Positions 1 to 64,000 of a DNA stretch of 64,000 nt are shown piece by piece. The notes under the pieces are model-generated. The model saw only the letters and a program-made list of their open reading frames with translations, searched no databases and had not been told where the DNA came from. The position numbers and the translations under genes were made by a program. The stretch comes from a virus. Every line of letters begins with the position of its first letter. The stretch's first letter is position 1. The stretch is taken from IMG/VR virus record IMGVR_UViG_3300025913_000034, positions 1-64,000 of that record; one strand, 5' to 3'.

Positions 1-96
1 TGCCCCGGCTGCTACGACTGCACCCCGGACCCCGACGAGCCGTGTGCGTGCCTGCCGGACACCGGTATTGACTTCAGCAGCGAGGTGGCTGCGTGA
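1..96 (+). CDS. 3' end of a cysteine-rich protein (partial)
   Basis: The reading frame is open from the first base of the window to a TGA at 94-96. The 31 visible residues contain five cysteines in a CPGCYDC...CAC arrangement, which suggests a small zinc-ribbon or metal-binding tail. The start lies outside the window. The stop overlaps the ATG of the next gene, so it belongs to the same translationally coupled early operon. No function can be assigned from this fragment. Confidence 0.6.
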   Translation, partial: CPGCYDCTPDPDEPCACLPDTGIDFSSEVAA

Positions 97-443
97 TGGC
101 CGCCGCCGACGAATTCCGCAACGACTTTGCCGCGCTGTTCGTCCGCCTCGAAGACGCCCGCGGCTGCGTCCACGTCACCGAAGACGGCGCCATGTTCACC
201 CATGACGCCGCCATGGGCGAGAACGAGATCTGCGTCGAGGCACCGGACTTCGCCGACGCTCTCGGTGAGCTGAAGTGGCTGACCGGCGAGACCGCCGCCC
301 GCATCGAGGCGCTGACCGACGCCGTGGAGCAGCTGCACCGCACCGCACACGGCACCGACGCATCGCTGCTGCTGTGCCCGTACGCGCCGTGCAGCGGCCT
401 GCGGCGGCACCTGCCGAACGCGCGTGGGGTGGTGCCAGCATGA
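96..443 (+). CDS. hypothetical early protein
   Basis: Encodes 115 residues starting at an ATG that overlaps the upstream stop. A GTG one codon earlier is an alternative. The sequence is acidic and alpha-helical in character, with two cysteines in the C-terminal third (LLLCPYAPC). I recognise no family. Its stop overlaps the ATG of the methyltransferase gene by ATGA, so the two are probably co-translated. An accessory role is an inference from position only. Confidence 0.65.
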   Translation: MAAADEFRNDFAALFVRLEDARGCVHVTEDGAMFTHDAAMGENEICVEAPDFADALGELKWLTGETAARIEALTDAVEQLHRTAHGTDASLLLCPYAPCSGLRRHLPNARGVVPA

Positions 444-1216
444 GCGCGCCCGAGCCCTACTTCGACGATGGCACCGTGACGCTGTACCTGGGCGACTGCC
501 GCGAGGTGCTGCCGAAACTTGGGCTGCAGCCGGATTCCTGCGTTGCTGATCCGCCCTACGGCGAGACCGCTTCCGAGTGGGATTGCTGGCCCGATGGCTG
601 GGTTGACGCAGTTGCGAAGGCGCTACCGTCCTCGGCGTCGCTGTGGTGCTACGGCTCGGCACGGCTGTTCATGGACCGCCTCGGCGACTTCGCCGGGTGG
701 CGCTTCCACCAGGAAGCCCTGTGGGTCAAGCGCAACGGCACCGGGCCCGGTCAGAGCGACCGCCTGACCCGCATCCACGAGTGGGCCTATCACTGGTACC
801 GGGGCCGGTGGTCTGACATCCACCACGAGTGGGAACGCGAGCGCGCCACCAGCAACCGCGGCGGCGACGTCGTGCGCAAGGCTGCCCGCGCTGCGGAACA
901 CCAGCGTGCCGGACGGGCCTCCACGTGGCAGGACGACGGCATGCGGCAGCCCCGCAGCGTCGTGTACCTGATTGATGCGCCGTCGGTGCGCAACAGGAAG
1001 CGGCACCCCGACGAGAAGCCCCTCGCCACCGTCATACCGCTGGTCCGCGAGTGCACACCACTCGGCGGTCTGGTCCTGGACCCGTTTGCGGGGTCCGGCT
1101 CCACGCTCGACGCGGCCCGCCAGTGCGGCCGGCGGTCGGTCGGGATCGAGAAGAACGAGCGGTACGCCGAGGCCGCCGCAAAGCGGCTGAGTCAGCCAGT
1201 ACTGGAGGCATCATGA
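440..1216 (+). CDS. site-specific DNA methyltransferase (N4/N6 amino type)
   Basis: Encodes 258 residues. The catalytic motif DPPY is at residues 37-40 and the AdoMet-binding motif DPFAGSGST is near 214-222. Catalytic motif before AdoMet motif is the beta-class order of amino-methyltransferases, which methylate adenine N6 or cytosine N4 in DNA. An LYLGDC segment typical of the family precedes DPPY. The start overlaps the upstream stop (ATGA). No restriction endonuclease is adjacent, so the likely role is self-protection against host restriction. The target sequence cannot be read from the DNA. Confidence 0.9.
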
Positions 1217-1455
1217 CCGCCCGCCCCGTCCCGCGCGCGCAGCTGCCCGCCGACGCGACATGCGTCCTGACCGCCGGCGGCGCCCCGCCGGACGAGCTGG
1301 AGCTGGCGCAGATCGAGCAGTTCCGGACCTTCCTGCGCTCCCACAAGGACATCGGCGAGACCAAGGCCTGCGTCGTCACCTACGGCGACGGCAACTGCCC
1401 CCACATCCCCGACCGGGCGTACCCGGCCGACCCGAACCCGCACCTGGAGGCGTGA
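1213..1455 (+). CDS. hypothetical small protein
   Basis: Encodes 80 residues. The ATG overlaps the methyltransferase stop. The protein is mostly acidic and has no recognisable motif. A C-terminal segment is rich in Asp and Pro, and the two cysteines are far apart. Compact spacing on both sides places it in the early operon. Function unknown. Confidence 0.6.
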
Positions 1456-1457
1456 CC

Positions 1458-1733
1458 ATGGTCGCCACGACCCCGTCCGGAAAGGTCATTACCTGCGACG
1501 GCTGCGGAGCTCCCATCGAGGAGGTCCGCGACGACATGAAGCACCCGGTGCTGTACCCGCACCAGTGGGCCGAGAAGAACGTGATCTACATCGTGTGCTC
1601 ACCGCTGCCCGACGGCACCCAGCCATGCCTGAACCTCGCACGTCTGGCCGACGAGCTGTTCGAAACCACCAAGTGCCGCGTCCCCGGCTGTACCGGCGAC
1701 CGCTGCCACACCGCAAGGAGGAGCCAGACGTGA
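1458..1733 (+). CDS. zinc-ribbon-like small protein
   Basis: Encodes 91 residues. It begins two bases after the previous stop. It has an N-terminal CDGC pair (Cys13, Cys16), two further cysteines in the middle and a C-terminal [11 protein letters not shown] cluster, so one or two metal-binding knuckles are likely. Proteins of this kind in actinophages are usually annotated as hypothetical. A nucleic-acid- or protein-binding role is plausible but inferred. Confidence 0.65.
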
Positions 1734-2458
1734 CAACCGCTCCTGACCCGCAGACCACGCTGACCGCACGTGAGATCGCGCGCAAACACCTGACCGTCGA
1801 CGGCATCACCCTCACCCCGGCCGACATCGTCGACGCCGTCAAGGCCTACTTCGGCGACGGCCTGGACACCGACACGCTCCAGTCCTGGTGCCTGGCACTG
1901 CGGGACGAACTGTCCCGCGCGAACGTCACCACCACGGTGTCCATGTCCTGGCCAGATGAGCAGCCGCCGACCCCGCTGGGCGCCCCCGAGCTGGAGACGG
2001 AGAACGCCCGACTGCGGGAAGAGCTCGAGGCAGCCCGGATACGGCTAGACCTGCTGGCCCTTCCCGTCACCACCGACGGACTACGCGCCGTCCTTGCGGT
2101 CGTCGAGCGGCGGGAAGCCGCGGAGTCCGGGATCCCCGAGCGTCAGGCGCAGCTGCTCGCGGCCATCCGCCGAGACGGCGGCGACTGGTCGCCGATGCGC
2201 GCATGCGACCAGCTGCGAATCGACGGCCACGTCGTCACACGCGAACGCGCCCAACAGATCATGAAGCAGCTGGCCGAGCGCGGCTACCTGGAGCCAATCC
2301 GACCCCGCGCATACACCTACCGGCTCGTGACGTCTCAGCCGACGCCCCAGTGCACCAGCCACGCGCACCCGGACTTCGTTGAAGACCAGACCATCCGTTG
2401 CGAGTTGCCGGCCGATCACACCTGGCACCGCAACGGTGAGAGGACGTGGATGCCGTGA
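1730..2458 (+). CDS. coiled-coil protein with a winged-helix-like C-terminal half
   Basis: Encodes 242 residues from a GTG that overlaps the previous stop, with a strong AAGGAGGA ribosome site just upstream. Residues of about 75-125 form a Glu/Arg/Leu-rich coiled coil. The following 80 residues ([11 protein letters not shown]...[16 protein letters not shown]) look like a winged helix that reads replication- or silencing-type sites. The C-terminus holds a Cys/His pair motif. DNA binding is an inference. The exact family is not recognised. Confidence 0.7.
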
Positions 2459-2820
2459 CCGCGCTCCCGTCCAAGCCCGTCTGGACCCGTGTCGACCCCT
2501 GGGAGTGGTCCGTCGTCGTGACCCTCGCCAGCGGCACCGAGCGGACGCGCCGCGTCTGCAAGACCCGCTTCAAGGATCGGGGCCGCAAGGAGTGGTTCGT
2601 CCTGGACGACGGCCACGAGCCCTGGTGGCTGGCCTCGAACATCGACGACGCCAAGGACGAGTTCCTGCTGGCCTGGCACGGCTGGCGCCGCCCCTTCGGG
2701 TTCGTCGACGGCGACGGGACCCGGCCGATCTACGGCAAGAACGGCCTGCGCCGCGAGCGCTCCGTGATCCTTGCGGAGATCAAGGCCGCATACCGCGCCG
2801 AGCGGAGGGCTGGACGGTGA
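2446..2820 (+). CDS. hypothetical protein, Trp-rich
   Basis: Encodes up to 124 residues from a GTG at 2446. A second in-frame GTG at 2455 would give the GTGA overlap used by its neighbours and may be the real start. The protein is basic and tryptophan-rich (WTRVDPWEW, WWLASN, WHGWRRP), which suggests a compact beta-fold. No catalytic motif is visible. Function unknown. Confidence 0.65.
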   Translation: MDAVTALPSKPVWTRVDPWEWSVVVTLASGTERTRRVCKTRFKDRGRKEWFVLDDGHEPWWLASNIDDAKDEFLLAWHGWRRPFGFVDGDGTRPIYGKNGLRRERSVILAEIKAAYRAERRAGR

Positions 2821-3377
2821 CCGCGCTTGAGAACCTGGGGCAACTCATCGGCCCGGGCGCTGCCGAGGCCTTCAGCGAAGCCTTGATCAAGGCCCACGAG
2901 ATTGGCGTACAGTCCGCACGCCAGTTTCCCAAGGTCGAGATCTACCGCTGGGTCTGCCCCGTCTGCAACGGCGCCGGCCGCTGCGAGTCCGGCGAACGCT
3001 GCCTGCACTGCCACGGCAACGGCCTCACCAACGACATCGGCGGCTGGGACCCCACCGAATGCACACCCGCGCCCCGGCCGCCTGCTGTTATGGCCCGGCC
3101 CTGCGCCGACTGCGCATACCGGCCCGGCAGCCCCGAGGACGAATCCTCCATGACCATCAAGCTGCCCGGCCCGGACGAGCCGTTCTTCTGCCACTACGGC
3201 CTACACCGCATCGGCGACGGCTACGTCAACACCGCCACCATGGGCGAACTCCCGCTCGGCGCGATGCTGTGCGCCGGCTGGTGGGCGACCGCCAACGGGC
3301 AGCCCCGGCCCGAGAAGCCGTTCCGCGACCCCGGCGGCAACGACCGGCGCGCCGACGCACCGGAGCGTGCCCGATGA
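2817..3377 (+). CDS. protein with a DnaJ-type zinc finger
   Basis: Encodes 186 residues from a GTG overlapping the previous stop. Residues of about 44-68 carry CPVCNGAG and CLHCHGNG, the CxxCxGxG repeat of DnaJ-like cysteine-rich domains, which bind zinc. A second CADC cluster follows. No J domain is present. Similar small proteins accompany actinophage early genes. A chaperone-like or nucleic-acid-binding role is inferred. Confidence 0.7.
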   Translation: MTALENLGQLIGPGAAEAFSEALIKAHEIGVQSARQFPKVEIYRWVCPVCNGAGRCESGERCLHCHGNGLTNDIGGWDPTECTPAPRPPAVMARPCADCAYRPGSPEDESSMTIKLPGPDEPFFCHYGLHRIGDGYVNTATMGELPLGAMLCAGWWATANGQPRPEKPFRDPGGNDRRADAPERAR

Positions 3378-3706
3378 CGCGCCAAGGAGACCGCCGCCGC
3401 TTCGCGATCGTCGGAGTCCTGGCCGAACGCGGCCCGTCCACCGCGATCAGCCTCTGCCACGCGCTGCACCGCGGTCCCGGCACGATCTACCCCGACCTGG
3501 TGGCACTGGAACAGCAGGGCCGCGTCGTCAGCTACTGGGGCGACGCCGTACCCGGAACCGAGCTGCGGCGCCGCATGTACCGGCTGGCCACCGACGACGA
3601 ACGCCGCGACCACCAGCGCCGCCGCGAACAGCTGGAGGCGGCGAAGCGCGCACCCGCGAAGCCTCCGCTGCGCGTCGTACCGAAGCCCTGCGGCGGTGCG
3701 GCATGA
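3374..3706 (+). CDS. PadR-like winged-helix protein
   Basis: Encodes 110 residues, with its ATG overlapping the preceding stop. The segment GTIYPDLVALEQQGRVVSYW followed by RMYRLA matches the recognition helix and wing of PadR/MarR-type winged-helix domains, in which a helix bound in the major groove is followed by a beta-hairpin. The C-terminal 40 residues are basic. It is probably a small transcription factor of the early region. The gene next door encodes a similar fold. Confidence 0.7.
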   Translation: MTRQGDRRRFAIVGVLAERGPSTAISLCHALHRGPGTIYPDLVALEQQGRVVSYWGDAVPGTELRRRMYRLATDDERRDHQRRREQLEAAKRAPAKPPLRVVPKPCGGAA

Positions 3707-4047
3707 GCCGCCGCGCCGACCGCCGCCGCGAGGTCATCGAATGCCAGCTGCTACACGGCCCCGCGACAGTCCGGCAGCTGGCCCGCGTACTCCGGCGCCC
3801 GCAGCTCCTCATCTGGGACGACCTGACCGCTATGGAGAAAGCCGGCGCCGTCATCACCGAGTGGGTGCAACGCCCGGGCTGGCCCGACGGCGCGAAGGTC
3901 GCCGCCTACCGACTGCCGACGCTCGCCGAGACAGACACGCAGGCCGCGTATCAGGCCGCGATGGAACAGCGGATACGCGCCGCGTTCCAGGCCCGGGCCG
4001 AACAGGTCGCGCCCGACACCACGACAACCCCAGGGGGAACATCATGA
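3703..4047 (+). CDS. winged-helix DNA-binding protein
   Basis: Encodes 114 residues, coupled by ATGA to the PadR-like gene. The N-terminal half (REVIECQLLHGPATVRQLARVL followed by a helix, and a turn at AVITEW) has the pattern of a winged helix, and AYRLP matches the wing end seen in the neighbour. The two adjacent genes may have arisen by duplication. The ligand or operator is unknown. Confidence 0.65.
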   Translation: MSRRADRRREVIECQLLHGPATVRQLARVLRRPQLLIWDDLTAMEKAGAVITEWVQRPGWPDGAKVAAYRLPTLAETDTQAAYQAAMEQRIRAAFQARAEQVAPDTTTTPGGTS

Positions 4048-4562
4048 ACGGCCAACCCGAGCCGCCCACCGCGCTTGACCACGCCACCAGCCGCTGGCAC
4101 GAGACCAACATCGCCATCGGCGAAGCCTCCGGTCACGGCAACCCGCCCGACCCGTACCGCTACGCCGCACTCCTGGACGCCCGCGCCGGCTGGTGGGACC
4201 ACCTCGGCCAGCTCGCCGACCGCGCTGCCGGCACCGGCCCGGGCGTCATCCGCGACCTCTATGCCATCGCCTGCACCTACGCGGCCGAGCTCGACCGCCA
4301 GGGCGCCGCCGAGGTCCGGTTCCGGCACCGCATCCCCACGCTGCACCCCGGTGCCGAAGCGACCCGTCTCGGCCTGGATGGCGAGCCCGGCCACCGCTGC
4401 GAACAGTGCTGGCGCCCGTGGCAGATGGACCGTGACGGCGCCTGCGAGGCCTGCCCCGACCTGATCTGGGGGATCACGCCGCACAGCCGGGACGAGGCCT
4501 CCGCCTACCCGCCGGGGCAGCCGTGGGAGCCGGTGGCCCGGTACCCGGAGGACGACGAATGA
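4044..4562 (+). CDS. hypothetical protein with a C-terminal zinc knuckle
   Basis: Encodes 172 residues. An AGGGGGA ribosome site precedes the ATG at 4044, which also overlaps the previous stop region. The helical N-terminal 100 residues are followed by CEQCW and CEAC, a four-cysteine knuckle. No enzyme motif is seen. It sits in the translationally coupled early operon. Function unknown. Confidence 0.65.
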   Translation: MNGQPEPPTALDHATSRWHETNIAIGEASGHGNPPDPYRYAALLDARAGWWDHLGQLADRAAGTGPGVIRDLYAIACTYAAELDRQGAAEVRFRHRIPTLHPGAEATRLGLDGEPGHRCEQCWRPWQMDRDGACEACPDLIWGITPHSRDEASAYPPGQPWEPVARYPEDDE

Positions 4563-4789
4563 TCCTCACCACCAAGACCGAGGTCGACGAGGGTAAGCGC
4601 GCGCTCGTCGAGGAAGTCGACGAGGCCGCCGCCGCCATCGCACGCTGGCAGGCCGACCCCACCGATAGGAAGCGGTTCACCGCCGCTGACAACGCGATGA
4701 TGCGGGCCGGCGCCGCGCTCGCCGAGTACGAGCAGACGCTGAAGACCTGGGCGGCCGGACCGAGCACAGTCGGACAGGAGAAGCGATGA
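4559..4789 (+). CDS. hypothetical helical protein
   Basis: Encodes 76 residues, mostly one Glu/Ala/Lys-rich helix likely to form a coiled coil. The ATG overlaps the preceding stop and the stop overlaps the following ATG. It is too short and unspecific for a functional call. Confidence 0.6.
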   Translation: MILTTKTEVDEGKRALVEEVDEAAAAIARWQADPTDRKRFTAADNAMMRAGAALAEYEQTLKTWAAGPSTVGQEKR

Positions 4790-5511
4790 GCACCGACACG
4801 CCGCCGCCACGCGAAGCCCGGCTTCCCAGCGGCACCTACGAAGGCAGCTGGTACGACGACCAGCCGATCACCGCGCAGCAACTGGCCGGGCTCAGCGACA
4901 GCGTTGAGTCCGGCGAGTTGCCCAGCTACTCGCGGTTCGTCGTACGTAAAGTGCTGGCCGAGGTCGAGCGGCTCGGTGGCGAGCTCGGGCAGCTCCTCGA
5001 GGAGAAGGCCGCCGCATTCGTCGACGCCACCACGATGTTCCGCGGCCTGACCATCCGCGATGGACAGGCCCACCTCGAGATCGAACCGGCCCGCGAGATG
5101 ATCCTGATCTGGTGCGCCTCGGTCCGGGCCATGCTCGACGAACACCTGGCCCAGAACTACACCGAGACCGAACTGGAGATGCCGGCGAACTCGGTGTCGC
5201 TGGACATCCAGGACGGCCAGAACCCCACCGACTCCTACACGCTCACGCTCCAACGCCGGTACGGCAAGACGCCGCACCAGCTGCGGATGGAGGCCGAACG
5301 GGAACGGGACGAGCTGCGCGAACGGCTCGCCGAGATCGGCGGATTGCGGCCTGACCGCGAAGTCGGCATCCAGCGTCCCGGCGAAGAAGTCGAGCAGTGG
5401 TGCGGCTACTCGGACCTTCAGGTCCAGGCGTCGGCGGCCGATACGGGCGCGAAGTTTATGGAGCGAACTGCATACCGGACCAGTTGGACTGAGGTGACCC
5501 ACCGTGTCTGA
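4786..5511 (+). CDS. hypothetical protein with coiled coil
   Basis: Encodes 241 residues. Two heptad-like stretches (KVLAEVERLGGELGQLLEE and MEAERERDELRERLAE) point to coiled coils flanking a central domain that I do not recognise. The start is the ATG overlapping the upstream stop. It overlaps the next gene by eight bases. Function unknown. Confidence 0.65.
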   Translation: MSTDTPPPREARLPSGTYEGSWYDDQPITAQQLAGLSDSVESGELPSYSRFVVRKVLAEVERLGGELGQLLEEKAAAFVDATTMFRGLTIRDGQAHLEIEPAREMILIWCASVRAMLDEHLAQNYTETELEMPANSVSLDIQDGQNPTDSYTLTLQRRYGKTPHQLRMEAERERDELRERLAEIGGLRPDREVGIQRPGEEVEQWCGYSDLQVQASAADTGAKFMERTAYRTSWTEVTHRV

Positions 5512-5857
5512 GCCGATGAGCGACGCCCGCCTGGAGCAGCTTGCCGGACTGGCCGAGCTGCCGTGCAGTTGCAACGACGCTGACTGCGGCAACTACACCA
5601 GCGCGCTGACAGCCGTCGAGACGCTGGAGCTGGTGGCCGAGGCGAAGCGGGCCAGCGCCGAGCTGGCGAAGCTGCGCCCCGAGTACGGCGTCCGCGTCAG
5701 ATACACCAGCACGCGCATACGCGAAGAAGCCATCAGCGACAACGCCGGCGACGCCCGCGAGCAGGCCGCGAAGGTTGCCGAGAACCCCAACGTGGTGAGC
5801 GCGGTGCCGCTCAAGCGTCCGGCCGGCGAGTGGGAGGAGCTGGGCGCTGATGCCTGA
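5504..5857 (+). CDS. hypothetical early protein
   Basis: Encodes 117 residues from a GTG. An N-terminal CSCNDADC group could bind a metal. The C-terminal half looks like a small alpha/beta domain (YGVRVRYTSTRIREE...AAKVAENPNVVSAVPLKRP), as found in small phage proteins of unknown role. It overlaps both neighbours by eight bases. Confidence 0.6.
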   Translation: MSEPMSDARLEQLAGLAELPCSCNDADCGNYTSALTAVETLELVAEAKRASAELAKLRPEYGVRVRYTSTRIREEAISDNAGDAREQAAKVAENPNVVSAVPLKRPAGEWEELGADA

Positions 5858-6092
5858 GCTGATCAGCGTGGCCGTCGCGCTCGCCGCCGCCTACGTCCTC
5901 GGCTGGTGCGGACGCGGTGAGCGGGAGAAGCGGCTCGCGCGGCAGCCCAAGACGCTCAAGCAGCTCGCGCGCGAACAGGGCGTGAAGCCGTGGACGAGCA
6001 TCGACGACATGCCGACGGCGCGGCACGACCTGTTCAGCGCCGAGGACCTGGCCAGGTGGGATGCGGCGGTCCGGGAGGCGAGAGGGCAGTGA
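5850..6092 (+). CDS. small single-span membrane protein
   Basis: Encodes 80 residues. Residues of about 5-20 form one hydrophobic span (VAVALAAAYVLGW), followed by a basic stretch and a soluble tail, which predicts an N-out, C-in topology. It overlaps the preceding gene. It is one of several tiny membrane proteins in this early region. Their roles are unknown but could include altering the host envelope or excluding other phages. Confidence 0.6.
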   Translation: MPELISVAVALAAAYVLGWCGRGEREKRLARQPKTLKQLAREQGVKPWTSIDDMPTARHDLFSAEDLARWDAAVREARGQ

Positions 6093-6247
6093 CGAAGCGA
6101 AAGCGGAAGCCGAAGCGGAAGGTCGCTCCCGGGTGGTGGTGGCGATTCCCGGTGATGTGTGCGGTGCTGGCGCTGCCCGTGCTGCCGATGCTGGGGCCCG
6201 GATGGGTGCTCGCGCACGTCTCAGACCTCGTTGCGAGGGTGCCATGA
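6089..6247 (+). CDS. tiny basic membrane peptide
   Basis: Encodes 52 residues from a GTG that overlaps the previous stop. A lysine/arginine-rich N-terminus is followed by one hydrophobic segment (WWWRFPVMCAVLALPVLPML). The gene is shorter than many gene finders accept. The GTGA start and ATGA end couplings support it. Confidence 0.55.
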   Translation: MTKRKRKPKRKVAPGWWWRFPVMCAVLALPVLPMLGPGWVLAHVSDLVARVP

Positions 6248-6507
6248 CCAAGGCACCACGCACGCTTCCCGAGCAGATCCCGAACATCGACGACGTGCGC
6301 GCCGGCCGCGCCATCATCCGCACGCCACGAGGCGTCTACATGGCCGCCGAAGTCGCCGAGAAGCTGAAGAAGGCTGCGAAGCCGGACGACCCGTGGAGCA
6401 GCCCCTACGCACTGTTCGGCGTACCGATCTACGTGGTGCCGCCGGCGCGTAAGGCCCCGTGGCGGGTCCGTGCCTGGCGGCGACTACGGAAGGCGGCCGG
6501 ACGATGA
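6244..6507 (+). CDS. hypothetical basic protein
   Basis: Encodes 87 residues. The start ATG overlaps the upstream TGA. The C-terminal 20 residues are strongly basic (KAPWRVRAWRRLRKAAGR). No motif is recognised. It is coupled to the next gene by ATGA. Confidence 0.6.
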   Translation: MTKAPRTLPEQIPNIDDVRAGRAIIRTPRGVYMAAEVAEKLKKAAKPDDPWSSPYALFGVPIYVVPPARKAPWRVRAWRRLRKAAGR

Positions 6508-6833
6508 GCGACCCAACCCCGGTGAACGGCGTCATGCCCCAGCGCTACCACCAGCGCGAATGGCTGAAGGAGTTCGGCCACCCCCAGGCGCACGTCCACG
6601 CGGCCCAGTGGCTACACGCCGAGGACAAACGAGACCTCGACGCGATCCAAGCGCTCACCGAACACGGACATCAACTCGGCGAGAAGCTGACCGTCTGGCC
6701 GACATTCCCTGGCACCGGCGGCAACGTCGAGATCGGTAGCTGGGTCATGCGGGACCGGCACGGCAACGTGTTCGTGATGTTCGACGAGCACTTCAGGAAC
6801 CGCTACGAGGAGTGCCATGACGCCGGTCATTGA
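6504..6833 (+). CDS. hypothetical protein
   Basis: Encodes 109 residues with a high content of His and aromatic residues and no cysteine cluster. The C-terminal half reads as a beta-rich fold (VWPTFPGTGGNVEIGSWV). The family is not recognised. Its end overlaps the small membrane gene that begins at 6817. Confidence 0.6.
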   Translation: MSDPTPVNGVMPQRYHQREWLKEFGHPQAHVHAAQWLHAEDKRDLDAIQALTEHGHQLGEKLTVWPTFPGTGGNVEIGSWVMRDRHGNVFVMFDEHFRNRYEECHDAGH

Positions 6834-6933
6834 GAACACGATCACCGACCTGACCAGTATCGCCGTCTTCGTCACCGCCTGGTGGGTGCTCGTCATCGGC
6901 GTCGCCCGCGAGATCGGATGGTGGCCGCGGTGA
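6817..6933 (+). CDS. 38-residue membrane peptide
   Basis: A short open frame starts at the ATG at 6817, inside the end of the previous gene, and ends at 6933, where it overlaps the GTG of the next gene. The product has one hydrophobic span (TSIAVFVTAWWVLVIGVA) followed by a short charged tail. Coupling at both ends is the main support. Confidence 0.5.
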   Translation: MTPVIENTITDLTSIAVFVTAWWVLVIGVAREIGWWPR

Positions 6934-7229
6934 ACACCCCGATGCACGCCGCCGATCTGCTGACGATCGTCGCCACCGGCAACGGCCAGGACGTCCTCGA
7001 CGCCGTAGAAGCGATGACCGTCCTACACGGCCAGTTCCTGACCGCGCTCATGATGCGCACCGTCCTGGACCGGCTCGACGCCGAGAAGCTCATGCGGCTC
7101 GGCGACTGGGACTTCGGAGGCGAGTCGATGCGGTGGACACCCGAGCCGGCCGAGCCCGTCGACGGCGTCGCGACACTGGCCGCAGCCGAGCCGACCAATC
7201 CCGCAGCGACAAAGGAGCGACCGTCATGA
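6930..7229 (+). CDS. hypothetical protein
   Basis: Encodes 99 residues from a GTG overlapping the preceding stop. It has a helical N-terminal domain and a low-complexity Pro/Ala/Glu tail. No known motif. The end is coupled to the next ATG. Confidence 0.6.
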   Translation: MNTPMHAADLLTIVATGNGQDVLDAVEAMTVLHGQFLTALMMRTVLDRLDAEKLMRLGDWDFGGESMRWTPEPAEPVDGVATLAAAEPTNPAATKERPS

Positions 7230-7780
7230 CCAGCATCGCTGGCGACAATCCGGCCAGCCGTCGGCCGCGATCGCGAACCAAGACGGCCGCCGAGTGGGGC
7301 GGCCACCACTGGATCGCGTTCCTCCTGGCGGGAATCGCCGTAGGGCCATTCCTTGCCAGGTTTTCCTCCCCGTGGGACAGCCCCCTCAGGACCGCAGTCA
7401 CAGCGGTCATGGCCCTGGCCCTCTTCCTAGGGCTGCGACACGACGCGAAGCTGTGCGAGCGGTGCGCCGTCCGGATGCCGTTGGACGGCAACGCTGAAGC
7501 GGCACGACACGCGCGACAGCTGCACCTGATGCACCGCCCTGCCCTGTGGCTCGCCCTCGTTCTTGCCGGGCTTCCCATGACGTTCCTGCCGCCGTGGTGG
7601 GCGGCGTTCGCTGGTGAGGTCGCCGCCGTGCCGTTGTCGATGTATGCGTGGGTGTCCTCGCGTACCCACCGGCGGCTCTACCCGTGGTGCCCGCGCTGCA
7701 ACTGGGGCGACGGCGGCGACGGGATCCGAGAACCGAGCCCGGACCCGTCCATCGACGCACCCAGCCCGCAGATGGCCTGA
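7226..7780 (+). CDS. multi-span membrane protein
   Basis: Encodes 184 residues with four predicted spans: about 28-44, 55-70, 103-120 and a further hydrophobic stretch to about 140. Between spans 2 and 3 is a cytosolic loop with CERC, and after the last span a CPRC pair, so a metal site is possible. A good GGAGCG ribosome site precedes the ATG. Function unknown. Confidence 0.65.
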   Translation: MTSIAGDNPASRRPRSRTKTAAEWGGHHWIAFLLAGIAVGPFLARFSSPWDSPLRTAVTAVMALALFLGLRHDAKLCERCAVRMPLDGNAEAARHARQLHLMHRPALWLALVLAGLPMTFLPPWWAAFAGEVAAVPLSMYAWVSSRTHRRLYPWCPRCNWGDGGDGIREPSPDPSIDAPSPQMA

Positions 7781-8238
7781 TGGGTGCACCAACAACCGAC
7801 GAGAAAGAGGTCCACGTGGCGACCGAGAACCCCGCGGTGCGACCGGGCCACGGCCCCGGCGTGCCCGGCGCCATGCACCTGGAGGCCTTCGGCCAGAGCA
7901 TCGCCGACGCATTCGGTAAGTGCCCGTACCAGGTCGGATCCTCGACGACCAGCAAGACCTGGCGCGACGTCGACGTGCGGCTGATCCTTGACGACGACCA
8001 GTTCCACGCGCTGTTCCCCGGCTTCGCTACGGCGAACCACGTCGACGCCTTCTGGTCGCTGATCTGCGCCGCGCTGTCCGAGCTCGGCCGGGCCCGCACC
8101 GGGCTCCCGATCGACTTTCAGATCCAGTCGATGACCGAGGCGAACGAGAAGTACCCGGGCGGGATCCGCAACCCGCTGATGCTGATACGGGCCCGCGACG
8201 AGCACAAGCCCACCATGAAGGAGGCCAGCCGTGCATGA
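7780..8238 (+). CDS. possible nucleotidyltransferase-fold protein
   Basis: Encodes 152 residues. The segment VGSSTTSKTWRDVDVRLIL resembles the GS...(S/R)DxD motif of the MNT-like nucleotidyltransferase superfamily, which binds Mg-NTP through the two aspartates. The start is the ATG in TGATG with the upstream gene; a later GTG is possible. No antitoxin-like partner (HEPN) is visible next door. The call rests on this one motif, so it is tentative. Confidence 0.5.
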   Translation: MGAPTTDEKEVHVATENPAVRPGHGPGVPGAMHLEAFGQSIADAFGKCPYQVGSSTTSKTWRDVDVRLILDDDQFHALFPGFATANHVDAFWSLICAALSELGRARTGLPIDFQIQSMTEANEKYPGGIRNPLMLIRARDEHKPTMKEASRA

Positions 8239-8839
8239 CCCGTACGTCGTGGCATGGGAGATCAAGCGCCCGTGGCCCAGCAGCTACCAGACGAACAACC
8301 GCCGGCGCCGCTACTGGCCAGCGATGATCACCGTATGGCACTACGAACCCGACGGCCACAACTGGGGCACCAAATGCAACCGCCGCGGCCACTGGCGCTG
8401 GCACGTGCACCACTACCGCGTCCAGGTGCGTCCCCTGCAGCACCTGCGCCGCAGGGTTCTGACGCGCTGCGCCTGGTGCGGCGGTCGAAGCCGCAAACAC
8501 GACTGCGTCAACTTCGGGACCTCCTGGAACGGCGTCCGCAGCCGCTGGTGGCGCAGCGAGGCCGGCCTCATGCACCACGACTGCCACACCGTCTGGGGCG
8601 TCAGCCGCAAGTGCCTATGCGAGGTCCCGGACGTCAGCGACGGCTACGGCAGGTGCCGCCACTGCGACAAGTTCCGCGCATGGGGCGCCGACGTCAGCGA
8701 AGCCGACCTGCTCCTCGCCGAGCTCCCAACCGGCAGCCGGATCCCGGTCGAGCTGCGGCCCCGACTCGAAGCGATCTGGGACGAACGGCTCCGGGCCCGT
8801 GGCGTCGACCCCTCGACCACCGTTAAGCCGTGGAGGTAG
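8231..8839 (+). CDS. Cys/His/Trp-rich hypothetical protein
   Basis: Encodes 202 residues from a GTG at 8231 that overlaps the previous gene by eight bases. It contains several cysteine pairs (CAWCGG, CLCEV, CRHCDK) and many Trp and His residues, so it probably binds at least one structural zinc. No nuclease or methylase motif is evident. It belongs to the early accessory block. Confidence 0.65.
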   Translation: MHDPYVVAWEIKRPWPSSYQTNNRRRRYWPAMITVWHYEPDGHNWGTKCNRRGHWRWHVHHYRVQVRPLQHLRRRVLTRCAWCGGRSRKHDCVNFGTSWNGVRSRWWRSEAGLMHHDCHTVWGVSRKCLCEVPDVSDGYGRCRHCDKFRAWGADVSEADLLLAELPTGSRIPVELRPRLEAIWDERLRARGVDPSTTVKPWR

Positions 8840-8841
8840 CG

Positions 8842-9828
8842 ATGGAGGAGCAACCCAGGATCGCGCTCGCCGACTACCTCCAGGAGTCCGAGATCGAGAC
8901 ACACATCCTCGTCCAGGAGGAAGACTCCGTCCGGGCGGACTGGTGGCGCGCCAGCTGCGGACTCCACGACTGGTACACCACCGGCAGCAGGCCCAACGTC
9001 GAGGACGCCGCTGCCCATCACGTTGCCTGGGACCACACAGCATGCGCGGCCCTCGACCCCGACTCACCCGCCGACGCCCCGCTGTACTGCCGCATGCTCC
9101 CCGGTCACGGCGACGACCACGCGAACGGCGGCCGCTGCTGGGCCAACGACCGGCCGCCGGCCGTGACGCCGAACCGCCGTGAAGCGGCCGCGCCGATTAC
9201 GCGGCCCGCCTCGCACTACTTCGCCGATGAGCGCAGCCGCAAGGCCTTCCTCGCGCTTTTCGGCGATGAGCTGGACGCCTGGTTCACGCCCGACTTCGCG
9301 CAGTACGTCCGCACCGGCAGCTACCCGGCGGCCGGCGGCGTGCAGCAGCCGGAAACGAGCATCAGCGCCGCGCCAGAGCTCGAAGAGATCCGCGCCCGCA
9401 ACCGGCGCCTGGCGGACGTCCCCTTCCAGACACACGGCACGATCCACGGGCGCGCCTGCATCCCCTGCGAACTAGTGCGGGCCATCAGCGACGTGACCGC
9501 GCTGCTGGAGATCGTGGACGGGCTCAGCGCAGTACCCGACACGACGCCCTTCGCGATGCAGCAGCCAGAGTACGAAGCCGAGAACCGGCGACTGTGGGAG
9601 GACCTTGCCCGGGCCAACCTGGCGCGTGGCGAAGCCGACCTGCGCGTCGCTCAGCTGCGGCTTGTACTGAGCTCGACACTGCGGGCGTTCACCAAGAAAC
9701 GACGCCGGCGCGGCCGCGAAACGCTGCGAACCAACTGGATCGAGGCGGCGACCATCGAACGTGGGTGGCGCGTCTTCGAGGAGACAAGGCGAACGGGGGC
9801 GCCTGGGCAACTGGGGCGCAAGCCATGA
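8842..9828 (+). CDS. hypothetical protein, 328 residues
   Basis: The ATG at 8842 follows the upstream stop by two bases; an upstream GTG at 8830 is less likely. The N-terminal part contains two Cys/His groups (CGLHDWYTTG, CRMLPGHGDDH) that recur in actinophage hypotheticals. The C-terminal third is a basic coiled coil (ARANLARGEADLRVAQL...KKRRRRGRETLR). No enzymatic motif is recognised. Confidence 0.65.
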   Translation: MEEQPRIALADYLQESEIETHILVQEEDSVRADWWRASCGLHDWYTTGSRPNVEDAAAHHVAWDHTACAALDPDSPADAPLYCRMLPGHGDDHANGGRCWANDRPPAVTPNRREAAAPITRPASHYFADERSRKAFLALFGDELDAWFTPDFAQYVRTGSYPAAGGVQQPETSISAAPELEEIRARNRRLADVPFQTHGTIHGRACIPCELVRAISDVTALLEIVDGLSAVPDTTPFAMQQPEYEAENRRLWEDLARANLARGEADLRVAQLRLVLSSTLRAFTKKRRRRGRETLRTNWIEAATIERGWRVFEETRRTGAPGQLGRKP

Positions 9829-9935
9829 GCGACGCGTGGGCCAACGGCATCCTCGTTGCGTTCATCGCGTTCGCCTTGATCGTAACGATCGCGTTTGCCG
9901 TTACGACCGGCTATGACGACAGGGGGAAGCGGTGA
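9825..9935 (+). CDS. 36-residue membrane peptide
   Basis: A short frame starts at the ATG overlapping the upstream TGA. Almost all of it is one hydrophobic helix (ILVAFIAFALIVTIAFAV) with a short charged C-terminus. It resembles the other tiny membrane peptides of this block. Confidence 0.5.
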   Translation: MSDAWANGILVAFIAFALIVTIAFAVTTGYDDRGKR

Positions 9936-9948
9936 AGAGGTGGGGCTG

Positions 9949-10158
9949 ATGGAGACGGAAGGCCTGGAGTGGATCGGTTGGTTGCTGCGCGCCTGTCGGG
10001 CAGTCCGCGCCATCGGGTGGTGGGCGCGCCTTTCCCTGCGCTACGCGTTGATCACCGCCGTCACAGATGAGGCCTCTCGCTTGGCGGCCGAGCTGGCAGC
10101 GGCAAAGCCCCCGCCCAGCGGTGCACTTCGACAGTCGCTCAGGAAGGGAATCCAATGA
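9949..10158 (+). CDS. small hypothetical protein
   Basis: Encodes 69 residues, with a ribosome-site-like GAGGTGGGG ahead of the ATG. It has an amphipathic, Trp- and Arg-rich N-terminal half and a short basic tail, possibly a peripheral membrane helix. It is coupled by ATGA to the next gene. Confidence 0.5.
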   Translation: METEGLEWIGWLLRACRAVRAIGWWARLSLRYALITAVTDEASRLAAELAAAKPPPSGALRQSLRKGIQ

Positions 10159-10523
10159 GCCCGCTGGACTACCTGCGTGCCATGGCCGGGCGCCGGAAGC
10201 CGGCCACCGGCGGCATCGTGCGGTACGACCCCGCGAAGCCGATCATCACGCCGAACCACTGTTACGTTCAGCGCCCAGCCCCGGAACACGCGCCGGCATA
10301 TGCAAAACTGACAATTCGGCTGGGTGGCCCGACACCTGAGGACGTGCGGAGGATGGCGGAGGGCCTGCGGCTGCCCGTCTCTGCAATGCCAGGGCCAGCC
10401 AAGTGCGAACAGCAGGCACAGGCTGCAGGACGCTCGCCGGCCGCAGCCGAAACGGGGTGCCCCTGCGGCGTGATCTACAGCCGCTGCTACTACCCGGTAA
10501 CGCACGCGGCACCGAGGCGCTAA
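10155..10523 (+). CDS. hypothetical protein with a C-terminal cysteine group
   Basis: Encodes 122 residues. A central segment (YAKLTIRLGGPTPEDVRRMAEGL) reads as a small alpha/beta domain. The tail has CPCG...C. A GGAAGG-type ribosome site precedes the ATG. Last gene of the coupled chain before a 73-base gap. Confidence 0.6.
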   Translation: MSPLDYLRAMAGRRKPATGGIVRYDPAKPIITPNHCYVQRPAPEHAPAYAKLTIRLGGPTPEDVRRMAEGLRLPVSAMPGPAKCEQQAQAAGRSPAAAETGCPCGVIYSRCYYPVTHAAPRR

Positions 10524-10596
10524 CCCGAACCGGCTGCGCGGCCGACCCCCGGAGCCGTAGCCTGACCGCCCAGCCTCTCCATCGAATCGGGAAACG

Positions 10597-11232
10597 ATGA
10601 GCGCCATAAACCTGGGAGACCTCCCCACCTGGATCGCAGGACTCGGAGCCTTCGCCGCGGTCGCCACGGCCCTATGGGTCGCCCACGACGGCAACACGAA
10701 GAACGAGGCCCACCGCCTCGAAGACCGCGGCCACGCCCTGACCGATTTGATCGAGGAACGTCGGCGAGCCGACAAAGCCCTGCTGGAAGAGCGTGCAATC
10801 GCCCAGGAAAACCTCGCCGACGAGCGGAAGCTCGCCGCCGGCCAGCGCCGTGCCGACCACCTGACCCGGCTGCTGCTCGAGGTCTACGACCTGTACGGCG
10901 CGTCCGTCGGGACCACCTCTGCGCCCGTGCGCAACGACGCCCTGTTCCGGATCCGGCCGCGACTCGCCGTCCTACCGCCCGAGCTTGCCGTCGCCATCCG
11001 CATCGGAGTCAGTGACTCGACCTCAACCGAGAGCCGGCGCAACAAGGAAGCGTGGCTGCGACACCGGCTTGGTCTCCCCCAGGTGCCGAAGTCCAACGGG
11101 ATCACCTGGGAGATCGTGAGCCGCGAAGCCGAGTTCGACCTGTGGTGGGTGCAGCAGATCGACGCGCCCCGGCTGGACCACCATCCGTATCCGTGGCACG
11201 ACTTCGATACCCTACGCAACGCCGAGGACTAA
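10597..11232 (+). CDS. membrane-anchored coiled-coil protein upstream of the Y-RNA array
   Basis: Encodes 211 residues. An N-terminal hydrophobic segment (about 9-30) is followed by a long charged coiled coil (EERRRADKALLEERAIAQENLADERK) and a soluble C-terminal domain with conserved-looking Trp and His residues. The stop at 11230-11232 is four bases before the first Y-RNA-like element, so the array could be processed from the same transcript. Similar membrane-plus-coil proteins are common in actinomycetes. A link to Ro60 is positional only. Confidence 0.65.
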   Translation: MSAINLGDLPTWIAGLGAFAAVATALWVAHDGNTKNEAHRLEDRGHALTDLIEERRRADKALLEERAIAQENLADERKLAAGQRRADHLTRLLLEVYDLYGASVGTTSAPVRNDALFRIRPRLAVLPPELAVAIRIGVSDSTSTESRRNKEAWLRHRLGLPQVPKSNGITWEIVSREAEFDLWWVQQIDAPRLDHHPYPWHDFDTLRNAED

Positions 11233-11235
11233 GAA

Positions 11236-11302
11236 CACGGTGAGGCCCGGCTCAGGCTGGCGGTCAAACCGTTCGCCAGCATCCTGACCAACGGCTACCG
11301 TG
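11236..11302 (+). ncRNA. Y-RNA-like element 1 (minimal type)
   Basis: A closed 67-base RNA. Its ends pair (11236-11241 with 11297-11302, six bases). Inside, CAGG (11253-11256) pairs with CCTG (11283-11286), and a six-base helix leads to a short loop near 11263-11273. The 3' strand, GCATCCTGACC, is close to the 3' Ro60-binding strand of animal Y RNAs (GCAC..TGAC). There is no tRNA-like module. Pairing was done by eye. Confidence 0.55.
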
Positions 11303-11308
11303 AGGGAC

Positions 11309-11384
11309 GTCCAGGTGCGACGGGCAACTCGGTTACTTCTTTCGCAAAGGTGCTAAACCGAACCGCCCATACGGATCTCTGGGC
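11309..11384 (+). ncRNA. Y-RNA-like element 2 (minimal type)
   Basis: A 76-base RNA whose ends pair (11309-11314 with 11379-11384). The 5' strand has the shared GGTGCGACGG (11314-11323), and the GGT pairs with ATC at 11375-11377. Above this, GGGC pairs with GCCC and CGGTT with AACCG, separated by a symmetrical AACT/AACC internal loop, and a small hairpin caps it. It carries the Ro60-binding helix without a tRNA-like domain. Confidence 0.6.
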
Positions 11385-11404
11385 ACTGAAAACAACAGAG
11401 CTTC

Positions 11405-11536
11405 CCCGCTGGGTGCGCAGGCCGTGGTTACTTCACCTGTTAAGTGAGTGTTGCCGGTTCGAGTCCGGCCGGGTTTCGGCCCGTAGCTTAATTGGCAAAG
11501 CGCTACGTCACCGCAGCCGTCTTGATCTCCGGCGGG
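11405..11536 (+). ncRNA. YrlA-like Y RNA 3 with a permuted tRNA-Asn-like module
   Basis: A 132-base RNA closed by 11405-11412 pairing with 11529-11536. The 5' Ro60 strand is GGTGCGCAGG (11412-11421) and the 3' strand contains TTGATC (11522-11527), with GGT:ATC pairing. Between them, in permuted order, are: an anticodon-like hairpin (stem 11432-11436/11444-11448, loop CTGTTAA with triplet GTT); a T arm (11453-11469, loop TTCGAGT); an acceptor-like helix closed by a TTCG tetraloop (11470-11483); and a D arm (11486-11501, loop AATTGGCA). D and T arms match actinobacterial tRNA-Asn closely. The acceptor has no free CCA end, as known for bacterial YrlA RNAs. Confidence 0.8.
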
Positions 11537-11549
11537 TCCAACTTCATAA

Positions 11550-11673
11550 GCACCTCCCGGTGCGCTGGTCGCGGGTACTTCTTGCAGAGGATCGGTTCGA
11601 ATCCGAGCGCCGCTTCGGCGGTGACGACGTATGGCTACGTCAAATCCGCTGCCAACCTGACCTCGGGAGGAGC
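11550..11673 (+). ncRNA. YrlA-like Y RNA 4 with a permuted tRNA-like module
   Basis: A 124-base RNA closed by 11550-11558 pairing with 11665-11673 (one mismatch). The 5' strand is GGTGCGCTGG (11559-11568) and the 3' strand contains TGACC (11658-11662); GGT pairs with ACC. The T arm, with loop TTCGAAT, is at about 11592-11606. The acceptor-like helix 11608-11613/11618-11623 is closed by TTCG (11614-11617), and the D arm is 11626-11641 (loop TATGGCTA). A loop-like CTTGCAG lies upstream (11581-11587), but its stem is weak. No free acceptor end. Confidence 0.75.
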
Positions 11674-11684
11674 ACACAGACTTC

Positions 11685-11832
11685 GGTCGCGCCCGGTGCG
11701 CAGGCGGCGAGTTCATCCTTTGGGAGGACGAGGTCGCCGGTTCAAATCCGGCCCACCCCGGGAAGCCGGGGCGGTGGCTCAGCCTGGTAGAGCGCGTAAA
11801 TTCTCGCAGCCGAGTTGACCTCGGGCGCGACC
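11685..11832 (+). ncRNA. YrlA-like Y RNA 5 with a permuted tRNA-Pro-like module
   Basis: A 148-base RNA closed by a perfect ten-base helix (11685-11694 with 11823-11832). The 5' Ro60 strand is GGTGCGCAGG (11695-11704) followed by GGCGAGTT; the 3' strand is CTCGC...GTTGACC (11803-11820). The inner module has an anticodon-like loop TTTGGGA (triplet TGG) near 11719-11725, a T arm 11736-11752 (loop TTCAAAT), and an acceptor helix 11753-11761/11766-11774 closed by GAAG with one mismatch. The D arm is 11777-11793 (loop AGCCTGGTA). Pieces correspond to tRNA-Pro(TGG) in circularly permuted order. This is the best-formed member of the array. Confidence 0.82.
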
Positions 11833-11840
11833 GTCTGATC

Positions 11841-11875
11841 AGGGCTCCTTCCGCACACCAGCAGGAAGGAGCCCT
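11841..11875 (+). promoter_or_regulatory. hairpin that masks the rsr ribosome binding site
   Basis: A perfect 12-base inverted repeat (11841-11852 with 11864-11875) with an 11-base loop. The right arm contains GGAAGGAG (11864-11871), the Shine-Dalgarno sequence of rsr, eight bases before its ATG. When the hairpin is closed the site is fully paired. It could also end or pause transcripts of the Y-RNA array. Control of Ro60 synthesis by opening this hairpin is an inference. Confidence 0.7.
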
Positions 11876-11879
11876 CTCC

Positions 11880-13469
11880 ATGTCGAAGTTCAACAAGCCG
11901 GTGGCGGTCGCGGCCCGCACGACCTCCCCGATCATCAGCACCACGCCGGCCACAACCCACCAGGGCGGCGCCGGCTTCGCGCGCGACGCGAAGTCGGAAC
12001 TCTTCCTCCTCGCCGTCACCAACATGGTCGGCGAGAACACCTTCTACGAGACCGCCAGCGCCCGCGACACCCGCTTCGAGGAACTCGTGCACCAGGTCGC
12101 GGTCCTCGACGGCGACTGGATGCGCCGCTTCATCCCCTGGCTGCGCGCCGAAGCCAACATGCGCTCGGCGTCCCTGGTGGCCGCAGCCGAAGCCGTCCAC
12201 GCGCGGCTCGCAGCCGGACTGGCCGGCGACAACCGCCAGATGATCGCCGCCGCATGCCAGCGCGCCGACGAGCCCGGCGAGATGCTCGGCTACTGGGACT
12301 CCCGCCACGGCCGCGCCATCCCGAAGCCGGTGAAGCGCGGCGTCGCCGACGCCGTACAGCGGCTCTACAACGGCAAGAGCCTGCTCAAGTACGACACCGA
12401 CACCCGCGGCCACCGCTTCGGCGACGTCATCGACCGCGTCCACCCGTCGCCGGCCCCGGACAAGCCGTGGCAGGGCGACCTGTTCCGCTACGCCCTCGAC
12501 CGCCGGCACGGCCGCGAGGACACACGCCTGCCGGAAGGCAACTTCACCCTGGCCGCGCGGCAGCGCCTGATGGACCTGCCGGTCGCGATGCGGCGCGAAT
12601 GGCTCACCAACATCCCGGACGTCGCCGAGAAGCTGCGCGAGGCCGGCATGACGTGGGAGTCGCTCGCCGGCTGGCTCCAAGGCCCGATGGACGCCGCAGC
12701 GTGGGAGGCGATCATCCCATCCATGGGCTACATGGCGCTGCTGCGGAACCTGCGGAACTTCGACCAGGCCGGAGTCTCCGACGAGGTGGCCGAGCAGGTC
12801 GCCGCACGCCTGGCCGACCCGGAGCAGGTGGCACGGTCCCGGCAGTTCCCCTTCCGGTTCTACGCCGCGCACAAGAACACCGGCTCGCTGCGGTGGGGCC
12901 ACGCGCTGGAGAAGGCACTGAAGTCGTCGCTGGCGAACGTGCCCGTGCTGCCCGGCCGCACGCTGGTGTTGGTGGATCAGTCGCCGTCGATGTTTCCCGG
13001 CTTCTACTACTCCACGCCGAACACCTCCGACATTGCCCTGGCGGAGAAGGCTGCGCTGTTCGGCTCGGCAATCGCGCTGCGCGCCGAGCACGCCGATCTC
13101 GTCGGCTACGGCTTCGCCAACTACAAGGTGCCGATCGGAAGGGGCGATGCGGTACTGGAGGTGATGAAGCGCTTCCACGTGGAAGACGGCACCGACACGC
13201 CGCGCGCGATGGTGGAGAACTTTGCCGGCCACGACCGGGTCCTGATCGTCACCGACGAACAGACCGCACACTCGCGGCTGCCCGGCCGCACCGTAGAGAA
13301 CGCGGTCCCGGCGAACGTGCCGGTCTACACCTGGAACCTGTCGGGCTACCGCCCGGGCCACGGGCCGTCCGGGACCGCGCGCAGGCACACCTTCGGTGGC
13401 CTCACCGACCAGGCGTTCCGCATGATCCCGCTCCTCGAGGCGGCCCAGTCCCAGTCGTGGCCGTTCTGA
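11880..13469 (+). CDS. rsr: Ro60/TROVE-domain RNA-binding protein (Rsr)
   Basis: Encodes 529 residues, about the length of bacterial Rsr and animal Ro60 (roughly 530). An N-terminal TROVE domain (helical repeats, e.g. DGDWMRRFIPWLRAEANMRSA) forms the RNA-binding ring. The C-terminal von Willebrand A-like domain carries an intact MIDAS start, DQSPS, at 366-370. Ro60 proteins bind Y RNAs on the ring surface and the ends of misfolded RNAs in its hole; in bacteria they can team with polynucleotide phosphorylase. Five Y-RNA-like elements lie directly upstream. The ATG at 11880 is set by the strong but hairpin-masked ribosome site. No RtcB ligase or phosphorylase gene is adjacent. A strong terminator follows. 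Confidence 0.93.
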   Translation: MSKFNKPVAVAARTTSPIISTTPATTHQGGAGFARDAKSELFLLAVTNMVGENTFYETASARDTRFEELVHQVAVLDGDWMRRFIPWLRAEANMRSASLVAAAEAVHARLAAGLAGDNRQMIAAACQRADEPGEMLGYWDSRHGRAIPKPVKRGVADAVQRLYNGKSLLKYDTDTRGHRFGDVIDRVHPSPAPDKPWQGDLFRYALDRRHGREDTRLPEGNFTLAARQRLMDLPVAMRREWLTNIPDVAEKLREAGMTWESLAGWLQGPMDAAAWEAIIPSMGYMALLRNLRNFDQAGVSDEVAEQVAARLADPEQVARSRQFPFRFYAAHKNTGSLRWGHALEKALKSSLANVPVLPGRTLVLVDQSPSMFPGFYYSTPNTSDIALAEKAALFGSAIALRAEHADLVGYGFANYKVPIGRGDAVLEVMKRFHVEDGTDTPRAMVENFAGHDRVLIVTDEQTAHSRLPGRTVENAVPANVPVYTWNLSGYRPGHGPSGTARRHTFGGLTDQAFRMIPLLEAAQSQSWPF

Positions 13470-13490
13470 TTGATGGACTGCTGAATGCAG

Positions 13491-13518
13491 AGAAGCCCCG
13501 GCCGAGGCCGGGGCTTCT
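13491..13518. terminator. bidirectional terminator between convergent genes
   Basis: A perfect 13-base inverted repeat (13491-13503 with 13506-13518) separated by two bases sits between rsr on the plus strand and the minus-strand gene ending at 13527. There is no long T tract, which is usual for GC-rich actinomycete terminators. Confidence 0.8.
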
Positions 13519-13526
13519 CCGTGCGG

Positions 13527-14180
13527 TCAGTAGTTCACCACAGTCAGGAACTCGATGTTCTGCGGGAAGATCCGGCCGCCGCGCAGCTCGACATCGGCGA
13601 CGTCGGAGCCGATGACATTCCGGTAGAGCCGCTGGATCGTGCCGACCACCGGGTCCGGGAACTCGCTGACCTCCAGCCGCACCCGGTCCCCGGGCTGCAC
13701 GTGCCGCGCCGGGCCGGACAGCGCCGCCAGGACGTCGTCGGCGGTTGCCGGGGCGGTGCACACTCGGTAGTCCAGGATGTAGTTGAAGTGGCCGGTGTGG
13801 CCACAGCCCCGGCAGACGGTGTCGTTGTGCAGGCTGTCCGGGACGTCGCCGAGGCGGTACCAGTGACCGCGGGCCGTGACCGTCACGCGGATCGCGTCCC
13901 AGCCCGCGAACCGGCCCCGGGCGTTGCGGCCGGTGGTGAACACCCGGACGCCGTCGGCCATGCCGCCGGGGAACGTCGGCAGGATCTCACGGACCCCGGT
14001 GGCCGGGTCGATGACGAGGGCGCCGGACCGCTCGGCGGCCGCGGCCGCCAGGAGCCGGTCGAGCTCGGCGAGCAGGCCGGGCGGCAGCGCGAGCAGCTGC
14101 TCGCCGTCGGCGTTCTCGACGCCGGGGTGCGCGGCGTAGAAGGCGTGGAGCCGGTCGCGGGCCGGGGTGATGGTGGGCAT
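13527..14180 (-). CDS. hypothetical protein with a CRGCGHTGHF zinc group
   Basis: Encodes 217 residues, with an AGGAGAA ribosome site before the ATG. The centre has CRGCGHTGHFNY and a later cysteine, likely one zinc site. The C-terminal 60 residues (GDRVRLEVSEFPDPVVGTIQRLYR) resemble an SH3-like or KOW-like beta barrel. Oriented against its neighbours and followed by the shared terminator. Function unknown. Confidence 0.65.
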   Translation of the reverse strand: MPTITPARDRLHAFYAAHPGVENADGEQLLALPPGLLAELDRLLAAAAAERSGALVIDPATGVREILPTFPGGMADGVRVFTTGRNARGRFAGWDAIRVTVTARGHWYRLGDVPDSLHNDTVCRGCGHTGHFNYILDYRVCTAPATADDVLAALSGPARHVQPGDRVRLEVSEFPDPVVGTIQRLYRNVIGSDVADVELRGGRIFPQNIEFLTVVNY

Positions 14181-14217
14181 GCGGTTCTCCTGGTTCGGGT
14201 CGGTGGTGGCTGGCGGA

Positions 14218-14655
14218 TCAGACGCCGGCGAAGGCGTGGGCGACGGGGTGGCCCGGCAGCGTCAGCACGAGGCTGGCGGTGCGGCTGTAGGCCAGCGCCC
14301 CGGCGATCAGGTCCAGGGGGTTGCTGTAGCGGTACGTCGCCCGCAGGCGGCCGTTGACGACGGACAGGCCGCGCCGGTCGGGCTCGGTGCCGTGGTTTTC
14401 GCGGTAGGCCTTCAGCACGGCCTTGCCGAACGCGGCGGCGTAGCGGGCGTCGACCCCGAGGGTCTCCAGGTATTCGCCGGCCGTCAGCCAGCCCTGGCGG
14501 GACGCTGCGGCCCGTGCGCGGTCGGCCTGGCCGATGACGCGGTGGCCGTGCTTCTTGGCGGTGTTGCGGGCCTCGCAACGCGCCTCGGCGCGGCGTCCGG
14601 CGCGGCCGGTCAGGGTCGGGCGGTTCTGGCCCTTGCGGTAGTAGCCCTGCAGCAT
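14218..14655 (-). CDS. hypothetical basic protein
   Basis: Encodes 145 residues from the ATG at 14655, which has an AAGGGGG ribosome site; the open frame extends upstream to 14694 but that overlaps the operator. A strongly basic helical N-terminus (GRAGRRAEARCEARNTAKKHGHR) suggests nucleic-acid binding. It is transcribed divergently from the small HTH gene at 14761, so both probably answer to the operator between them. Confidence 0.6.
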   Translation of the reverse strand: MLQGYYRKGQNRPTLTGRAGRRAEARCEARNTAKKHGHRVIGQADRARAAASRQGWLTAGEYLETLGVDARYAAAFGKAVLKAYRENHGTEPDRRGLSVVNGRLRATYRYSNPLDLIAGALAYSRTASLVLTLPGHPVAHAFAGV

Positions 14656-14685
14656 CTCGGTGTCCCCCTTGGTCGGCGTTTCCCT

Positions 14686-14719
14686 ATGCCTCACACTCTA
14701 GGCCTCATGTGTTAGGCAT
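14686..14719. promoter_or_regulatory. operator dyad between divergent genes
   Basis: A perfect dyad ATGCCTNACAC (14686-14696) and GTGTNAGGCAT (14709-14719) with a 12-base centre containing TAGGCCT. Further AGGC half-sites follow at 14730-14750 (CTAGGCCTA, GTGAGGCAC). It lies between the minus-strand gene starting at 14655 and the HTH gene at 14761, and is a likely autoregulatory site of that HTH protein. Confidence 0.6.
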
Positions 14720-14760
14720 GTCAACTGGACTAGGCCTACCTCGTGAGGCACACTGAGCCT

Positions 14761-14958
14761 GTGATTACCAAGGACGACCTCAGAGCCGCACGGCAGGCCT
14801 ACGACAGAGCAATCGAAGAAGCCGAACGCACGCGCGCTCTTATCGTTGCCAAGGCCATCGCCGAAGGACTTCCACAGAAGGACGTCATTGAGGCCATGGA
14901 GTACAGCCGCGAGACCGTACGCCGCATCACCCAAGCAGGGCGGGAGATCATGCAGTGA
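14761..14958 (+). CDS. small helix-turn-helix protein
   Basis: Encodes 65 residues from the GTG at 14761; an in-frame GTG at 14743 lies inside the operator repeats. The C-terminal half (IAEGLPQKDVIEAMEYSRETVRRIT) is a clear helix-turn-helix of the sigma-region-4/Fis-like kind. No ribosome site is visible, so a leaderless transcript is likely. Probably controls the divergent operator next to it. Confidence 0.65.
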   Translation: MITKDDLRAARQAYDRAIEEAERTRALIVAKAIAEGLPQKDVIEAMEYSRETVRRITQAGREIMQ

Positions 14959-14977
14959 AAGGCGGAGAATCAGCCCC

Positions 14978-15532
14978 ATGAGAGGCTATGACGTTGCCCT
15001 GATCATCGCCTGGATCCTTGTCGTCGCCATTCTGGCCCGGATGGTCAGGAACGGCCAGACGTCCGTCGCCCGGACCGGCCCCCGCGGCCGGCGTTTGCGG
15101 CCCCGGTCCGGGGACGGCGGCATGCGCGAGCGCTTTACGCCGCCGCCGCGGTACGGTCCGGGCAGCAAACCAGAGCCGGAGCCGTCTGAAGCCGAAGGAG
15201 ACAGCATGGCAATCGAGGCTTATCAGCTCACGGCGCCGGATCGGTTCGCCGCCGCCCTCGCCGCCCTGACGCCGTCGGCACTGTGCACGCCGTGCGTCAT
15301 CGAACTGAAGCAGGCCCGCGCCGCCGGGCAGCCGGACCCCGAGGTCCTTCCCGGTATCGTCCTGAGCATGGTCGTCATCAACGGCGCGCCGTCGCCGGCG
15401 ATGCTGTGCGAAGTGCGGCACCAGCTCGACGTCGGGCCCGCCACGCCGCTGGTCGTCGCACCGGCGGACGCTGTCCGGGGACTCGACGCGGCAGTCCGCG
15501 CGCGCGGGCTGGCCGCTCCCGGGACGGCGTAG
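14978..15532 (+). CDS. membrane-anchored hypothetical protein (possibly two starts)
   Basis: Encodes 184 residues from the ATG at 14978: one N-terminal span (VALIIAWILVVAILARMV), a basic Pro-rich linker and a soluble domain. An in-frame ATG at 15206 has its own strong ribosome site (GAAGGAG), which would give a separate 108-residue soluble protein with a CTPC pair. Both products may be made from one frame. Family not recognised. Confidence 0.6.
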   Translation: MRGYDVALIIAWILVVAILARMVRNGQTSVARTGPRGRRLRPRSGDGGMRERFTPPPRYGPGSKPEPEPSEAEGDSMAIEAYQLTAPDRFAAALAALTPSALCTPCVIELKQARAAGQPDPEVLPGIVLSMVVINGAPSPAMLCEVRHQLDVGPATPLVVAPADAVRGLDAAVRARGLAAPGTA

Positions 15533-15541
15533 GGAGTCCCG

Positions 15542-15961
15542 GTGACGGACGATGTGGTCTTCGACGACATACACGACTTCATTGCTGCGCAGCTGGATGT
15601 GCGCGAGAAGCGTGCACACGACGCCGATTGGGCAATCGGGACCAAGTACGATCCGATTGTGGTTTCCGCCTGCGAGACGGTCAGCACCCCCCTGATGGAG
15701 CTGTACCGAGACGCGCTTCCTGAGCGCGTCTTGGCCGAGGTGGCAGCGATGCGGCGCGTGCTGAAGCGGCACCGGCGCCCGCGTAGCCCAGCCGAGATCC
15801 CCGCTGGCGTCTCTTCAGAGTGCTGCGTCGGCTGCGGCTTCCTCGGCGACACCGGGATTCCACCGCGCACCCCGCACATCAACGACTGCCCGGAGCTCCG
15901 CGATGCTGCCGCGCCCTACGCGGGACGTCCCGGCTACAAGGAAGCGTGGAGGACGTCGTGA
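15542..15961 (+). CDS. DUF6221-like hypothetical protein
   Basis: Encodes 139 residues from a GTG. An N-terminal short helical DxxxFIAAQLDVRE segment, a central RVLAEVAAMRRVLKRH helix and the end region YAGRPGYKEAW follow the layout of DUF6221-type proteins common in Streptomyces prophages; the gene at 20726 is another. A CCVGC...H...C group may bind zinc. Biochemical role unknown. Confidence 0.6.
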   Translation: MTDDVVFDDIHDFIAAQLDVREKRAHDADWAIGTKYDPIVVSACETVSTPLMELYRDALPERVLAEVAAMRRVLKRHRRPRSPAEIPAGVSSECCVGCGFLGDTGIPPRTPHINDCPELRDAAAPYAGRPGYKEAWRTS

Positions 15962-16251
15962 GCGGCTTCATCAAGTACGGGAACGCCACCATTCAGTTCG
16001 GCGATGGCGAGCCGATTCCGGTCACGAACCTTGAAATCACGTCGGCCAAGACCGAGGCCGGCGGTGCCGGGCAGCAGCCGGTGCGACCCGGCGACTTCGA
16101 GGTGACCATGCAACTTCCGCTCGAAGCCGGAATCCCCATCTGCCGTGCCGTTGGCCTGCCGGAGATGGCCGACCGCATCGAGTTCCAGACGCACCCCGAC
16201 CTCGCTGATCTCAACCTCCGGCTCGACGGCTACTACGACGATCCGCAGTAG
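15958..16251 (+). CDS. hypothetical beta-rich protein
   Basis: Encodes 97 residues from a GTG overlapping the previous stop. The sequence alternates polar and hydrophobic residues in a beta pattern (IKYGNATIQFGDGEPIPVTNLEIT), with no cysteine cluster. It could be a small structural or decoration protein. No family recognised. Confidence 0.55.
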   Translation: MSGFIKYGNATIQFGDGEPIPVTNLEITSAKTEAGGAGQQPVRPGDFEVTMQLPLEAGIPICRAVGLPEMADRIEFQTHPDLADLNLRLDGYYDDPQ

Positions 16252-16521
16252 GAACAGCCGCCGCCCCGTTCCGGCCGAGGTGTCTGAACGGCGGCTCCCG
16301 GTGTTCGGCAGGAAGCAGTCCCGCTAGTAAGTAGCCGCTGCGGCCTGATCTTCTTAACGCCGGTCGAGTTCGCCGGAAACGATCAGCCGTGCCATTCTGT
16401 ATGTGACATAGCAGTGCCCGCGGAAGTCGCGCCGCGGGCACCAGAGCTACACCACCACCGATCACCAGTATGCCCGGTCGATCGGAGTAACCATGCACGT
16501 CGCGACCCCAGGCGCCCAGCC
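16252..16521. other. 270-base intergenic region with two hairpins
   Basis: Directly after the preceding gene, GCCGCC/GGCGGC arms with an inner GTTC/GAAC helix form a terminator-like hairpin (about 16258-16294). A perfect ten-base hairpin lies at 16414-16423/16432-16441. The rest is somewhat less GC-rich than the flanks and probably carries the whiB promoter. No tRNA or Y-RNA pattern was found. Confidence 0.5.
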
Positions 16522-16806
16522 ATGAGCTACCGGCCCTCACCCACCCCGCCGTTCGACGGCACAGAGGCCTGCCGAGGCCTCGGAACAGACCTCTTCTTCG
16601 AGCAGACCGCCGAAGCCCGCAGCCGGGCCCGCGCCCTGTGCACCGCCTGCCCGATCCGCCAAGCCTGCCAGGACTGGGCCGTCGCCTTCGAGGAATACGG
16701 CTTCTGGGCCAACACCACCCCCGGGCAGCGCAAACGAATCCGCCGCGACCAGACCCTCGCGCTCGTCCGGCCCGAAGCCGGCGCGAAACTCCTCGCCGCC
16801 TGCTGA
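16522..16806 (+). CDS. whiB: WhiB-family iron-sulfur transcription factor
   Basis: Encodes 94 residues. Cysteines 17, 40, 43 and 49 have the WhiB spacing (C...CxxCxxxxxC) that binds a [4Fe-4S] cluster. The usual G(V/I)WGG turn is replaced by GFWAN, followed by a basic PGQRKRIRR tail for DNA contact. WhiB-like proteins bind sigma factor region 4 and tune transcription in actinobacteria; several actinophages carry one that interferes with host WhiB function. The altered turn may change its sigma interaction. Confidence 0.9.
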   Translation: MSYRPSPTPPFDGTEACRGLGTDLFFEQTAEARSRARALCTACPIRQACQDWAVAFEEYGFWANTTPGQRKRIRRDQTLALVRPEAGAKLLAAC

Positions 16807-16844
16807 CCCCCTGGCATCTGGACGGCACCCCTACCGTGGGCGCC

Positions 16845-17039
16845 GTGGACCAGCACGCCAACACCCGACACGGCGTCGAAGTCGGCATGGTCATCACCCG
16901 CGCCGACGGCACCGTCACCAACATCGGCACCGTGTCCGCCGAATACCCCAGCACGCTGAGGCGCACCTGGTGGCGGCTCGTCGGCCGGCGCCGCGCCAAC
17001 GCCCGGATCCGCAACGCCAACCGCAGCCGAGGAGCCTGA
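16845..17039 (+). CDS. small basic protein
   Basis: Encodes 64 residues from a GTG nine bases after a TACCGT -10-like hexamer, suggesting a leaderless message. The C-terminal half is strongly basic (RRTWWRLVGRRRANARIRNANRSR). It ends one base before the next gene. Function unknown. Confidence 0.5.
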   Translation: MDQHANTRHGVEVGMVITRADGTVTNIGTVSAEYPSTLRRTWWRLVGRRRANARIRNANRSRGA

Positions 17040-17040
17040 C

Positions 17041-17679
17041 ATGTCCTCCGTCGTCACCTACAAGGGCCTGGAGATGCTCGCCAACCGGCTGCGCGGCGCC
17101 ACACCGTCGCAGGCCGAACCGCTGAACCTGGGCTGGGACACAGGTGGCTACACCGCCGCCAAGTCCGACGTCGCAGCGTTCGGCGAGGCACCTGAGAACC
17201 GCGTCGCCGGCGGATCGACCATAGCGACCACCACCACCAGCAACGACTCCTGGCAGGTCACCGGAACCATCGTCGCCACCGGCACCCGCACCATCACCGG
17301 CGTGCTGCTGTCCGACACCACGACCAAGCCGTCCGGCACCGACTCCGTTCAAGCCGGCTCCGCAGTCATCGGCTCCAGCTCCGGCAACACCATCAACGTC
17401 GGCACCGGCGCGAGCTTCGCGATCAACGAATACATCCAGATCCGCACCGAGGCCATGAAGGTCACTGGCGTATCCGGCAACGCCCTGACTGTGTCGCGCG
17501 GCCAGAACGGATCCGCCGCGCTTACCACCCTCGCCCAGAACGACCCCATCACCCGCGGCAACCCGCCCGGCGCCACCGCCGTGGCCAACGGCAACCTGTT
17601 CCTGCACGCCGACCACGGCGCCACCGTCCTGGCCGCCGGGGACTCCATCGCCTACACCGTGACTGTGACGGCATCCTGA
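17041..17679 (+). CDS. probable virion/tail-associated beta protein
   Basis: Encodes 212 residues, Thr/Ser/Gly/Ala-rich with long beta-strand patterns and a centre (INEYIQIRTEAMKVTGVSGNALTVSRGQNGSAA) of the type found in phage tail and baseplate decoration proteins. It starts a plus-strand block of four beta-rich genes before the second RNA locus, separate from the main virion operon. A role as tail or head decoration is inferred. Confidence 0.65.
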   Translation: MSSVVTYKGLEMLANRLRGATPSQAEPLNLGWDTGGYTAAKSDVAAFGEAPENRVAGGSTIATTTTSNDSWQVTGTIVATGTRTITGVLLSDTTTKPSGTDSVQAGSAVIGSSSGNTINVGTGASFAINEYIQIRTEAMKVTGVSGNALTVSRGQNGSAALTTLAQNDPITRGNPPGATAVANGNLFLHADHGATVLAAGDSIAYTVTVTAS

Positions 17680-17960
17680 TGAGCGCGGCACCCGACGGCA
17701 CCGTCACCATCTCCTGCCCGACCCCCGAGGGCGACACCCTGTCCGTCACCGCCACCTGGGACCCCGGCACCGGCGCCTTCGCCACCGACGCGATCACCTG
17801 CACCGGTGCGCAAGCCACCGGACAGGTGTGCGTCGGCGACGCCACCGGCAGCCACTACTGGACCATGACGACCGGCGACGTCATCACCGACACCCAGCTG
17901 GCCGCCGCCGGCATCACCAACCGATCTCAGGTCCAGAGCATCAGCCTGGCACTGGTGTGA
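17679..17960 (+). CDS. small beta-rich structural-like protein
   Basis: Encodes 93 residues; start coupled to the previous stop. Two cysteines and Gly/Thr-rich strands (VTISCPTPEGDTLSVTATWD). Its neighbours are likely decoration or fibre proteins, so it may be a small virion component. No family recognised. Confidence 0.55.
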   Translation: MSAAPDGTVTISCPTPEGDTLSVTATWDPGTGAFATDAITCTGAQATGQVCVGDATGSHYWTMTTGDVITDTQLAAAGITNRSQVQSISLALV

Positions 17961-17963
17961 CCC

Positions 17964-18887
17964 GTGGCCTTCGCACGCGTCCAGAACGCCGCCGGCGGCG
18001 CTGACGACGTCTCCCTGACCGTCACGCTGCCGGCGCCACCCACCGCCGGGAACCTGCTCATCGCGGTCGCCAACGCCGACGCGACCGTCACCATCGGTGG
18101 CAGCGGCTGGAACGCCGGACCAAGCATCATCGACGGCAACGGCGCCTACCTGTGGTGGAAGATCGCAGGATCTGGCGAGCCGTCGGCGGTGACATTCACC
18201 CCAAGCGTGTCCGACTACATCACCGCCGGGCTGCTGGAGTACTCCGGCAACAGCGCCACGCCCTACGACACCTCCAGCAGCTCCACCCACTCCGGGTCGG
18301 CCACCAACACCACCCAGGCCGCGTCGATGACCACGACCACAGGCCACGATCTCGGCATCGCAGCCGGGCTGCTGCACCAGAACCGTGGAACGCCGACCGT
18401 CGCGCCGACGTCGCCCGTGTGGAGCGGCAGTGCCACCTGGTCCAGCGTCCAGTCGGGCGGCGCGGTCTCCGGCTCCAACGTCACCGTCTGGGACTTCGTC
18501 GCAGACAACCTCGACCTTGGGCCGGCCGGTGCCGTCTCGGCATCCGTGGCCTGGTCGACGGTTTCCTGGCCCGACGCGCAGCAGCTGCTCATCGCGTTCA
18601 AGCCCGGGGCCACTACCACGTATCCGGTGGCAGTGTTCGCGACGGTCTCAACCGCCGGTGTGACCGGCCGCCGCGTCTCGCGGCTCTGCGCGAGCCAGCT
18701 GACCACCGCCGCGGTGGTGCGGCGGCGCGTTGGCCACATCCTGCGCAAGATCCTCACCACGGGCGCGACAGTCACGGTCACGAGCCACGGGCCGCTGCGC
18801 AACGCCATCGTCACCATCGGCGCGGCCGTCGACCGCTGGATCATCGGCCCGATTCAGGACCGCTGGAAGATAGGACCAGGACAGTGA
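17964..18887 (+). CDS. lectin-like/tail-decoration protein with a basic C-terminal tail
   Basis: Encodes 307 residues. The first 215 look like a jelly-roll or concanavalin-type domain seen in tail fibres (ANADATVTIGGSGWN, LLEYSGN, LLIAFKPG). The last 90 residues change character to basic and hydrophobic (RRVSRLCASQLTTAAVVRRRVGHILRKIL), perhaps a helical or membrane-interacting segment. The start follows the previous stop by three bases. Carbohydrate binding is inferred. Confidence 0.65.
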   Translation: MAFARVQNAAGGADDVSLTVTLPAPPTAGNLLIAVANADATVTIGGSGWNAGPSIIDGNGAYLWWKIAGSGEPSAVTFTPSVSDYITAGLLEYSGNSATPYDTSSSSTHSGSATNTTQAASMTTTTGHDLGIAAGLLHQNRGTPTVAPTSPVWSGSATWSSVQSGGAVSGSNVTVWDFVADNLDLGPAGAVSASVAWSTVSWPDAQQLLIAFKPGATTTYPVAVFATVSTAGVTGRRVSRLCASQLTTAAVVRRRVGHILRKILTTGATVTVTSHGPLRNAIVTIGAAVDRWIIGPIQDRWKIGPGQ

Positions 18888-19207
18888 TCACACGGTCGGT
18901 GCAGGACACCGAATACCTGCCGTTCGCGGTGTCGCTGGAGGTCGACGGCCAGCCCTACAACCCCACCGGCGACCGCGTGGAGTTCGCGTTCATGCCGGTG
19001 TCGCCGGGCTCCGACCCGGGCTCCGGTGACTGGCACACCGGCTCCTGGGACACCGTCGCGCCCGAAACCTACAACGCGCAGGTGCTCGTCGGGCCCGCGA
19101 ACGGCGGTGTCGCGCTGGCGGTCGGCCAGTACTACCCGTGGATCCGCATCACCGACTCGCCGGAGGTTGTCGTGCGGAAGCTGAAGGACGTGCTGGAGAT
19201 CGTCTGA
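18884..19207 (+). CDS. hypothetical beta-rich protein
   Basis: Encodes 107 residues from a GTG overlapping the previous stop. The pattern (YLPFAVSLEVDGQPYNPTGDRVEFAFM...YYPWIRITDSPEVVVRKL) resembles small phage tail or baseplate-attachment proteins. It closes the four-gene block beginning at 17041. Confidence 0.6.
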   Translation: MITRSVQDTEYLPFAVSLEVDGQPYNPTGDRVEFAFMPVSPGSDPGSGDWHTGSWDTVAPETYNAQVLVGPANGGVALAVGQYYPWIRITDSPEVVVRKLKDVLEIV

Positions 19208-19293
19208 ACTGCTGGCACCGTAGCGTGTACCGCGTGCCAACTCGCTACGGCTCGGGGGCTGTAGTTCTCGCGAGGCGCTCTTAACGTTGAGTC

Positions 19294-19572
19294 ATGGAAA
19301 CGCGAGAGCTTGAGCTCTTGATCGAGCTCCGTGCCGGACAGGTATCTGGCCGAAACCGCAGAGTCCGCAAGGCGCTGAAACTGAGCCAGGAGTGGATCGG
19401 TGCCCAGGTCGGCGTAACTGCGGTAACGATCTGCACCTACGAATCAGGGCGCCGGACGCCTCGCGGACAAGTGGCCGTCTCCTACGCGAGGCTGCTGCGC
19501 CAGCTCGAACGGCAAGCAGCGGCCGCAGGGCTGGATCTTTCGGCTGGTGCGATAGATCGACCACAGGATTAG
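19294..19572 (+). CDS. XRE-family helix-turn-helix regulator
   Basis: Encodes 92 residues. Residues 25-60 (RVRKALKLSQEWIGAQVGV...YESGRRTP) are a classic XRE/lambda-repressor helix-turn-helix. A TAACGT hexamer six bases before the ATG suggests a leaderless promoter. It may control this segment of small genes; no operator is obvious. Confidence 0.75.
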   Translation: METRELELLIELRAGQVSGRNRRVRKALKLSQEWIGAQVGVTAVTICTYESGRRTPRGQVAVSYARLLRQLERQAAAAGLDLSAGAIDRPQD

Positions 19573-19631
19573 GGGCGGTAGGCTTATGCCGCACCCCGTG
19601 CCTCCAACGGGGCCGCTCTCACATTCAGGCG

Positions 19632-19859
19632 GTGCACCCCTTCATGCGGTTCGGCCCGGCGCGGGAGCGCCCGCACGAGGAGCGCCCGCTGCGCGGCGGC
19701 ACCCGCACCGCCTCGGTGCTGATCGCCTTCCACGCCCGGCCTGAGACCGACGTCGACGCGGTCGCCGCCGAGGTTGAGGACATCGTGCGCGAGCTGCTGG
19801 ACGACTGGTATCGGCGGCGCGGCCACGCACTGCTCGAATCAGCGCCCGACGTGGCCTGA
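19632..19859 (+). CDS. hypothetical protein
   Basis: Encodes 75 residues from a GTG; no convincing ribosome site, so the start is uncertain. The C-terminal 50 residues form a helical acidic domain (DVDAVAAEVEDIVRELLDDWYRRRG). Function unknown. Confidence 0.45.
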   Translation: MHPFMRFGPARERPHEERPLRGGTRTASVLIAFHARPETDVDAVAAEVEDIVRELLDDWYRRRGHALLESAPDVA

Positions 19860-19888
19860 CCGGCGTACCCTGAGAACCAGTGCAGCCC

Positions 19889-19918
19889 CGGCCTGACCCC
19901 CCGAGCAGGCCGGGGCGC
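19889..19918. terminator. GC-rich terminator hairpin
   Basis: CCCCGGCCTG and CAGGCCGGGG form a perfect ten-base stem around a ten-base loop, about 30 bases after the preceding stop. It separates the plus-strand genes from the structured-RNA region that follows. Confidence 0.65.
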
Positions 19919-19937
19919 ACCGCGAGGACTCCCATCA

Positions 19938-20028
19938 GGGGTGTCGCACAAGGAGGGGAAGATCGGCCCCCGCCTGCGGCGGCATGTGCCGGCCGGTTCT
20001 GGCAACCGCGAGCCAGCCTTGACACCCC
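19938..20028 (+). ncRNA. candidate sixth Y-RNA-like element
   Basis: A 91-base RNA whose ends pair perfectly (19938-19945 with 20021-20028, eight bases). Above that, a GCAC bulge on the 5' side is followed by AAGG pairing with CCTT, giving ...GGTGTC-GCAC-AAGG and CCTT-GACACC... This is the Y-RNA layout: lower stem, 5' bulge, short helix, conserved TTGAC on the 3' strand. The top (about 60 bases) folds into GC-rich hairpins without a tRNA-like pattern. Weaker than the main array. Confidence 0.4.
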
Positions 20029-20040
20029 GCTCGCCGAGAA

Positions 20041-20076
20041 GGTCCCGGGCGCGTACCGCAGCTGGCGCCCGGGACC
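20041..20076. repeat. perfect 12-base inverted repeat
   Basis: 20041-20052 pairs perfectly with 20065-20076 around a 12-base loop. It directly follows the candidate Y RNA and may be its terminator, or a terminator for the minus-strand tRNAs reading toward it. Confidence 0.6.
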
Positions 20077-20090
20077 GCCCACGTTTACGG

Positions 20091-20139
20091 GCTCCAGCGC
20101 GGGCTTCCCAGGACGTTGACGAAGTTCACGCGCTGGAGC
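20091..20139. repeat. inverted repeat abutting a tRNA 3' end
   Basis: GCTCCAGCGC (20091-20100) pairs perfectly with GCGCTGGAGC (20130-20139), with a 29-base loop. It begins two bases beyond the 3' end of the minus-strand tRNA at 20142. The long loop is unusual for a terminator; it may be a processing element or another small RNA. Confidence 0.5.
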
Positions 20140-20141
20140 AG

Positions 20142-20236
20142 TGGATCCAGCGGGCCTCGAACCCGCTACCCCGGTCAGTCGCCGTAGCGACCGGGCGCCG
20201 AACACCGGAGCTCTGCCTGGTGAGCGTTATGGACCC
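20142..20236 (-). tRNA. unusual class II tRNA-like gene
   Basis: A 95-base element: acceptor GGGTCCA/TGGATCC pairs in all seven positions (one G-T), the D arm is GCTC/GAGC with loop ACCAGGCA, and the T arm is GCGGG/CCCGC with loop TTCGAGG. Between D and T arms lie a stem with a GTTCGGC loop (triplet TCG if the loop is standard, with one stem mismatch) and a long hairpin with a TACG loop in the variable-arm position. Four bases rather than two separate acceptor and D stem. CCA is not encoded. It could be degenerate or a tRNA mimic. Confidence 0.45.
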
Positions 20237-20243
20237 TCGATCA

Positions 20244-20316
20244 TGGACCTGACCGGATTTGAACCGGCGACCTGCTGCCTGCCGGACAGCTGCTCTACCT
20301 GCTGAGCTACGGGCCC
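20244..20316 (-). tRNA. tRNA gene, apparent anticodon GGC
   Basis: A 73-base cloverleaf: acceptor GGGCCCG/CAGGTCC (one mismatch, one G-T), D arm GCTC/GAGC with loop AGCAGGTA, anticodon stem GCTGT/GCAGC with loop CCGGCAG, variable AGGTC, and T arm GCCGG/CCGGT with loop TTCAAAT. The loop gives anticodon GGC (alanine), but position 33 is C instead of the near-universal T. No encoded CCA. Seven bases separate it from the next tRNA, which it precedes on the same strand. Confidence 0.6.
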
Positions 20317-20439
20317 TTACCTGTGCGGCAGGCCGGATGGGCAAACCCCCGGGCTGTCCCGGAACGCTGCTGTCAGCACTTCCTGCCGCGCACACCACGA
20401 TACGCGCCCGGGACGACCGGCCGGGCGTACCGTGAACGC

Positions 20440-20721
20440 GTGGCCCACTTTGTCATCCAGACCGACGGCGAGCACGGCACCCTGCTGGTCGACGGCGAGC
20501 AACCCAAGTTGTTCGGAGACCTGGTCGCCGTTGACATCCGGCACAATCCGCCACTCGACTACCACGCCATCGATCCGTGGCCCCTCAGCATCCGTGCACG
20601 TGCGCAACCCGTCGTTACGGTCACGCTGCGCCTGCCGCTTGGGCCAAACGACACCCTGACGGTGGTAGAAGGGCCCAGGGTCGAAGACGTCCACGGCCCG
20701 ACCGCCGACGCCGGAGCCTGA
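20440..20721 (+). CDS. hypothetical protein
   Basis: Encodes 93 residues from a GTG that lies eleven bases after a TACCGT hexamer, so a leaderless message is likely. The product looks like a small beta domain (FVIQTDGEHGTLLVDGEQPKLF...VVTVTLRLPLG). No family recognised. Confidence 0.55.
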   Translation: MAHFVIQTDGEHGTLLVDGEQPKLFGDLVAVDIRHNPPLDYHAIDPWPLSIRARAQPVVTVTLRLPLGPNDTLTVVEGPRVEDVHGPTADAGA

Positions 20722-20725
20722 CGGC

Positions 20726-21181
20726 ATGGATATCGCCGAGTTCCTGACCGCGCGCTTCAACGAGGAATACGCCGACGCGATCGCCGCGCAGGCAGCCGAC
20801 CCCGCACCGTGGCGTGCGGATGCCGATGATGCCAGGTTGTCCGGGAACCGCAGCGGACATGGCTTCGGCCTCGTCATCGCCGCCGATGACGAGGCGCTGT
20901 GGGACTGCGAGGGCTCCAGCACGCTGTGCATGACCGCGCCGACCGCACGGCACGTCGCCCGCTGGGACCCGGCCCACGTCCTGCGCGAGGTGGAGGCGAA
21001 GCATGCGATTATCCGCCAGTACGTGGATGCCGTCACAGCCGCCGACGAGGAAAAGTTCGACGAGCAAGGCTATGTGGCGGACGGTATCGTCCTGGCGCTC
21101 GGTGCCGTCCTTGAGCACCTCGCCGCGCCCTACGCCGGCCACCCGGACTTCGAACCGAGGTGGTGGAAGCCCGGTCAGTAG
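20726..21181 (+). CDS. DUF6221-family protein
   Basis: Encodes 151 residues with the family's features: N-terminal MDIAEFLTARFNEEYADA helix, HVARWDPAHVLREVEAKHAII core, and the end region YAGHPDFEPRWW. Such proteins are frequent in Streptomyces genomes and prophages and have no established activity. Four bases separate it from the previous gene. Confidence 0.75.
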   Translation: MDIAEFLTARFNEEYADAIAAQAADPAPWRADADDARLSGNRSGHGFGLVIAADDEALWDCEGSSTLCMTAPTARHVARWDPAHVLREVEAKHAIIRQYVDAVTAADEEKFDEQGYVADGIVLALGAVLEHLAAPYAGHPDFEPRWWKPGQ

Positions 21182-21248
21182 CGCGCCGCATTCCGATCAG
21201 CACCCGGCTCGGCGTACCGTGTGACCCACCGTTCCGAGGGGGGACACA

Positions 21249-21626
21249 GTGGGCACACAACCGGCACGTCGCACCGGCTGGCTCTACCAGCTGCCGCCAT
21301 GGCGCGCACCCAGGCTACGCCGGCACCACCATCACCACACCGGCATTGTCGAGGCCTTCGCCCTCATGATGGGCCTGTTCCTCTACGCCCTGTTCTTCTT
21401 CGAGATCTGGATGCTCGAAGCGCTGCTGTGGGCCGCGATCTGGGGTGCCATCGGCGCGACCGCCGCCGGCCGGTGGATGTGGCGGCGCAACCCGATCGGC
21501 CGCACCATCGACCAAGCCCACGACGCCAAGCTGCGACGCCTGCCGCGCCGCTACGACCCCGACGGCACTGCGCCGACCCTGATCGACCTCGGCGCGTTCG
21601 ACGGCCGCGAACGGCCCCGCACGTAG
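21249..21626 (+). CDS. two-span membrane protein with a His tract
   Basis: Encodes 125 residues from a GTG with GAGGGGGGA upstream. Five consecutive histidines (26-30) precede two hydrophobic spans (about 34-52 and 56-75), followed by a basic cytosolic tail. Resembles small actinophage membrane proteins of unknown role. Confidence 0.65.
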   Translation: MGTQPARRTGWLYQLPPWRAPRLRRHHHHHTGIVEAFALMMGLFLYALFFFEIWMLEALLWAAIWGAIGATAAGRWMWRRNPIGRTIDQAHDAKLRRLPRRYDPDGTAPTLIDLGAFDGRERPRT

Positions 21627-21636
21627 GATCAGCACC

Positions 21637-21927
21637 GTGACCGACGCGGACAGCTGTAAACCGTCGCTCGCCGAGAGCCTGGACGCCGCCTCCGGCCCGC
21701 TCAGGCGGCTCGGAGCGATCAGCGCCCAGGTGAAGCTGTCGGCGATCCCCGCCGACGCCGCCTGCTGCTGCCTGTGCTCCATCTACGAGCCACACACCTG
21801 CGACGGCTGGCGCGCCAAGGATGCCGTTCGCACGGTCCCCGGCGACAAGCTCTTCGGCCACCAGCTGCCGGACGTCGAGGTCCCCGTCTGCCACGGCTGC
21901 GCCAAAGTGCAGCTCAGAACCGGCTGA
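21637..21927 (+). CDS. cysteine-rich hypothetical protein
   Basis: Encodes 96 residues. CCCLC in the middle, a CDGW group and CHGC near the end could form a zinc site. Starts ten bases after the previous stop at a GTG. Function unknown. Confidence 0.55.
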   Translation: MTDADSCKPSLAESLDAASGPLRRLGAISAQVKLSAIPADAACCCLCSIYEPHTCDGWRAKDAVRTVPGDKLFGHQLPDVEVPVCHGCAKVQLRTG

Positions 21928-21978
21928 CAGCCTGCGGATACTGGCTCCCGACGTCAACAGCGCCTCGGGAGGCCAGAA

Positions 21979-22281
21979 GTGACAGAACAGCTCCGCATCG
22001 CCGACATCGCACGCCTACGCGGCTGCACACCGGCAACCATCAGCGCCTGGCGGGCCCAGTCCGCACCCGGCAAGCGCCTGGCCGACAACCCGTTCCCGGC
22101 CCCGGACGGCCAGGACGGCCGCTCGCCGCTGTGGAACGCCGACCGCGCCGACGAACTGGCCGCGTGGGAGCCGACGACCCCGGCCACCGCCGAGGAACCT
22201 GCGATGCCGGACGAGCCCGCAGCCGCGGAGGATCCAGCGGCCGCCGAGCGCGAGCAGAAGCGCCCCCGGCGGTTCTACTGA
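21979..22281 (+). CDS. AlpA/excisionase-like DNA-binding protein
   Basis: Encodes 100 residues. The N-terminal 60 (IADIARLRGCTPATISAWRA...NPFPAPDG...SPLWNADRADELAAW) form a helix-turn-helix with the wing layout of AlpA/Xis-like proteins. The gene at 58183 encodes a paralogue sharing the PFP-PD...SP-W...RA-E--AW pattern. The C-terminus is low-complexity Glu/Pro/Ala. It may act as a regulator or a recombination directionality factor. Confidence 0.65.
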   Translation: MTEQLRIADIARLRGCTPATISAWRAQSAPGKRLADNPFPAPDGQDGRSPLWNADRADELAAWEPTTPATAEEPAMPDEPAAAEDPAAAEREQKRPRRFY

Positions 22282-23285
22282 TGGCGGCGGACGTAAAGAA
22301 GGAAGAGCCGAAGCTGCACGCCTACTCGGTGAACTATCGTGCGCGCGGCGACCGCGACGCCCTGATCGACCGAGGCTTCTGGATCCACAACCTGCCGCGC
22401 ATTGTGCTGACGTGTCGCCTTCGCGGCCACAAGCCCGTCGTCGACGGCACCGAAGGCGGCCCCTACCGCCCCGGGTACCGCTGGGTGTGCTGTGATCGGT
22501 GCGGGCTACGGACGAACCCTCAGATGGAACTCGACCCGGACCGCTGGTCTATCGGCGACCCATACCCGGACGTTCCTTCCGGGGCGTGGCCGGCTGCCCG
22601 CGGAACGCTCGGCGGGCAGCTGCAGCTTGGCCGCCGCCGGTCGGCAACGTTCGCCATCCACATGGAAGTCGGGTACGGCGGCAGCGAGGACGTTCTCGCC
22701 GCCCACGTCGCACTCGGCCCCCTGGGCGCGCTGTACCTGCACACCGAAGGCTTCGGCACCGGGGTACAGCGCCGGCTGAACCCGGTCGGCTACCAATCCC
22801 GCGTCACCGAGCTCGGAGTGGCCGACGCGTTGCTTTACTGGCGCCTCTGGGCCCCGGGCGACGGTTGGTCCCAAGACACTCCGCGGTGGCGGCACGGCTT
22901 CACCTCGGTCGGTGTGCGAGACCGACTGCTCGGGCCCGTCAGGTTCTCCTACGAGGTGCACGCGGAAGCGACCGGAACGGTCCGGATGCCCGACGGCGAC
23001 GACTATCCGGTCACGCTGCGCCTGGAACGGCAGACACGCAAGCGCAAGCATGGCCGCGCCGTGCGGTGCTGGCGTGCTGACTGGTCGAGCCTCAAGGGGA
23101 TCCCGATCGGCTTCGACGGCTCAATCTCAGCCGCGTCCGTACCCGTGTCCGATGCCGCCATCGAGGAGGGTGGCTGGGCCCAGTGGGCCCACGAGGCGTG
23201 CGCGGCGATCGCCGCCAACATCAGTGCCGAACGAGCCAAACGGGGATGGACAGCGGCACCCGAGGCCACTGCGGACCCCGACTGA
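22281..23285 (+). CDS. hypothetical 334-residue protein
   Basis: Starts at the ATG coupled to the previous stop. After a short charged N-terminus there is a zinc-ribbon-like WVCCDRCG segment, then a large beta-rich region (FAIHMEVGYGGSEDVLAAHVALG, FSYEVHAEATGTV). The length and beta pattern suggest a capsid- or surface-type protein, but no family is recognised. It sits just before the glycosylation cassette. Confidence 0.6.
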   Translation: MAADVKKEEPKLHAYSVNYRARGDRDALIDRGFWIHNLPRIVLTCRLRGHKPVVDGTEGGPYRPGYRWVCCDRCGLRTNPQMELDPDRWSIGDPYPDVPSGAWPAARGTLGGQLQLGRRRSATFAIHMEVGYGGSEDVLAAHVALGPLGALYLHTEGFGTGVQRRLNPVGYQSRVTELGVADALLYWRLWAPGDGWSQDTPRWRHGFTSVGVRDRLLGPVRFSYEVHAEATGTVRMPDGDDYPVTLRLERQTRKRKHGRAVRCWRADWSSLKGIPIGFDGSISAASVPVSDAAIEEGGWAQWAHEACAAIAANISAERAKRGWTAAPEATADPD

Positions 23286-23358
23286 CGACACCGAGGCCGC
23301 TTGAAGCCGCCGAGACGATGTGATCCTCATCAGTCACATCGGCATTCGGGAGCAGACA

Positions 23359-24051
23359 GTGGCCGAACTCGTCGTCATCGTGCCCTCGCGCGGGCGGCCG
23401 CGCAGTATCGCAGCCCTGGCGCAGGACTTCGCGGCAACCGCCGGCCCGGAAGCGCGGATGGTGGTCGCCGTCGACAACGACGATCCGGAGCTGGCGGCGT
23501 ACCAGAGGCTGCCGCTGTGGGACATGCCCCAGTTCCATCTGCGCGAAGGCGGGCGGCTGCGTCTCGGTGGGACGCTGAACGAGGTCGCCGCCGAATACGT
23601 CGGCTTCTACGACGTGATCGGCTTCATGGGCGACGACCACCGGCCCCGCACTGACGGCTGGGCGCTGGAAGTGCTGACGGAGATGAAGTGGCCCGGCGCC
23701 GGCATCGTCTACGGCAATGACCTGCTCCAACGCGACCAGCTGCCTACCGCCGTCTTCATGCGGCCCGCGATCATCAAGGCTCTGGGCTGGATGGCGCTCC
23801 CGGGCCTGGTGCACCTCTATATCGATAACGTCTGGCTCGAACTGGGCCGCGCGACCGGTCAGCTTCGATACCTGCCGAACGTGGTGATCGAGCACATGCA
23901 CCCGGCGGCCGGGAAAGCCCAGCGTGACGCCGGCTACGACGAGGTGAACGCTCCCGCGCTGGACGCCGCCGACAAGGTTGTGTTCGAGCGCTGGCGCACC
24001 GAGCAGCTCGCGGCGGACGTTGAGCGGCTGCGCGCGGCAGGGATCTGCTGA
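23359..24051 (+). CDS. glycosyltransferase-like protein (GT-A fold)
   Basis: Encodes 230 residues from a GTG at 23359 with GGGAG upstream; an earlier GTG at 23320 is in frame. It opens with VVIVPSRGRP, a GT-A-type nucleotide-sugar binding start, and has MGDDHRP in the place of the DxD metal-binding motif, followed by GIVYGNDL. Similar proteins occur in actinophages near tail genes. Sugar and acceptor are unknown. First of five coupled genes. Confidence 0.7.
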   Translation: MAELVVIVPSRGRPRSIAALAQDFAATAGPEARMVVAVDNDDPELAAYQRLPLWDMPQFHLREGGRLRLGGTLNEVAAEYVGFYDVIGFMGDDHRPRTDGWALEVLTEMKWPGAGIVYGNDLLQRDQLPTAVFMRPAIIKALGWMALPGLVHLYIDNVWLELGRATGQLRYLPNVVIEHMHPAAGKAQRDAGYDEVNAPALDAADKVVFERWRTEQLAADVERLRAAGIC

Positions 24052-24620
24052 TGCGCCGCCAGCTCCGCCCGTTCTACACGCCCGAGCAGCGCGCCGCCCT
24101 GTACTCCCGCACCTACGATCACACCCGCTGGCCGGACCACGTCGAACGCGTCGCGTACACCACCGCGGTGCTGGACCGGCTCGGCGCCGAGCTCCAGGCC
24201 GAGGAGCTCGGTGCAACGCTGAGCGTGGCGGATCTGTCCTGCGGCAACGGTGCGATCGTGAAGGGCAGCAGCCACCCCTGGGGGCGCCGCGTCCTGTCTG
24301 ACATTGCAGCTGGCGGGCCGCCCATCCAGGACGCGGTCGCCGCGCTGAAGCCGGTCGACGTCTTCGTGTGCTCCGAGACCCTTGAGCACGTCGAAGACCC
24401 GGACGCGCTGCTCGCCGCGATCCGCGGCAAGGCTCGCGCGCTGCTGCTGACGACCCCGGCCGGCGAGGCCGACGACTCCAACCCCGAGCACTACTGGCCC
24501 TGGAACGTCGAGGACGTCGCCGACATGCTCAAGCGCGCCGGCTGGGACGACCGCATCGTCACCACCTTCACCCCGCGGTCGGTGTCTCTCTACACCTTCC
24601 AGATTTGGACGTGCCGCTGA
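24051..24620 (+). CDS. SAM-dependent methyltransferase
   Basis: Encodes 189 residues, coupled to the glycosyltransferase gene. It has a motif-I-like VADLSCGNGAIV, a motif-II-like VLSDIAAG, and VFVCSETLEHVEDPDALL, the post-motif typical of Methyltransf_11/23-type small-molecule methylases. In this cassette it probably methylates a sugar or nucleotide-sugar. Confidence 0.75.
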   Translation: MRRQLRPFYTPEQRAALYSRTYDHTRWPDHVERVAYTTAVLDRLGAELQAEELGATLSVADLSCGNGAIVKGSSHPWGRRVLSDIAAGGPPIQDAVAALKPVDVFVCSETLEHVEDPDALLAAIRGKARALLLTTPAGEADDSNPEHYWPWNVEDVADMLKRAGWDDRIVTTFTPRSVSLYTFQIWTCR

Positions 24621-25561
24621 TGCGTGTTCTGGTCACCGGCTCTGCCGGCTTCGTGGGACGTCATATGGTCAAGGCGTTCGCCGCGCGCGGGGACTCGGTG
24701 TTCGGGATCGACGTGGTCGACGAGCCGAACGCCGAATACTCGCTGGTTATGGACGCCCTGGACTACTTCCGGCGGCCGTGGTCCGGGCCCGGTTTCGATC
24801 TGGCGGTGCATTGCGCGGCGACGATCGGCGGCCGCGCCGGCATCGACGGTTCGCCGCTGGCGGTGGCCACGAACGCGGCACTGGACGCCTGGTTCTTCCG
24901 GTGGCTGGAACAGGCGCAGGTGCCGCAGGCGGTGTACTTCTCCAGCTCGGCCGCATACCCGGTGGCCCTACAGAACGACATCGCAGCGGTGCAGGAGCTT
25001 CACGAGAGCCGCATTCGGCCTGACCTTCCCACTATCGGCCGCCCGGACGCGACCTATGGCTGGACGAAGTTGTTCGGCGAGGTGCTGGCGCAGACAGCCC
25101 GCTCGCGCGGCCAGCAGGTGCTGGTGGTGCGTCCGTTCTCCGGCTACGGCTCCGACCAGAGCAGCGACTACCCGTTCCCGGCGCTTCTTCGGCGTGTCCT
25201 GGACTCCAAGCCGGGCGATCACGTCGAGGTGTGGGGGAACCCGGAGTCGGCCCGCGACTGGATCCACATCGACGACATCGTTGGCGCGGTCCTGGCGTTG
25301 CTGGCCGCCGGCGAATCGGGCCCGGTGAACCTCGGGACAGGCCGCGCAACCACCTTCCGCGCCCTGGTCGGGGAGATGGCGGGAGCCGCGTTCGGCTGGC
25401 CGCATCAGCGCCACGTGCGCAGCGTCAGCGGCCAGCCAGAAGGCGTCCTGTGGCGCGTCGCCGACGCGTCGATGATGGAGCGGTTCTACAAGCCCCAGGT
25501 CCCGCTGCACGAGGGTATCCAGCGGGCGATCGATGCGGCGCGGGCAGGCGCCGATGCCTGA
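24620..25561 (+). CDS. NAD-dependent epimerase/dehydratase (extended SDR)
   Basis: Encodes 313 residues. An N-terminal TGSAGFVG binds NAD(P). A serine in FSSSAAYP and YGWTK supply the Ser-Tyr-Lys catalytic set. RDWIHIDDIVGAVLALL and NLGTG are standard for nucleotide-sugar epimerases such as GalE/WcaG-like enzymes. It would make an unusual nucleotide-sugar for the neighbouring transferases. Confidence 0.85.
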   Translation: MRVLVTGSAGFVGRHMVKAFAARGDSVFGIDVVDEPNAEYSLVMDALDYFRRPWSGPGFDLAVHCAATIGGRAGIDGSPLAVATNAALDAWFFRWLEQAQVPQAVYFSSSAAYPVALQNDIAAVQELHESRIRPDLPTIGRPDATYGWTKLFGEVLAQTARSRGQQVLVVRPFSGYGSDQSSDYPFPALLRRVLDSKPGDHVEVWGNPESARDWIHIDDIVGAVLALLAAGESGPVNLGTGRATTFRALVGEMAGAAFGWPHQRHVRSVSGQPEGVLWRVADASMMERFYKPQVPLHEGIQRAIDAARAGADA

Positions 25562-26192
25562 CCGACTGTCGGTTGCGGTGGTGGTGGCGACGATCCCCGG
25601 CCGCGAGGAGCTCCTCGAGGAGGCGCTGGCATCGATCGCGGCCCAGCACCGGCAACCAGAGCAGGTGGTGGTCGAGTACGACCCGAACCGCACCGGGGCG
25701 GCGGCGACACGGAACCGGGCGCTGGCCCAGGTCGATACGGACCTGGTGGCGTGGCTCGACGACGACGACCTGCTCCTGCGGAACCACATCGGGGCGCTGG
25801 CGCGGGTGCTCGAGCACGAGCCGGACGTCGGGCTGGTGTATCCGGCGCCGCGCGCGACCGGCCCGGAGCCGACAGCGGTGACAGTCAACGGCGTGTGGCG
25901 CAAGCCGTGGGGTGTCGAGTTCGGCCCCGAACAGGCCATGCACCTGCGCGAACGCGGCTCTTTCATCCCCATCACACACATGGTCCGCACCGCGGCGGTG
26001 CGCGCGGTCGGCGGGTTCCCCGAAGGCGTGACGCTGCCGGACGGCCGGTACCGCGGTGAGGATGAGGCACTACTGATCGCGCTCCTGGAATCCGGCATCT
26101 GGTTCCGGCACCTGAACGTAACCACGTGGGTGTGGCGGGTCTGGGACGGTCACACCGCCGGCAAGGCCGCATCGGCGCGGGCGGCGCGGTGA
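25554..26192 (+). CDS. family 2 glycosyltransferase
   Basis: Encodes 212 residues. VVVATIPGREELLEEALASI opens a GT2 fold, TGAAATRNRAL lies at the nucleotide site and WLDDDDLLL contains the DxD metal ligand. YRGEDEALL matches the ED catalytic-base region. The ATG overlaps the epimerase gene by eight bases. Donor and acceptor not predictable. Confidence 0.8.
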   Translation: MPDRLSVAVVVATIPGREELLEEALASIAAQHRQPEQVVVEYDPNRTGAAATRNRALAQVDTDLVAWLDDDDLLLRNHIGALARVLEHEPDVGLVYPAPRATGPEPTAVTVNGVWRKPWGVEFGPEQAMHLRERGSFIPITHMVRTAAVRAVGGFPEGVTLPDGRYRGEDEALLIALLESGIWFRHLNVTTWVWRVWDGHTAGKAASARAAR

Positions 26193-27247
26193 GCAACGAC
26201 CAGGCCCCAGCGCGGCTGCCGCGCGTATTCGGGTGGCTCGCCGACATCCAGGGCTGCGGATACTGGCGCATCATGATCCCGCTGGCTGAGCTTCAGCGAC
26301 GAGGAATCGCAGACACCGCCTACAACCTGCGGATGCACTCGGAGTTCTGCGACGGCAGCCACCCCGACAACTTGAAGGTCCGCGGCGACGGCGACCCCAT
26401 CATCATGATCGGGCAGCGGCTGTGTGAACCCACCCCGTCGGCGACGTGGCGCAAGTTCGCAGACCACCCGCGGTTCCGGCTCGTGCTGGACCTGGACGAC
26501 GACCTACTGAACATCGACCCCGCGAACCGGCTCGCGCACCAGGCGTTCTCCGACCCGGACCGGCGCCGCCACCTCATCGAGAACATGGCCATCGCGCACC
26601 TGGTGACCGTGTCCACCGAGCCGCTGGCCGAGCAGGTGAGCCGGTACAACCCGAACGTGGCGGTGGTCCCGAACTTCATCGACGCGGCCGCCCTGACCTA
26701 CCCCAGGCCCTCATTCGCCGGGCCCGCTGTCGGCTGGGCCGGGTCGTCGACGCACGCCGCCGACTTCGACGCGGCACGGCCGGCGCTTCGCCGGTTCTAC
26801 CGCGACAACCCGCGGGTGTGGTGGTCCTCCTTCGGCCACAACTACGGCCTGACCACCGGCGCGACACGGCTAAGGCACGCCCGCTGGCAGGACATCGTGA
26901 ACAGCCCGAACCGCTACTACGAGAACTTCACCTGGGACATCGGGATCGCGCCGCTTGCGGACACCCTGTTCAACGCCTCGAAGTCGCACCTGAAAGCGCT
27001 GGAGTACGCCTCGATGGGGATTCCGGCGGTCGCCTCGAACCTGGCGCCGTACCGCGACATCGTCGTCGACGGCGTGACCGGGTTCCTGGCCTCCAAGCCG
27101 GGCCAGTGGGCTGATGCGCTGACGCTGCTGGCGCGGGACGAGGATCTGCGCCGCACCATGGGCGAGGCGGCCCGTCGGTGGGCTGCCGAGTGGACCATCC
27201 AGGGCAACATCGGCCGCTGGGTCGAGGTGCTGTCGACGCTGACATAG
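26189..27247 (+). CDS. family 4-like glycosyltransferase
   Basis: Encodes 352 residues from a GTG overlapping the previous stop. GT-B architecture: LVLDLDDDLLNID, then VSTEPLAEQV, VVPNFID and a C-terminal SHLKALEYASMGIPAVASN with E-x7-E-type sugar-nucleotide contact, typical of GT4. The last gene of the cassette, followed by a strong terminator that it shares with the convergent virion operon. Confidence 0.82.
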   Translation: MSNDQAPARLPRVFGWLADIQGCGYWRIMIPLAELQRRGIADTAYNLRMHSEFCDGSHPDNLKVRGDGDPIIMIGQRLCEPTPSATWRKFADHPRFRLVLDLDDDLLNIDPANRLAHQAFSDPDRRRHLIENMAIAHLVTVSTEPLAEQVSRYNPNVAVVPNFIDAAALTYPRPSFAGPAVGWAGSSTHAADFDAARPALRRFYRDNPRVWWSSFGHNYGLTTGATRLRHARWQDIVNSPNRYYENFTWDIGIAPLADTLFNASKSHLKALEYASMGIPAVASNLAPYRDIVVDGVTGFLASKPGQWADALTLLARDEDLRRTMGEAARRWAAEWTIQGNIGRWVEVLSTLT

Positions 27248-27285
27248 AGCGCGGCCCCGAGCCGCCGCTGCTGCGGGGCCGCGCT
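27248..27285. terminator. bidirectional terminator
   Basis: A perfect 12-base stem (27248-27259 with 27274-27285) lies between the plus-strand glycosyltransferase gene and the last gene of the minus-strand virion operon, where it can serve both. Confidence 0.75.
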
Positions 27286-27301
27286 GGCCGGACGCGGTCC
27301 C

Positions 27302-27874
27302 CTACGCGCCCGGGGCCGGAGCCGGGGTGGCCGGCGGCTGGTCGACCGGCGTCCCCTCGGTGATCTTCAGGGCGACGGCGTCGCCGGTGATGACGTCGAT
27401 GGTGTCGGTGACGGTCAGGCCGTTGTTGTCGGTCGCCGTGAGCACGACGCCGACGGCCGGGCTGTTCGCGACCACCGTGACGGTCTTGCCGTCCGGCGCC
27501 GGCACCAGCGTCACCGCGGTGGTGTCCGAGGCGGTCCAGGAGATGGTGTCGCCGACGACGTCGAAGCCCTTGGCGTCGACGGCCTCGACCGCGAGGTCGA
27601 CCTGCTGGGTGTCCTTCAGCTGCATGGCAGTGCCCTTTCTGATCGGCCAGCCGTCGATGACGCGCTTGCCGTTGACGATTTCGGAGACCATCCCGGCGGT
27701 GAGAACGAGCCGCACCGCGGGGTCCTCGGCGGTAAGCCACTGGTAGAACTGGTCGGCGCTGTGGAGGACGTTGTGGGTCCTCATCTGCGGCGGCACGTAC
27801 ATGCAGTCAGCGGCTGCGGTCCGGCTGGCGGCTTCCAGAGCGGCGATACGCAGGACTGTGCGGTCGTGGTCCAC
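27302..27874 (-). CDS. Ig-like tail-associated protein
   Basis: Encodes 190 residues. After a short helical N-terminus the bulk is an immunoglobulin-like domain (DLAVEAVDAKGFDVVGDTISWTASDTTAVTLVP...VLTATDNNGLTVTDTID), typical of virion decoration or fibre-tip proteins that contact the cell surface weakly. Last gene of the operon. It ends in a Pro/Ala tail. Confidence 0.7.
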   Translation of the reverse strand: MDHDRTVLRIAALEAASRTAAADCMYVPPQMRTHNVLHSADQFYQWLTAEDPAVRLVLTAGMVSEIVNGKRVIDGWPIRKGTAMQLKDTQQVDLAVEAVDAKGFDVVGDTISWTASDTTAVTLVPAPDGKTVTVVANSPAVGVVLTATDNNGLTVTDTIDVITGDAVALKITEGTPVDQPPATPAPAPGA

Positions 27875-27940
27875 CAGGTGCCTTCCTCGGGTTGGCGGGG
27901 TTCCCTCCTGATGGAATCGGCGCCGTCAACACCGCCGCCG

Positions 27941-29137
27941 TCACGCCGCCAGGCAGAACTTCGAAGGGTCGGCGCTGTTGCCCAGCACCGCTGCGCCGGC
28001 CGAGGACGGGTGCAGGTGGTCGCCGGAGTCGTATGCCGCCTTCAGCGCGCCGCCCGCGTCGACCGCGTTGTCGAAGTCGATGATCCCGTCGGCGCCGGTG
28101 GTTCCGGACCTGACCCACGCGTTGTAGGCGGCCCACTGCGCGGCCTCGGCGGAACTGCTTCCGGCTGAGCCCACATCGGAGGTGAGCGTCGTCAGGTAGT
28201 ACCGCAGGCCGGCCGCGTGCGTCGCTGCGATCAGCTTCAGCTTGGCGGCGATCAGCGTCTGCGCGGAGACCCCGGCCCGCAGGTCATTGATCCCGCCGGC
28301 GTCCACCACCGCGCACACGCCCGGCTGGCCAAGGACGTCGACCGTCCAGCGGTTCACCTCGGACAGCGCGAAGCTCTGATCGAACGTCACGGCGCTGCCG
28401 GAGATGCCCTGATCGGTCACGGCCAGCCCGGCGGCCGCCGCCCGCTCGGCAAGGTAGTCCGGCCAGCGGGTATCGGTGTCGCCGTCGGTGCGGTACCCGT
28501 CGGTGATGCTGTCGCCGATCGCGACTACCGTCGACGGCGTACCGGCCGGGACGTCCAGGCCGTCGAGGAGCGCGTAGAAGGAGAAGCCGTTCGAGGTGGG
28601 GTAGTACTGGGTCGATGCCGCGTCAGGGCCGTTGGAGTTGTAGTTGCTCTCCTCGGCGACGTCATGGCGAGGCGCGATCATGTTCGCGCCCGGCGGCACG
28701 TAGATGCTCACAAGCAGCCGCGTCGCCGGAGCGGTCGCCAGCGGGATCGGATCCGACACCGCGGACGCGCCGGGTGCGAGCGTGAGCGCCGTGGAACCGC
28801 CGAAGGTGACGTCCAGCGGCACCGTCTCCTGCGTGGAGCCGCCGTTCATTTGCGTGCCAATGGTGACGTGGCCGATGACCGCCGCCGAGGTTGCGAAACG
28901 ATCGCTCAGGTGCAGCCGCAGCTGGTCGCCGCCGAGCGACGTGCGCACGACCATCCGCAACGTCTGGCCGCCCCACGGGCCCGCAGCCGGGGCGTAGCCG
29001 AGGGCTGCGTTCCATGTTGACGTCCACCCGGTTGCGGCCGGTGCCGACGACACCAGGTGCACTGTTGGCGTGGCCGTGCCGGCAACGCCGAAGAGCAGCA
29101 GCAGCGAGGCGAGCGCGCGAGCCGCGCGACGGATCAT
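27941..29137 (-). CDS. secreted SGNH/GDSL-type hydrolase
   Basis: Encodes 398 residues. A signal peptide (RRAARALASLLLLFGVAGTATP) is followed by a beta domain and an SGNH hydrolase domain: block I GDSITDG, block III GGIND and block V DHLHPS supply the catalytic Ser and the Asp/His pair. Such enzymes deacylate esters of polysaccharide or lipid. The start is the ATG in TGATG with the upstream minor tail gene. A signal peptide is odd for a virion protein, so it may instead modify the envelope of the infected cell. Confidence 0.85.
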   Translation of the reverse strand: MIRRAARALASLLLLFGVAGTATPTVHLVSSAPAATGWTSTWNAALGYAPAAGPWGGQTLRMVVRTSLGGDQLRLHLSDRFATSAAVIGHVTIGTQMNGGSTQETVPLDVTFGGSTALTLAPGASAVSDPIPLATAPATRLLVSIYVPPGANMIAPRHDVAEESNYNSNGPDAASTQYYPTSNGFSFYALLDGLDVPAGTPSTVVAIGDSITDGYRTDGDTDTRWPDYLAERAAAAGLAVTDQGISGSAVTFDQSFALSEVNRWTVDVLGQPGVCAVVDAGGINDLRAGVSAQTLIAAKLKLIAATHAAGLRYYLTTLTSDVGSAGSSSAEAAQWAAYNAWVRSGTTGADGIIDFDNAVDAGGALKAAYDSGDHLHPSSAGAAVLGNSADPSKFCLAA

Positions 29138-29859
29138 CAGGTCTCCCCGTAGAGGTATGCGGCCGAGCCGCCGATGAAGTTCCCGTTCAGCGGCAGCAGC
29201 GTGACCGAGGTGACGGCCACGGATTGCAGCCACAGGCCGCCGTAGGTGCCGCTGTAGCCGTCGTTGACGGCGTTCATCGACGTCGAGTGACCGGGGGTGC
29301 CCTTGAAGGTCGTGCCGGAGGCGTTCGGGATCACGAACTCTCCGGCGCCGACGTAGCCGGACGTGGCGGTCGCCGCCGCCATGGTGCCGACCTCGACCAG
29401 GTTGGTGGCTGCGCCAGAGTTTCCGGGGCCCGAGGCCGCGTCGTGGGCCTGGCTGTTCTGCCACAGGTAGTCGTTGCTGCTGTCGTTGTTCAGGCGAACG
29501 CACATGAACGTGGCCGGGGATGCGTTGTCGCTGCGTACGCTCCACGCCACCCGCAGCACGCTCCAGGCCGGGCCGGACGGCACCGTGAACGGGATCGAAG
29601 CCTGCGTTGTGGACAGCACCGTCTTCGCGATTAGCTGCCGCGGGTACACCCAGGCCGAGCCGTTCCAGTACGCCTCCAAGCCGGTGTCGGTCTCAAGGAT
29701 CCGCATCCCGGTCACCGGCGTCGGATGGGTAGTCGAGGTGCACACGACCGACCCGAACGTCAGGTTCGCGATCTGCTGCTCGGCCGCGGCGAGACGTCTG
29801 GACAGGTCCCGGATCTTGGCCTCGAACCGCGTCTCCAACGAATCGCTGTAGTTCGTCAT
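29137..29859 (-). CDS. minor tail/fibre protein
   Basis: Encodes 240 residues. An N-terminal coiled coil (LETRFEAKIRDLSRRLAAAEQQIANL) precedes the segment TGMRILETDTGLEAYWNGSAWVYP, a repeat often seen in actinophage tail-fibre proteins, and a jelly-roll-like C-terminus. A trimeric fibre at the tail tip is likely. Confidence 0.75.
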   Translation of the reverse strand: MTNYSDSLETRFEAKIRDLSRRLAAAEQQIANLTFGSVVCTSTTHPTPVTGMRILETDTGLEAYWNGSAWVYPRQLIAKTVLSTTQASIPFTVPSGPAWSVLRVAWSVRSDNASPATFMCVRLNNDSSNDYLWQNSQAHDAASGPGNSGAATNLVEVGTMAAATATSGYVGAGEFVIPNASGTTFKGTPGHSTSMNAVNDGYSGTYGGLWLQSVAVTSVTLLPLNGNFIGGSAAYLYGET

Positions 29860-30998
29860 GTCGTGATGTCCCCGAACTGGAACTGCGTGGTCTCAGGGTT
29901 CCCGGAATCATTCGGCGGCTGGATCTTCCAGCCGATGATCCGCACCGTGACCTGCAGGCCCGGGGCGCCGCTGATCGGGTCGGCCGGGTGATACGGGGAG
30001 GTCGCGGCGAACTGCAGCTGATCGCCGAGCTGGATCTGGGCCGCCGTCGGTATCCCGCCGCCGGCGACCGTGATGGTGGGGATGGTGGTGCAGCCACTCA
30101 GCGCCGCGATCTTCCCGTCGGCAACCGCGTCGATCTGCGCCTGGCTGGTGACCGCCGCGGCCGTGTACGACATCGAGCTCTCCAGGAGCGGATAGCCGGA
30201 TGCGACGTCGGCCGGGTTCTGGCCGTGCGCGCTGCCGGACTGCCAGGGAATCTGCCCGGACGCGCTGGCGGTGACCAGCAGGCTGTTCACAGAGTTCGAC
30301 CCGACCCGCGGGAAGCCGTAGTCGGTGACGTACTGGGACGGGTAGACGAGCTGCAGGTTCGTGGCGGTCACCAGGCGCCCGATGCGCGGGGCGCCGAGGG
30401 TGAGCGTGATCTGCGGGGTGGTACCGTCGGCGCTCCAGCCCGGGGTGAAGGCGTACTCGATGCTCTGCTGCGTGCAGAACTGGTTGATGGCGTCCAGGAC
30501 CTTGGTGAGGTTGGTCGCCGAGAAGCTGGCCGAGGCGTTGATGCCGGACGTCTTGGTGCCGACGATCAGGTTCGCGACGCCGCCGTTGGTCTTGCCCAGC
30601 GCGTAGTTGAGCAGGCCCTGGACGACGGCGAACTCGTCGACGTTCGCGAAGTTCTGGTTGGCCCGGATCTCGCGGTGGCTGAACAGGCCCTCGATCTCCT
30701 CGGCTTTGATCGGCAGCTGGTTGGCGACGGCGGAGGTGTGCGGCGTGTCCCACAGGATCCCGGCCCAGATCGGCTGCCCGTCCTGGGCGACCCACAGCAT
30801 GGTGCGGCGCGGTTCCAGGGCGCTGATGTACGCGGACTGGGCCACGGAGCCCAACGCACCGAGGTCGAGGTAGCCGTTCAAGACGCCCGGCTGCATCCCG
30901 CCCATGGTCGAGGAGAAGTTGGTGACGTTCAGCGGGATGGTGTCGGCGCGCAGCGCACCGGTGATGATGTCGGTTGAGAAGTAGCGGTAGGTCGACAT
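29856..30998 (-). CDS. minor tail protein (tail-tip hub type)
   Basis: Encodes 380 residues. The N-terminal region (LRADTIPLNVTNFSSTM...WAGILWDTP) resembles the Gp37-like/minor tail proteins of actinobacterial siphophages that make part of the tail tip. Overlaps the next gene by ATGA. The position after the distal tail protein and before fibres supports the call. Confidence 0.75.
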   Translation of the reverse strand: MSTYRYFSTDIITGALRADTIPLNVTNFSSTMGGMQPGVLNGYLDLGALGSVAQSAYISALEPRRTMLWVAQDGQPIWAGILWDTPHTSAVANQLPIKAEEIEGLFSHREIRANQNFANVDEFAVVQGLLNYALGKTNGGVANLIVGTKTSGINASASFSATNLTKVLDAINQFCTQQSIEYAFTPGWSADGTTPQITLTLGAPRIGRLVTATNLQLVYPSQYVTDYGFPRVGSNSVNSLLVTASASGQIPWQSGSAHGQNPADVASGYPLLESSMSYTAAAVTSQAQIDAVADGKIAALSGCTTIPTITVAGGGIPTAAQIQLGDQLQFAATSPYHPADPISGAPGLQVTVRIIGWKIQPPNDSGNPETTQFQFGDITT

Positions 30999-31004
30999 CG
31001 GCGC

Positions 31005-32075
31005 CTACTGCTGAAGGCTCGGTGCGACCCGGATGAACGGGTAGTTCACGCTAAAGGCGTGGCCGACCGACAGGGCCAGCAGCGCAAATGTGTGAGTGCC
31101 GGCAGACGGTGTCACCCAGTTGCGCAGACTACCGCCGTCGCCGAGGTTGAGGTTGGTGGAATCGACGCGAGTGATCGTCGCCTGAGAGGCGCCGTAGATC
31201 ATCGCGGCGGCGGAGCCGTCAACGGCGAGGATGAAGCCGATGTAGTCGCCGGCCACGGTTCCGGAAGCAGGGCTCACCGACAGCCACTGTGCGAAAACCT
31301 CCACCTCGGTGACGCCGTCGCAGGTCACCGACACCGATGCCATGGTCAGGTACGAGGAGGTGTTCGTCGCGACACCGCCGGTGACCTGGCTGTACCCCGC
31401 GGCGAACGCCCCGATTTTCGGCTGCCGGGCGTTGCCGGAGCCGTCGGAGCGCTTCAGCCGCCCCGTGGACAGGTCGTCGACATACAGCCCCGCCGGCCCG
31501 CTGATGCCGCCGGAGACGTTGGCCATCGGCAGGATCCCGCCCTGCGCAACGGTGAAGACCCGCTTGTCGGTGATGTTGCCGGCGGTGATGGAGGACACGC
31601 CGGCGCCGACGGAGAGCTGCGCCAGCAGCAGCGAGTTCGCGGGCAGCGTCGGGGCGACCGGCGAGGCCGCCGGGGTGCCGGCCTGAATGTTGATCGTGCC
31701 GGTGCTGGTGTTGTTGCCGTTGTCGACGAACTGCACGATCACGTTGTCGATGCGCGGGTTCGTCGGGTCGGACGTAGTGGCCGTCAGTGTCGACGTCGTG
31801 TCCAGGCAGCCCGTATACATGCCCGCCGTGGCCGACGTCGAGCCCTGCACGAACGCCACACCCGCGTTCACGGTGACGCTCATACCGGAGGAGGCGTTGA
31901 CCTGCAGCGGGTTGCCGGTGCCGTAGCGGACACCGGGCCGGGCGGCGATACCGGTCGTGCCCGACGGCGAGGCGCCGGTCAGCATCGCGGAAGTGGTCTG
32001 CAGCCGCAGGTCGTCGGCGTTGACCTGGATGCCGTCCATCCACACAGGGTTGTGTGTGGCCACGCTCGTCACCAT
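31005..32075 (-). CDS. tail fibre or receptor-binding protein candidate
   Basis: Encodes 356 residues. Starts with WMDGIQVNADDLRLQT, common at the N-terminus of siphophage baseplate or fibre proteins. A Gly/Thr/Ser-rich beta region follows, and the C-terminal 130 residues look like a jelly-roll head domain. Likely host recognition; specificity cannot be told. Confidence 0.7.
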   Translation of the reverse strand: MVTSVATHNPVWMDGIQVNADDLRLQTTSAMLTGASPSGTTGIAARPGVRYGTGNPLQVNASSGMSVTVNAGVAFVQGSTSATAGMYTGCLDTTSTLTATTSDPTNPRIDNVIVQFVDNGNNTSTGTINIQAGTPAASPVAPTLPANSLLLAQLSVGAGVSSITAGNITDKRVFTVAQGGILPMANVSGGISGPAGLYVDDLSTGRLKRSDGSGNARQPKIGAFAAGYSQVTGGVATNTSSYLTMASVSVTCDGVTEVEVFAQWLSVSPASGTVAGDYIGFILAVDGSAAAMIYGASQATITRVDSTNLNLGDGGSLRNWVTPSAGTHTFALLALSVGHAFSVNYPFIRVAPSLQQ

Positions 32076-32090
32076 GTCAGCGCTCTCCCA

Positions 32091-32963
32091 TCAGATCCAC
32101 GCGTCCCGCCACGCCACCGTCATCTGCGCACCGGCGCCGGCGGTTCCGGTGACCTGAACTGTTGAGGAGCCCGGCTGCACAACCCACCACGAGGAGGCAA
32201 GATCAGCGGTGCGGAACACCCCGTTCAAGGTTGCTTTCTGGTTCAAGAAGTCCACGACCAGCACGTCCGTGGACGACAGCACCAGGGCTGTGAAGCTCAC
32301 CGCCTGGCCGGTGGTCTGGTTCACCACGGCCGGGCCGCTGATGGGGCCGGAGATGGTGACGGTCGGCCTGGTTTCGAAACTGCCGTTGTTCGTGATCGTC
32401 GCCGACATCGGCGGTGCGCCGGCCGGCAGTGTGAACGGCGGCGTCAGCGGCGGTGCCAGACCGGCGGCAGGCGAGCCCTGGGCGACGGTCACCGTCTGCT
32501 GGAGCGTGGAGTACTTGCGCGGGTCCGGCGCGATCAAGCCGATGGTGAAAACGACGTCGTTCAGCGTCGGGTAGGTCTCGGTGACCTGCCCGGAGCGGCG
32601 CACCAGCATCTGCTTCGGGATGGGCTCGTCGATCCGCAGCGTCGCCAGGTCGGAGACCGGCAGCACCTGCGCCAGCGCCGCGCGCGCGACGTCCCGCAGC
32701 GCCTGACTGACGGCGGTCGCCTGCACGGTCAGCGTCAAGGGGCGTCCGGCGTAGTAGGCCGGCGGGGCGTAGGCGCCGTGGTCTCCGGCGCGCTGCACAA
32801 CGCCGCCGGCGGTGGGCGGCCCGTCCATCCCCTGCACGGAGATGATTACCCAGTTGGTGCCGCTGGCGTCCTGGGCTCCGAGCTCCAAGTCGATGAGGCT
32901 GCCCCACGACGGGGTGTAGATCAGGCCGCCGGTCCAGTAGCCGACCTCTGCTGGCGCCGGCAT
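32091..32963 (-). CDS. distal tail protein (Dit-like)
   Basis: Encodes 290 residues. The region LRIDEPIPKQMLVRRSGQVTETYP...FTIGLIAPDPRKYS is characteristic of siphophage distal tail/tail-component proteins that start the tail-tip ring. A C-terminal beta domain follows. Encoded directly downstream of the tape measure, where Dit is expected. Confidence 0.8.
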   Translation of the reverse strand: MPAPAEVGYWTGGLIYTPSWGSLIDLELGAQDASGTNWVIISVQGMDGPPTAGGVVQRAGDHGAYAPPAYYAGRPLTLTVQATAVSQALRDVARAALAQVLPVSDLATLRIDEPIPKQMLVRRSGQVTETYPTLNDVVFTIGLIAPDPRKYSTLQQTVTVAQGSPAAGLAPPLTPPFTLPAGAPPMSATITNNGSFETRPTVTISGPISGPAVVNQTTGQAVSFTALVLSSTDVLVVDFLNQKATLNGVFRTADLASSWWVVQPGSSTVQVTGTAGAGAQMTVAWRDAWI

Positions 32964-32964
32964 G

Positions 32965-35900
32965 TCAGCCCACCGCCAGGGCGAGCTGCCGCATCATGTC
33001 GGCCTGCTGCTCGACCGTGGGGCGTTGCGTGCCGTTGTAGTTGATCGTGACGTTCGGCCCCAGCGGCGTCGCGCGTGTCTTCTGCGCGGTGGTCGCGGCC
33101 GGCAGCGGCATGATGGTGTCGCCGCGGTTGAGGAACGCCAGCTCCGGCCCCTTCTCGCCGACGATCGCCACGCCGGAGGTGGTGGCGGTACCGCCGTCGG
33201 CCATCCACGGGGAGATGTGCCCGAGGTTGGGGATGCCGGGGATGCCAGCCCACGACCATATGTCGGACAGCCCGTGGGTGACGTCGTTGGTCCGGTCGAC
33301 CACGAAGTTGATGCCGCCGATGATCGTGTTGATGGTGCTCTTGAAGATGCCCTCGACGGTGCCGGCGATGTCGCTCAGCCCGGTCTTCACCCAGTCCCAC
33401 AGGTGGGCGCCTGCCGTGGCGAGCCGTCCCGGAAGCTTGCCGATGAAGGCGACGATGTCGTTCCAGTGCCCGATGATCAGCGAGATGCCGCCGGTGAACG
33501 GCGCGAGGATCTCAGGCCACCACCGGACGATGAAACCGGTGAAGTCATCGAAGACGCCCTTAACGAACCCCCAGCCTTCGCTGAAGATGCGCTGCACCTC
33601 GGCGACCATGATGCCGATGAAGACCTTCAGGTCCGACAGGTGATCCCACAGGTAGCCGACCGCGACGATCACGAGGCCCACCGGGGAGATCAGCCCGAGC
33701 AGCGCCAGCGCTACCCACTTCAGCCAGCCCACGTTGTCCTGCAGGAACCCCGCGATGCCGTTCAGGATCGGCGCCAGGATCTCCAGGGCGCCGGTCAGTC
33801 CCTGGGCGATGATCGGCAGCAGCGGCTCGAGCACCTGAAGGACCGCGTTGAAGACGTTGGCGAGAGCCAGCAGCGCAGTCGTCAGCGACGGCATCATCGG
33901 CAGTAGCGCCGCCAGGAGCTTGTTCACGAACTCTGTCAGCGGCGGGACGATCGTCTTCAGCGCGGGTCCCAACGCGCCGCTCAGGGCACCCACGATCGCG
34001 CCCAGAGGGCCCAGGAGGTTGGAGACGAGGTCGAGGATGGCCTGGATGGCCTCCCCGGCGCCCCCGGCGTTGATGGTCAGGCCGTTCAGGAAGTCCGGCA
34101 GCCCCGAGGCGAGGATGTCGTGCAGCCCCTGCCCGATGGCCGACACGATCGGGCTCGCGGCCTGACCGGCCTCGGCGATGCCGTTCAGCGCGTCGGCGAA
34201 CCCGGATCCGAACTGCTGCAGCAGCCCGACGCCCTCGTGCAGGATTCCGGCGATCGCGCTTTGGAACGCAGGGTTCTTTATCAGGTTCCCGACCTGTTCG
34301 CCCAGGCCGCCGATGACGCGGCCGGCCTCGCCGACCGACGTGTTGAAGATCGGCAGCAGCGGCGCGGAGTCCTTCAGCATCTGCGTCAGGCCCGGCAACA
34401 TCGTCGTCTGCGCGGTCCGGGAGATCTCGCCCAGCTGCGACCTCACCGACAGCAGCTCGTTGACGAAGTCCCGGCCGGGCTGCGTGAGCTTGGCCATGTC
34501 CTGCGCGAACTTGTCCACCGCGCCGCCGCCGGCCGACGCCGCGGCGGCGGCCGCGAGGCGCTGCTGGGTCAGCAGGTCCGACAGTGCCTGCTCGGCCCGC
34601 TGCACCTGCTGCGCGGATGCGATCCGCTGCGCGGCCGCCGCGGCGTCTGCCTTCGCCAGCGAGTTCTGGGCGTTCTGCTGGTCCTGCAGCGCCTGGGTGA
34701 CGTCGTGCTGGGCGCCGGCGACCTGCTCGGCCGCCATCTCGGCGGAGTGCTGCGCGTTCAGCACCGCCGGGGCCTTGTCGACGCCGTCCTGCTGCGCCTG
34801 GTTGGCCTTCTCCGTGGCTTCCTTCGACCGCTGCTGCGCGTCGGTGACACCTTGTTCGGCCTGCGCCAGGGCCAGCTTTGCATCAGCCAGCTGCTGCGGC
34901 GTGGTCATGCCGTTGTCCTGCGCCTGCGTCAGCGCGGTCTGGGCCTTCGTCAGGTTGCTCGCGGCCTGCTGCGCCGCCAAGTCGGCATCGGCCGCTGCGT
35001 TGCGGGCGTCGGCGATCTGGTTGGTGGCATCGGCGCGGGCCTGCGTGACGGCCTGCTGTGCCTGCTGCTCGTCGTACAGGCTGTTGGTGTAGGACTGTTC
35101 GGCCTGCTGCACGCCGTAGGTGGCGGAGACGACCTGCTGTTGCGCGGCGACGATCTGGTCCGCTGAGGACTTCGCGGCCTGGGCCGCGGCGACCTTCGCA
35201 TCGGCGATCGCCTGCTCGGCGTTGCGGACGGCGACGGCGTTGGAGAACGCCGTCAGGGCCAGCTGCGCCGAGGACTGGCCGGCGCTGCTGCTCTGTGCGC
35301 CGTAGTCCTTCAGGGCGCCGATGACCGGTATGAACGCACCGGCGAGCGCGCCGACCGCCGACCCGAGGCCGCCGAACGCGGCGGGCAGCGCCGCCAGCGC
35401 CGGGCCCAGCGTTATGACGGCGCCGACCATCATGCCGGTGGTGCTGGCCAGTGCCGAGAAGACACCGCCGACGCTCGACGCCGCCCCGCTGACGCCGCCC
35501 ATTTTCTGGTTCAGGTCGCTGAACATCGACCGGATGCGGTCGATCACCCCGGCGAAGCCGTCGAGCTGCTGCTTCGTCTCGTCGGACTTCTTCCCGACCA
35601 CGTCCAGGCCGGCGGCGAGCTTCTCCGCGTCGGAGGCGAACCGGCCCTGTGCGTTGCGCAGGCGGCCGTCGGCGTCGGTCCACAGGCCGTTGGCGAGCTT
35701 GTCGCCGATCTCTGCGCCCGCGGCTTCGGCATCGGCGCCGACGTCCTGGCCGATACTGCGCAGCCGGGTACGCAGCGGCTCGGCGTTGAGCTCGGCCTCG
35801 ACCGGGATTTTGATCTCGCCGGTTTCGCCGATGGCTTCGGCTTCGGCCTTGACCTCCTCGGCCAGGCCCGCGGCGTCGGCCTTGACGTGGACGTCGATCT

Positions 35901-36096
35901 TCTCATCCGCCCCGGCCTCGGCGGCTTTCGCGGCGACATCCTCGCGCAGCCCGGCATCATCGGCGGCGACCCGCAGGCGGAGTTCGAGCCCTTCGGCCGC
36001 GGCGGCGATCTTCGCGGCGAGCGAGGAGCGCAGGTCGGTGTCGTCGGCGACGAGCTCGACGTAGGCGTCGGCGACCTTGAAATAGGCCTCGGGCAT
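32965..36096 (-). CDS. tail tape measure protein
   Basis: Encodes 1043 residues, the longest protein of the operon, as usual for the ruler of siphophage tail length. Long Ala/Gln-rich helical stretches are followed by hydrophobic segments (LGAIVGALSGALGPAL; VALALLGLISPVGLVIVAVGYLW), and there is a tail-end domain with WSWAGIPGIPNLGHISPWMADGG. It lies just after the tail chaperones. Length would predict a tail of roughly 150 nm by the usual 0.15 nm per residue rule. Confidence 0.93.
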   Translation of the reverse strand: MPEAYFKVADAYVELVADDTDLRSSLAAKIAAAAEGLELRLRVAADDAGLREDVAAKAAEAGADEKIDVHVKADAAGLAEEVKAEAEAIGETGEIKIPVEAELNAEPLRTRLRSIGQDVGADAEAAGAEIGDKLANGLWTDADGRLRNAQGRFASDAEKLAAGLDVVGKKSDETKQQLDGFAGVIDRIRSMFSDLNQKMGGVSGAASSVGGVFSALASTTGMMVGAVITLGPALAALPAAFGGLGSAVGALAGAFIPVIGALKDYGAQSSSAGQSSAQLALTAFSNAVAVRNAEQAIADAKVAAAQAAKSSADQIVAAQQQVVSATYGVQQAEQSYTNSLYDEQQAQQAVTQARADATNQIADARNAAADADLAAQQAASNLTKAQTALTQAQDNGMTTPQQLADAKLALAQAEQGVTDAQQRSKEATEKANQAQQDGVDKAPAVLNAQHSAEMAAEQVAGAQHDVTQALQDQQNAQNSLAKADAAAAAQRIASAQQVQRAEQALSDLLTQQRLAAAAAASAGGGAVDKFAQDMAKLTQPGRDFVNELLSVRSQLGEISRTAQTTMLPGLTQMLKDSAPLLPIFNTSVGEAGRVIGGLGEQVGNLIKNPAFQSAIAGILHEGVGLLQQFGSGFADALNGIAEAGQAASPIVSAIGQGLHDILASGLPDFLNGLTINAGGAGEAIQAILDLVSNLLGPLGAIVGALSGALGPALKTIVPPLTEFVNKLLAALLPMMPSLTTALLALANVFNAVLQVLEPLLPIIAQGLTGALEILAPILNGIAGFLQDNVGWLKWVALALLGLISPVGLVIVAVGYLWDHLSDLKVFIGIMVAEVQRIFSEGWGFVKGVFDDFTGFIVRWWPEILAPFTGGISLIIGHWNDIVAFIGKLPGRLATAGAHLWDWVKTGLSDIAGTVEGIFKSTINTIIGGINFVVDRTNDVTHGLSDIWSWAGIPGIPNLGHISPWMADGGTATTSGVAIVGEKGPELAFLNRGDTIMPLPAATTAQKTRATPLGPNVTINYNGTQRPTVEQQADMMRQLALAVG

Positions 36097-36449
36097 CAGG
36101 CGGTCCCGAAGGAGATGAGGCCGCTGAGCTCCTCAGACATCGTCAACTCGGCGCGCGTGCCGCCGATGACCTTCGTTTCCGAACCGGCGCCGGCGGGACG
36201 TGCCGCCGGGGGCGCCGGCCGTACCGGGGTGGATGCCACCGCCGGGTTCTGGCGCTGTTCGTCGAGCTCGGTGTGTATCAGGGCTGCGACCGCGCCGCCG
36301 TAGGCGTGGATGCGCTGGGCGAGGCGGATGAACCGCGGCCCGGGCATCTCCCACATCCTGTCGACTCGATGAAAAACACTGAGATCGGATTCGAGGTCGT
36401 CGAGGCACGCCAGCAGCCAGAAGAGGTGGTCTACCGGCGGCGCGAGTCT
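36096..36449 (-). CDS. tail assembly chaperone T segment (made by -1 frameshift)
   Basis: This frame has no stop from the slip site to 36096 and lies exactly in the -1 frame of the upstream chaperone gene. The G product would be extended by about 117 residues through WEMPGPRFIRLAQRIHAYGGAV to ELSGLISFGTA. It ends at the start of the tape measure gene. A stand-alone 86-residue product from the ATG at 36356 is possible, but the G/GT arrangement of siphophages makes the fusion more likely. Confidence 0.8.
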   Translation of the reverse strand, partial: RLAPPVDHLFWLLACLDDLESDLSVFHRVDRMWEMPGPRFIRLAQRIHAYGGAVAALIHTELDEQRQNPAVASTPVRPAPPAARPAGAGSETKVIGGTRAELTMSEELSGLISFGTA

Positions 36450-36817
36450 TTTGGGGTGGTGTCGCCCATCACCTTCGACTGGACGATCTTTGCGATGGCG
36501 ACGAGGTGGTCGTCCTTGAGGTTGAAGGTCAGGAACGCCTCGTAGGCGTCAGCGCCGAGGACTTCCTCCAGCAGCCATGACAGGCCCCAGTTCTCGCCCT
36601 TCTTGCGGCAGTGGTCCATGTAGCGGACCGCCACCTGTGCGGGAACCTCGGCCGGGGTGGAGAAGACGGTGCCGTTGATGGTGAACGCCGGTTCCATCGC
36701 GACCGGCGCCTCGTCGGCGTCGTCTGTGGTGATCTCCAGCAGCGGCTCGCCGTCGACGGTGACGGGCTTGCGGGCGGCAGCGGGGCGCTTGCCGGTGGCC
36801 TTGCGTGCAGGCGGCAT
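36431..36817 (-). CDS. tail assembly chaperone G
   Basis: Encodes 128 residues. A basic N-terminus is followed by an acidic linker and a helical domain (YMDHCRKKGENWGLSWLLEEVLGADAYEAFLT). Located between the major tail protein and tape measure genes, the standard position of gpG-like chaperones that coat the tape measure during tail assembly. A C-CCA-AAA slip site lies near its end. Confidence 0.82.
   Translation of the reverse strand: MPPARKATGKRPAAARKPVTVDGEPLLEITTDDADEAPVAMEPAFTINGTVFSTPAEVPAQVAVRYMDHCRKKGENWGLSWLLEEVLGADAYEAFLTFNLKDDHLVAIAKIVQSKVMGDTTPKDSRRR
36449..36455 (-). promoter_or_regulatory. programmed -1 ribosomal frameshift site
   Basis: The minus strand reads C CCA AAA in the zero frame of the chaperone gene, the X XXY YYZ heptamer. 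The codons around are ACC CCA AAA GAC. Shifting back one base joins the frame that stays open to 36096. A stable hairpin immediately downstream was not established by eye. Confidence 0.8.
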
Positions 36818-36847
36818 CCAGAGCTCCTACGAGGGGGACGGTCGGGA

Positions 36848-37411
36848 TCAGGAGGTCTGGTCGACGATGTGGAACGGCGTGATCGAGTTCGACACGTAGT
36901 GCGCGTTCCAGGTCACGCCGAAAACGTTCTGCTTGTCCTTGGCGTACAGGAACGCCACCTTCGCCGTGCTCAAGCACTTGCGCAGGACCGCGCGGCGCTT
37001 GAACGTGCCGCCGGGTGCCCAGCCGTCCATCAGCAGCGCGATGTACGTCGGCTGCGTCGCCGACGTGGCGGTGATCGGGTCGTAGGTGGCGTAGCCGGCG
37101 CCGGTGGCCTGGGTGCCGCCGTTGAGCACCAGGCTCAGGTTGTTCAGCGTCGGCTCGGCCAGCTCGGTGGTGATGTCCAGCTCGCGCTTCGTCAGCCGGC
37201 GCCCGACCGAGTCGACGACCTGGTCGACTTCGAGTTCGGTGTAGGTCTGGTTGATCGTCAGCGTCAGGCCGCCGTTGGTGCCGCCGACGTCGGTCCACGC
37301 CGATCCCGCCGGGGTGGTGTTCACCGCCGAGTCCGCGGGCTCGGTGGCGCCGAACGCGCCGGAGTACAGGGTCGCCGGTCCCAGGACCAGATTCGCCGTG
37401 GTCACAGACAT
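36848..37411 (-). CDS. major tail protein
   Basis: Encodes 187 residues. An N-terminal beta domain with GGTNGGLTLTINQTYTELEVDQVVDSVGRRLTKRELDITTELAE is the typical tail-tube core: strands, a loop and a helix of siphophage gpV-like proteins. Located upstream of the chaperones. It would polymerise as hexameric rings around the tape measure. Confidence 0.88.
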   Translation of the reverse strand: MSVTTANLVLGPATLYSGAFGATEPADSAVNTTPAGSAWTDVGGTNGGLTLTINQTYTELEVDQVVDSVGRRLTKRELDITTELAEPTLNNLSLVLNGGTQATGAGYATYDPITATSATQPTYIALLMDGWAPGGTFKRRAVLRKCLSTAKVAFLYAKDKQNVFGVTWNAHYVSNSITPFHIVDQTS

Positions 37412-37429
37412 GCGGGTCAGCCTCCTGAA

Positions 37430-37639
37430 CTATCGGCCGTCGGCCGACGCTTGGTCATCTGCGAGTGTTTCCGCGGCGTCAAGAACCGCCGGGGCGGGCG
37501 AGGGGACATCGGCGGTCTGGTCGCCGGGCGCGTCGGGCTCGGCGAGGATCAGGCCTTGGGCGGCCAGGTCGGCGTATTCGGCGTCGTCGACCTCCAGCGG
37601 CATGTCGGGGCGCATGGTGGTGCGGATCCGGTGGGTCAT
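37430..37639 (-). CDS. small acidic structural-operon protein
   Basis: Encodes 69 residues starting at the ATG that overlaps the upstream stop. Contains a LEVDDAEYADLAAQGLIL segment often found in small head-tail proteins of actinophages, then an acidic Pro-rich tail. May be a head-tail joining accessory. Confidence 0.55.
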   Translation of the reverse strand: MTHRIRTTMRPDMPLEVDDAEYADLAAQGLILAEPDAPGDQTADVPSPAPAVLDAAETLADDQASADGR

Positions 37640-37860
37640 CGGCGGAACTGCTCTCTGGACAGAGGCCACGTCACCGAGGCGAGGGCCGGGTGGCGGCCGA
37701 CGGGCATGGTCTGGCCGTCGGGGATGCTGGGCGGGCACGGGATGACGCGCATGCCGGCGAACAGGAACTCCAGCTCGGCCGGATCGTGGTGGACGAGCAC
37801 CAGGCCGCCGAGGGACAGCAGTTCCCGGGACTTCTCGCCGACCATCGCGTAGCGGGCCAT
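37636..37860 (-). CDS. small head-tail connector-region protein
   Basis: Encodes 74 residues, coupled at both ends. A beta-rich fold with no known motif. Its position between tail terminator and major tail protein suggests a minor role in joining or tail assembly. Confidence 0.55.
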   Translation of the reverse strand: MARYAMVGEKSRELLSLGGLVLVHHDPAELEFLFAGMRVIPCPPSIPDGQTMPVGRHPALASVTWPLSREQFRR

Positions 37861-38321
37861 CAGGACTCGACCCAGTTCATGGCGACGTGCATGGTGTAGC
37901 GGGCGTAGTCGGAGGGGTCGGCGTACATCGGGCGCGGGACGTCAAGCAGATACGCAGACATCACCCGGGCGCCGACGTAGCCGTCACGCAGCACCAGCTC
38001 GGTTTCGATGCCGACGTTTTCCACCGCGGCCCATGCCACGGTCATCGCCAGTGCGTCGGCTTTGGCCAGTGGCGGCAGGTCCGAGTTGGACTGGGTGGCC
38101 CAGCAGTCAACCTGCACCACCGGCGATGACAGCGGCACGTACATGCCGAAGCCGCCGCCGACAGGCGTGATCTGTACGAAGCCGGTTTCGGCCCAGGACA
38201 CGCTGCCGTCGGTAGCCGGCCGCGGCAGCCGCGTGCCGACCATGTCTGCGGTGATGCCGGGGATGGTGGCCAGCCATGCGGCCGCGACCAGGCTGACGGT
38301 GGCGTGCTGCAGCGTCGTCAC
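37860..38321 (-). CDS. tail terminator-like protein
   Basis: Encodes 153 residues from a GTG overlapping the upstream stop (GTGA). Length, the beta-alpha pattern (VVQVDCWATQSNSDLPPLAKADALAMTVAWA) and position just before the tail-tube gene fit the tail terminator/gpU-like family that caps the tube and joins it to the head. Confidence 0.7.
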   Translation of the reverse strand: MTTLQHATVSLVAAAWLATIPGITADMVGTRLPRPATDGSVSWAETGFVQITPVGGGFGMYVPLSSPVVQVDCWATQSNSDLPPLAKADALAMTVAWAAVENVGIETELVLRDGYVGARVMSAYLLDVPRPMYADPSDYARYTMHVAMNWVES

Positions 38322-38773
38322 CGGCCACCGCCGGCGTTGTCGGTGGTGCGCGCCAGGAGCCGGTTCAGGGCCGCGGTCTGCTCGGCGTGCTGGGTGCGCA
38401 GCGCCGCGAACTCCTCGGTGAGCACCTGCAGCATCTCGCGGGAGGAGCAGTCCGCCTCGTAGTCGTGGTGCGCCAGCTCGCTGGCGACCTGGTCCGAGCG
38501 CTTCGCGGCGATCAACAGGATCGCGCCCTGCAGCGCCGCCACGCAGGAAAGCACCAGGTTCAGCAGGATGAACGGGTACGCGTCGAAGGCGCCGCGGCCG
38601 GATGTGGCCAGCACGACGTTCAGCACCATCCAGGCGGCGAGGAACGCCACTGCGCCGAAGACGAAGCCCCAGGAGCCCATGGTGTTGCGCATGCGGTCGG
38701 CGGCGCGCTCGCCGCGGGTCAGCTCCCCGTCGGTGCGCACCCCGGGGTGCCGGTGCCACAGCGGGCCGGTCAT
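38318..38773 (-). CDS. DUF1003-family membrane protein within the head-tail operon
   Basis: Encodes 151 residues. RMRNTMGSWGFVFGAVAFLAAWMVLN, then DAYPFILLNLVLSCVAALQGAILLIAAKRSD, matches DUF1003: two membrane spans joined by a short loop and followed by a coiled C-terminus. DUF1003 proteins are cellular membrane proteins of unknown function. Its insertion between connector genes marks it as a cargo gene. Confidence 0.82.
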   Translation of the reverse strand: MTGPLWHRHPGVRTDGELTRGERAADRMRNTMGSWGFVFGAVAFLAAWMVLNVVLATSGRGAFDAYPFILLNLVLSCVAALQGAILLIAAKRSDQVASELAHHDYEADCSSREMLQVLTEEFAALRTQHAEQTAALNRLLARTTDNAGGGR

Positions 38774-39087
38774 GAGCGCCGCCTGTACAGCGCCGGCCGC
38801 AGGAACGGCTGCGGTTCCATGTAGCGGGTGCCCATCTCGACGTACAGCGCGTAGGTGTAGTCCAGCTCGCCTTGGTCGAGCCCGCGGGCTTTCGCATCGG
38901 CGCCGACCTGGACTGCGTAGCCGTCGGGCCGCATCCGTGTGTAGATCGAGGCCTTCAGGGCGCCGGTGTCGACCGGGCAGGCGTCGCGGGCGTCGTCGGC
39001 GATGTCCACGCCGAGGCGGGCCAGCAGATCCATGGTCGGCTCGACGAGGTGCTCCTCCCAGCCGTCGACCATCTTCACGCGGGCCAT
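38770..39087 (-). CDS. HK97 gp10-like head-tail joining protein
   Basis: Encodes 105 residues. The segment DDARDACPVDTGALKASIY is a hallmark of gp10-like neck proteins, and YALYVEMGTRYMEPQPFLRPAL is their typical end. Coupled by ATGA to its neighbours. It forms part of the neck between connector and tail terminator. Confidence 0.85.
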   Translation of the reverse strand: MARVKMVDGWEEHLVEPTMDLLARLGVDIADDARDACPVDTGALKASIYTRMRPDGYAVQVGADAKARGLDQGELDYTYALYVEMGTRYMEPQPFLRPALYRRRS

Positions 39088-39419
39088 CAGCTGGTCCTGC
39101 GCAGTTCGAGCTGGGTGTCGGAGGACATGCCGGGCAACGCCGAGTTGATGACCGCGGTGACGATGTAGATCTGGCCGGTCTTCTCGTCGCGGATGCGGTC
39201 GGCGTCGGTGATGTCGGTCTGCGAGCCGACGATCCCGTCGATGGATCGCACGATCCGCGGCGCCGGATTCCCGGGCGTGACGATCTTCTGGGTGCGTTCG
39301 ATGATGGACGCGGGCACGCCGGAGGCGACGACTTGGCCGGTGGCGTAGGAGTCGCCGTAGACCGGGTCCGTGGCGGTTCCGCGCAGGATGCTGATGGTGC
39401 AGGTCGCGACGGCGTACAT
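39087..39419 (-). CDS. head closure-like protein
   Basis: Encodes 110 residues. Beta-rich with a C-terminal RDEKTGQIYIVTAVINSAL segment. In siphophage gene order this place, between the gp6-like connector and gp10-like protein, belongs to the head closure/stopper protein. Confidence 0.65.
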   Translation of the reverse strand: MYAVATCTISILRGTATDPVYGDSYATGQVVASGVPASIIERTQKIVTPGNPAPRIVRSIDGIVGSQTDITDADRIRDEKTGQIYIVTAVINSALPGMSSDTQLELRRTS

Positions 39420-39860
39420 CTACATCGCGCTCCACTGCTCGTAGAAGTCGTTGCCGGCGCTGTCCGGGTCGGAGGAGATCGGCGTGAGCCCGTCGGTGAA
39501 CGGCGAGCGCACATGCAGGGAGCGGGACCTCAGCCAGGAGACGCGCTTGAGCGCCTTCGCGGCGAACGGGGCGATCCGCAGCGTGTCTTCCTTCAGCTCC
39601 ACCGGCCGTGAGCCAGCGGAGATGGTGGCGAAGTCCAGCCGTGAGTACAGGTCGGGCTGGGCCAGCATCCACGCGGCCTGGTAGGCGACGGCCAGCTTCA
39701 GCCAGTACAGGTCGCGCGTGCCAATGCGCGGCAGCGCGTCGTAGGTGCGGGCCGAGAACATGTCGATGATCGCCTGGGCGCGCATCACCTGCGCGTCGGT
39801 GACGGTCTCACCGGTGTAGGTGAGAACGTCGTCGGCCTGGGCCCAGGAGTTCGTCGCCAC
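39420..39860 (-). CDS. head-tail connector (gp6-like)
   Basis: Encodes 146 residues. DDVLTYTGETVTDAQVMRAQAIIDMFS...AVAYQAAWM is the helical pattern of gp6/gp15-type adaptor proteins that bind the portal as a dodecameric ring. Separated from the capsid gene by two small genes. Confidence 0.75.
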   Translation of the reverse strand: MATNSWAQADDVLTYTGETVTDAQVMRAQAIIDMFSARTYDALPRIGTRDLYWLKLAVAYQAAWMLAQPDLYSRLDFATISAGSRPVELKEDTLRIAPFAAKALKRVSWLRSRSLHVRSPFTDGLTPISSDPDSAGNDFYEQWSAM

Positions 39861-39861
39861 G

Positions 39862-40146
39862 TCAGGGCTTCTTCTTGGCCATGCCGGTGACGTTGATGTT
39901 CGGGTACTTCTTCGCCACGGCCGCCTTCACATGGGCCTGCTGTGCTGGCGTGCCGTTCTGCGCGACCCGGGCCAGGGCGTTGCGAGCGTGGGCGGCGTCG
40001 TCGATACGGTACTGCTTCCCGGGCAGCGCGAAGCTGGCTGGCGACATCTTGGCCCGGCCGGCCTTGGTGTTCCGCTTGGCGTTGGTGGACGCCGGCAGCT
40101 TCGACGCCTTCGACGCGCTCTTCGCGGCGCTCTTCTTGGCGGCCAT
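39862..40146 (-). CDS. small basic head-region protein
   Basis: Encodes 94 residues, with a Lys/Ala-rich histone-like N-terminus. The C-terminal FALPGKQYRIDDAAHARNALARVAQNGTPAQQAHVKAAVAKKYPNI is a small domain recurrent in actinophage and prophage proteins near head genes. It may contact packaged DNA or other head proteins; role unproven. Confidence 0.65.
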   Translation of the reverse strand: MAAKKSAAKSASKASKLPASTNAKRNTKAGRAKMSPASFALPGKQYRIDDAAHARNALARVAQNGTPAQQAHVKAAVAKKYPNINVTGMAKKKP

Positions 40147-40763
40147 CAGTCCTCCTTGGCCGGCGGCTCGACGGTGCCGCCTGCCGGGACCGCGGTCTCC
40201 GGGCCGTGTTCGCCGGTGACGGCCGGCGCTTGCTCGGCCTGCTGGCGGTCTGCGGCGGCCGCGGCGATGTCGTGCTGGGTGATGGTCGTGCCGGGGTCGT
40301 GGTCGACGATGGCGGGCACGACCGGCACCTGATAGGTGAGGTCGGTCCAGCGGGACCGCGGCCCGTTGTCGTGTTCCTCGGTGGAGACGAGCACCACGTC
40401 GCCCTTGGGGTGCAGCCCGCGCTGCACCGCTTCCTGGATGACGCCGCCGGCGTTGGCCAGGTGCCACGGGTGGTCGTCGGCGATGCCGATGGCGCCGACG
40501 GAGAACTTCTTGGTGAATACGCCTTCGTCAGTGGGCTCGGGGGTGCGGTGTTCGATCTCGCCTTGCACGTCGCCGTCGAGCGCGGGGTGCTGGACTCGGG
40601 ACGGCTCGACCGGCAGGTCGGGCAGCTCCGGCTCCGTGTCGATCTCGGTTTCGTCGGCCGCGGTGTCTTCGGGCTCGGGTTCGGCCGGCGCAGGTGTGTC
40701 GGCGGCCGCGGGCACGGTGGCGCGCTCGGCGGGCTGCGTGGTCTCCGGGGTGGGTTCGGTCAT
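40146..40763 (-). CDS. acidic head-region protein
   Basis: Encodes 205 residues. The first 75 residues are a disordered Glu/Pro/Thr tract, followed by a folded centre (FTKKFSVGAIGIADDHPWHLANAGGVIQEA) and another low-complexity tail. Encoded just downstream of the major capsid gene. Could be a decoration or auxiliary head protein. Confidence 0.6.
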   Translation of the reverse strand: MTEPTPETTQPAERATVPAAADTPAPAEPEPEDTAADETEIDTEPELPDLPVEPSRVQHPALDGDVQGEIEHRTPEPTDEGVFTKKFSVGAIGIADDHPWHLANAGGVIQEAVQRGLHPKGDVVLVSTEEHDNGPRSRWTDLTYQVPVVPAIVDHDPGTTITQHDIAAAAADRQQAEQAPAVTGEHGPETAVPAGGTVEPPAKED

Positions 40764-40791
40764 CGCCGGCTCCTGACTGTGATGGGTGGAT

Positions 40792-40826
40792 GGTGGGCAC
40801 GGGCTTCGGGACGCGCCGTGCCCACC
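40792..40826 (-). terminator. hairpin after the capsid gene
   Basis: A perfect 11-base stem (40792-40802 with 40816-40826) lies just downstream of the capsid stop in the minus-strand operon. It probably attenuates transcription so that capsid message exceeds that of downstream genes. Confidence 0.65.
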
Positions 40827-40839
40827 GGTCTGGCCGGCG

Positions 40840-41898
40840 TCAGGAGCCGGAGTTGTCCTCGAGGATCGACACCGCGTTCTCGTGGCCCAGGGCGAAGCCG
40901 CGCCGCGCGCGCATCTTCAGGATCGATTCGTCGGTCAGCGCCGACAGGCCGTTGCGGCCGTCGATGAACACGCTCTCCGGGCCCGAGCGGATGCCGAGCA
41001 GCAGGAAGGACGGGACCGTCAGCATCGCCAGCGGGTTGCCGGTCGGCTTGGCCGTCGGGGCCGCGGACGTCTTCGCGCCCAGGGACCACTTCACCGGGTA
41101 GCCCATGATGTAGTCGGGCACGTTCTGTGCGCCGCCGGCGGTGCCGTTGCTGGACTCGTTGAAGATCGGACGGTTGTTGCCGTCCTTGATCCCGCGCAGC
41201 TTCTTCTTGAAGTTCGGGTGGCAGATCCACAGGGCCTGCTCTTCGTCCCAGTAGTCGCCGGACTCGACGATCGACGCGACCGAGGACAGCAAGTCGTAGG
41301 TGGTGCCGCCGGTGCCGGTCTTGGTCAGGTTGGTGTTGGCGGTGTAGCCGGTGTTCGAGTCGGACTGGGTGAGCTGGTAGTACACCGAGTCGAACGCGCA
41401 GCCGCTGGTACCCTTCGCCGCCGTCACGGCCAGACAGGCATTGTCCAGGCCCTTGGCGTAGGCGGTGCCCCAGTCGGTCATCTTGGTGTTGATGATGTCG
41501 GCCAGGGAGTCGTCGATGTCCTCCTCGGCGATCCGGACGGCCTTGCCGAACTTCTGGACGCGCAGCACCACGTCGTCGTTGGTGTTGGTGTCCTCGCCGT
41601 AGGTGCCGCCCTTGGCGATGATGTCGACGTCGACGCCGCCGGAGCGCGGGGTGGAGCGGGTCTGCGACTTCATCGGGACCCGCTGGGCGTAGGCCTCGAT
41701 GGCGGAGGTCTGCCGGACCTTCTGGATGACGTCGGAGCCGAATTCCTCGGGGATCCACGCGTCGAAGTTGTCGCGGGCGCCACCACCGGCGGAGCGGATC
41801 GGGGTGCCGTTGCGGCGCCAGCCGATGATGTCGCCGGGGTCCACGTCCTGGACGCGCGGGTCGAACAGTTCGAGGTCGGGGTGAATCAGGGAGGCCAC
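40840..41898 (-). CDS. major capsid protein
   Basis: Encodes 352 residues. After an N-arm (LIHPDLELFDPRVQDVDPGDIIGWRRNG) it has the HK97-fold-type patterns YAQRVPMKSQTRSTPRSGGVDVDIIAKGGTYGEDTN, VRIAEEDIDDSLADI and a C-terminal ALGHENAVSILEDNSGS. Flanked by scaffold and connector genes. Similar 350-residue capsid proteins are common in actinophages. Confidence 0.88.
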   Translation of the reverse strand: MASLIHPDLELFDPRVQDVDPGDIIGWRRNGTPIRSAGGGARDNFDAWIPEEFGSDVIQKVRQTSAIEAYAQRVPMKSQTRSTPRSGGVDVDIIAKGGTYGEDTNTNDDVVLRVQKFGKAVRIAEEDIDDSLADIINTKMTDWGTAYAKGLDNACLAVTAAKGTSGCAFDSVYYQLTQSDSNTGYTANTNLTKTGTGGTTYDLLSSVASIVESGDYWDEEQALWICHPNFKKKLRGIKDGNNRPIFNESSNGTAGGAQNVPDYIMGYPVKWSLGAKTSAAPTAKPTGNPLAMLTVPSFLLLGIRSGPESVFIDGRNGLSALTDESILKMRARRGFALGHENAVSILEDNSGS

Positions 41899-42034
41899 GT
41901 CGGTGCCCTTTTCGTGTGATGGGGTTCGGGTCTGGCCTGCGCCCCATCACGGGCACGCCGGTCGTGTTCGGATGACCGATCACCGGTTTCGTGCTGGCCG
42001 CGCACCATGTGCTGCGGCCTCATCAGGCAAGGTA

Positions 42035-42056
42035 GGGGCCCCGTCAACAGGGCCCC
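42035..42056. terminator. hairpin between scaffold and capsid genes
   Basis: GGGGCCC (42035-42041) pairs with GGGCCCC (42050-42056). On the plus strand it is followed by five Ts. In the minus-strand operon it stands right after the scaffold stop and before the 130-base leader of the capsid gene, where it may stabilise or attenuate messages. Confidence 0.55.
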
Positions 42057-42065
42057 GACCGTTTT

Positions 42066-42848
42066 TCAGCTGGCGCGGCTACGGCTGCCGAGGATCTGTT
42101 CGGCGTAGCGCTCGCCGGTGGTCTTCGGAGCGGGCCGGGCGTTGTTCTTGCCGGCGGCGTCCAGCCGCGGGGCGCGGACCTTCGTGACCGGGGCCGGTTC
42201 GTCCTTCTTGAACAGCTCCGGGAACGCGTCCTTGATGCCGTCGATCTGGTCGTCGAGGCCGGAGACTTCGCCGTCCTCGTCGATGTCGATGTCGTCGAGG
42301 TCGAGGGTCCGCAGCAGCTTCTTGATTTTGGCGTCGCTGGTGTCGGTGAGCCCTGCGGCCAGCAGCGCGGCCTTGGCGGCGGAGTTGACGACGACCGGCT
42401 TCAGCTTCTTCTCCGCGGCCGCCGCCGCCTCCTCGCGGGCTGCTTCGAGCGCGGCTTCGGCCTCATCCGACGACGGCTTCTTCGTGGCCGTCTTCAGTTG
42501 CGTGGTGAGCTCGCGGGCCTGGGCGCGGGCGGCCTTGGATGCGGCCCGCTCCTTGTTCAGCGCCTCGGTCAGCTTGTCGATGTCCGACTGCTTGTAGGCC
42601 TTCTCGGCGGTCTTGGCCGCCGTAGGCTTCGGCTTCTCCTCTTCGGCGTCGTCGCTCTCCTCGGCGTCGTCGGTCTCGTCGTCGTCGGCCGCGCCGCCGG
42701 CGCCGCTGCCGCCTTCCAGGTCGATGCCGGTGTCGTCGTCGTCATCGTCTTCGGCGCCGCCGGCCTGGACGCGAACGGGCTTGGTGCCGTTGCGCACCCA
42801 GCCGATGATGGTGCCCGGTTCCGGGCGGTCGCTCGTCACGAGCGTCAT
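42066..42848 (-). CDS. capsid scaffold protein
   Basis: Encodes 260 residues from the ATG at 42848 (GGAGG upstream). Highly charged: an acidic N-terminal third (EDDDDDDTGIDLEGG), a central Ala/Glu/Lys coiled coil and a basic end, which is the usual look of scaffolds. It begins with PGTIIGWVRNGTKPVR, strikingly like the capsid N-arm. Upstream of the capsid gene as expected. Confidence 0.82.
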   Translation of the reverse strand: MTLVTSDRPEPGTIIGWVRNGTKPVRVQAGGAEDDDDDDTGIDLEGGSGAGGAADDDETDDAEESDDAEEEKPKPTAAKTAEKAYKQSDIDKLTEALNKERAASKAARAQARELTTQLKTATKKPSSDEAEAALEAAREEAAAAAEKKLKPVVVNSAAKAALLAAGLTDTSDAKIKKLLRTLDLDDIDIDEDGEVSGLDDQIDGIKDAFPELFKKDEPAPVTKVRAPRLDAAGKNNARPAPKTTGERYAEQILGSRSRAS

Positions 42849-42918
42849 GCATGCCTCCATGAGGGTCGGCGCCTACAGCATCCCGATGAGCTGGAGATCA
42901 CCCGTGCTGGCACCGTAG

Positions 42919-43983
42919 TCAGCGTGTCGACGGGGTCCGCCGAGACGGCGCGGCTGGGACAGCGCGGGTGGTGAACCGGCCGCGCCGTACCGCGGCGCGG
43001 GCGTAGGCCTGCACGGTCGCGGGTGCGTTGACGCCGCGGTTCAGGAGCCGCTGTGCCGCGCGGACACGTTCGGGCCCGGATTCGCTCGGCAACGACCAGC
43101 CCTTCAGGACGGAGCGCTGGGCTTCGCGGCGCAGTGCCGCCGGAAGGTCGACGGCGCCTGCTACCGATCCTCTCCACACCGCGGTGCGGCATCGGCAGTG
43201 CGGGTGGATGGGCGGGGAATAGATGGGTCCGGGTGGCCAGATCCGCGGCTTGGCGGTGAACGCTGCGGCGTGTGCGGCGTCGAACGACTGGCCCGGATCG
43301 GCCACGCGCCCGGACAGTCCCAGGCATGTGAGACAGGCGTCCGGCTCGGCGATGAGCAGCCGCTGCGCGTCCAGGGCGTCGGCGACCGCGGCGATGCCGG
43401 TGTTGGCGGCACCGTTGACGGCCTGGACGGTGGCGGCTTGGGCGTCGTTCGCGGCACGGTGCGCCTTGGCAAGCGCGGCGGCAACATCCGAGAACGCCGG
43501 GCCCGCAGTGTTCAGTGCGCCGTCGGCATCGGCGATGCGCTCGGCGACGGCCGCGGGCAGCCCGGCGATCGCGCGCAGGGTGGTGTCGTCCAGGCCTGCA
43601 TCGACGCCCGCGGTATTGGTGCCCGTTTCGCGACCAGCTTGGGTGATGCCGAGATCCAAGGCGCGGTTCGCGTAGCTGCGCAGTACGTCGCTTCTGCCGG
43701 CGGGAACGTCCGCGAGCTCACGGCGGATCGCGGCGATGACCTGCCCCTGCCGGATCGGGTCGGCGGCGGCGTCCAACGATCCGAACGCGGTGATCCAGGC
43801 GGTGGCGGCACGGCGCTGGATCCGGATCAGCCGGGCACGCAGCGGCAGGGCAACTGCGCGGGCGGCCAGCTGCTCCAGCGCGTACAGCTCGGCGGCGTGC
43901 AGCGCGATCTGCGCCGCCGTCGGCTGCTGCGGCTGCGCGGCGGCCGCGGTGCTACTCGGCGGCGGGGGTGGCGGGGACGGCAC
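42919..43983 (-). CDS. MuF-like minor head protein
   Basis: Encodes 354 residues. A helical N-terminal region is followed by DACLTCLGLSGRV and PIHPHCRCRTAVW, the Cys/His signature of the phage Mu F/SPP1 gp7 head morphogenesis domain. These proteins bind the portal and enter the capsid in few copies. The frame overlaps the portal gene by about 30 bases. Confidence 0.85.
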   Translation of the reverse strand: MPSPPPPPPSSTAAAAQPQQPTAAQIALHAAELYALEQLAARAVALPLRARLIRIQRRAATAWITAFGSLDAAADPIRQGQVIAAIRRELADVPAGRSDVLRSYANRALDLGITQAGRETGTNTAGVDAGLDDTTLRAIAGLPAAVAERIADADGALNTAGPAFSDVAAALAKAHRAANDAQAATVQAVNGAANTGIAAVADALDAQRLLIAEPDACLTCLGLSGRVADPGQSFDAAHAAAFTAKPRIWPPGPIYSPPIHPHCRCRTAVWRGSVAGAVDLPAALRREAQRSVLKGWSLPSESGPERVRAAQRLLNRGVNAPATVQAYARAAVRRGRFTTRAVPAAPSRRTPSTR

Positions 43984-45712
43984 CGGCGGCGCCCTGCTTC
44001 GGTGGCGCGGGCGGCGCCGGGAACACGATCAGCGGCTTGTCGTCGTCGACGCCCGGCACCGGCAGCTCCGGGGCTGTCGGCTCTTCCTCCGGTTCGTCGA
44101 TGCGGGCCGCGTTCACGGCCTCGCCGACGACTTGGGAGATCAGCACCTGGACCTGTTCCTCTTGCAGGATCCCGAACCCGAGTGCGGCACCCAACGCCTG
44201 CAGCGCCTGGCCGATCTTCAGGAGCATGTCGACCTGGACGGGCAGGTCGTCGTCTCCGTCGCCGAACCACTCCTCGATCTGCTCGGAGGTGTAGCCGGCC
44301 TCCAGGAACGCCTGCCGGACGGGCAGGCCGGCCTGCAACTTCACCATGAGGGTCTGCCAGCCGTTCTCGTCGTCGACGGTGGCCGGGGACTTCCAGTGGA
44401 TGTCGACGTCGGCGTCGTCGATGCCGAGGATCAGCAGCGCGAACTCGAACAGCTCAGACCAGGTGTCGCCGTAGTACTGCTGACGGTCCTTGATCTTCTT
44501 GGTGAACGGGGCTTCCATCGCGCGCAGCGCCTCACCGGAGATGGGGGCGCCGGTCGGGTCCAGCCGGGTCAGCGGCGTGTCGGTGATCAGGCCGCCGAAC
44601 CGCAGGTACAGGGTGAGGGGGTCGGTGAACACGGTGGGCTGTGCCTGGTCGAACTGGCCGACTCCCTTGACGCCTTGGAGCCACCAGACGCTGCCGGCGT
44701 CGGCGGACAGCTGCGACTGGGGGTCGCCGGGGCGGGAGGTGGCGCCGGTGTCGAGGGCGAACTGGAATTCGTCCTCGTCGCCGGCGGCGAGTTCGGAGGA
44801 GTCGGTGTCGCCGTCGGACAGGGCATAACGCTGGGGGAAGGCGTTGTAGTCGACGCCTGCCATGTGCGACAGGATCAGTTTGCGGATGGCGTCTTGGACG
44901 CCGTAGAAGCCTTCGTGTTCCGGGGTTCCGTAGGGGTCGTCGTTGCGGAAGTGGAAGACGGGGATGACGCCGAACGGGTTGGTGCGCGGCCAGCCGGGGC
45001 CTTCGTCGACGTCGGCCGGGTCTGTGGTGCCGCCGATGTCGCTGTCAAAGAACGGGATCATGTCTTCGGCTTTGGGCCGGGTGATGCCGGGCTTGGACCA
45101 GTACTTCTCGATCCGGTCCGGGTAGTACAGGTCGACGCGGACCCGCTTCTGCGCGGTGAGAACCCACTGCTTGACCGCGAAGGCCTTGCGCATGGGGTTC
45201 TCGGGGTCGTAGAAGACGCGGCAGGACCGCGGGGAGTTGTAGAAGATGTCGACGTTGCGGATGCCGTCGGCGTCGGGGTCGTCTTCGGGCGAGGGCCACA
45301 CGATCACGTAGGCGTCGCCGTACTTGCCCGCGTTCCGCATGATCGTCTTGGATTGGCGGCTCAGCTTGTTGTCGCGCCACAGGTCGTCGATCAGCGTCTG
45401 TGCGCCGGCGGTCGCCGACGTCACCGCGGCGATCTCCAGCCGTTCGGTGACGGCCTCGACCGGCTTTTTCGCGAAGTTCATGCGGAAGGCCTGGCCGGTG
45501 CGGGCCATGGCGCGGCGCAGCCGGATCGAGGCGTTGGCCTCGGCACGGGTGCCCTTGTAGTACTGCTCGGCGGTCTCGTAGGGGCCGTCGGATTCGGCGA
45601 GTTCGGCCAGCGCCAGTTCCAGGTCCGACGACGGTTGCGTGCCGCCGTAGTCGGGCATGGCGCCGGCGCCCGGGATGACGTCCGAGACGGATCCGTCGGT
45701 GATCGACAGCAA
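43952..45712 (-). CDS. portal protein
   Basis: Encodes 586 residues from a TTG with GGAGGAAGG upstream. The stem, clip and wing order is visible through MNFAKKPVEAVTERLEI, WRDNKLSRQSKTIMRNAGKYGDAYVIVW and PFTKKIKDRQQYYGDTWSELFEFAL, typical of SPP1 gp6-like portals. It forms the dodecameric DNA entry port. C-terminal acidic/Pro tail. Confidence 0.9.
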   Translation of the reverse strand: MLSITDGSVSDVIPGAGAMPDYGGTQPSSDLELALAELAESDGPYETAEQYYKGTRAEANASIRLRRAMARTGQAFRMNFAKKPVEAVTERLEIAAVTSATAGAQTLIDDLWRDNKLSRQSKTIMRNAGKYGDAYVIVWPSPEDDPDADGIRNVDIFYNSPRSCRVFYDPENPMRKAFAVKQWVLTAQKRVRVDLYYPDRIEKYWSKPGITRPKAEDMIPFFDSDIGGTTDPADVDEGPGWPRTNPFGVIPVFHFRNDDPYGTPEHEGFYGVQDAIRKLILSHMAGVDYNAFPQRYALSDGDTDSSELAAGDEDEFQFALDTGATSRPGDPQSQLSADAGSVWWLQGVKGVGQFDQAQPTVFTDPLTLYLRFGGLITDTPLTRLDPTGAPISGEALRAMEAPFTKKIKDRQQYYGDTWSELFEFALLILGIDDADVDIHWKSPATVDDENGWQTLMVKLQAGLPVRQAFLEAGYTSEQIEEWFGDGDDDLPVQVDMLLKIGQALQALGAALGFGILQEEQVQVLISQVVGEAVNAARIDEPEEEPTAPELPVPGVDDDKPLIVFPAPPAPPKQGAAGAVPATPAAE

Positions 45713-45767
45713 CGGGCCTTCCTCCCTGCAGGGTCAGGCCCAAGGTAGGAACGGCGTCTACAGGGGA

Positions 45768-47351
45768 TCAGTCGTCATCGTCGTCGTCGGAGTACTGCGG
45801 CTGCTTGCTGGCGGCCTTGGTTCGGCGCCGCACGGGCGGGATGAACACGTCCACGCCGGTTCCGATCGCGTCGACGAGGTCGTCGTGGGCGCCCTTGGGG
45901 AACGCGACCATCTGCTCCTCGGCGGCCAGCAGCTCCTGCTCGTGCACCACCTGCGGCAGCTTCGCAACGTCCTCGATCTCGGCGACGACTTTCCCGCCGG
46001 CGATGAGCGCGCGCGGCCTGGTCTGGTATCGCTCCAGTAGCCGGGCCGCGCGGACTTCCTTCGGCTCGGACTGGTGCTTGGTCTTCACCGGCACCGGCAT
46101 GCCCTTGAGCACCATGTTCTTCCACAGCGCCGCGCCCTGGTTGGTTTCGACAACGATGCCGCGGATCTCCGGGTACTCCTCCAGGACCGCGAGCACCCAG
46201 GCGCGAAGCGGGTCGCCGGGCTGGACGCGCCGGGCCCACGCGGCCCGCACGACGCAGCGGCGGTGCGGCTTGGAGTAGGCGACCACGGCCATGGCGGTGA
46301 AGTCGGAGCTGCTCTTGTCGGTGACCGCGGGGTCAATCGACAGCAGCGCGTGGGTGAGCGCCGGCACGGTGGCGTGGGTGACGTCGCCCTCGGTCCAGTA
46401 GACGCCGTCGCGGCCCAGCGGGTCGTTGTCGTAGTTGAGTTTGTAGGAGCGGGTGTGGCGGATCTCTTTCAGGAACGCCAGCGGCCACTTCGCCGGCCAC
46501 AGGGAGCGTTCCTCGCCGGTGACGTCGTCTCTGAGGATCGCCTTGTAGTGGTGGACGCGGATCTTCTCGTCGACGACCCACTTCGCGGGTTCCTCGCGGG
46601 GCCGGGTCTTGGTCTTCACGAGGTCGTGAATGATCGAGCCGGGCATGGTGACGGTGCCGGCGATGACCACCCTCGCCCTGATGTTCAGCGGCAGGATCGC
46701 GTTCTGGACCGTGGCCAGCCGCTTAGCCTTCTGGTGGTCGCTGTAGTTCGACTCGTCCGGCTCGATGTCGTCCAGGATCAGCAAGTCCGGGCGGCGGTGG
46801 CCGACCTTCATACCGAGGGTCTTGGCGTCGACGCCCTTCGCGCCGAACACGAACCCCGACTTGGTGATCAGCAGGCTGCGGTTGTCGGCTTCGGTCGAGC
46901 CGGATGGGCGCCGGCGGGCCGTGCACAGGTCGGGGAAGTCGCCGCGCAGCAGCTCGTTCGTGTCGAGTTCGTGCTTGAAGCTGAGCAGGTGCATCTCGGC
47001 CTGGGTGCCGGAGTCGGCGAACGCCGCGATGAACTTCTTGTGCCCGAACGCCGCAGCCCAGATCGGCAGCACCAGAAACAGCCACGTGGACTTGCCGGCG
47101 TCGCGGGGACAGACGTAAGCGTCGCGATCGGACTGCGGTTCGGTGGTGGGCAGCGCCCACTCTTTCGCGGCGTCGGCGAGTTCTAGGTGGAACTCCGACA
47201 GGGTGATCTGGTCGGAGGTCTCCGGTCCGCGCAGGTGATGCGGCAGGTAGGTGAGCGCGAACAGCAGCGGGGAGAACTTGCACACCAGCTTGCGGGACTC
47301 GGCGTTCAGGAGCATCTCCGGCCGGAACGCCGGAGCGGTCGGGCCGGTCAC
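45768..47351 (-). CDS. terL: terminase large subunit
   Basis: Encodes 527 residues. The ATPase half has a Walker A RDAGKST at 83-89 and Walker B LLILDDIEPDES. The nuclease half has LLSIDPAVTDKSSSDF, GIVVETNQ and HDDLVDAIGTG with the acidic metal ligands. It translocates and cuts phage DNA at the portal. Overlaps the small-subunit gene by ATGA. Confidence 0.95.
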   Translation of the reverse strand: MTGPTAPAFRPEMLLNAESRKLVCKFSPLLFALTYLPHHLRGPETSDQITLSEFHLELADAAKEWALPTTEPQSDRDAYVCPRDAGKSTWLFLVLPIWAAAFGHKKFIAAFADSGTQAEMHLLSFKHELDTNELLRGDFPDLCTARRRPSGSTEADNRSLLITKSGFVFGAKGVDAKTLGMKVGHRRPDLLILDDIEPDESNYSDHQKAKRLATVQNAILPLNIRARVVIAGTVTMPGSIIHDLVKTKTRPREEPAKWVVDEKIRVHHYKAILRDDVTGEERSLWPAKWPLAFLKEIRHTRSYKLNYDNDPLGRDGVYWTEGDVTHATVPALTHALLSIDPAVTDKSSSDFTAMAVVAYSKPHRRCVVRAAWARRVQPGDPLRAWVLAVLEEYPEIRGIVVETNQGAALWKNMVLKGMPVPVKTKHQSEPKEVRAARLLERYQTRPRALIAGGKVVAEIEDVAKLPQVVHEQELLAAEEQMVAFPKGAHDDLVDAIGTGVDVFIPPVRRRTKAASKQPQYSDDDDDD

Positions 47352-47824
47352 ACGCCGGTCTGCTCGCGCCGCGCCTTGATCGCGGCTTCCTGCGCTTCCG
47401 CCGCCGCCTTCGCCTCGGCGATCATCGCTGCGGTGGCGGGGTCCACCTGGGCGCCCTCGCTGACGGTGGCGTCGACCTTCGTCGGCGCGTCAGTGCCCTG
47501 TACCTTGGCCAGCCGTTCGGCCCAGCCGCGGATCTGGCCCCAGGCCTCGACGGCGGTCCGCGGCTGCTTGTGGTCGCGGGCGATGAGCAGCAGGTCGTCG
47601 ATGGCGGCGTGCGCGAGCTCGGTGGCCTCGGCGCGGTGTAGCTCGACCTGCTTGGCCGGGATGGATTCGAGCGCGTCGAGGTAGATCTCGTGGGCGCGCT
47701 GCAGGGACACTCCGAGTTCGGCGCCGATCTCGGCGTAGGTGACGTTCTGCCGGCGCAGCTCGACGACGCGGGCTCGCCGCTCGGCGGTCTTCTCCCTGGC
47801 TTCCGGTGATCGCGTCGTTGCCAT
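47348..47824 (-). CDS. terS: terminase small subunit
   Basis: Encodes 158 residues. Residues 20-60 (VVELRRQNVTYAEIGAELGVSLQRAHEIYLDAL) form a helix-turn-helix for recognising the packaging site, then a helical oligomerisation domain and a low-complexity end. First gene of the virion operon; its promoter must lie in the 200-base gap shared with the lysis genes. Confidence 0.82.
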   Translation of the reverse strand: MATTRSPEAREKTAERRARVVELRRQNVTYAEIGAELGVSLQRAHEIYLDALESIPAKQVELHRAEATELAHAAIDDLLLIARDHKQPRTAVEAWGQIRGWAERLAKVQGTDAPTKVDATVSEGAQVDPATAAMIAEAKAAAEAQEAAIKARREQTGV

Positions 47825-48022
47825 TCAAGGGTTCCTGTTCAGGAGTGCCACGGTCCCGATCTTGTGGCGTGGTTTTCAGTGTCGCGGGGGTTTCAACGGC
47901 TGTTGTCTCGGGCGCCGTCGGTTCCAACGGGACCGCCTGCTTCGTTGTCTGTTGGCGGCGTGCGCGGTGATGGTCTTGACCGGCTGCGGAGTCTGGGGGC
48001 GACCACCAGCTTCGGGAGCCTC

Positions 48023-49051
48023 ATGACGACAACGATTTTCGGGCCGGACATCTCGTCCTTCCAGCAGGGCCTGAGTTTGGCTCGGCTCGCGCAGGCCTCG
48101 TTCGTGATCGCGAAGACGACCGAGGGCACGTACTACACCGACGCGGACTATCAGGGCTGGCGTGCTCAGGCGGCGCTGCTTCGCAAGCCGTTCGTCTGGT
48201 ATCACTTCCTGTCCGGGGAGCCGGCAGCGGCGCAGGCCGCGCACACCGCGGCGAACGTCGGCGACCTGGACCTGCCGGGGATGCTCGACTTCGAGCCGGA
48301 GGGTTCCTTTCATCCGACGCTGGCCCAGGCGATCGCCTACGTGGATGCGGCGCTGGCGGAGGGGCTGAATCTGCGGCTGGTGTATCTGCCGCACTGGTAT
48401 TGGCAGCAGCTGGGGTCGCCGAGCCTGCAGGCGTTCCGGGACCGGAAGCTGCAGCTGGTGTCGTCGGCGTATCCGGGCGGTACCGGGGCGCCGTCGGCGA
48501 TCTACCCGGGGGACGGTGCGGCGGGGTGGGCCGGCTACGGCGGGATGTATCCGCTGCTCTACCAGTTCACGAACCAGGCGTCTGACGGCGGTAAGCCGCT
48601 GGACTACAACGCGTTCCGCGGTACTACTGCGCAGCTGCTCGCTGCTTTGGCACGGCCGTCGACGACGCCCGCGCCGACTCCTGCACCATCATTCAGTTCG
48701 GATCCGGAGGACGATCTCATGCCCGCTTTCGCCACAGGACAGATCAACGCCGGCGCGGACGCCGTGACGGTGGTGGGTACGCCGGCGCCGAACACCAGCA
48801 CGGCCGGCTGGGGGCGCGTCTGGCTTTCGTTGGCCTCGGACTTCGGGGACGCGCACGTGCGGGTGGCTGTGTGGACGCACGGCGAGGGCTGGTCGCACAT
48901 CTTCGAGGACGTGCTGGTGGCGCAGTACGGCGACCGGGCGAACCCGCTGAACGGGCCGTTGCCGGACGGCGCCCAGAAGATCAGCATCAAGCGGTTGCCG
49001 GGCAGCGAGAACCTGCCGATGGCGTACCTGCTCGAGGCGATGCACAAGTGA
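48023..49051 (+). CDS. GH25-type endolysin (muramidase)
   Basis: Encodes 342 residues. The first 205 are a glycosyl hydrolase 25 domain: FGPDISSFQ, FVIAKTTEGTYYTD, WYHFLSG, MLDFEPEG and YQFTNQ correspond to the barrel strands with the catalytic Asp/Glu pair. It cleaves the MurNAc-GlcNAc bond of peptidoglycan. A Pro/Thr/Ala linker leads to a C-terminal beta domain, perhaps cell-wall binding. Start ATG preceded by GGGAG. No signal peptide, so release depends on a holin. Confidence 0.9.
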   Translation: MTTTIFGPDISSFQQGLSLARLAQASFVIAKTTEGTYYTDADYQGWRAQAALLRKPFVWYHFLSGEPAAAQAAHTAANVGDLDLPGMLDFEPEGSFHPTLAQAIAYVDAALAEGLNLRLVYLPHWYWQQLGSPSLQAFRDRKLQLVSSAYPGGTGAPSAIYPGDGAAGWAGYGGMYPLLYQFTNQASDGGKPLDYNAFRGTTAQLLAALARPSTTPAPTPAPSFSSDPEDDLMPAFATGQINAGADAVTVVGTPAPNTSTAGWGRVWLSLASDFGDAHVRVAVWTHGEGWSHIFEDVLVAQYGDRANPLNGPLPDGAQKISIKRLPGSENLPMAYLLEAMHK

Positions 49052-49377
49052 GCGCCTGGTCGAAGTATGTCGCCGAGATGGAGCGGGAGTTCGGCTCGGT
49101 CTGGCGCCGCTATCACGTGGCCGCGCAGCTGGGCCGGCTCGCGTCCGGTGTGGTGGGCAGCGTGCTGTGGACGGTGCTGCACGGCAGTGTCCACGACTGG
49201 ACGGGGCTGGTGCCGGTGGTTTCGGGGGCGCTGTGGGCGACGCTGGCGCAGGTGTTCCCTCAGGTGCCGTGGCTGCTGGTGCGCAGCCGTTTCGGTTCGG
49301 GGCCGGACAAGGCGCCGGGCGGCGCGGGCACTCCCGGGGCCGGGCCGGCTGAGCCGCCGCCTGTGGTGACGGGCTGA
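49048..49377 (+). CDS. holin-like membrane protein
   Basis: Encodes 109 residues from a GTG overlapping the endolysin stop. Two hydrophobic segments (about 28-45 and 52-75) and a Pro/Gly-rich hydrophilic C-terminus. Size, topology and position after the endolysin gene fit a class II holin that permeabilises the membrane. Confidence 0.75.
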   Translation: MSAWSKYVAEMEREFGSVWRRYHVAAQLGRLASGVVGSVLWTVLHGSVHDWTGLVPVVSGALWATLAQVFPQVPWLLVRSRFGSGPDKAPGGAGTPGAGPAEPPPVVTG

Positions 49378-49419
49378 ACGAGATCACGTGTGCGCCCAGC
49401 GCGCGGAATGGGGTGCACT

Positions 49420-49827
49420 GTGGCTGAGGAGCCGATGAGTGCTGGCGAGATCCGGAGCCGTTTCGAGAGCGTGGCGCAGCGATTCGGTGACGTCGATAAG
49501 CGGCTGGACCGGATGGCGCCTCTGGATTTGGTGGCCAGCGAGAACGGTCACCTTCGCGATCAGATCGCTGATGCCCGGTTGCACGCCAAGGAGCAGATCG
49601 TCGAGGTGGATCGGGCTTCTCGTGAGCGTGATGAGGATCTGGAGAAGACCGCGATGGCGGCTGTGAAGAGCGTGGCGGATGCGGGGGCCGCGGCGCGGAC
49701 CGAGTTGACCGCGGCGGTGGCTGAGGTGAAGCGGGACAAGCAGACGACGTGGGGTTGGGTTCTGCAGGTCATCGGTTTCGCTGTTGCGATCGCTGCGGCT
49801 GTGATTGCCGCGAGGGGAATCCACTGA
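49420..49827 (+). CDS. coiled-coil protein with C-terminal membrane span
   Basis: Encodes 135 residues from the GTG at 49420; a start at 49390 is also open. A long amphipathic helix (IRSRFESVAQRFGDVDKRLDRM...VDRASRERDEDLEKTA) is followed by one C-terminal span (VLQVIGFAVAIAAAVIAARG). Resembles the second membrane protein of actinophage lysis cassettes, possibly an antiholin or holin partner. Confidence 0.65.
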   Translation: MAEEPMSAGEIRSRFESVAQRFGDVDKRLDRMAPLDLVASENGHLRDQIADARLHAKEQIVEVDRASRERDEDLEKTAMAAVKSVADAGAAARTELTAAVAEVKRDKQTTWGWVLQVIGFAVAIAAAVIAARGIH

Positions 49828-49828
49828 C

Positions 49829-50584
49829 ATGTCCGTTGCGAAGCTGAAGGCCTCTGCGGCGTTGTGGTGGGGGCGGGCGCGGGCGCACTGGGGCCGCGGG
49901 CTGGTGGCTGTGCTGTTCGTGGCGTTTGCGGTGTTCACGGTCAGCAAGCTGTATGCGGCGTCGGGGCAGCTCGACAGGCAGTCGAACATCATTTCTGGGT
50001 TGTCCACGGGCTTGTCGGGGGCCCAGTCGCAGCTGAAGGCAAACGGCATCCAGCCTTCTCAGCCGGCGCCGGCGCAGATCATCGCTCAGGCCGGCCCTCC
50101 TGGTCCGGCTGGCCCGTCAGGTCCTGGGCCGTCGGATGCGCAGGTGCAGGCGGCGGTGCAGGCGTATCTGCAGCAGCACCCGATTGCGGGGCAGCCGCCG
50201 ACAACTGATCAGGTGGCGGCGGTGGTCGCGGTGTATCTGGCGCAGCATCCGCCGGCGGCGGGTCCGGCCGGGCCGGGGCCGTCTGACAGTCAGATCCAGG
50301 CGGCTGTGGCGGTGTGGGAGACGGCGCATCCGACGGTGGGCCCGTCTGGCCCGTCGGGGCCGCCTGGTCCTTCCGGGTCTCCCGGGCCGTCCGGCGTCGG
50401 CGCGACCGGTCCGCAGGGCGAGCCGGGTAGTCCTGGCGCCCCGGGTCCGTCGGGGCCGGCCGGGGCGTCCGGTCCGGCGCCGTCGGGGTGGGTGTATGTG
50501 GAGACGCCGCCGATCGGGAATCCGAAGACACACACCTGCGTGCCCTCGACTGCGGGCCCGTCGCCGTACTACTCGTGTAGCTGA
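49829..50584 (+). CDS. membrane-anchored collagen-like protein
   Basis: Encodes 251 residues. A signal-anchor span ([19 protein letters not shown]) is followed by three short Gly-Pro-X tracts alternating with [15 protein letters not shown]-like helical repeats, then a longer collagen-like run of Gly-X-Y triplets, and a C-terminal [16 protein letters not shown] pair that could form a disulfide. A surface-exposed trimer is likely. The location after holins is unusual for a fibre. Confidence 0.72.
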
Positions 50585-50592
50585 ACAGTCGA

Positions 50593-50624
50593 AAGCGGCT
50601 TCACCCTGCGGGGTGGCGCCGCTT
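50593..50624. terminator. terminator after the lysis cassette
   Basis: AAGCGGC (50593-50599) pairs with GCCGCTT (50618-50624), with an inner CACCC/GGGTG helix, nine bases after the collagen-like gene's stop. Confidence 0.65.
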
Positions 50625-50674
50625 CTGTCGTGTCCGGGCTTGCGCCCGCTGTACGAACGTTCGATGATCGCGGC

Positions 50675-50953
50675 GTGCCCCGCGATGCCCAGCTGATCCC
50701 GGCCCCGCCGCCGCGGTGGCCGAAGCAGGATCCGGCCGGCCGCGGCGCGATCTGGATCCGCATTGCCGGCCGCTGGCTGCCTGGCCACGTCCAGCGCTGG
50801 TACCGGGTGCCGCCCGACGGCTGGGGCTGTTGGGTGACGTACCACGCCGACCCGGAGCACCCGACGATCGCGCCGGAGTGGGGCCACTTCCGCTACGACC
50901 CGGAGGCGATCCTGGACCGGAAGGCGTGGCCTCAGCCGCCAGCGGAGTCCTGA
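50675..50953 (+). CDS. hypothetical protein
   Basis: Encodes 92 residues from the GTG at 50675; a longer frame from 50630 overlaps the terminator. Trp-, Pro- and Arg-rich (PPPRWPKQDPAG, WYRVPPDGWGCW), likely a compact beta domain. Ends convergent with the next minus-strand gene. Function unknown. Confidence 0.55.
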   Translation: MPRDAQLIPAPPPRWPKQDPAGRGAIWIRIAGRWLPGHVQRWYRVPPDGWGCWVTYHADPEHPTIAPEWGHFRYDPEAILDRKAWPQPPAES

Positions 50954-51177
50954 GCGGCCAACTGCTCTCGCGCCTCCTTCGACGCCGCCGCGTCTAGCTT
51001 GAGCCGGTTCGGGCCGGGCCGTAGCGCCGGATGCCGGTTGATCGCGACCGCCAGCTCACTCATCCGCTGGTGCATTGCATTCCAGGCGTCGCCGGCGAGA
51101 GTCGGGAGGTCGCGCTCGGCCGTGTAAAAGTCGAGCTTGAGCGCGATCAGGTCGGCGGGGATCTCGGTGTCGGACAC
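50932..51177 (-). CDS. small helical protein
   Basis: Encodes 81 residues. Entirely helical and charged (LIALKLDFYTAERDL...WNAMHQRMSELAVAI). Its end overlaps the end of the plus-strand gene by 22 bases. Immediately upstream lies the large inverted repeat at 51193. No family recognised. Confidence 0.55.
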   Translation of the reverse strand: MSDTEIPADLIALKLDFYTAERDLPTLAGDAWNAMHQRMSELAVAINRHPALRPGPNRLKLDAAASKEAREQLAAQDSAGG

Positions 51178-51192
51178 GCGCTGATCATGCCA

Positions 51193-51241
51193 GACACCCC
51201 GACGCCCGGCCGCATGGTAGGCGGCCGGGCGTCGGGGTGTC
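51193..51241. terminator. 21-base perfect inverted repeat
   Basis: 51193-51213 pairs perfectly with 51221-51241 around a seven-base loop. The right arm touches the stop codon of the 55-residue gene ending at 51240. It should be a very strong terminator for the minus-strand lipoprotein segment. Confidence 0.8.
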
Positions 51242-51407
51242 AGCGTGGTGTCATCAGTTTCCGCAGCCGCCGCCGGTGCCAGCGCAGTTCCCAGACGTGG
51301 ATGCGGTGCCGCCAGCCGGCCTGCTCGTAGGACCCTTGCAGGGCGCGCAGCTGGCGGAGGATCCGGCCGGCGTCGCCGCCGAGGTCAGTTGCGGTTGCAG
51401 TCCTCAT
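51240..51407 (-). CDS. 55-residue basic protein
   Basis: A short frame begins at an ATG that overlaps the end of the lipoprotein gene by 23 bases and ends at a TGA beside the large hairpin. The product is helical and basic in its C-terminal half (GWRHRIHVWELRWHRRRLRKLM). Overlap and the fit between lipoprotein gene and terminator support it. Confidence 0.45.
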   Translation of the reverse strand: MRTATATDLGGDAGRILRQLRALQGSYEQAGWRHRIHVWELRWHRRRLRKLMTPR

Positions 51408-51990
51408 CGGTCACCTTCCGGGACTCCGAGACCAGATCGGGCCGCGTCATCGGGCCGCCGCCGGTCTCGTCCCAGCCGATCGTCACCCGTTCCCGCCACC
51501 AGTCTGTCGTGCAGTAGTGGGTCGTGGGGAACAGGCTACCGGCGCCGTTGGTGCCGCCGCCGGAGGTTGCCGAGGACGTTTCGGCCGTGTACGGGCCGCC
51601 GAGGGTGAAGGCGTGTTCCAGGTGCGTGGATATGCGCAGCCGGTCCACGCCGACGCCGAGCTTCGCGCATTTCCACTGGACCTGGCCGGCGATGCCTTCT
51701 TTGCTGGCGGAGACCAGGAACGTCGCCGATCCGCTCTGGCTGAAGCCGAACCAGACCTTGCAGCCGTCGAAGTCGTCGCTGGTGTGGACGTGTCCGCCGT
51801 CGCCGGCATCGCCGGCCGCCGCGGTGGAGCTCGGGGCTACGGCGACCGTCCCGCCGGTGGTTCCTCCCGAGCTGCCGCCGGAGGATCCGGAGCCGCCGCC
51901 GGCGTCGCTGCCGCTGGTGCTGCTCTGGCACGCGGCCAGCCCGGTCGCCAGGACCGCGGCGGCCGCCAGTGTACCTATTCGTGTTCTCAC
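51385..51990 (-). CDS. secreted lipoprotein
   Basis: Encodes 201 residues. A basic start, hydrophobic core and lipobox LAAC (Cys21) mark a lipoprotein. A Gly/Ser linker is followed by a folded domain resembling DUF4232/DUF4352-like actinomycete lipoproteins, with three to four cysteines. It would sit on the outer face of the host membrane, where phage lipoproteins often block superinfection. Function inferred from type. Confidence 0.8.
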   Translation of the reverse strand: MRTRIGTLAAAAVLATGLAACQSSTSGSDAGGGSGSSGGSSGGTTGGTVAVAPSSTAAAGDAGDGGHVHTSDDFDGCKVWFGFSQSGSATFLVSASKEGIAGQVQWKCAKLGVGVDRLRISTHLEHAFTLGGPYTAETSSATSGGGTNGAGSLFPTTHYCTTDWWRERVTIGWDETGGGPMTRPDLVSESRKVTDEDCNRN

Positions 51991-52089
51991 TGTTCCCCCT
52001 GGTTGTTGCCGGTTTCATGCCGGCGGTTGTCGTGGTGGTGGCACTACAAAAGGGCGTCGACGCCCGGCCGCGGTACCGGCCGGCTTCTC

Positions 52090-52836
52090 CTACCAGTGCA
52101 GAATCCAGCCCTTGCAGGTGAAGCATGGGACTTGCGCCTTGACCTCGCGTCCGCCTTTCTGCTGCACCGTGACGATGACGCTTCCCTTGTTCCCGCACGG
52201 CGGGCACACCAGCGAGTCCCACCGGTCGGGGGCGTTCTGGCCCGGGCCGTGGTTCGGTACCGCCCACGAGTGCGAGCACGGGGCGATCCCGATCACCGTT
52301 TTGACGCGGCCTTTGCCCTGGGTGAGCGGGCGTGTCCCCTTTCCGCGGCACCAGTCGCAGCCGAGCCGTTGCAGCCCAACGGCTTTGCGCGGCGTCGGCA
52401 TCCGCGGAACCCCGGACGTGGACCCGGCCATCTGGCCGCCCGGTCCGCGCTTGGACTTGCGGGCCAGGTTCGGGTTGGTGCCCGCAGCCGTTTTCGCCGC
52501 CGAGGCCTTCCCCATGGGGGCGGTCCGGCCGGCGCGGTCCGACTTGCGCTTCGCGGCGCGGGCCGCACTCCGCTTCGCGCGGTCCGGCTCGACCTCGCCC
52601 GGGCGGTAGGTGCGGGCCTTGCGGCTGCCGTCCAGGCGCCAGCCCTTCTTGGTGCGGCGCATGCCGCGGGACGTCACTTCGCCGGTGCGCGGATTGCGGC
52701 TGGCCGAGGCGACCATCCCAACGCCGAGCCGACGCTTGAAGCCGCGGACCGGGTGCGGGTGGTTGCGTTCGGGGCCGAACAGTATGCGCAGGGCAACGCG
52801 GTGCGGCGCCCACCCCGAGGACTTGCGCCGCCCCAT
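52090..52836 (-). CDS. basic protein with zinc-ribbon segments
   Basis: Encodes 248 residues from the ATG at 52836 (GGAGG upstream, TGATG overlap with the FtsK-like gene). The N-terminal two thirds are strongly basic and disordered. The C-terminus has CDWCRGKG, CPPCGNKG and CFTCKGW, DnaJ-like zinc knuckles. Possibly a DNA- or RNA-binding partner of the transfer ATPase. Confidence 0.65.
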   Translation of the reverse strand: MGRRKSSGWAPHRVALRILFGPERNHPHPVRGFKRRLGVGMVASASRNPRTGEVTSRGMRRTKKGWRLDGSRKARTYRPGEVEPDRAKRSAARAAKRKSDRAGRTAPMGKASAAKTAAGTNPNLARKSKRGPGGQMAGSTSGVPRMPTPRKAVGLQRLGCDWCRGKGTRPLTQGKGRVKTVIGIAPCSHSWAVPNHGPGQNAPDRWDSLVCPPCGNKGSVIVTVQQKGGREVKAQVPCFTCKGWILHW

Positions 52837-55028
52837 CACGCCTCCTTCGACCGCGGGGCCGGGACCGTGCACACGAAGCGCTCCGAGCGTCCGTCGGCGT
52901 CCCGCTCGGATATCGCACCCAGGTGAGCCTTGAAGGCGGTCAGCGCCGTAGTGCAGCGGTCCCGGGATCCGAACGTGGGCAGCCGGTAGGCCATGAGCTC
53001 CTTCACCGTGGCCGAGCCCATCGAGCAGAACAGGGCCCAGATGTCCCGGAACTCCGGCTCAACCTCGGTCTTGTCCGGGTAGCGGGGCGCACTGACGTCG
53101 CGCAGCCGCGGCGGCGAGGATGGGCTGCCGGTGGTGCGCTGGCCGCCGCCGGGGCCACCGGGGTTACGGGGGTCGCAGCGGCCGTTCAGGATCGCCTCCA
53201 TCGCCACGGCAGTGCGCTCGTCCAGAGCCGGCCGGTCGTCCTCGTGTTCCTCGATCACCTGCATGATCCGCTCAGGGGTGATCATGTAGCCGCGTCCGAC
53301 CGACGGCCGCGGGTATTCCGGGGTGCGGGGCCGGAACATCCCGGACAGTGGCAGCGTGGTCTCGTCGGCGCGCCAGCCGTCGCCGTGGGCGCCCTGGCCG
53401 AGGATCACGTTCGTCTGCGTGGCCGAGCGGGTGCGGTAGCAGGCGACGTTGGTGAACTGCCCGGACCCGTCGGTGGTGTCGCCGAGGGCCTTGCCCGACG
53501 GGGACTGTGTGGCGGCGATGATGTAGATGCCCAGGGCCCGGGCGACCTGCATGAGCCGCAGCCACAGCTCGAACAGGGTCTTGTCCAGGCGCATCATCTC
53601 GGCCAGCTCGTCCATCAGCAGCACGATCGCCGGGCCGTGGCGGTTCGGGTCCCACTCCTTCACCGGCTTGCCGGTGCGCTCCCGCTCCTCCTTCAGGATC
53701 TGCCCGCGTTCCTCCATCGCGGCGCCGAGCGCGCGCAGCAGCAGCGCGGCATCGTCAATGCCGAATGCGGCCCGGTAGGCGACCCGCTCATACGGGCCGA
53801 GTTCCAGTTGGCCCGGCTTCAAATCCATCAGCACCATGACGGCGTTCTTCATCGACGCGACCGCGCAGGCGATGACGTTGACCCCGATGGATTTCCCGCC
53901 GTCGGTGATTCCGGCGTACAGGGTGTGGCGGCCCTTGAGCCGGAAAGCGATCGCTTCCAGGGCTTCGTCGATACCGATGTTCACCGGCTGCGTAATGTCG
54001 TCGGTATTCGGGCCCGGCCACATATGGACTTCGTCGAGGGCGGATTCCTCGCCGTCGGTGACACGGATTTCCCACCGGTTCCCGATCGCGGTGGGGATGA
54101 TCTGCACGGCCCGGCATTTCAGGTTGTTCCGCAGGGTTTCGGTGCGGGCCAGCAGCCACCGGTAGCTGATGTTCTTGGAGTCAGGCGTGTAAATGTAGGT
54201 CATCCACGCGTCTTCTCCGAGGCGGCGGATCACGTCGACCTGGATGGGTTCGACGGCGATGGAGGCGAACGCGGCGTGCAGTCGCGCCGCCTCATCGGAC
54301 AGGGTGCCGATGCCGGTGCCGACGGGGGTGCCGACGGCAAGCGCCGGGGTGCCGACGGGCGCCGGCGGCATCGGCGCCGCGGCGGCGGCCTCCATCCAGT
54401 CGACGGCGGCGTCGGCGGCGGCCTGCTTGGTGTGTCGGCGCCAGCCAATGGAGCCGAGGGTGCCGACGGCGCCGAGGAGGAATGAGGCCATCGCCGAGAT
54501 ACCGGAGAAGCCGGCGCCGACGGCGGCGGCGCCGGAGAATCCGACGAGGGAGCCGACGAGCAGTCCATGGGTGAGGTGCCGGTCTGCTTCGTTGCCGTGG
54601 AAGTGGTGCGCGAGCCAGGATCCGACCGGGAACAGGCCTCCGCCTCCGAGGAACGGCAGCATCAGCCAGATGTGGTTCGGCTCCAGGTTTGCCCACCAGC
54701 CGCACGCCGAGTAGCCGACCGTGGTGAGTGCCGGCCACAGATGGTAGTGGCCGATGATCTCCACGATCTGCGGGTGCGGACGCGGCAGGTGGCGCTGGTC
54801 GTGCAGCGCGGCGATGTGCAGCGGCATCGGGGCGTAGGCGGGGTGCTGGCCGTGGAAGGCGACAGCATCAGCGCTGTGAGCTGGGATAATACTGCCTTCG
54901 TAGATCGTGCCGCTCGGGTGACGCGACACGGCAGGCGCGTCGGGGACGGGTTGTATCTCCGACCCGGGCCGGGAAAACGGGCCCGGCAGCGTGTCGTGTC
55001 GTGTGTCGTGTGTCGCGTCGAGGCTCAC
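52836..55028 (-). CDS. FtsK/SpoIIIE/TraB-like DNA translocase
   Basis: Encodes 730 residues. Two or three N-terminal membrane segments (about 117-140 and 155-190) precede an FtsK-type motor: Walker A GITDGGKS at 373-380, Walker B VLLMDELAEM around 469-478, and IIAATQSPSGKAL. Streptomyces plasmids use such a protein to move double-stranded DNA between hyphae. Here it is coupled to a DUF2637 gene, as in integrative plasmids. In a phage it might aid DNA segregation or transfer. Confidence 0.88.
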   Translation of the reverse strand: MSLDATHDTRHDTLPGPFSRPGSEIQPVPDAPAVSRHPSGTIYEGSIIPAHSADAVAFHGQHPAYAPMPLHIAALHDQRHLPRPHPQIVEIIGHYHLWPALTTVGYSACGWWANLEPNHIWLMLPFLGGGGLFPVGSWLAHHFHGNEADRHLTHGLLVGSLVGFSGAAAVGAGFSGISAMASFLLGAVGTLGSIGWRRHTKQAAADAAVDWMEAAAAAPMPPAPVGTPALAVGTPVGTGIGTLSDEAARLHAAFASIAVEPIQVDVIRRLGEDAWMTYIYTPDSKNISYRWLLARTETLRNNLKCRAVQIIPTAIGNRWEIRVTDGEESALDEVHMWPGPNTDDITQPVNIGIDEALEAIAFRLKGRHTLYAGITDGGKSIGVNVIACAVASMKNAVMVLMDLKPGQLELGPYERVAYRAAFGIDDAALLLRALGAAMEERGQILKEERERTGKPVKEWDPNRHGPAIVLLMDELAEMMRLDKTLFELWLRLMQVARALGIYIIAATQSPSGKALGDTTDGSGQFTNVACYRTRSATQTNVILGQGAHGDGWRADETTLPLSGMFRPRTPEYPRPSVGRGYMITPERIMQVIEEHEDDRPALDERTAVAMEAILNGRCDPRNPGGPGGGQRTTGSPSSPPRLRDVSAPRYPDKTEVEPEFRDIWALFCSMGSATVKELMAYRLPTFGSRDRCTTALTAFKAHLGAISERDADGRSERFVCTVPAPRSKEA

Positions 55029-56077
55029 CGGTTCACCGCCTCGCGCTCGTCAGCGTCCCAGGGCGTTGCGTTGTGGAGCTCTTCGGTGGCCTTGCGGACG
55101 TCGCGGGCGCGGGACTTGCCGAGGGTGCCGAGCCCTGCGCGCTCGATCGCGTCGGCCAGCTGCGGCGCGTTGGGCTCAGCGCCGTGGGTGCCGATGTGGG
55201 CCCGGTAGAGCGGCAGGGCGGCGGCGGCCCACTGGTCGATGTTGCGCTTGGCGGCGGCGCCGGCAGTGGCCATGTCGATGACGTCGGCACCGCGGTCGGC
55301 ACTTCCATCGGCGCCGGTGCCGACGGGTTCGTCGGCGGTCGGCGCCGCCGTCGGCACTTCGTCGGCGCCCCGGTCGGCACCCGTCGGCGGTGCCGATGGT
55401 GCCGTCGGCGCCTTCGTCGGCGCCTTCCTTGTCGGCGCCGATGGCTTCTCGTCGGCACTCTGCGCGGTGCCGATGGAGGCGCCGTCGGCACCGCTGCCGG
55501 AGGCGAGCGAGTGCAGATGCAGGAGCCGGTCGACGATGAACGGCGGCAGGGACAAGATCACAACGAGGAGGGCGATCGGCACCCAGGTGGGCAGCATCGC
55601 CCCGGCGAGCACGAGCACGTGATAGGCGAAGTTACCGCCGACCGACAGATACAAGGCGTGGCGGGCATTCCGCTTCGCAGCGCCATGCGCGGGATGTGCG
55701 GCCGGGACGAGATTCCCGAACTGGATGCTGGTGATGGCGTATCCGTCCAGGCACGCCGGCAGCAGCCACGCGAGATAGACCGGGACCCGGCCGAGCCGGG
55801 CGAGATTGAAAAGAGTGGGGGCGGAAAGGGCGGCGGCGCAAAGGCCGGCGAAAGCAACGCCGACGGTGACGATACGGCGTGCCCGATGTGACAGCGCCGG
55901 GATCGGGTCGCTGTTCCTGCTGCGCTTCTTTGCCTTACCTTGGGACGTGTCCACGCTGATTCCTGAGATCGCGTGCGGCAAAGGAGCCCGGCCGCCCTTC
56001 CCGGCGGTCGGGCTCTTTGGCCCCAAGCCCGGGCCAATCCTAGCTTCGATGGTGGCGGCGGCAGAATTCTGATTCAT
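55025..56077 (-). CDS. DUF2637 membrane protein
   Basis: Encodes 350 residues from the ATG at 56077. After a 60-residue basic N-terminus comes a DUF2637 domain with about four spans (IVTVGVAFAGLCAAALSA, VYLAWLLPACLDGYAI, ALYLSVGGNFAYHVLVLAGAM, VPIALLVVILSLPPFIVDRLL), then a Gly/Ala/Asp-rich linker and a helical C-terminal domain. DUF2637 proteins accompany tra/rep genes in Streptomyces plasmids. Coupled to the FtsK-like gene by ATGA. Confidence 0.85.
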   Translation of the reverse strand: MNQNSAAATIEARIGPGLGPKSPTAGKGGRAPLPHAISGISVDTSQGKAKKRSRNSDPIPALSHRARRIVTVGVAFAGLCAAALSAPTLFNLARLGRVPVYLAWLLPACLDGYAITSIQFGNLVPAAHPAHGAAKRNARHALYLSVGGNFAYHVLVLAGAMLPTWVPIALLVVILSLPPFIVDRLLHLHSLASGSGADGASIGTAQSADEKPSAPTRKAPTKAPTAPSAPPTGADRGADEVPTAAPTADEPVGTGADGSADRGADVIDMATAGAAAKRNIDQWAAAALPLYRAHIGTHGAEPNAPQLADAIERAGLGTLGKSRARDVRKATEELHNATPWDADEREAVNR

Positions 56078-56382
56078 CAAAAGCTCCATGCGGCGGCCCT
56101 TCGCATGAGGGCGGGGGCGGCGCGTACGGGCAGGCATGCGGCGGTTGCGGCGACGCCGGCGGCGAGGATCAGCAGGACGTAGGGGGCGGGGACGGTGGGG
56201 TGCGCGACGGCCCACGAGCCGATCCCGGCTGCGGCGAGCCGGCGGCCGTGGAGTGCGGCGAGGTAGGTCAGGCGCAGGGTTTCAACGTCGGGGCAGCCGG
56301 GGGCGGCGCCGAGGAAGGCCAGGGTGCCGAATCCGGCGAGGGCGGCGCCGAGCAGGAGCAAAGCGACTGTGACGGTGGTCAT
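56077..56382 (-). CDS. small membrane protein
   Basis: Encodes 101 residues from the ATG at 56382 (GAGGAG upstream; an upstream ATG at 56412 lacks support). Two hydrophobic segments (VTVALLLLGAALAGFGTLAFLG and YVLLILAAGVAATAACL). Stop overlaps the DUF2637 start. Resembles the Spd-type small membrane proteins of Streptomyces transfer operons by position and size. Confidence 0.65.
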   Translation of the reverse strand: MTTVTVALLLLGAALAGFGTLAFLGAAPGCPDVETLRLTYLAALHGRRLAAAGIGSWAVAHPTVPAPYVLLILAAGVAATAACLPVRAAPALMRRAAAWSF

Positions 56383-56508
56383 GGCTTGGTGTCTCCTCTC
56401 GGTGTTGTGCATCTGGCGTGGGTCTTGTGGGTCTGGCTTGTGGATGTGGGGCCCGGCTGTCGCAGGTGGCTTGGGGACCCATCCCTGCGGCGGCCGGGAG
56501 TTGGTGGG

Positions 56509-56784
56509 TCAGCCGCGCTCGCGTGTCTGCTGCTCCGGTTTGGGCTTGGGGGTGCAGCGTGCTTGCCGGAGCAGCAGCTGCATAAGGCCGCCGATCTCGG
56601 GCTTGGGCAGCGTGGCGAGTTCGTCGATCAGAACGACTTGCGACACGCTGGCGGACTCAGCGAGTCGAGAGCGCCGTTCGGCCACCAGGCGCAGAATGTC
56701 GGTCTGCACGTCAGCGTCGTAGACGACGACAGTGCCGTCTGCGGTAGCGCCAATGGCGAGCTGTTCGTGGTCGGGTCCGCTCAT
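56509..56784 (-). CDS. hypothetical protein
   Basis: Encodes 91 residues, starting at the ATG overlapping the previous stop. Helical with a hydrophobic strand (ADGTVVVYDADVQ). The stop codon is the first base of a repeat that recurs between genes here. Function unknown. Confidence 0.55.
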   Translation of the reverse strand: MSGPDHEQLAIGATADGTVVVYDADVQTDILRLVAERRSRLAESASVSQVVLIDELATLPKPEIGGLMQLLLRQARCTPKPKPEQQTRERG

Positions 56785-57113
56785 CGCGCACCACCGATCC
56801 CGTGCCGCGCGAGGAATCCCACAACGGCACGTCCCGTCTCGGTCAGCGCCACGCCGTTGCCCTCGCATGCCGGGCAGGCGATCCACTTGGGCGGGCAGTC
56901 GTCGAGCGCCGCGAAGTAGGCCACGGATCCGCCGGAGTACGGATCGCTCGGAACGTAGTTCGGGCGCAGCGTGTCCATACGCTGCTCCCACTCAGCGAGC
57001 GCATCGGTGTTGGGCACGATGCCGTCTTCGCAGTCGGTGCAGGGTGCTTCCACCGAGTTGAGGAGCGCCAGCAAACGGCGGCCATTGCTGGCGCGGCGGA
57101 GGGAAGTCTTCAT
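56781..57113 (-). CDS. zinc-knuckle protein
   Basis: Encodes 110 residues. CTDCEDG and CPACEGNG form a DnaJ-like four-cysteine site; the rest is charged and helical. ATGA overlaps on both sides. Likely nucleic-acid or protein binding. Confidence 0.65.
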   Translation of the reverse strand: MKTSLRRASNGRRLLALLNSVEAPCTDCEDGIVPNTDALAEWEQRMDTLRPNYVPSDPYSGGSVAYFAALDDCPPKWIACPACEGNGVALTETGRAVVGFLARHGIGGAR

Positions 57114-57550
57114 CGCGCACCGCGCTTTCCGTTGACGCGGATGTCGCTGGCCCTGAGGCCGGGCTGGTCCTTCAGGACGTCAACCATTCGGGCGGCGCCT
57201 TCGGGGGCGTCGAACCGCTCGGTGACGCGGGTTCGGGTGATGCCGGAGTGCCAGGACACGGTGACCTTCGTGTTGTCGGCGGTCATTGCAGCTCTCCCTT
57301 CCGGGGCGTGGAACCCGGCCGCCGCGGCGAGCTTGGGGGCTTCTAGCCGTGGCGGCCGGGGCTTGTGGGTCAGCCGCGGCGTCCACCCGCGCGGGCTCTT
57401 GCTGCGGGCGGCGCGGTCCGCTGCGGTCTGCTCGGCGGCGGCCATGTCGTAGAACATCTCGGCGCTGTTGTGCCGGCCCTCGGCGGCGGCCTTGTCGCCG
57501 GCCTGGTTGTACGCCTCGGCCTCGCTGGTGTTCTTCTTGAGCAGTGCCAT
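57110..57550 (-). CDS. two-part protein joined across an intergenic-type repeat
   Basis: Encodes 146 residues. The first 55 (MALLKKNTSEAEAYNQAGDKAAAEGR...) form a helical TPR-like unit. The linker is encoded by a copy of a sequence that elsewhere in this block lies between genes. The last 58 residues, from an internal ATG (near 57286) with GGAAGGGAGAG upstream, form a small beta-alpha domain. Either a fusion or two overlapping starts; the internal start is well supplied. Confidence 0.6.
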   Translation of the reverse strand: MALLKKNTSEAEAYNQAGDKAAAEGRHNSAEMFYDMAAAEQTAADRAARSKSPRGWTPRLTHKPRPPRLEAPKLAAAAGFHAPEGRAAMTADNTKVTVSWHSGITRTRVTERFDAPEGAARMVDVLKDQPGLRASDIRVNGKRGAR

Positions 57551-57607
57551 AGTTCAGTCCTTTCGTGGTTGTCCGGCTGTGTTCGGTGACGGCCGGGGGC
57601 TTGTGGG

Positions 57608-58054
57608 TTAGAGCGCGACGCGCTGCGCGTCGCCGATGATGCGGTCGTGGTCGAAAGCGAGGGATCCCGCGGTGGACATGAGCTCGGCGACAGGAACCCA
57701 CTCGGCCTCGGTCGCGTCGTCGCCGGCGGTCGGTGTCGGCGTGTCCGGAAGGCAGGCGGTGTAGGCGAAGCCGACGTAGCGTCCGCGGGGGTCCCGGTCG
57801 GGGTCGGCGTAGACGCCGACGAACTGCAGCTCCTCGGTGATGCTCAGGCCGGTTTCCTCGGCGAGCTCGCGGCGGCCCGCGGCCAGGGTCTCCTCGCCGA
57901 CGTCGACGTGTCCGCCGGGCAGCGCCCAGCAGCCTTCGTAGGGGTCCCAGCCGCGACGGATGACGAGGACGTGCAGGTCCCCGTCCCGCTGGCCGAACAA
58001 CACGACGTCGACGACCAGGCGGGCGGTCTCGGGGGTGGTGTCGGTGCTGGTCAT
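57608..58054 (-). CDS. Nudix hydrolase
   Basis: Encodes 148 residues. GGHVDVGEETLAAGRRELAEETGL at about 47-70 is a complete Nudix box (G-x5-E-x7-REL-x-EE-x-G-L), giving the Mg-binding glutamates. The family cleaves nucleoside diphosphates linked to other groups. WALPGGH and the family length match ADP-ribose/8-oxo-dGTP-type members, but the substrate is open. May clean or decap nucleotides during infection. Confidence 0.9.
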   Translation of the reverse strand: MTSTDTTPETARLVVDVVLFGQRDGDLHVLVIRRGWDPYEGCWALPGGHVDVGEETLAAGRRELAEETGLSITEELQFVGVYADPDRDPRGRYVGFAYTACLPDTPTPTAGDDATEAEWVPVAELMSTAGSLAFDHDRIIGDAQRVAL

Positions 58055-58182
58055 GGCTCTCCTTCTGGTGCTGCCGGGTGTGCCGGATCGTCCGGTTATC
58101 TTGTCAGCATTCTGCTTGAAAGTTCAGCGTAGACCTCGCCGAAAAACTTGTCCACAGGATGCGTATCCGCCAGAATCGGCCC

Positions 58183-58431
58183 ATGGCCGGCTACCTCAGC
58201 ACCTCCGACGTTGCGACGCTGCTCGGGGTTCAGTCGTCCACCGTGCGGTTCCTGCGCGCCGAATCCAGGCCGGGCCATCGGTACGCCGCCGACCCCTTCC
58301 CGGAGCCGGACCTCGTCATCGCCCGCTCGCCCGCGTGGTCTGAGGACCGCGCGGGCGAGATCTTGGCGTGGAACGAACGACGCCCCGGGCAAGGCGCAGG
58401 GGGCGGACGGCCGCGCAAAAACGACCCCTAA
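58183..58431 (+). CDS. AlpA/excisionase-like DNA-binding protein
   Basis: Encodes 82 residues from the ATG at 58183; an ATG at 58159 is also in frame. LSTSDVATLLGVQSSTVRFLRAESRPGHRY is a helix-turn-helix; the PFPEPD...SPAWSEDRAGEILAW part matches the product of the gene at 21979. A TTGTCC...CAGAAT pair just upstream may be a promoter for a leaderless message. Candidate regulator or directionality factor. Confidence 0.65.
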   Translation: MAGYLSTSDVATLLGVQSSTVRFLRAESRPGHRYAADPFPEPDLVIARSPAWSEDRAGEILAWNERRPGQGAGGGRPRKNDP

Positions 58432-58439
58432 CGCACCGA

Positions 58440-58462
58440 CGCCCGGACCGGATGGCCGGGCG
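58440..58462. terminator. short terminator between convergent genes
   Basis: CGCCCGG and CCGGGCG form a seven-base stem around a nine-base loop, between the plus-strand HTH gene and the minus-strand gene ending at 58471. Confidence 0.5.
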
Positions 58463-58470
58463 CCGGGTCC

Positions 58471-58773
58471 TCAGGCATCGATCCGGCGAGGTCTCGCGGC
58501 GGTCGAATCCATGTCCTGCTCGTCGGTGCCGGGCGCATAGGGCCCGCGGAACGGTGTTCCGTCGACAGCGTCGCCGTAGAACCGCAGTGGTCCGAGGTCG
58601 TGAATGCGTGTGCCGGCCCGCAGCTGCTCGGCGACCACCTCCAGGTGCCGCCCGTTCAGGCCGCGGGGCATGGGCCGTCGGCCGTCGGCGTACTCGTCGG
58701 CGACCGCGGCGAGCTCGTCAAGGCTGCCGGCATACACGGTGAGGTCGCCGACGCGGTTGGTGCGGACGGTCAT
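58471..58773 (-). CDS. hypothetical protein
   Basis: Encodes 100 residues from the ATG overlapping the upstream stop. A small alpha/beta domain (TVYAGSLDELAAVADEYADGRRPMPRGLNGRHLEVVAEQL) and an acidic tail. No family recognised. Confidence 0.55.
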   Translation of the reverse strand: MTVRTNRVGDLTVYAGSLDELAAVADEYADGRRPMPRGLNGRHLEVVAEQLRAGTRIHDLGPLRFYGDAVDGTPFRGPYAPGTDEQDMDSTAARPRRIDA

Positions 58774-59027
58774 GAGGCGGTTTCGGCCGCGGCCTGTCGG
58801 GTGCGGTGCGGCTGCCATGCGCCGTCAGAGCCCTGACGCAGGTCGATGCTGATGAGCGTCAGGCCCCGGTGTGTGGCCTCCCACGTTTCCTGGGCGACAC
58901 GGTCGGCGAGTCCCCAGGACGGCTTGGTCTCGTAGGTGTGTTTGGGGTGGACCATTTCGGGGTCCGCGATTTCCCAGGTGTATCGCAGGGTCCATCCGCG
59001 GGCGGGTTCGGTAGCTGGAGGTGTCAT
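58770..59027 (-). CDS. hypothetical protein
   Basis: Encodes 85 residues from the ATG at 59027, eight bases after a TACCGT hexamer on the minus strand, so leaderless expression is likely. Beta-rich with Trp (GWTLRYTWEIADPEM). Divergent from the XRE regulator gene at 59112, which may repress it. Confidence 0.6.
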   Translation of the reverse strand: MTPPATEPARGWTLRYTWEIADPEMVHPKHTYETKPSWGLADRVAQETWEATHRGLTLISIDLRQGSDGAWQPHRTRQAAAETAS

Positions 59028-59111
59028 AGTGGTGACGGTAGGAGTTCGAGGCCTGCGCTGCGACGACGAAAAAGGCGTCATTCCGGCGTCATTTCTGGGT
59101 ATCGTCAGGCT

Positions 59112-59843
59112 ATGGCACCCAACACCACACTCAAGGCCGTCCGGATGGGCCTGCGCCTAAGCCAGGACGGCTTCGCCAAGGCGATACAAGAGGCCGGCGA
59201 GCGCATCGGCGCCCGGAACCAGTGCTCAAAGCGGTTGGTACAGCGGTGGGAGGCCGGCGAGGTTTCGCATCCGCACCCCGAGCACGCGCGCGCCCTGGAG
59301 GCAGTGACAGGCCTTCCCGCTGCCAGCCTCGGCTTCGCATGGCCGGTGCCCGACGCACCAATACCGGAGGCAATCCCCGCAGACTCGGCAGGGGCGCTGT
59401 CGGGGATCTGGTTGTCGCGGTACGAGTACCACTCGACATCGCGGGATGCCGACTTCCTCGGCTGGCACTACATTGCGCTGGTCCACACCGGCGACCGCCT
59501 GCAGGGCCGGTCTCTGCCGGGCTCCAGCAGCAGCGTCTTGCACCTGGACTTCACGGTTACCGGGCAGGTCGCCACCGGCACATGGACGGAACACACGCAT
59601 CCGACCAGCTACTACTCGGGCGCGGTCTATCACGGCGCGATTCAGCTGCTCGCGGATCCGACGGGCCGGCGTCTGGCCGGGCAGTGGGTGGGCTTCGGCC
59701 GGGTCGGCCAGGTGAACACCGGCCGGTGGGAGCTGACGCTGCGGGACAAGTCGCTGGGGAAGGGCGCGCTGGCGCGATGGGATCGGCGGCCGGAGGAGGC
59801 GGGGGGTGCGGCTGCGGACGAAACGCGGGACGCGGCGCGGTGA
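59112..59843 (+). CDS. XRE-type regulator with a large C-terminal sensor-like domain
   Basis: Encodes 243 residues. The N-terminal helix-turn-helix (LRLSQDGFAKAIQEAG...RWEAGEVSHP) resembles XRE proteins of Streptomyces. The C-terminal 150 residues (GIWLSRYEYHSTSRDADFLGWHYIALVH...GTWTEHTHPTSYYSGAVYHGAIQLL) form a beta-rich domain seen in many actinomycete XRE proteins, perhaps ligand-binding. Probably a regulator of the neighbouring genes; no SOS-type cleavage site is evident. Confidence 0.75.
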   Translation: MAPNTTLKAVRMGLRLSQDGFAKAIQEAGERIGARNQCSKRLVQRWEAGEVSHPHPEHARALEAVTGLPAASLGFAWPVPDAPIPEAIPADSAGALSGIWLSRYEYHSTSRDADFLGWHYIALVHTGDRLQGRSLPGSSSSVLHLDFTVTGQVATGTWTEHTHPTSYYSGAVYHGAIQLLADPTGRRLAGQWVGFGRVGQVNTGRWELTLRDKSLGKGALARWDRRPEEAGGAAADETRDAAR

Positions 59844-60103
59844 CCTACGGCCCTTCGCAAGCGGGGCGCGCTGCGCTTGGGAGATTTCCGGGAGATGATC
59901 TTGTGGAAGTTATGTATACCCAAGTATCCACATGTATCTATGTGTCTCGCTAAGTGCCATGTCATTCGGGGCGTCCATAGCCAGTTAGGCGCTGACCAGG
60001 GGCGCCCCGCACTATTTTGCCATGTGGGCCGTAGGAAGCAGCAGACCGTAACCCGCATTCAGCACTCGGGAAGAGATGCATCTAGACCGTACGGGTCTGA
60101 ATA
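59844..60103. other. candidate phage attachment region beside int
   Basis: A 260-base less GC-rich gap directly after the integrase stop. It contains a dyad CACAT...ATGTG (59929-59944), a dyad AGACC-5-GGTCT around 60084-60099, and a 25-base imperfect repeat (59879-59903) whose partner lies at 60139-60163. Attachment sites of tyrosine integrases usually lie at this end of int. The core cannot be fixed without the host junctions. Confidence 0.45.
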
Positions 60104-61351
60104 TCAAGCGCTGTGCACGAGGCGCAGGCCGCCCTTTTGGGAGACAAACGGGAGACGATCTTGCCGGGCAGCCACTGCGACAAGGTCTGGGCGCTCCCGG
60201 CACAGCCGGTCCCACCGCGCCTGAAGCGCGGCCACGATCTCCTGCTCCATGGCCTCGCTCGTGTGCGAGTAGACACCCTCGACGCCCTGGAGCTGATGCC
60301 CCATACGCTCCTCGGCGGCGATGCGCGGTGCTCCGTCCTCGTCGATCCACACCTTGTGGCTGTGACGCAGGCCGTGCATGGTGAGGCCCTTCGCACCCTC
60401 AACGGCCGGCACCGCGGGCTTGCGGACTTTGCTGCCGTTGTACGTGGCCTCACGACCGTTCACGGCCTCGGAGAATGCCAGCTGACCGAAGCCCGACCGG
60501 CGCGGGTGGGCGCCCTTTGCTCCGAGGAAGAGGTGCACCTGATCCACCGGCAGCGTGTCGAGAAAGTCGCGCAGGATAGTCACCAAGAACGGGGGGATCG
60601 GCAGTGTGCGGCGGCTGCCGTACTTCGGCTCCTTCTCCTCGAAGCTCCCGTCGTCGTGCTCGACCAGCTGCCACTCGACGCGGACCGCGCCCCGCTCCAG
60701 CCAGACGAACTCGCGCTTGAGTCCGACCAGCTCACCCCAGCGCATGCCCGTGAAGGCGGCCAGGACGGCCAGGACGAACGCCCACTCCCCGCGCAGGACG
60801 CGCAGGTTGTTCGCCACGCGCAGCACGTCCGCTTCGTAGACCCAGACCTTCTCGGTGTGCGTTCGACGCTTGTAGCGACCGCGGCGCTTGCGCCTCTGCG
60901 CGGGGTTGAAGTCGATGAGCCCCTCGTAGACGGCGTCTTCGAGCATCGTGACGAGCAGTCCACGGGTGACGGACAGGGTGTTGGGCTTCATGCCGCCCTC
61001 GGCAAGCGCGGTCGCCCAGGCTTCGACCTTCAACGGCTTAATGTCCGCCAGCGGGCGGTCGCCCCAGGCCGGCACCAGGTGGATGCGCAGACGGGTGCGG
61101 TAGCGCTCCATGGTCAGGCTGGAGACGTCTTGGGCGTCGATCCAGCGCTCGGCCCAGTCCTTGAACAAGATCTTGCCGCGCTCTGGGTCTTTCCAGATGC
61201 CGCGCCGGATATCGGCTTCCTGCTCGCGGCCGTAGTTGACGGCGGCGTCTCGGGTGGCGAATCCGGGCTCTGAGTCCCAGCTGCCGTCGGGGAGTTGGAA
61301 GCGGGCCCGCCACGGATAGGGGCCCTTGCCGCGTTTCTCTGCGTAGGCCAT
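60104..61351 (-). CDS. int: tyrosine integrase
   Basis: Encodes 415 residues. An N-terminal arm-binding domain (1-65), a SAM-like core-binding domain (about 65-150), and a catalytic domain with Arg204 (TGMRWGEL), His326-x-x-Arg329 (HGLRHSH), His352 and nucleophile Tyr361 (GVYSHTS), the complete tyrosine-recombinase set. It catalyses integration at attP/attB. Reads toward the candidate attachment region. Confidence 0.94.
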   Translation of the reverse strand: MAYAEKRGKGPYPWRARFQLPDGSWDSEPGFATRDAAVNYGREQEADIRRGIWKDPERGKILFKDWAERWIDAQDVSSLTMERYRTRLRIHLVPAWGDRPLADIKPLKVEAWATALAEGGMKPNTLSVTRGLLVTMLEDAVYEGLIDFNPAQRRKRRGRYKRRTHTEKVWVYEADVLRVANNLRVLRGEWAFVLAVLAAFTGMRWGELVGLKREFVWLERGAVRVEWQLVEHDDGSFEEKEPKYGSRRTLPIPPFLVTILRDFLDTLPVDQVHLFLGAKGAHPRRSGFGQLAFSEAVNGREATYNGSKVRKPAVPAVEGAKGLTMHGLRHSHKVWIDEDGAPRIAAEERMGHQLQGVEGVYSHTSEAMEQEIVAALQARWDRLCRERPDLVAVAARQDRLPFVSQKGGLRLVHSA

Positions 61352-61446
61352 CGTCGATGCCTCCTGGGTGTAAGTCGGCTGAACTGCGCCGGGAGAGGGT
61401 AAACGCAGTCCATGCCGGCTCTACACGGTACGGCTCGGGATGTCGG

Positions 61447-61815
61447 TCAGGTACCTGTTCGTCCGCGCCGGACGGGGAAGTTGGTGACGACGCCGAGCGA
61501 GGGGTGGCTTTCGTTCAGGGCGTCGGCGCGGCCGGCTTGGTAGCCGAGTTCGAACAGTCGGTCGCCGAGCTTTTGGGGCTCGATGACGATGTACTGGACC
61601 AGCCAGACGACCAGGGTCGTACAGGCTGCCGAGACGAGTAGGAGGGTGATGTTCTGCATTGCCCGGCTGGCGGCGTTGCTGTGGTCACCGGTAAAGGCGC
61701 AGGTGATGATCCAGGCGCCTGCTAATCCCCAGAGGGTGGCTACCACCCCCCCGTGGAGCCTTCTACAACGTTGGAGACTCGGGACGTTCGTTCGGTTTGA
61801 GGTTCCTTCGGACAT
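61447..61815 (-). CDS. two-span membrane protein next to int
   Basis: Encodes 122 residues from the ATG at 61815 (GAGGGGAA upstream). Two spans (GVVATLWGLAGAWIITCAF and NITLLLVSAACTTLVVWLVQYIVI) and a soluble tail. Between int and repressor, lysogeny genes often expressed in the prophage lie here; superinfection exclusion is a reasonable guess. Confidence 0.65.
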   Translation of the reverse strand: MSEGTSNRTNVPSLQRCRRLHGGVVATLWGLAGAWIITCAFTGDHSNAASRAMQNITLLLVSAACTTLVVWLVQYIVIEPQKLGDRLFELGYQAGRADALNESHPSLGVVTNFPVRRGRTGT

Positions 61816-61907
61816 TTCCCCTCGCTCACCCGTTGACCACTGAGTAGCTGATCGGGCCACCGAGTCAACTCCCGGAGTAAAGGGAGAGTCAAGAGTAAAG
61901 GTACTGA

Positions 61908-62402
61908 TCAGGCCTGCTTCCGGCGGCGAGGTTCCTCAGGGTTCTTCCTTCTCTCTCGCAATGCCTGGAGGGTATGGATCAATGCCTCCTTGTCGGCATC
62001 GCTGAGAATATTGTCAGCCAAGATTCGCTCCTCCGGCGTGGGGGGCGCCTGCGGAGGCTCCGGCTCACCGTCCAGGCCCACCTCTCCGGGGAGAACCAGC
62101 CCGGAAGCGACAAAGAGGTCGCGAGGCGGCAAGCCCAGGGCGGGCGCCACCTTCCGCAGGTTTTCCAGGCTCGGGTCGCCGTCCTCCTGGATCCAGCGCC
62201 GTAAAAGGCTGTCGTGGACACTGCTCATCCGGGCGAGGGTCGGAACGTCCAGGTCTCCGTTGGATCGCACATAGTTGGCGACCCGCATCGCTTCCTTGAA
62301 GTACGCGGCGAACTGCTGCCGGCGTCTCCGATCCTCATCCGTAAGGGCCACGCGGACACTGTATCGCCCATGCATGTCTGCGTGAAAGTGAACCTCAGAC
62401 AT
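61908..62402 (-). CDS. probable immunity repressor (HTH)
   Basis: Encodes up to 164 residues; starts at 62402 or 62375 are both possible. Residues 30-80 (MRVANYVRSNGDLDVPTLARMSSVHDSLLRRWIQEDGDPSLENLRKVAPALGL) are an XRE-like helix-turn-helix; the acidic Pro-rich middle and short helical C-terminus may dimerise. Divergent from the early operon across four palindromic sites, the layout of a phage repressor. No LexA-like cleavage motif. Confidence 0.75.
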   Translation of the reverse strand: MSEVHFHADMHGRYSVRVALTDEDRRRRQQFAAYFKEAMRVANYVRSNGDLDVPTLARMSSVHDSLLRRWIQEDGDPSLENLRKVAPALGLPPRDLFVASGLVLPGEVGLDGEPEPPQAPPTPEERILADNILSDADKEALIHTLQALRERRKNPEEPRRRKQA

Positions 62403-62602
62403 TAAGACGCAGGTCAAACGTGCAGGCGCCTGAGGCTTCTGGGACATGCATGTCCTGCCGTGACCTGTGTGTTTACGACAGCGCCACCAGCGCGCAACCA
62501 CGCCCTATGGCACGCATGCACACAGGGCGCCTCTTTCTCATGCGTGCATTCAAGTACACGCAAGTGTTGCGCACGCATGCGTGCTCGCAGTAGTGTCCCG
62601 CC
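62403..62602. promoter_or_regulatory. immunity/early control region with GCATGC-centred operators
   Basis: Four related sites: palindromes GGACATGCATGTCC (62442-62455) and GCACGCATGCGTGC (62571-62584), and imperfect copies at 62509-62523 and 62538-62551. The last palindrome lies between TTGCGC (62567-62572) and TAGTGT (62591-62596), a -35/-10 pair with 18-base spacing that would start transcription at the ATG at 62603. Binding there would block the early promoter. Confidence 0.7.
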
Positions 62603-62896
62603 ATGACGACAGACGCGGAGCCCCTCCGACGCGAACCTCGGACCATCGAGCTCATCGGCGACAAGTTCGAGGTACTCGCGCAGGACTTCGGCTGGATGAC
62701 CAACGGCAAGTACGACTACGAGCGCATAGCCCACGAGCTGGCCCTTTCCGAGAAGCAGGCGCGCCGGGTGCTGACCGCACAGGCACGCCCGAGCACCACC
62801 TTCATCGGAGGGCTGATCACGGCCACCCACGATCTCGTCGGCTTCCGGCGCGTGTTCCGAGTCGTCAACCTCAGCGACCCCATCGGAAAGGTCTAG
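62603..62896 (+). CDS. Cro-like regulator, first gene of the early operon
   Basis: Encodes 97 residues, probably leaderless because the -10 hexamer ends six bases before the ATG. DYERIAHELALSEKQARRVLTAQARPS is a helix-turn-helix. Divergent from the repressor and under the operator cluster, the place of cro. No strong family match beyond that. Confidence 0.65.
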   Translation: MTTDAEPLRREPRTIELIGDKFEVLAQDFGWMTNGKYDYERIAHELALSEKQARRVLTAQARPSTTFIGGLITATHDLVGFRRVFRVVNLSDPIGKV

Positions 62897-62901
62897 GAGC
62901 G

Positions 62902-63141
62902 ATGACCACCAGCACCGTCAAGGTCTACACGGCCGAACAGGTGGCGGAGATCCTGCGCTGCAACAAGGTGACCGTCTACCGCTGGGCCCGCAAGGGCCTG
63001 ATCGGGGACGGCCCCCTCGCGGGGCAGCGGATCTACCGCTTTACGCAGAAGCACATCGACGACTTCCTCAGCGGCGCTACCCGGACCGCTGCGGCCGAGG
63101 TCGAGAAGCCCACGCGCAACCCCAAGTACGCCGGAAAGTAG
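62902..63141 (+). CDS. excisionase (Xis)-like MerR-type DNA-binding protein
   Basis: Encodes 79 residues, with AGGAGC before the ATG. KVYTAEQVAEILRCNKVTVYRWARKGLI...GQRIYRFTQKHIDDFL is the 'helix-turn-helix 17' excisionase domain. Such small proteins bend attachment-site DNA and drive excision. Position in the early operon near int supports Xis. Confidence 0.82.
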   Translation: MTTSTVKVYTAEQVAEILRCNKVTVYRWARKGLIGDGPLAGQRIYRFTQKHIDDFLSGATRTAAAEVEKPTRNPKYAGK

Positions 63142-63142
63142 C

Positions 63143-63173
63143 GAGCCCGCGTCCGCGCTAACGGACCGGGCTC
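63143..63173 (+). terminator. hairpin after the Xis-like gene
   Basis: GAGCCCG (63143-63149) pairs with CGGGCTC (63167-63173), with an inner TCCG/CGGA helix, two bases after the stop. Terminator or attenuator within the early operon. Confidence 0.6.
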
Positions 63174-63225
63174 AGGACCAGCAAGACCGATTCGAACCGC
63201 TAAGCACGAAAGGAACTGGTCACCC

Positions 63226-63633
63226 ATGAGGGTACCGCTCAAGCCCCGCCCGCACGAACAGGGCATCCACCGCACCGACAGCTCGGCCCGCCGCACCGCG
63301 GCGCCGTGGCCCGGACGCGAGGCCGACCGCGAGATCAGCTTCGAGGACATCAAGGCGCTGCCCGACCCGGACTGGATCGGCCGCAGCCCCGAGGGCGCCT
63401 ACGCGCTCGACGCCGAGCTGCTGGAGCCGCTGCCGCTGGCCGACTGGGCGATGTGGCTCGACGCCGAGTGGTTCGGCGTGAGCAAGTCCTGGTCGCAGCT
63501 GGCGGTCCGCACCACCGCCGAGCTGACCGGCCTGGAGCGCGACTGGGGCGTGGCGGCGTGCATGCTGACCGCGCCGCTCATCGACGAGTGCGAGGCGTTC
63601 GAGGCCGAGCTGAAGGCGCAGGTGGCGTCGTGA
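63226..63633 (+). CDS. hypothetical early protein
   Basis: Encodes 135 residues, with GAAAGGAA before the ATG. An N-terminal basic stretch and an acidic, Trp-rich middle (PLPLADWAMWLDAEWFGVSKSW), then a helical end. No recognised family. Coupled to the next gene. Confidence 0.6.
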   Translation: MRVPLKPRPHEQGIHRTDSSARRTAAPWPGREADREISFEDIKALPDPDWIGRSPEGAYALDAELLEPLPLADWAMWLDAEWFGVSKSWSQLAVRTTAELTGLERDWGVAACMLTAPLIDECEAFEAELKAQVAS

Positions 63634-64000
63634 AGGGCCCCGAGGACATCCGGACCAAAGCCATCGCCCTGCTCGTGGAGAAGATCCACGAGATCGAGGC
63701 CGAGTCCGACCGGCAGACCAAGCAGCACACCGCCGCCATGGCCAGCCCGGCCGCGCTGATGGCCTTCCAGACCTACAGCGACCACCGCGAGGCCGCGGCG
63801 CTGAACCACCAGCTGGCGTACCGCTGTGAGCAGCTATGCGAGGAGATCACCGGCGCGCTGCTGTTCGACGAGCTCGACGCGCAGGACGAGACCGCCGAAC
63901 AGGCCGCACTCGACGCTGGCCAGCACCAGGGCGACAAGATGCGCACCTCCAACGTCCTGCGCGCGCTGGCCGATCAGCTCGACGCTCTTGGCGACCTCCT
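63630..64000 (+). CDS. hypothetical helical protein (partial, runs off the window)
   Basis: Starts at a GTG overlapping the previous stop and stays open to the last base of the window (about 123 residues). Strongly charged and helical (IALLVEKIHEIEAESDRQTKQHTAAMA), as in many phage early proteins. Function unknown; the end is missing. Confidence 0.6.
   Translation, partial: MKGPEDIRTKAIALLVEKIHEIEAESDRQTKQHTAAMASPAALMAFQTYSDHREAAALNHQLAYRCEQLCEEITGALLFDELDAQDETAEQAALDAGQHQGDKMRTSNVLRALADQLDALGDL

Follow-up and report, generated by a model that had tools for sequence, protein, structure and literature searches.

The window analysed here is a stretch of 64,000 nucleotides that covers nearly the whole of virus record IMGVR_UViG_3300025913_000034 (64,862 bases). 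It contains genes for a large terminase, portal, capsid, tape measure and endolysin together with a tyrosine integrase, which identify it as a temperate siphophage; its terminase is most like those of Streptomyces phages, Yara among them (50% identity). On the plus strand four tandem Y RNAs are followed by an intact Ro60 (Rsr) gene, with 48 nt between the end of the array and the ATG at 11880 as the original prediction had stated, and this is very probably a phage Ro60/Y-RNA locus with four Y RNAs (Table 1). The only tRNA in the window is a single tRNA-Ala (GGC) at 20244-20316 on the minus strand, and a run of sugar-metabolism genes (methyltransferase-like, epimerase and two glycosyltransferases) lies at 24051-27247 on the plus strand.

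Table 1. Features of the Ro60/Y-RNA locus in the window, and Y RNAs annotated as tRNAs in four phage records (positions are those of the named locus)
Feature	Position	Strand	Details
Element 1	11236-11302	+	Strong hairpin, unsupported as a Y RNA; 1-4 bits with R1/R2; z -3.6; overlaps -10 box
-10 box TACCGT	11296-11301	+	Single predicted array promoter; TANNNT 18 nt before GGTGCG of element 2
Y RNA 1 (element 2)	11306-11386	+	Short class; R2 34.4 bits, E 2e-4 (272 kb), 8.8e-7 (local search)
Y RNA 2 (element 3)	11404-11538	+	YrlA-type; R1 87.8 bits, E 7e-20; Rfam YrlA 37.3 bits, E 2e-6
Y RNA 3 (element 4)	11551-11673	+	Intermediate class; R1 56.7 bits, R2 64.5 bits
Y RNA 4 (element 5)	11687-11831	+	YrlA-type; R1 87.9 bits, E 6e-20; Rfam YrlA 36.6 bits, E 3e-6
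12-bp hairpin	11841-11875	+	3' arm holds Ro60 Shine-Dalgarno AAGGAG; z -6.7, 0/200 shuffles
Ro60/Rsr gene	11880-13469	+	529 aa, TROVE + vWA; Pfam TROVE 67.6 bits; AlphaFold pLDDT 88.7
Y RNA of VanLee	L103 2620-2762		Annotated as tRNA Arg-tct
Y RNA of GiJojo	L098 2762-2913		Annotated as tRNA Arg-cct
Y RNA of Alone3	L101 2683-2833		Annotated as tRNA Ser-gct
Y RNA of Frankenweenie	L104 2759-2921		Annotated as tRNA Pro-tgg

Chromosomal bacterial Ro60 loci were fetched using the window's Ro60 protein, and elements were cut out of them by the motif GGTGCG...GAYC together with its pairing flanks and aligned as A1 (YrlA-type) and A2 (short). The covariance models R1 and R2 comprise 26 and 22 chromosomal elements respectively and include no window sequence; their search space was 272 kb, a separate local search was also run and element 1 was scored with filters off. 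The original prediction had placed five consecutive elements here, whose numbering is kept in this account, and R1 and R2 match elements 2-5 where they had been drawn, leaving four Y RNAs rather than five. The motif GGTGCG(A/C)NGG that was said to be shared by four elements is found four times, and GATC or GACC is read in the 3' strands as had been described. The pair GGTGCGNNGG/GAYCTC is the conserved Ro60-binding motif of the long terminal stem.

Element 1 is ruled out as a Y RNA by its chance-level scores with the two models, by the absence of GGTGCG and by the -10 box inside it. That it could be a divergent fifth member of the array was suggested by the presence of TGACC and is consistent with its folding better than shuffled sequences, but this is very improbable given also that no match to element 1 was found in phages and that the -10 box it holds marks the first Y RNA in relatives. 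Element 1 lies just after the stop codon of the preceding gene and the -10 box lies in its 3' strand. With the box placed here the Y RNAs start with element 2, so that element 1 lies upstream of them and probably comprises the 3' end or terminator of the upstream gene and the promoter region.

The -10 box came from a comparison of relatives, in which TANNNT was found exactly 18 nt 5' of GGTGCG in 29 of 73 non-redundant first elements and in none of 70 later elements. In the window and in the viral contigs L002 and L005 the sequence at this position is identical (TACCGT). No conserved -35 box was found in the same comparison, and a scan for consensus promoters found nothing. The arrangement suggests co-transcription of the array from one promoter followed by processing. 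To judge from the anatomy of the locus, transcription would probably continue into Ro60, and the transcript would be cut at the linkers to give separate Y RNAs.

A search with the Rfam models, which had been proposed as a check, gave YrlA (RF02553) matches inside elements 3 and 5, both under the gathering score of 69 bits. The chromosomal arrays L062 and L025 likewise fall below this score, so that the Rfam model, rather than the locus, is the likely limit. Rfam matches to twister-sister and mascRNA within the window's array are also below the gathering score and are explained by tRNA-like parts. Across the seven loci scanned, every actinobacterial Y RNA fell short of the Rfam YrlA cut-off, and in four phage records Y RNAs with R1 scores of 44-86 bits are labelled as tRNAs, labels with which ARAGORN agrees (Table 1). 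Actinobacterial Y RNAs are therefore probably under-annotated, and the R1 and R2 models recover Y RNAs that the Rfam cut-off misses. At L008 2595-2740 the Rfam tRNA model (46.5 bits) matches a composite of two adjacent Y RNAs (2517-2656 and 2667-2809), a result that could mislead automatic annotation.

The long YrlA type is represented by elements 3 and 5, whose long stem encloses a circularly permuted tRNA-like module made up of a T arm, an acceptor-like hairpin and a D arm. In element 3 the T arm (11453-11469) is followed by the acceptor-like hairpin and then by the D arm (11483-11501); the T and D arms of element 5 are at 11736-11752 and 11777-11793. The intermediate element 4 retains the T arm and acceptor-like hairpin with a plain hairpin in place of the D arm, and the short element 2 has the Ro60-binding stem without the tRNA mimic. 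The T and D arm motifs, the calling of some homologous Y RNAs as tRNAs by ARAGORN and by phage annotators, and the retention of Ro60 within tRNA clusters in other phages might all be expected if the tRNA-like elements were decayed phage tRNA genes. Such an origin is scarcely credible, however, and is refuted by the permuted arm order, in which the T arm precedes the D arm, and by the covariance model scores. The array does not show the full features of a tRNA (D, anticodon and T arms in order with a 7-bp acceptor stem), the anticodon arm being absent, and neither ARAGORN nor Rfam finds a tRNA in it; the outer stem and 3' motif, moreover, are conserved and covary.

Pairing is seen in 95.4% of the cells of host elements, against 84.2% after shuffling, and two-sided changes in 79 cells against 18.5, whilst the viral elements, in an alignment fitted to the model, show two-sided changes in 341 cells against 108.5. 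Covariance in homologous loci, on which the original prediction had in part been staked, is thus present, and the signal is lost once the partners are slid by 1-3 columns. It sits in the outer stem and second helix, in the acceptor-like hairpin and in both arms (D and T). The exchange of ACC for ATC between elements, which had been read as pairing kept while sequence changes, is only a one-sided change from G-C to G-U, the real two-sided covariation being elsewhere in the stems and arms. As the conserved parts are the Ro60-binding stem and the tRNA mimic, with no sign of base-pairing targets, a role as adapter or gate is indicated and the proposed role as 'guide' is unsupported. The proposal of a phage Ro60 with several distinct RNAs holds to the extent of four RNAs in three structural classes.

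The class order short, YrlA, intermediate, YrlA is common to the window, the Actinomadura chromosomes L046 and L076 and the viral contig L002. The window and L002 are nearly identical in the linker, in element 4 and in the sequence that flanks element 5 on its 5' side; an exact-pattern scan of viral sequences for element 4 gave the L002 contig alone, and a direct blastn of element 4 against phages gave no match. The Ro60 of L002 is placed elsewhere in the Ro60 tree than that of the window. Near-identity of the RNAs despite this separate placement fits an exchange of RNA cassettes, although it may instead reflect strong constraint on the RNA sequence.

Copy number, for which a comparison of related phages had been suggested, does vary, from one to six Y RNAs in 26 distinct viral loci. 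All 80 actinobacterial chromosomal Ro60 loci examined have between one and four (one in 8 loci, two in 22, three in 44 and four in 6). These tallies count R1/R2 matches only, so divergent copies may be missed, and the sampled loci are mostly of one lineage (Streptomyces and relatives). The viral maximum of six is found in L017, as six tandem matches before Ro60 (1937-2931), and in L007, where tRNAs are interleaved with the Y RNAs (1633-2929). In L007 the Y RNA at 2197-2347 abuts a tRNA-Ile (2348-2423), which suggests that tRNA processing could release the 3' end of that Y RNA. Arthrobacter phage Atuin has three Y RNA matches downstream of Ro60, beside a tRNA cluster (L102 4899-5331). In JustBecause and Kela (L105/L109 1907-2900) the Y RNAs and Ro60 are separated by a gene annotated as an RNA ligase, a placement that is reminiscent of Ro60 in RNA-repair operons.

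The hairpin between the array and Ro60 is the strongest fold in the region, and the unpaired probability of the Shine-Dalgarno (SD) sequence that it contains is 0.0004. The mean SD unpaired probability is 0.18 in 80 host Ro60 genes as against 0.41 in 400 control genes (p 2e-15, which is optimistic because the host Ro60 genes are related). The viral loci taken together have a mean of 0.41, which means that an SD-burying hairpin is missing from many phages. It is possible that the hairpin is a terminator or a translational lock on Ro60; it would probably end most array transcripts or hold Ro60 translation low. With this fold in front of the gene, and the array directly 5' of Ro60 behind a single promoter, the array could be mainly a cis-regulatory leader to which Ro60 binds to regulate itself. 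This is distinctly unlikely in view of the downstream Y RNAs of Atuin and the intervening ligase gene of JustBecause and Kela, and cis control needs no tRNA-mimic modules.

The gene that follows is complete, as had been claimed, and its MIDAS (DxSxS, T, D) is intact, with D366, S368, S370, T438 and D459 invariant in 31 homologous sequences. Foldseek searches with the predicted fold matched vertebrate Ro60 with RNA (1yvp; TM 0.74, E 4e-14), Deinococcus radiodurans Rsr (2nvo; TM 0.63, E 5e-12) and the Ro60 of Thermus phage phiLo (9l5y; TM 0.59, E 8e-15), and the modelled protein thus has the Ro60 ring fold. In the Ro60 tree phage and host sequences are intermixed, with at least six changes forced by well-supported branches, and the window's Ro60 pairs with that of the viral contig L005, near Streptomyces sequences.

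In the particle that these parts would form, the outer stem of each Y RNA would bind the outside of the Ro60 ring. Tethering of PNPase to Ro60 by a Y RNA has been described in the Ro60-Y RNA-PNPase machine (PMC8394870, PMC7790460). As in Deinococcus RYPER, the tRNA-like modules of the YrlA-type RNAs may bring in a partner that recognises tRNA, for which host PNPase is the likeliest candidate, although for the PNPase step itself the chances appear about even. A non-exhaustive search identified no PNPase or RNA-repair genes in the window, so the partner would have to be supplied by the host. Structured or damaged RNA would then be degraded or sorted during infection or lysogeny, with the short and intermediate Y RNAs serving either to gate Ro60 or as adapters that lack full tRNA mimicry. 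The likely function would be that of a Ro60/Y-RNA particle docking PNPase or another tRNA-binding partner.

The same tRNA mimicry could serve another end. It has been suggested that YrlA could competitively inhibit an anticodon nuclease (PMC7790460), and phage Ro60 often adjoins tRNA genes, with an RNA ligase in JustBecause and Kela, so the Y RNAs might be decoys titrating anticodon nucleases of host or rival, or tRNA-modifying enzymes, with Ro60 merely stabilising them. We consider this unlikely, since two of the four RNAs are without a full tRNA mimic, none has an anticodon arm and bacterial chromosomes carry the same arrays. The docking particle can be extended to a wider proposal, which we put forward with considerable doubt: that phages of actinobacteria build and exchange cassettes of Y RNAs of several classes, with up to six RNAs at one locus, behind one promoter and with a translational lock on Ro60, and that a single Ro60 ring is so provided with a set of interchangeable adapters by which host enzymes of RNA decay or tRNA handling are redirected in the course of infection.

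To our knowledge PNPase tethering has been shown in Deinococcus only, and knowledge of what bacterial Y RNAs do comes largely from Deinococcus and Salmonella, with still less from phages. The present locus, which is compact and combines four Y RNAs of three classes with a clear predicted promoter and a Ro60 gene, offers a tractable test bed for the binding partners of each class. Bacterial Y RNAs are tRNA-mimicking adapter RNAs, and YrlA (RF02553) is found with Rsr, as in the rsr-yrlBA operon (Deinococcus, Salmonella, Mycobacterium). In common with bacterial YrlA/Rsr systems the window has the Ro60-binding stem, the permuted tRNA-like module, an adjoining Ro60 and several Y RNAs; it differs in having four RNAs in three classes, Rfam scores below the gathering score and no rtcBA that was found.

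The novelty implied by the original prediction was overstated, as tandem arrays are usual in actinobacterial chromosomes (72 of the 80 loci have two to four copies) and phage Ro60 and phage Y RNAs have been described before. Bioinformatic searches have identified Y RNAs in diverse bacteria and in mycobacteriophages (Chen et al. 2014, as cited in PMC12282133), and Y RNAs have been proposed close to an Rsr homologue carried by a Listeria phage (PMC12282133). The routine annotation of Ro60 in actinobacteriophages is 'Ro-like RNA binding protein', and the structure of one phage Ro60, that of phiLo, has been solved (PDB 9l5y). What this analysis adds is the one predicted promoter at a fixed distance from the first Y RNA, the SD-burying hairpin, the Y RNAs missed by Rfam and the four Y RNAs labelled as tRNAs. 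The window resembles the arrays of Streptomyces and Actinomadura (L018-L097) in class order, in the GGTGCGNAGG and GATCTC motifs, in its linkers, in the -10 box at -18 and in the hairpin before the ATG; these chromosomes have one to four copies by R1/R2, the window four and viral loci up to six. With the Ro60/TROVE genes of actinobacteriophages, the phiLo Ro60 and the Y RNAs of mycobacteriophages it shares a phage-encoded Ro60 with Y RNAs nearby. In the known phage isolates examined two or three Y RNAs are detected, often in tRNA clusters, whereas the array of the window is compact and host-like.
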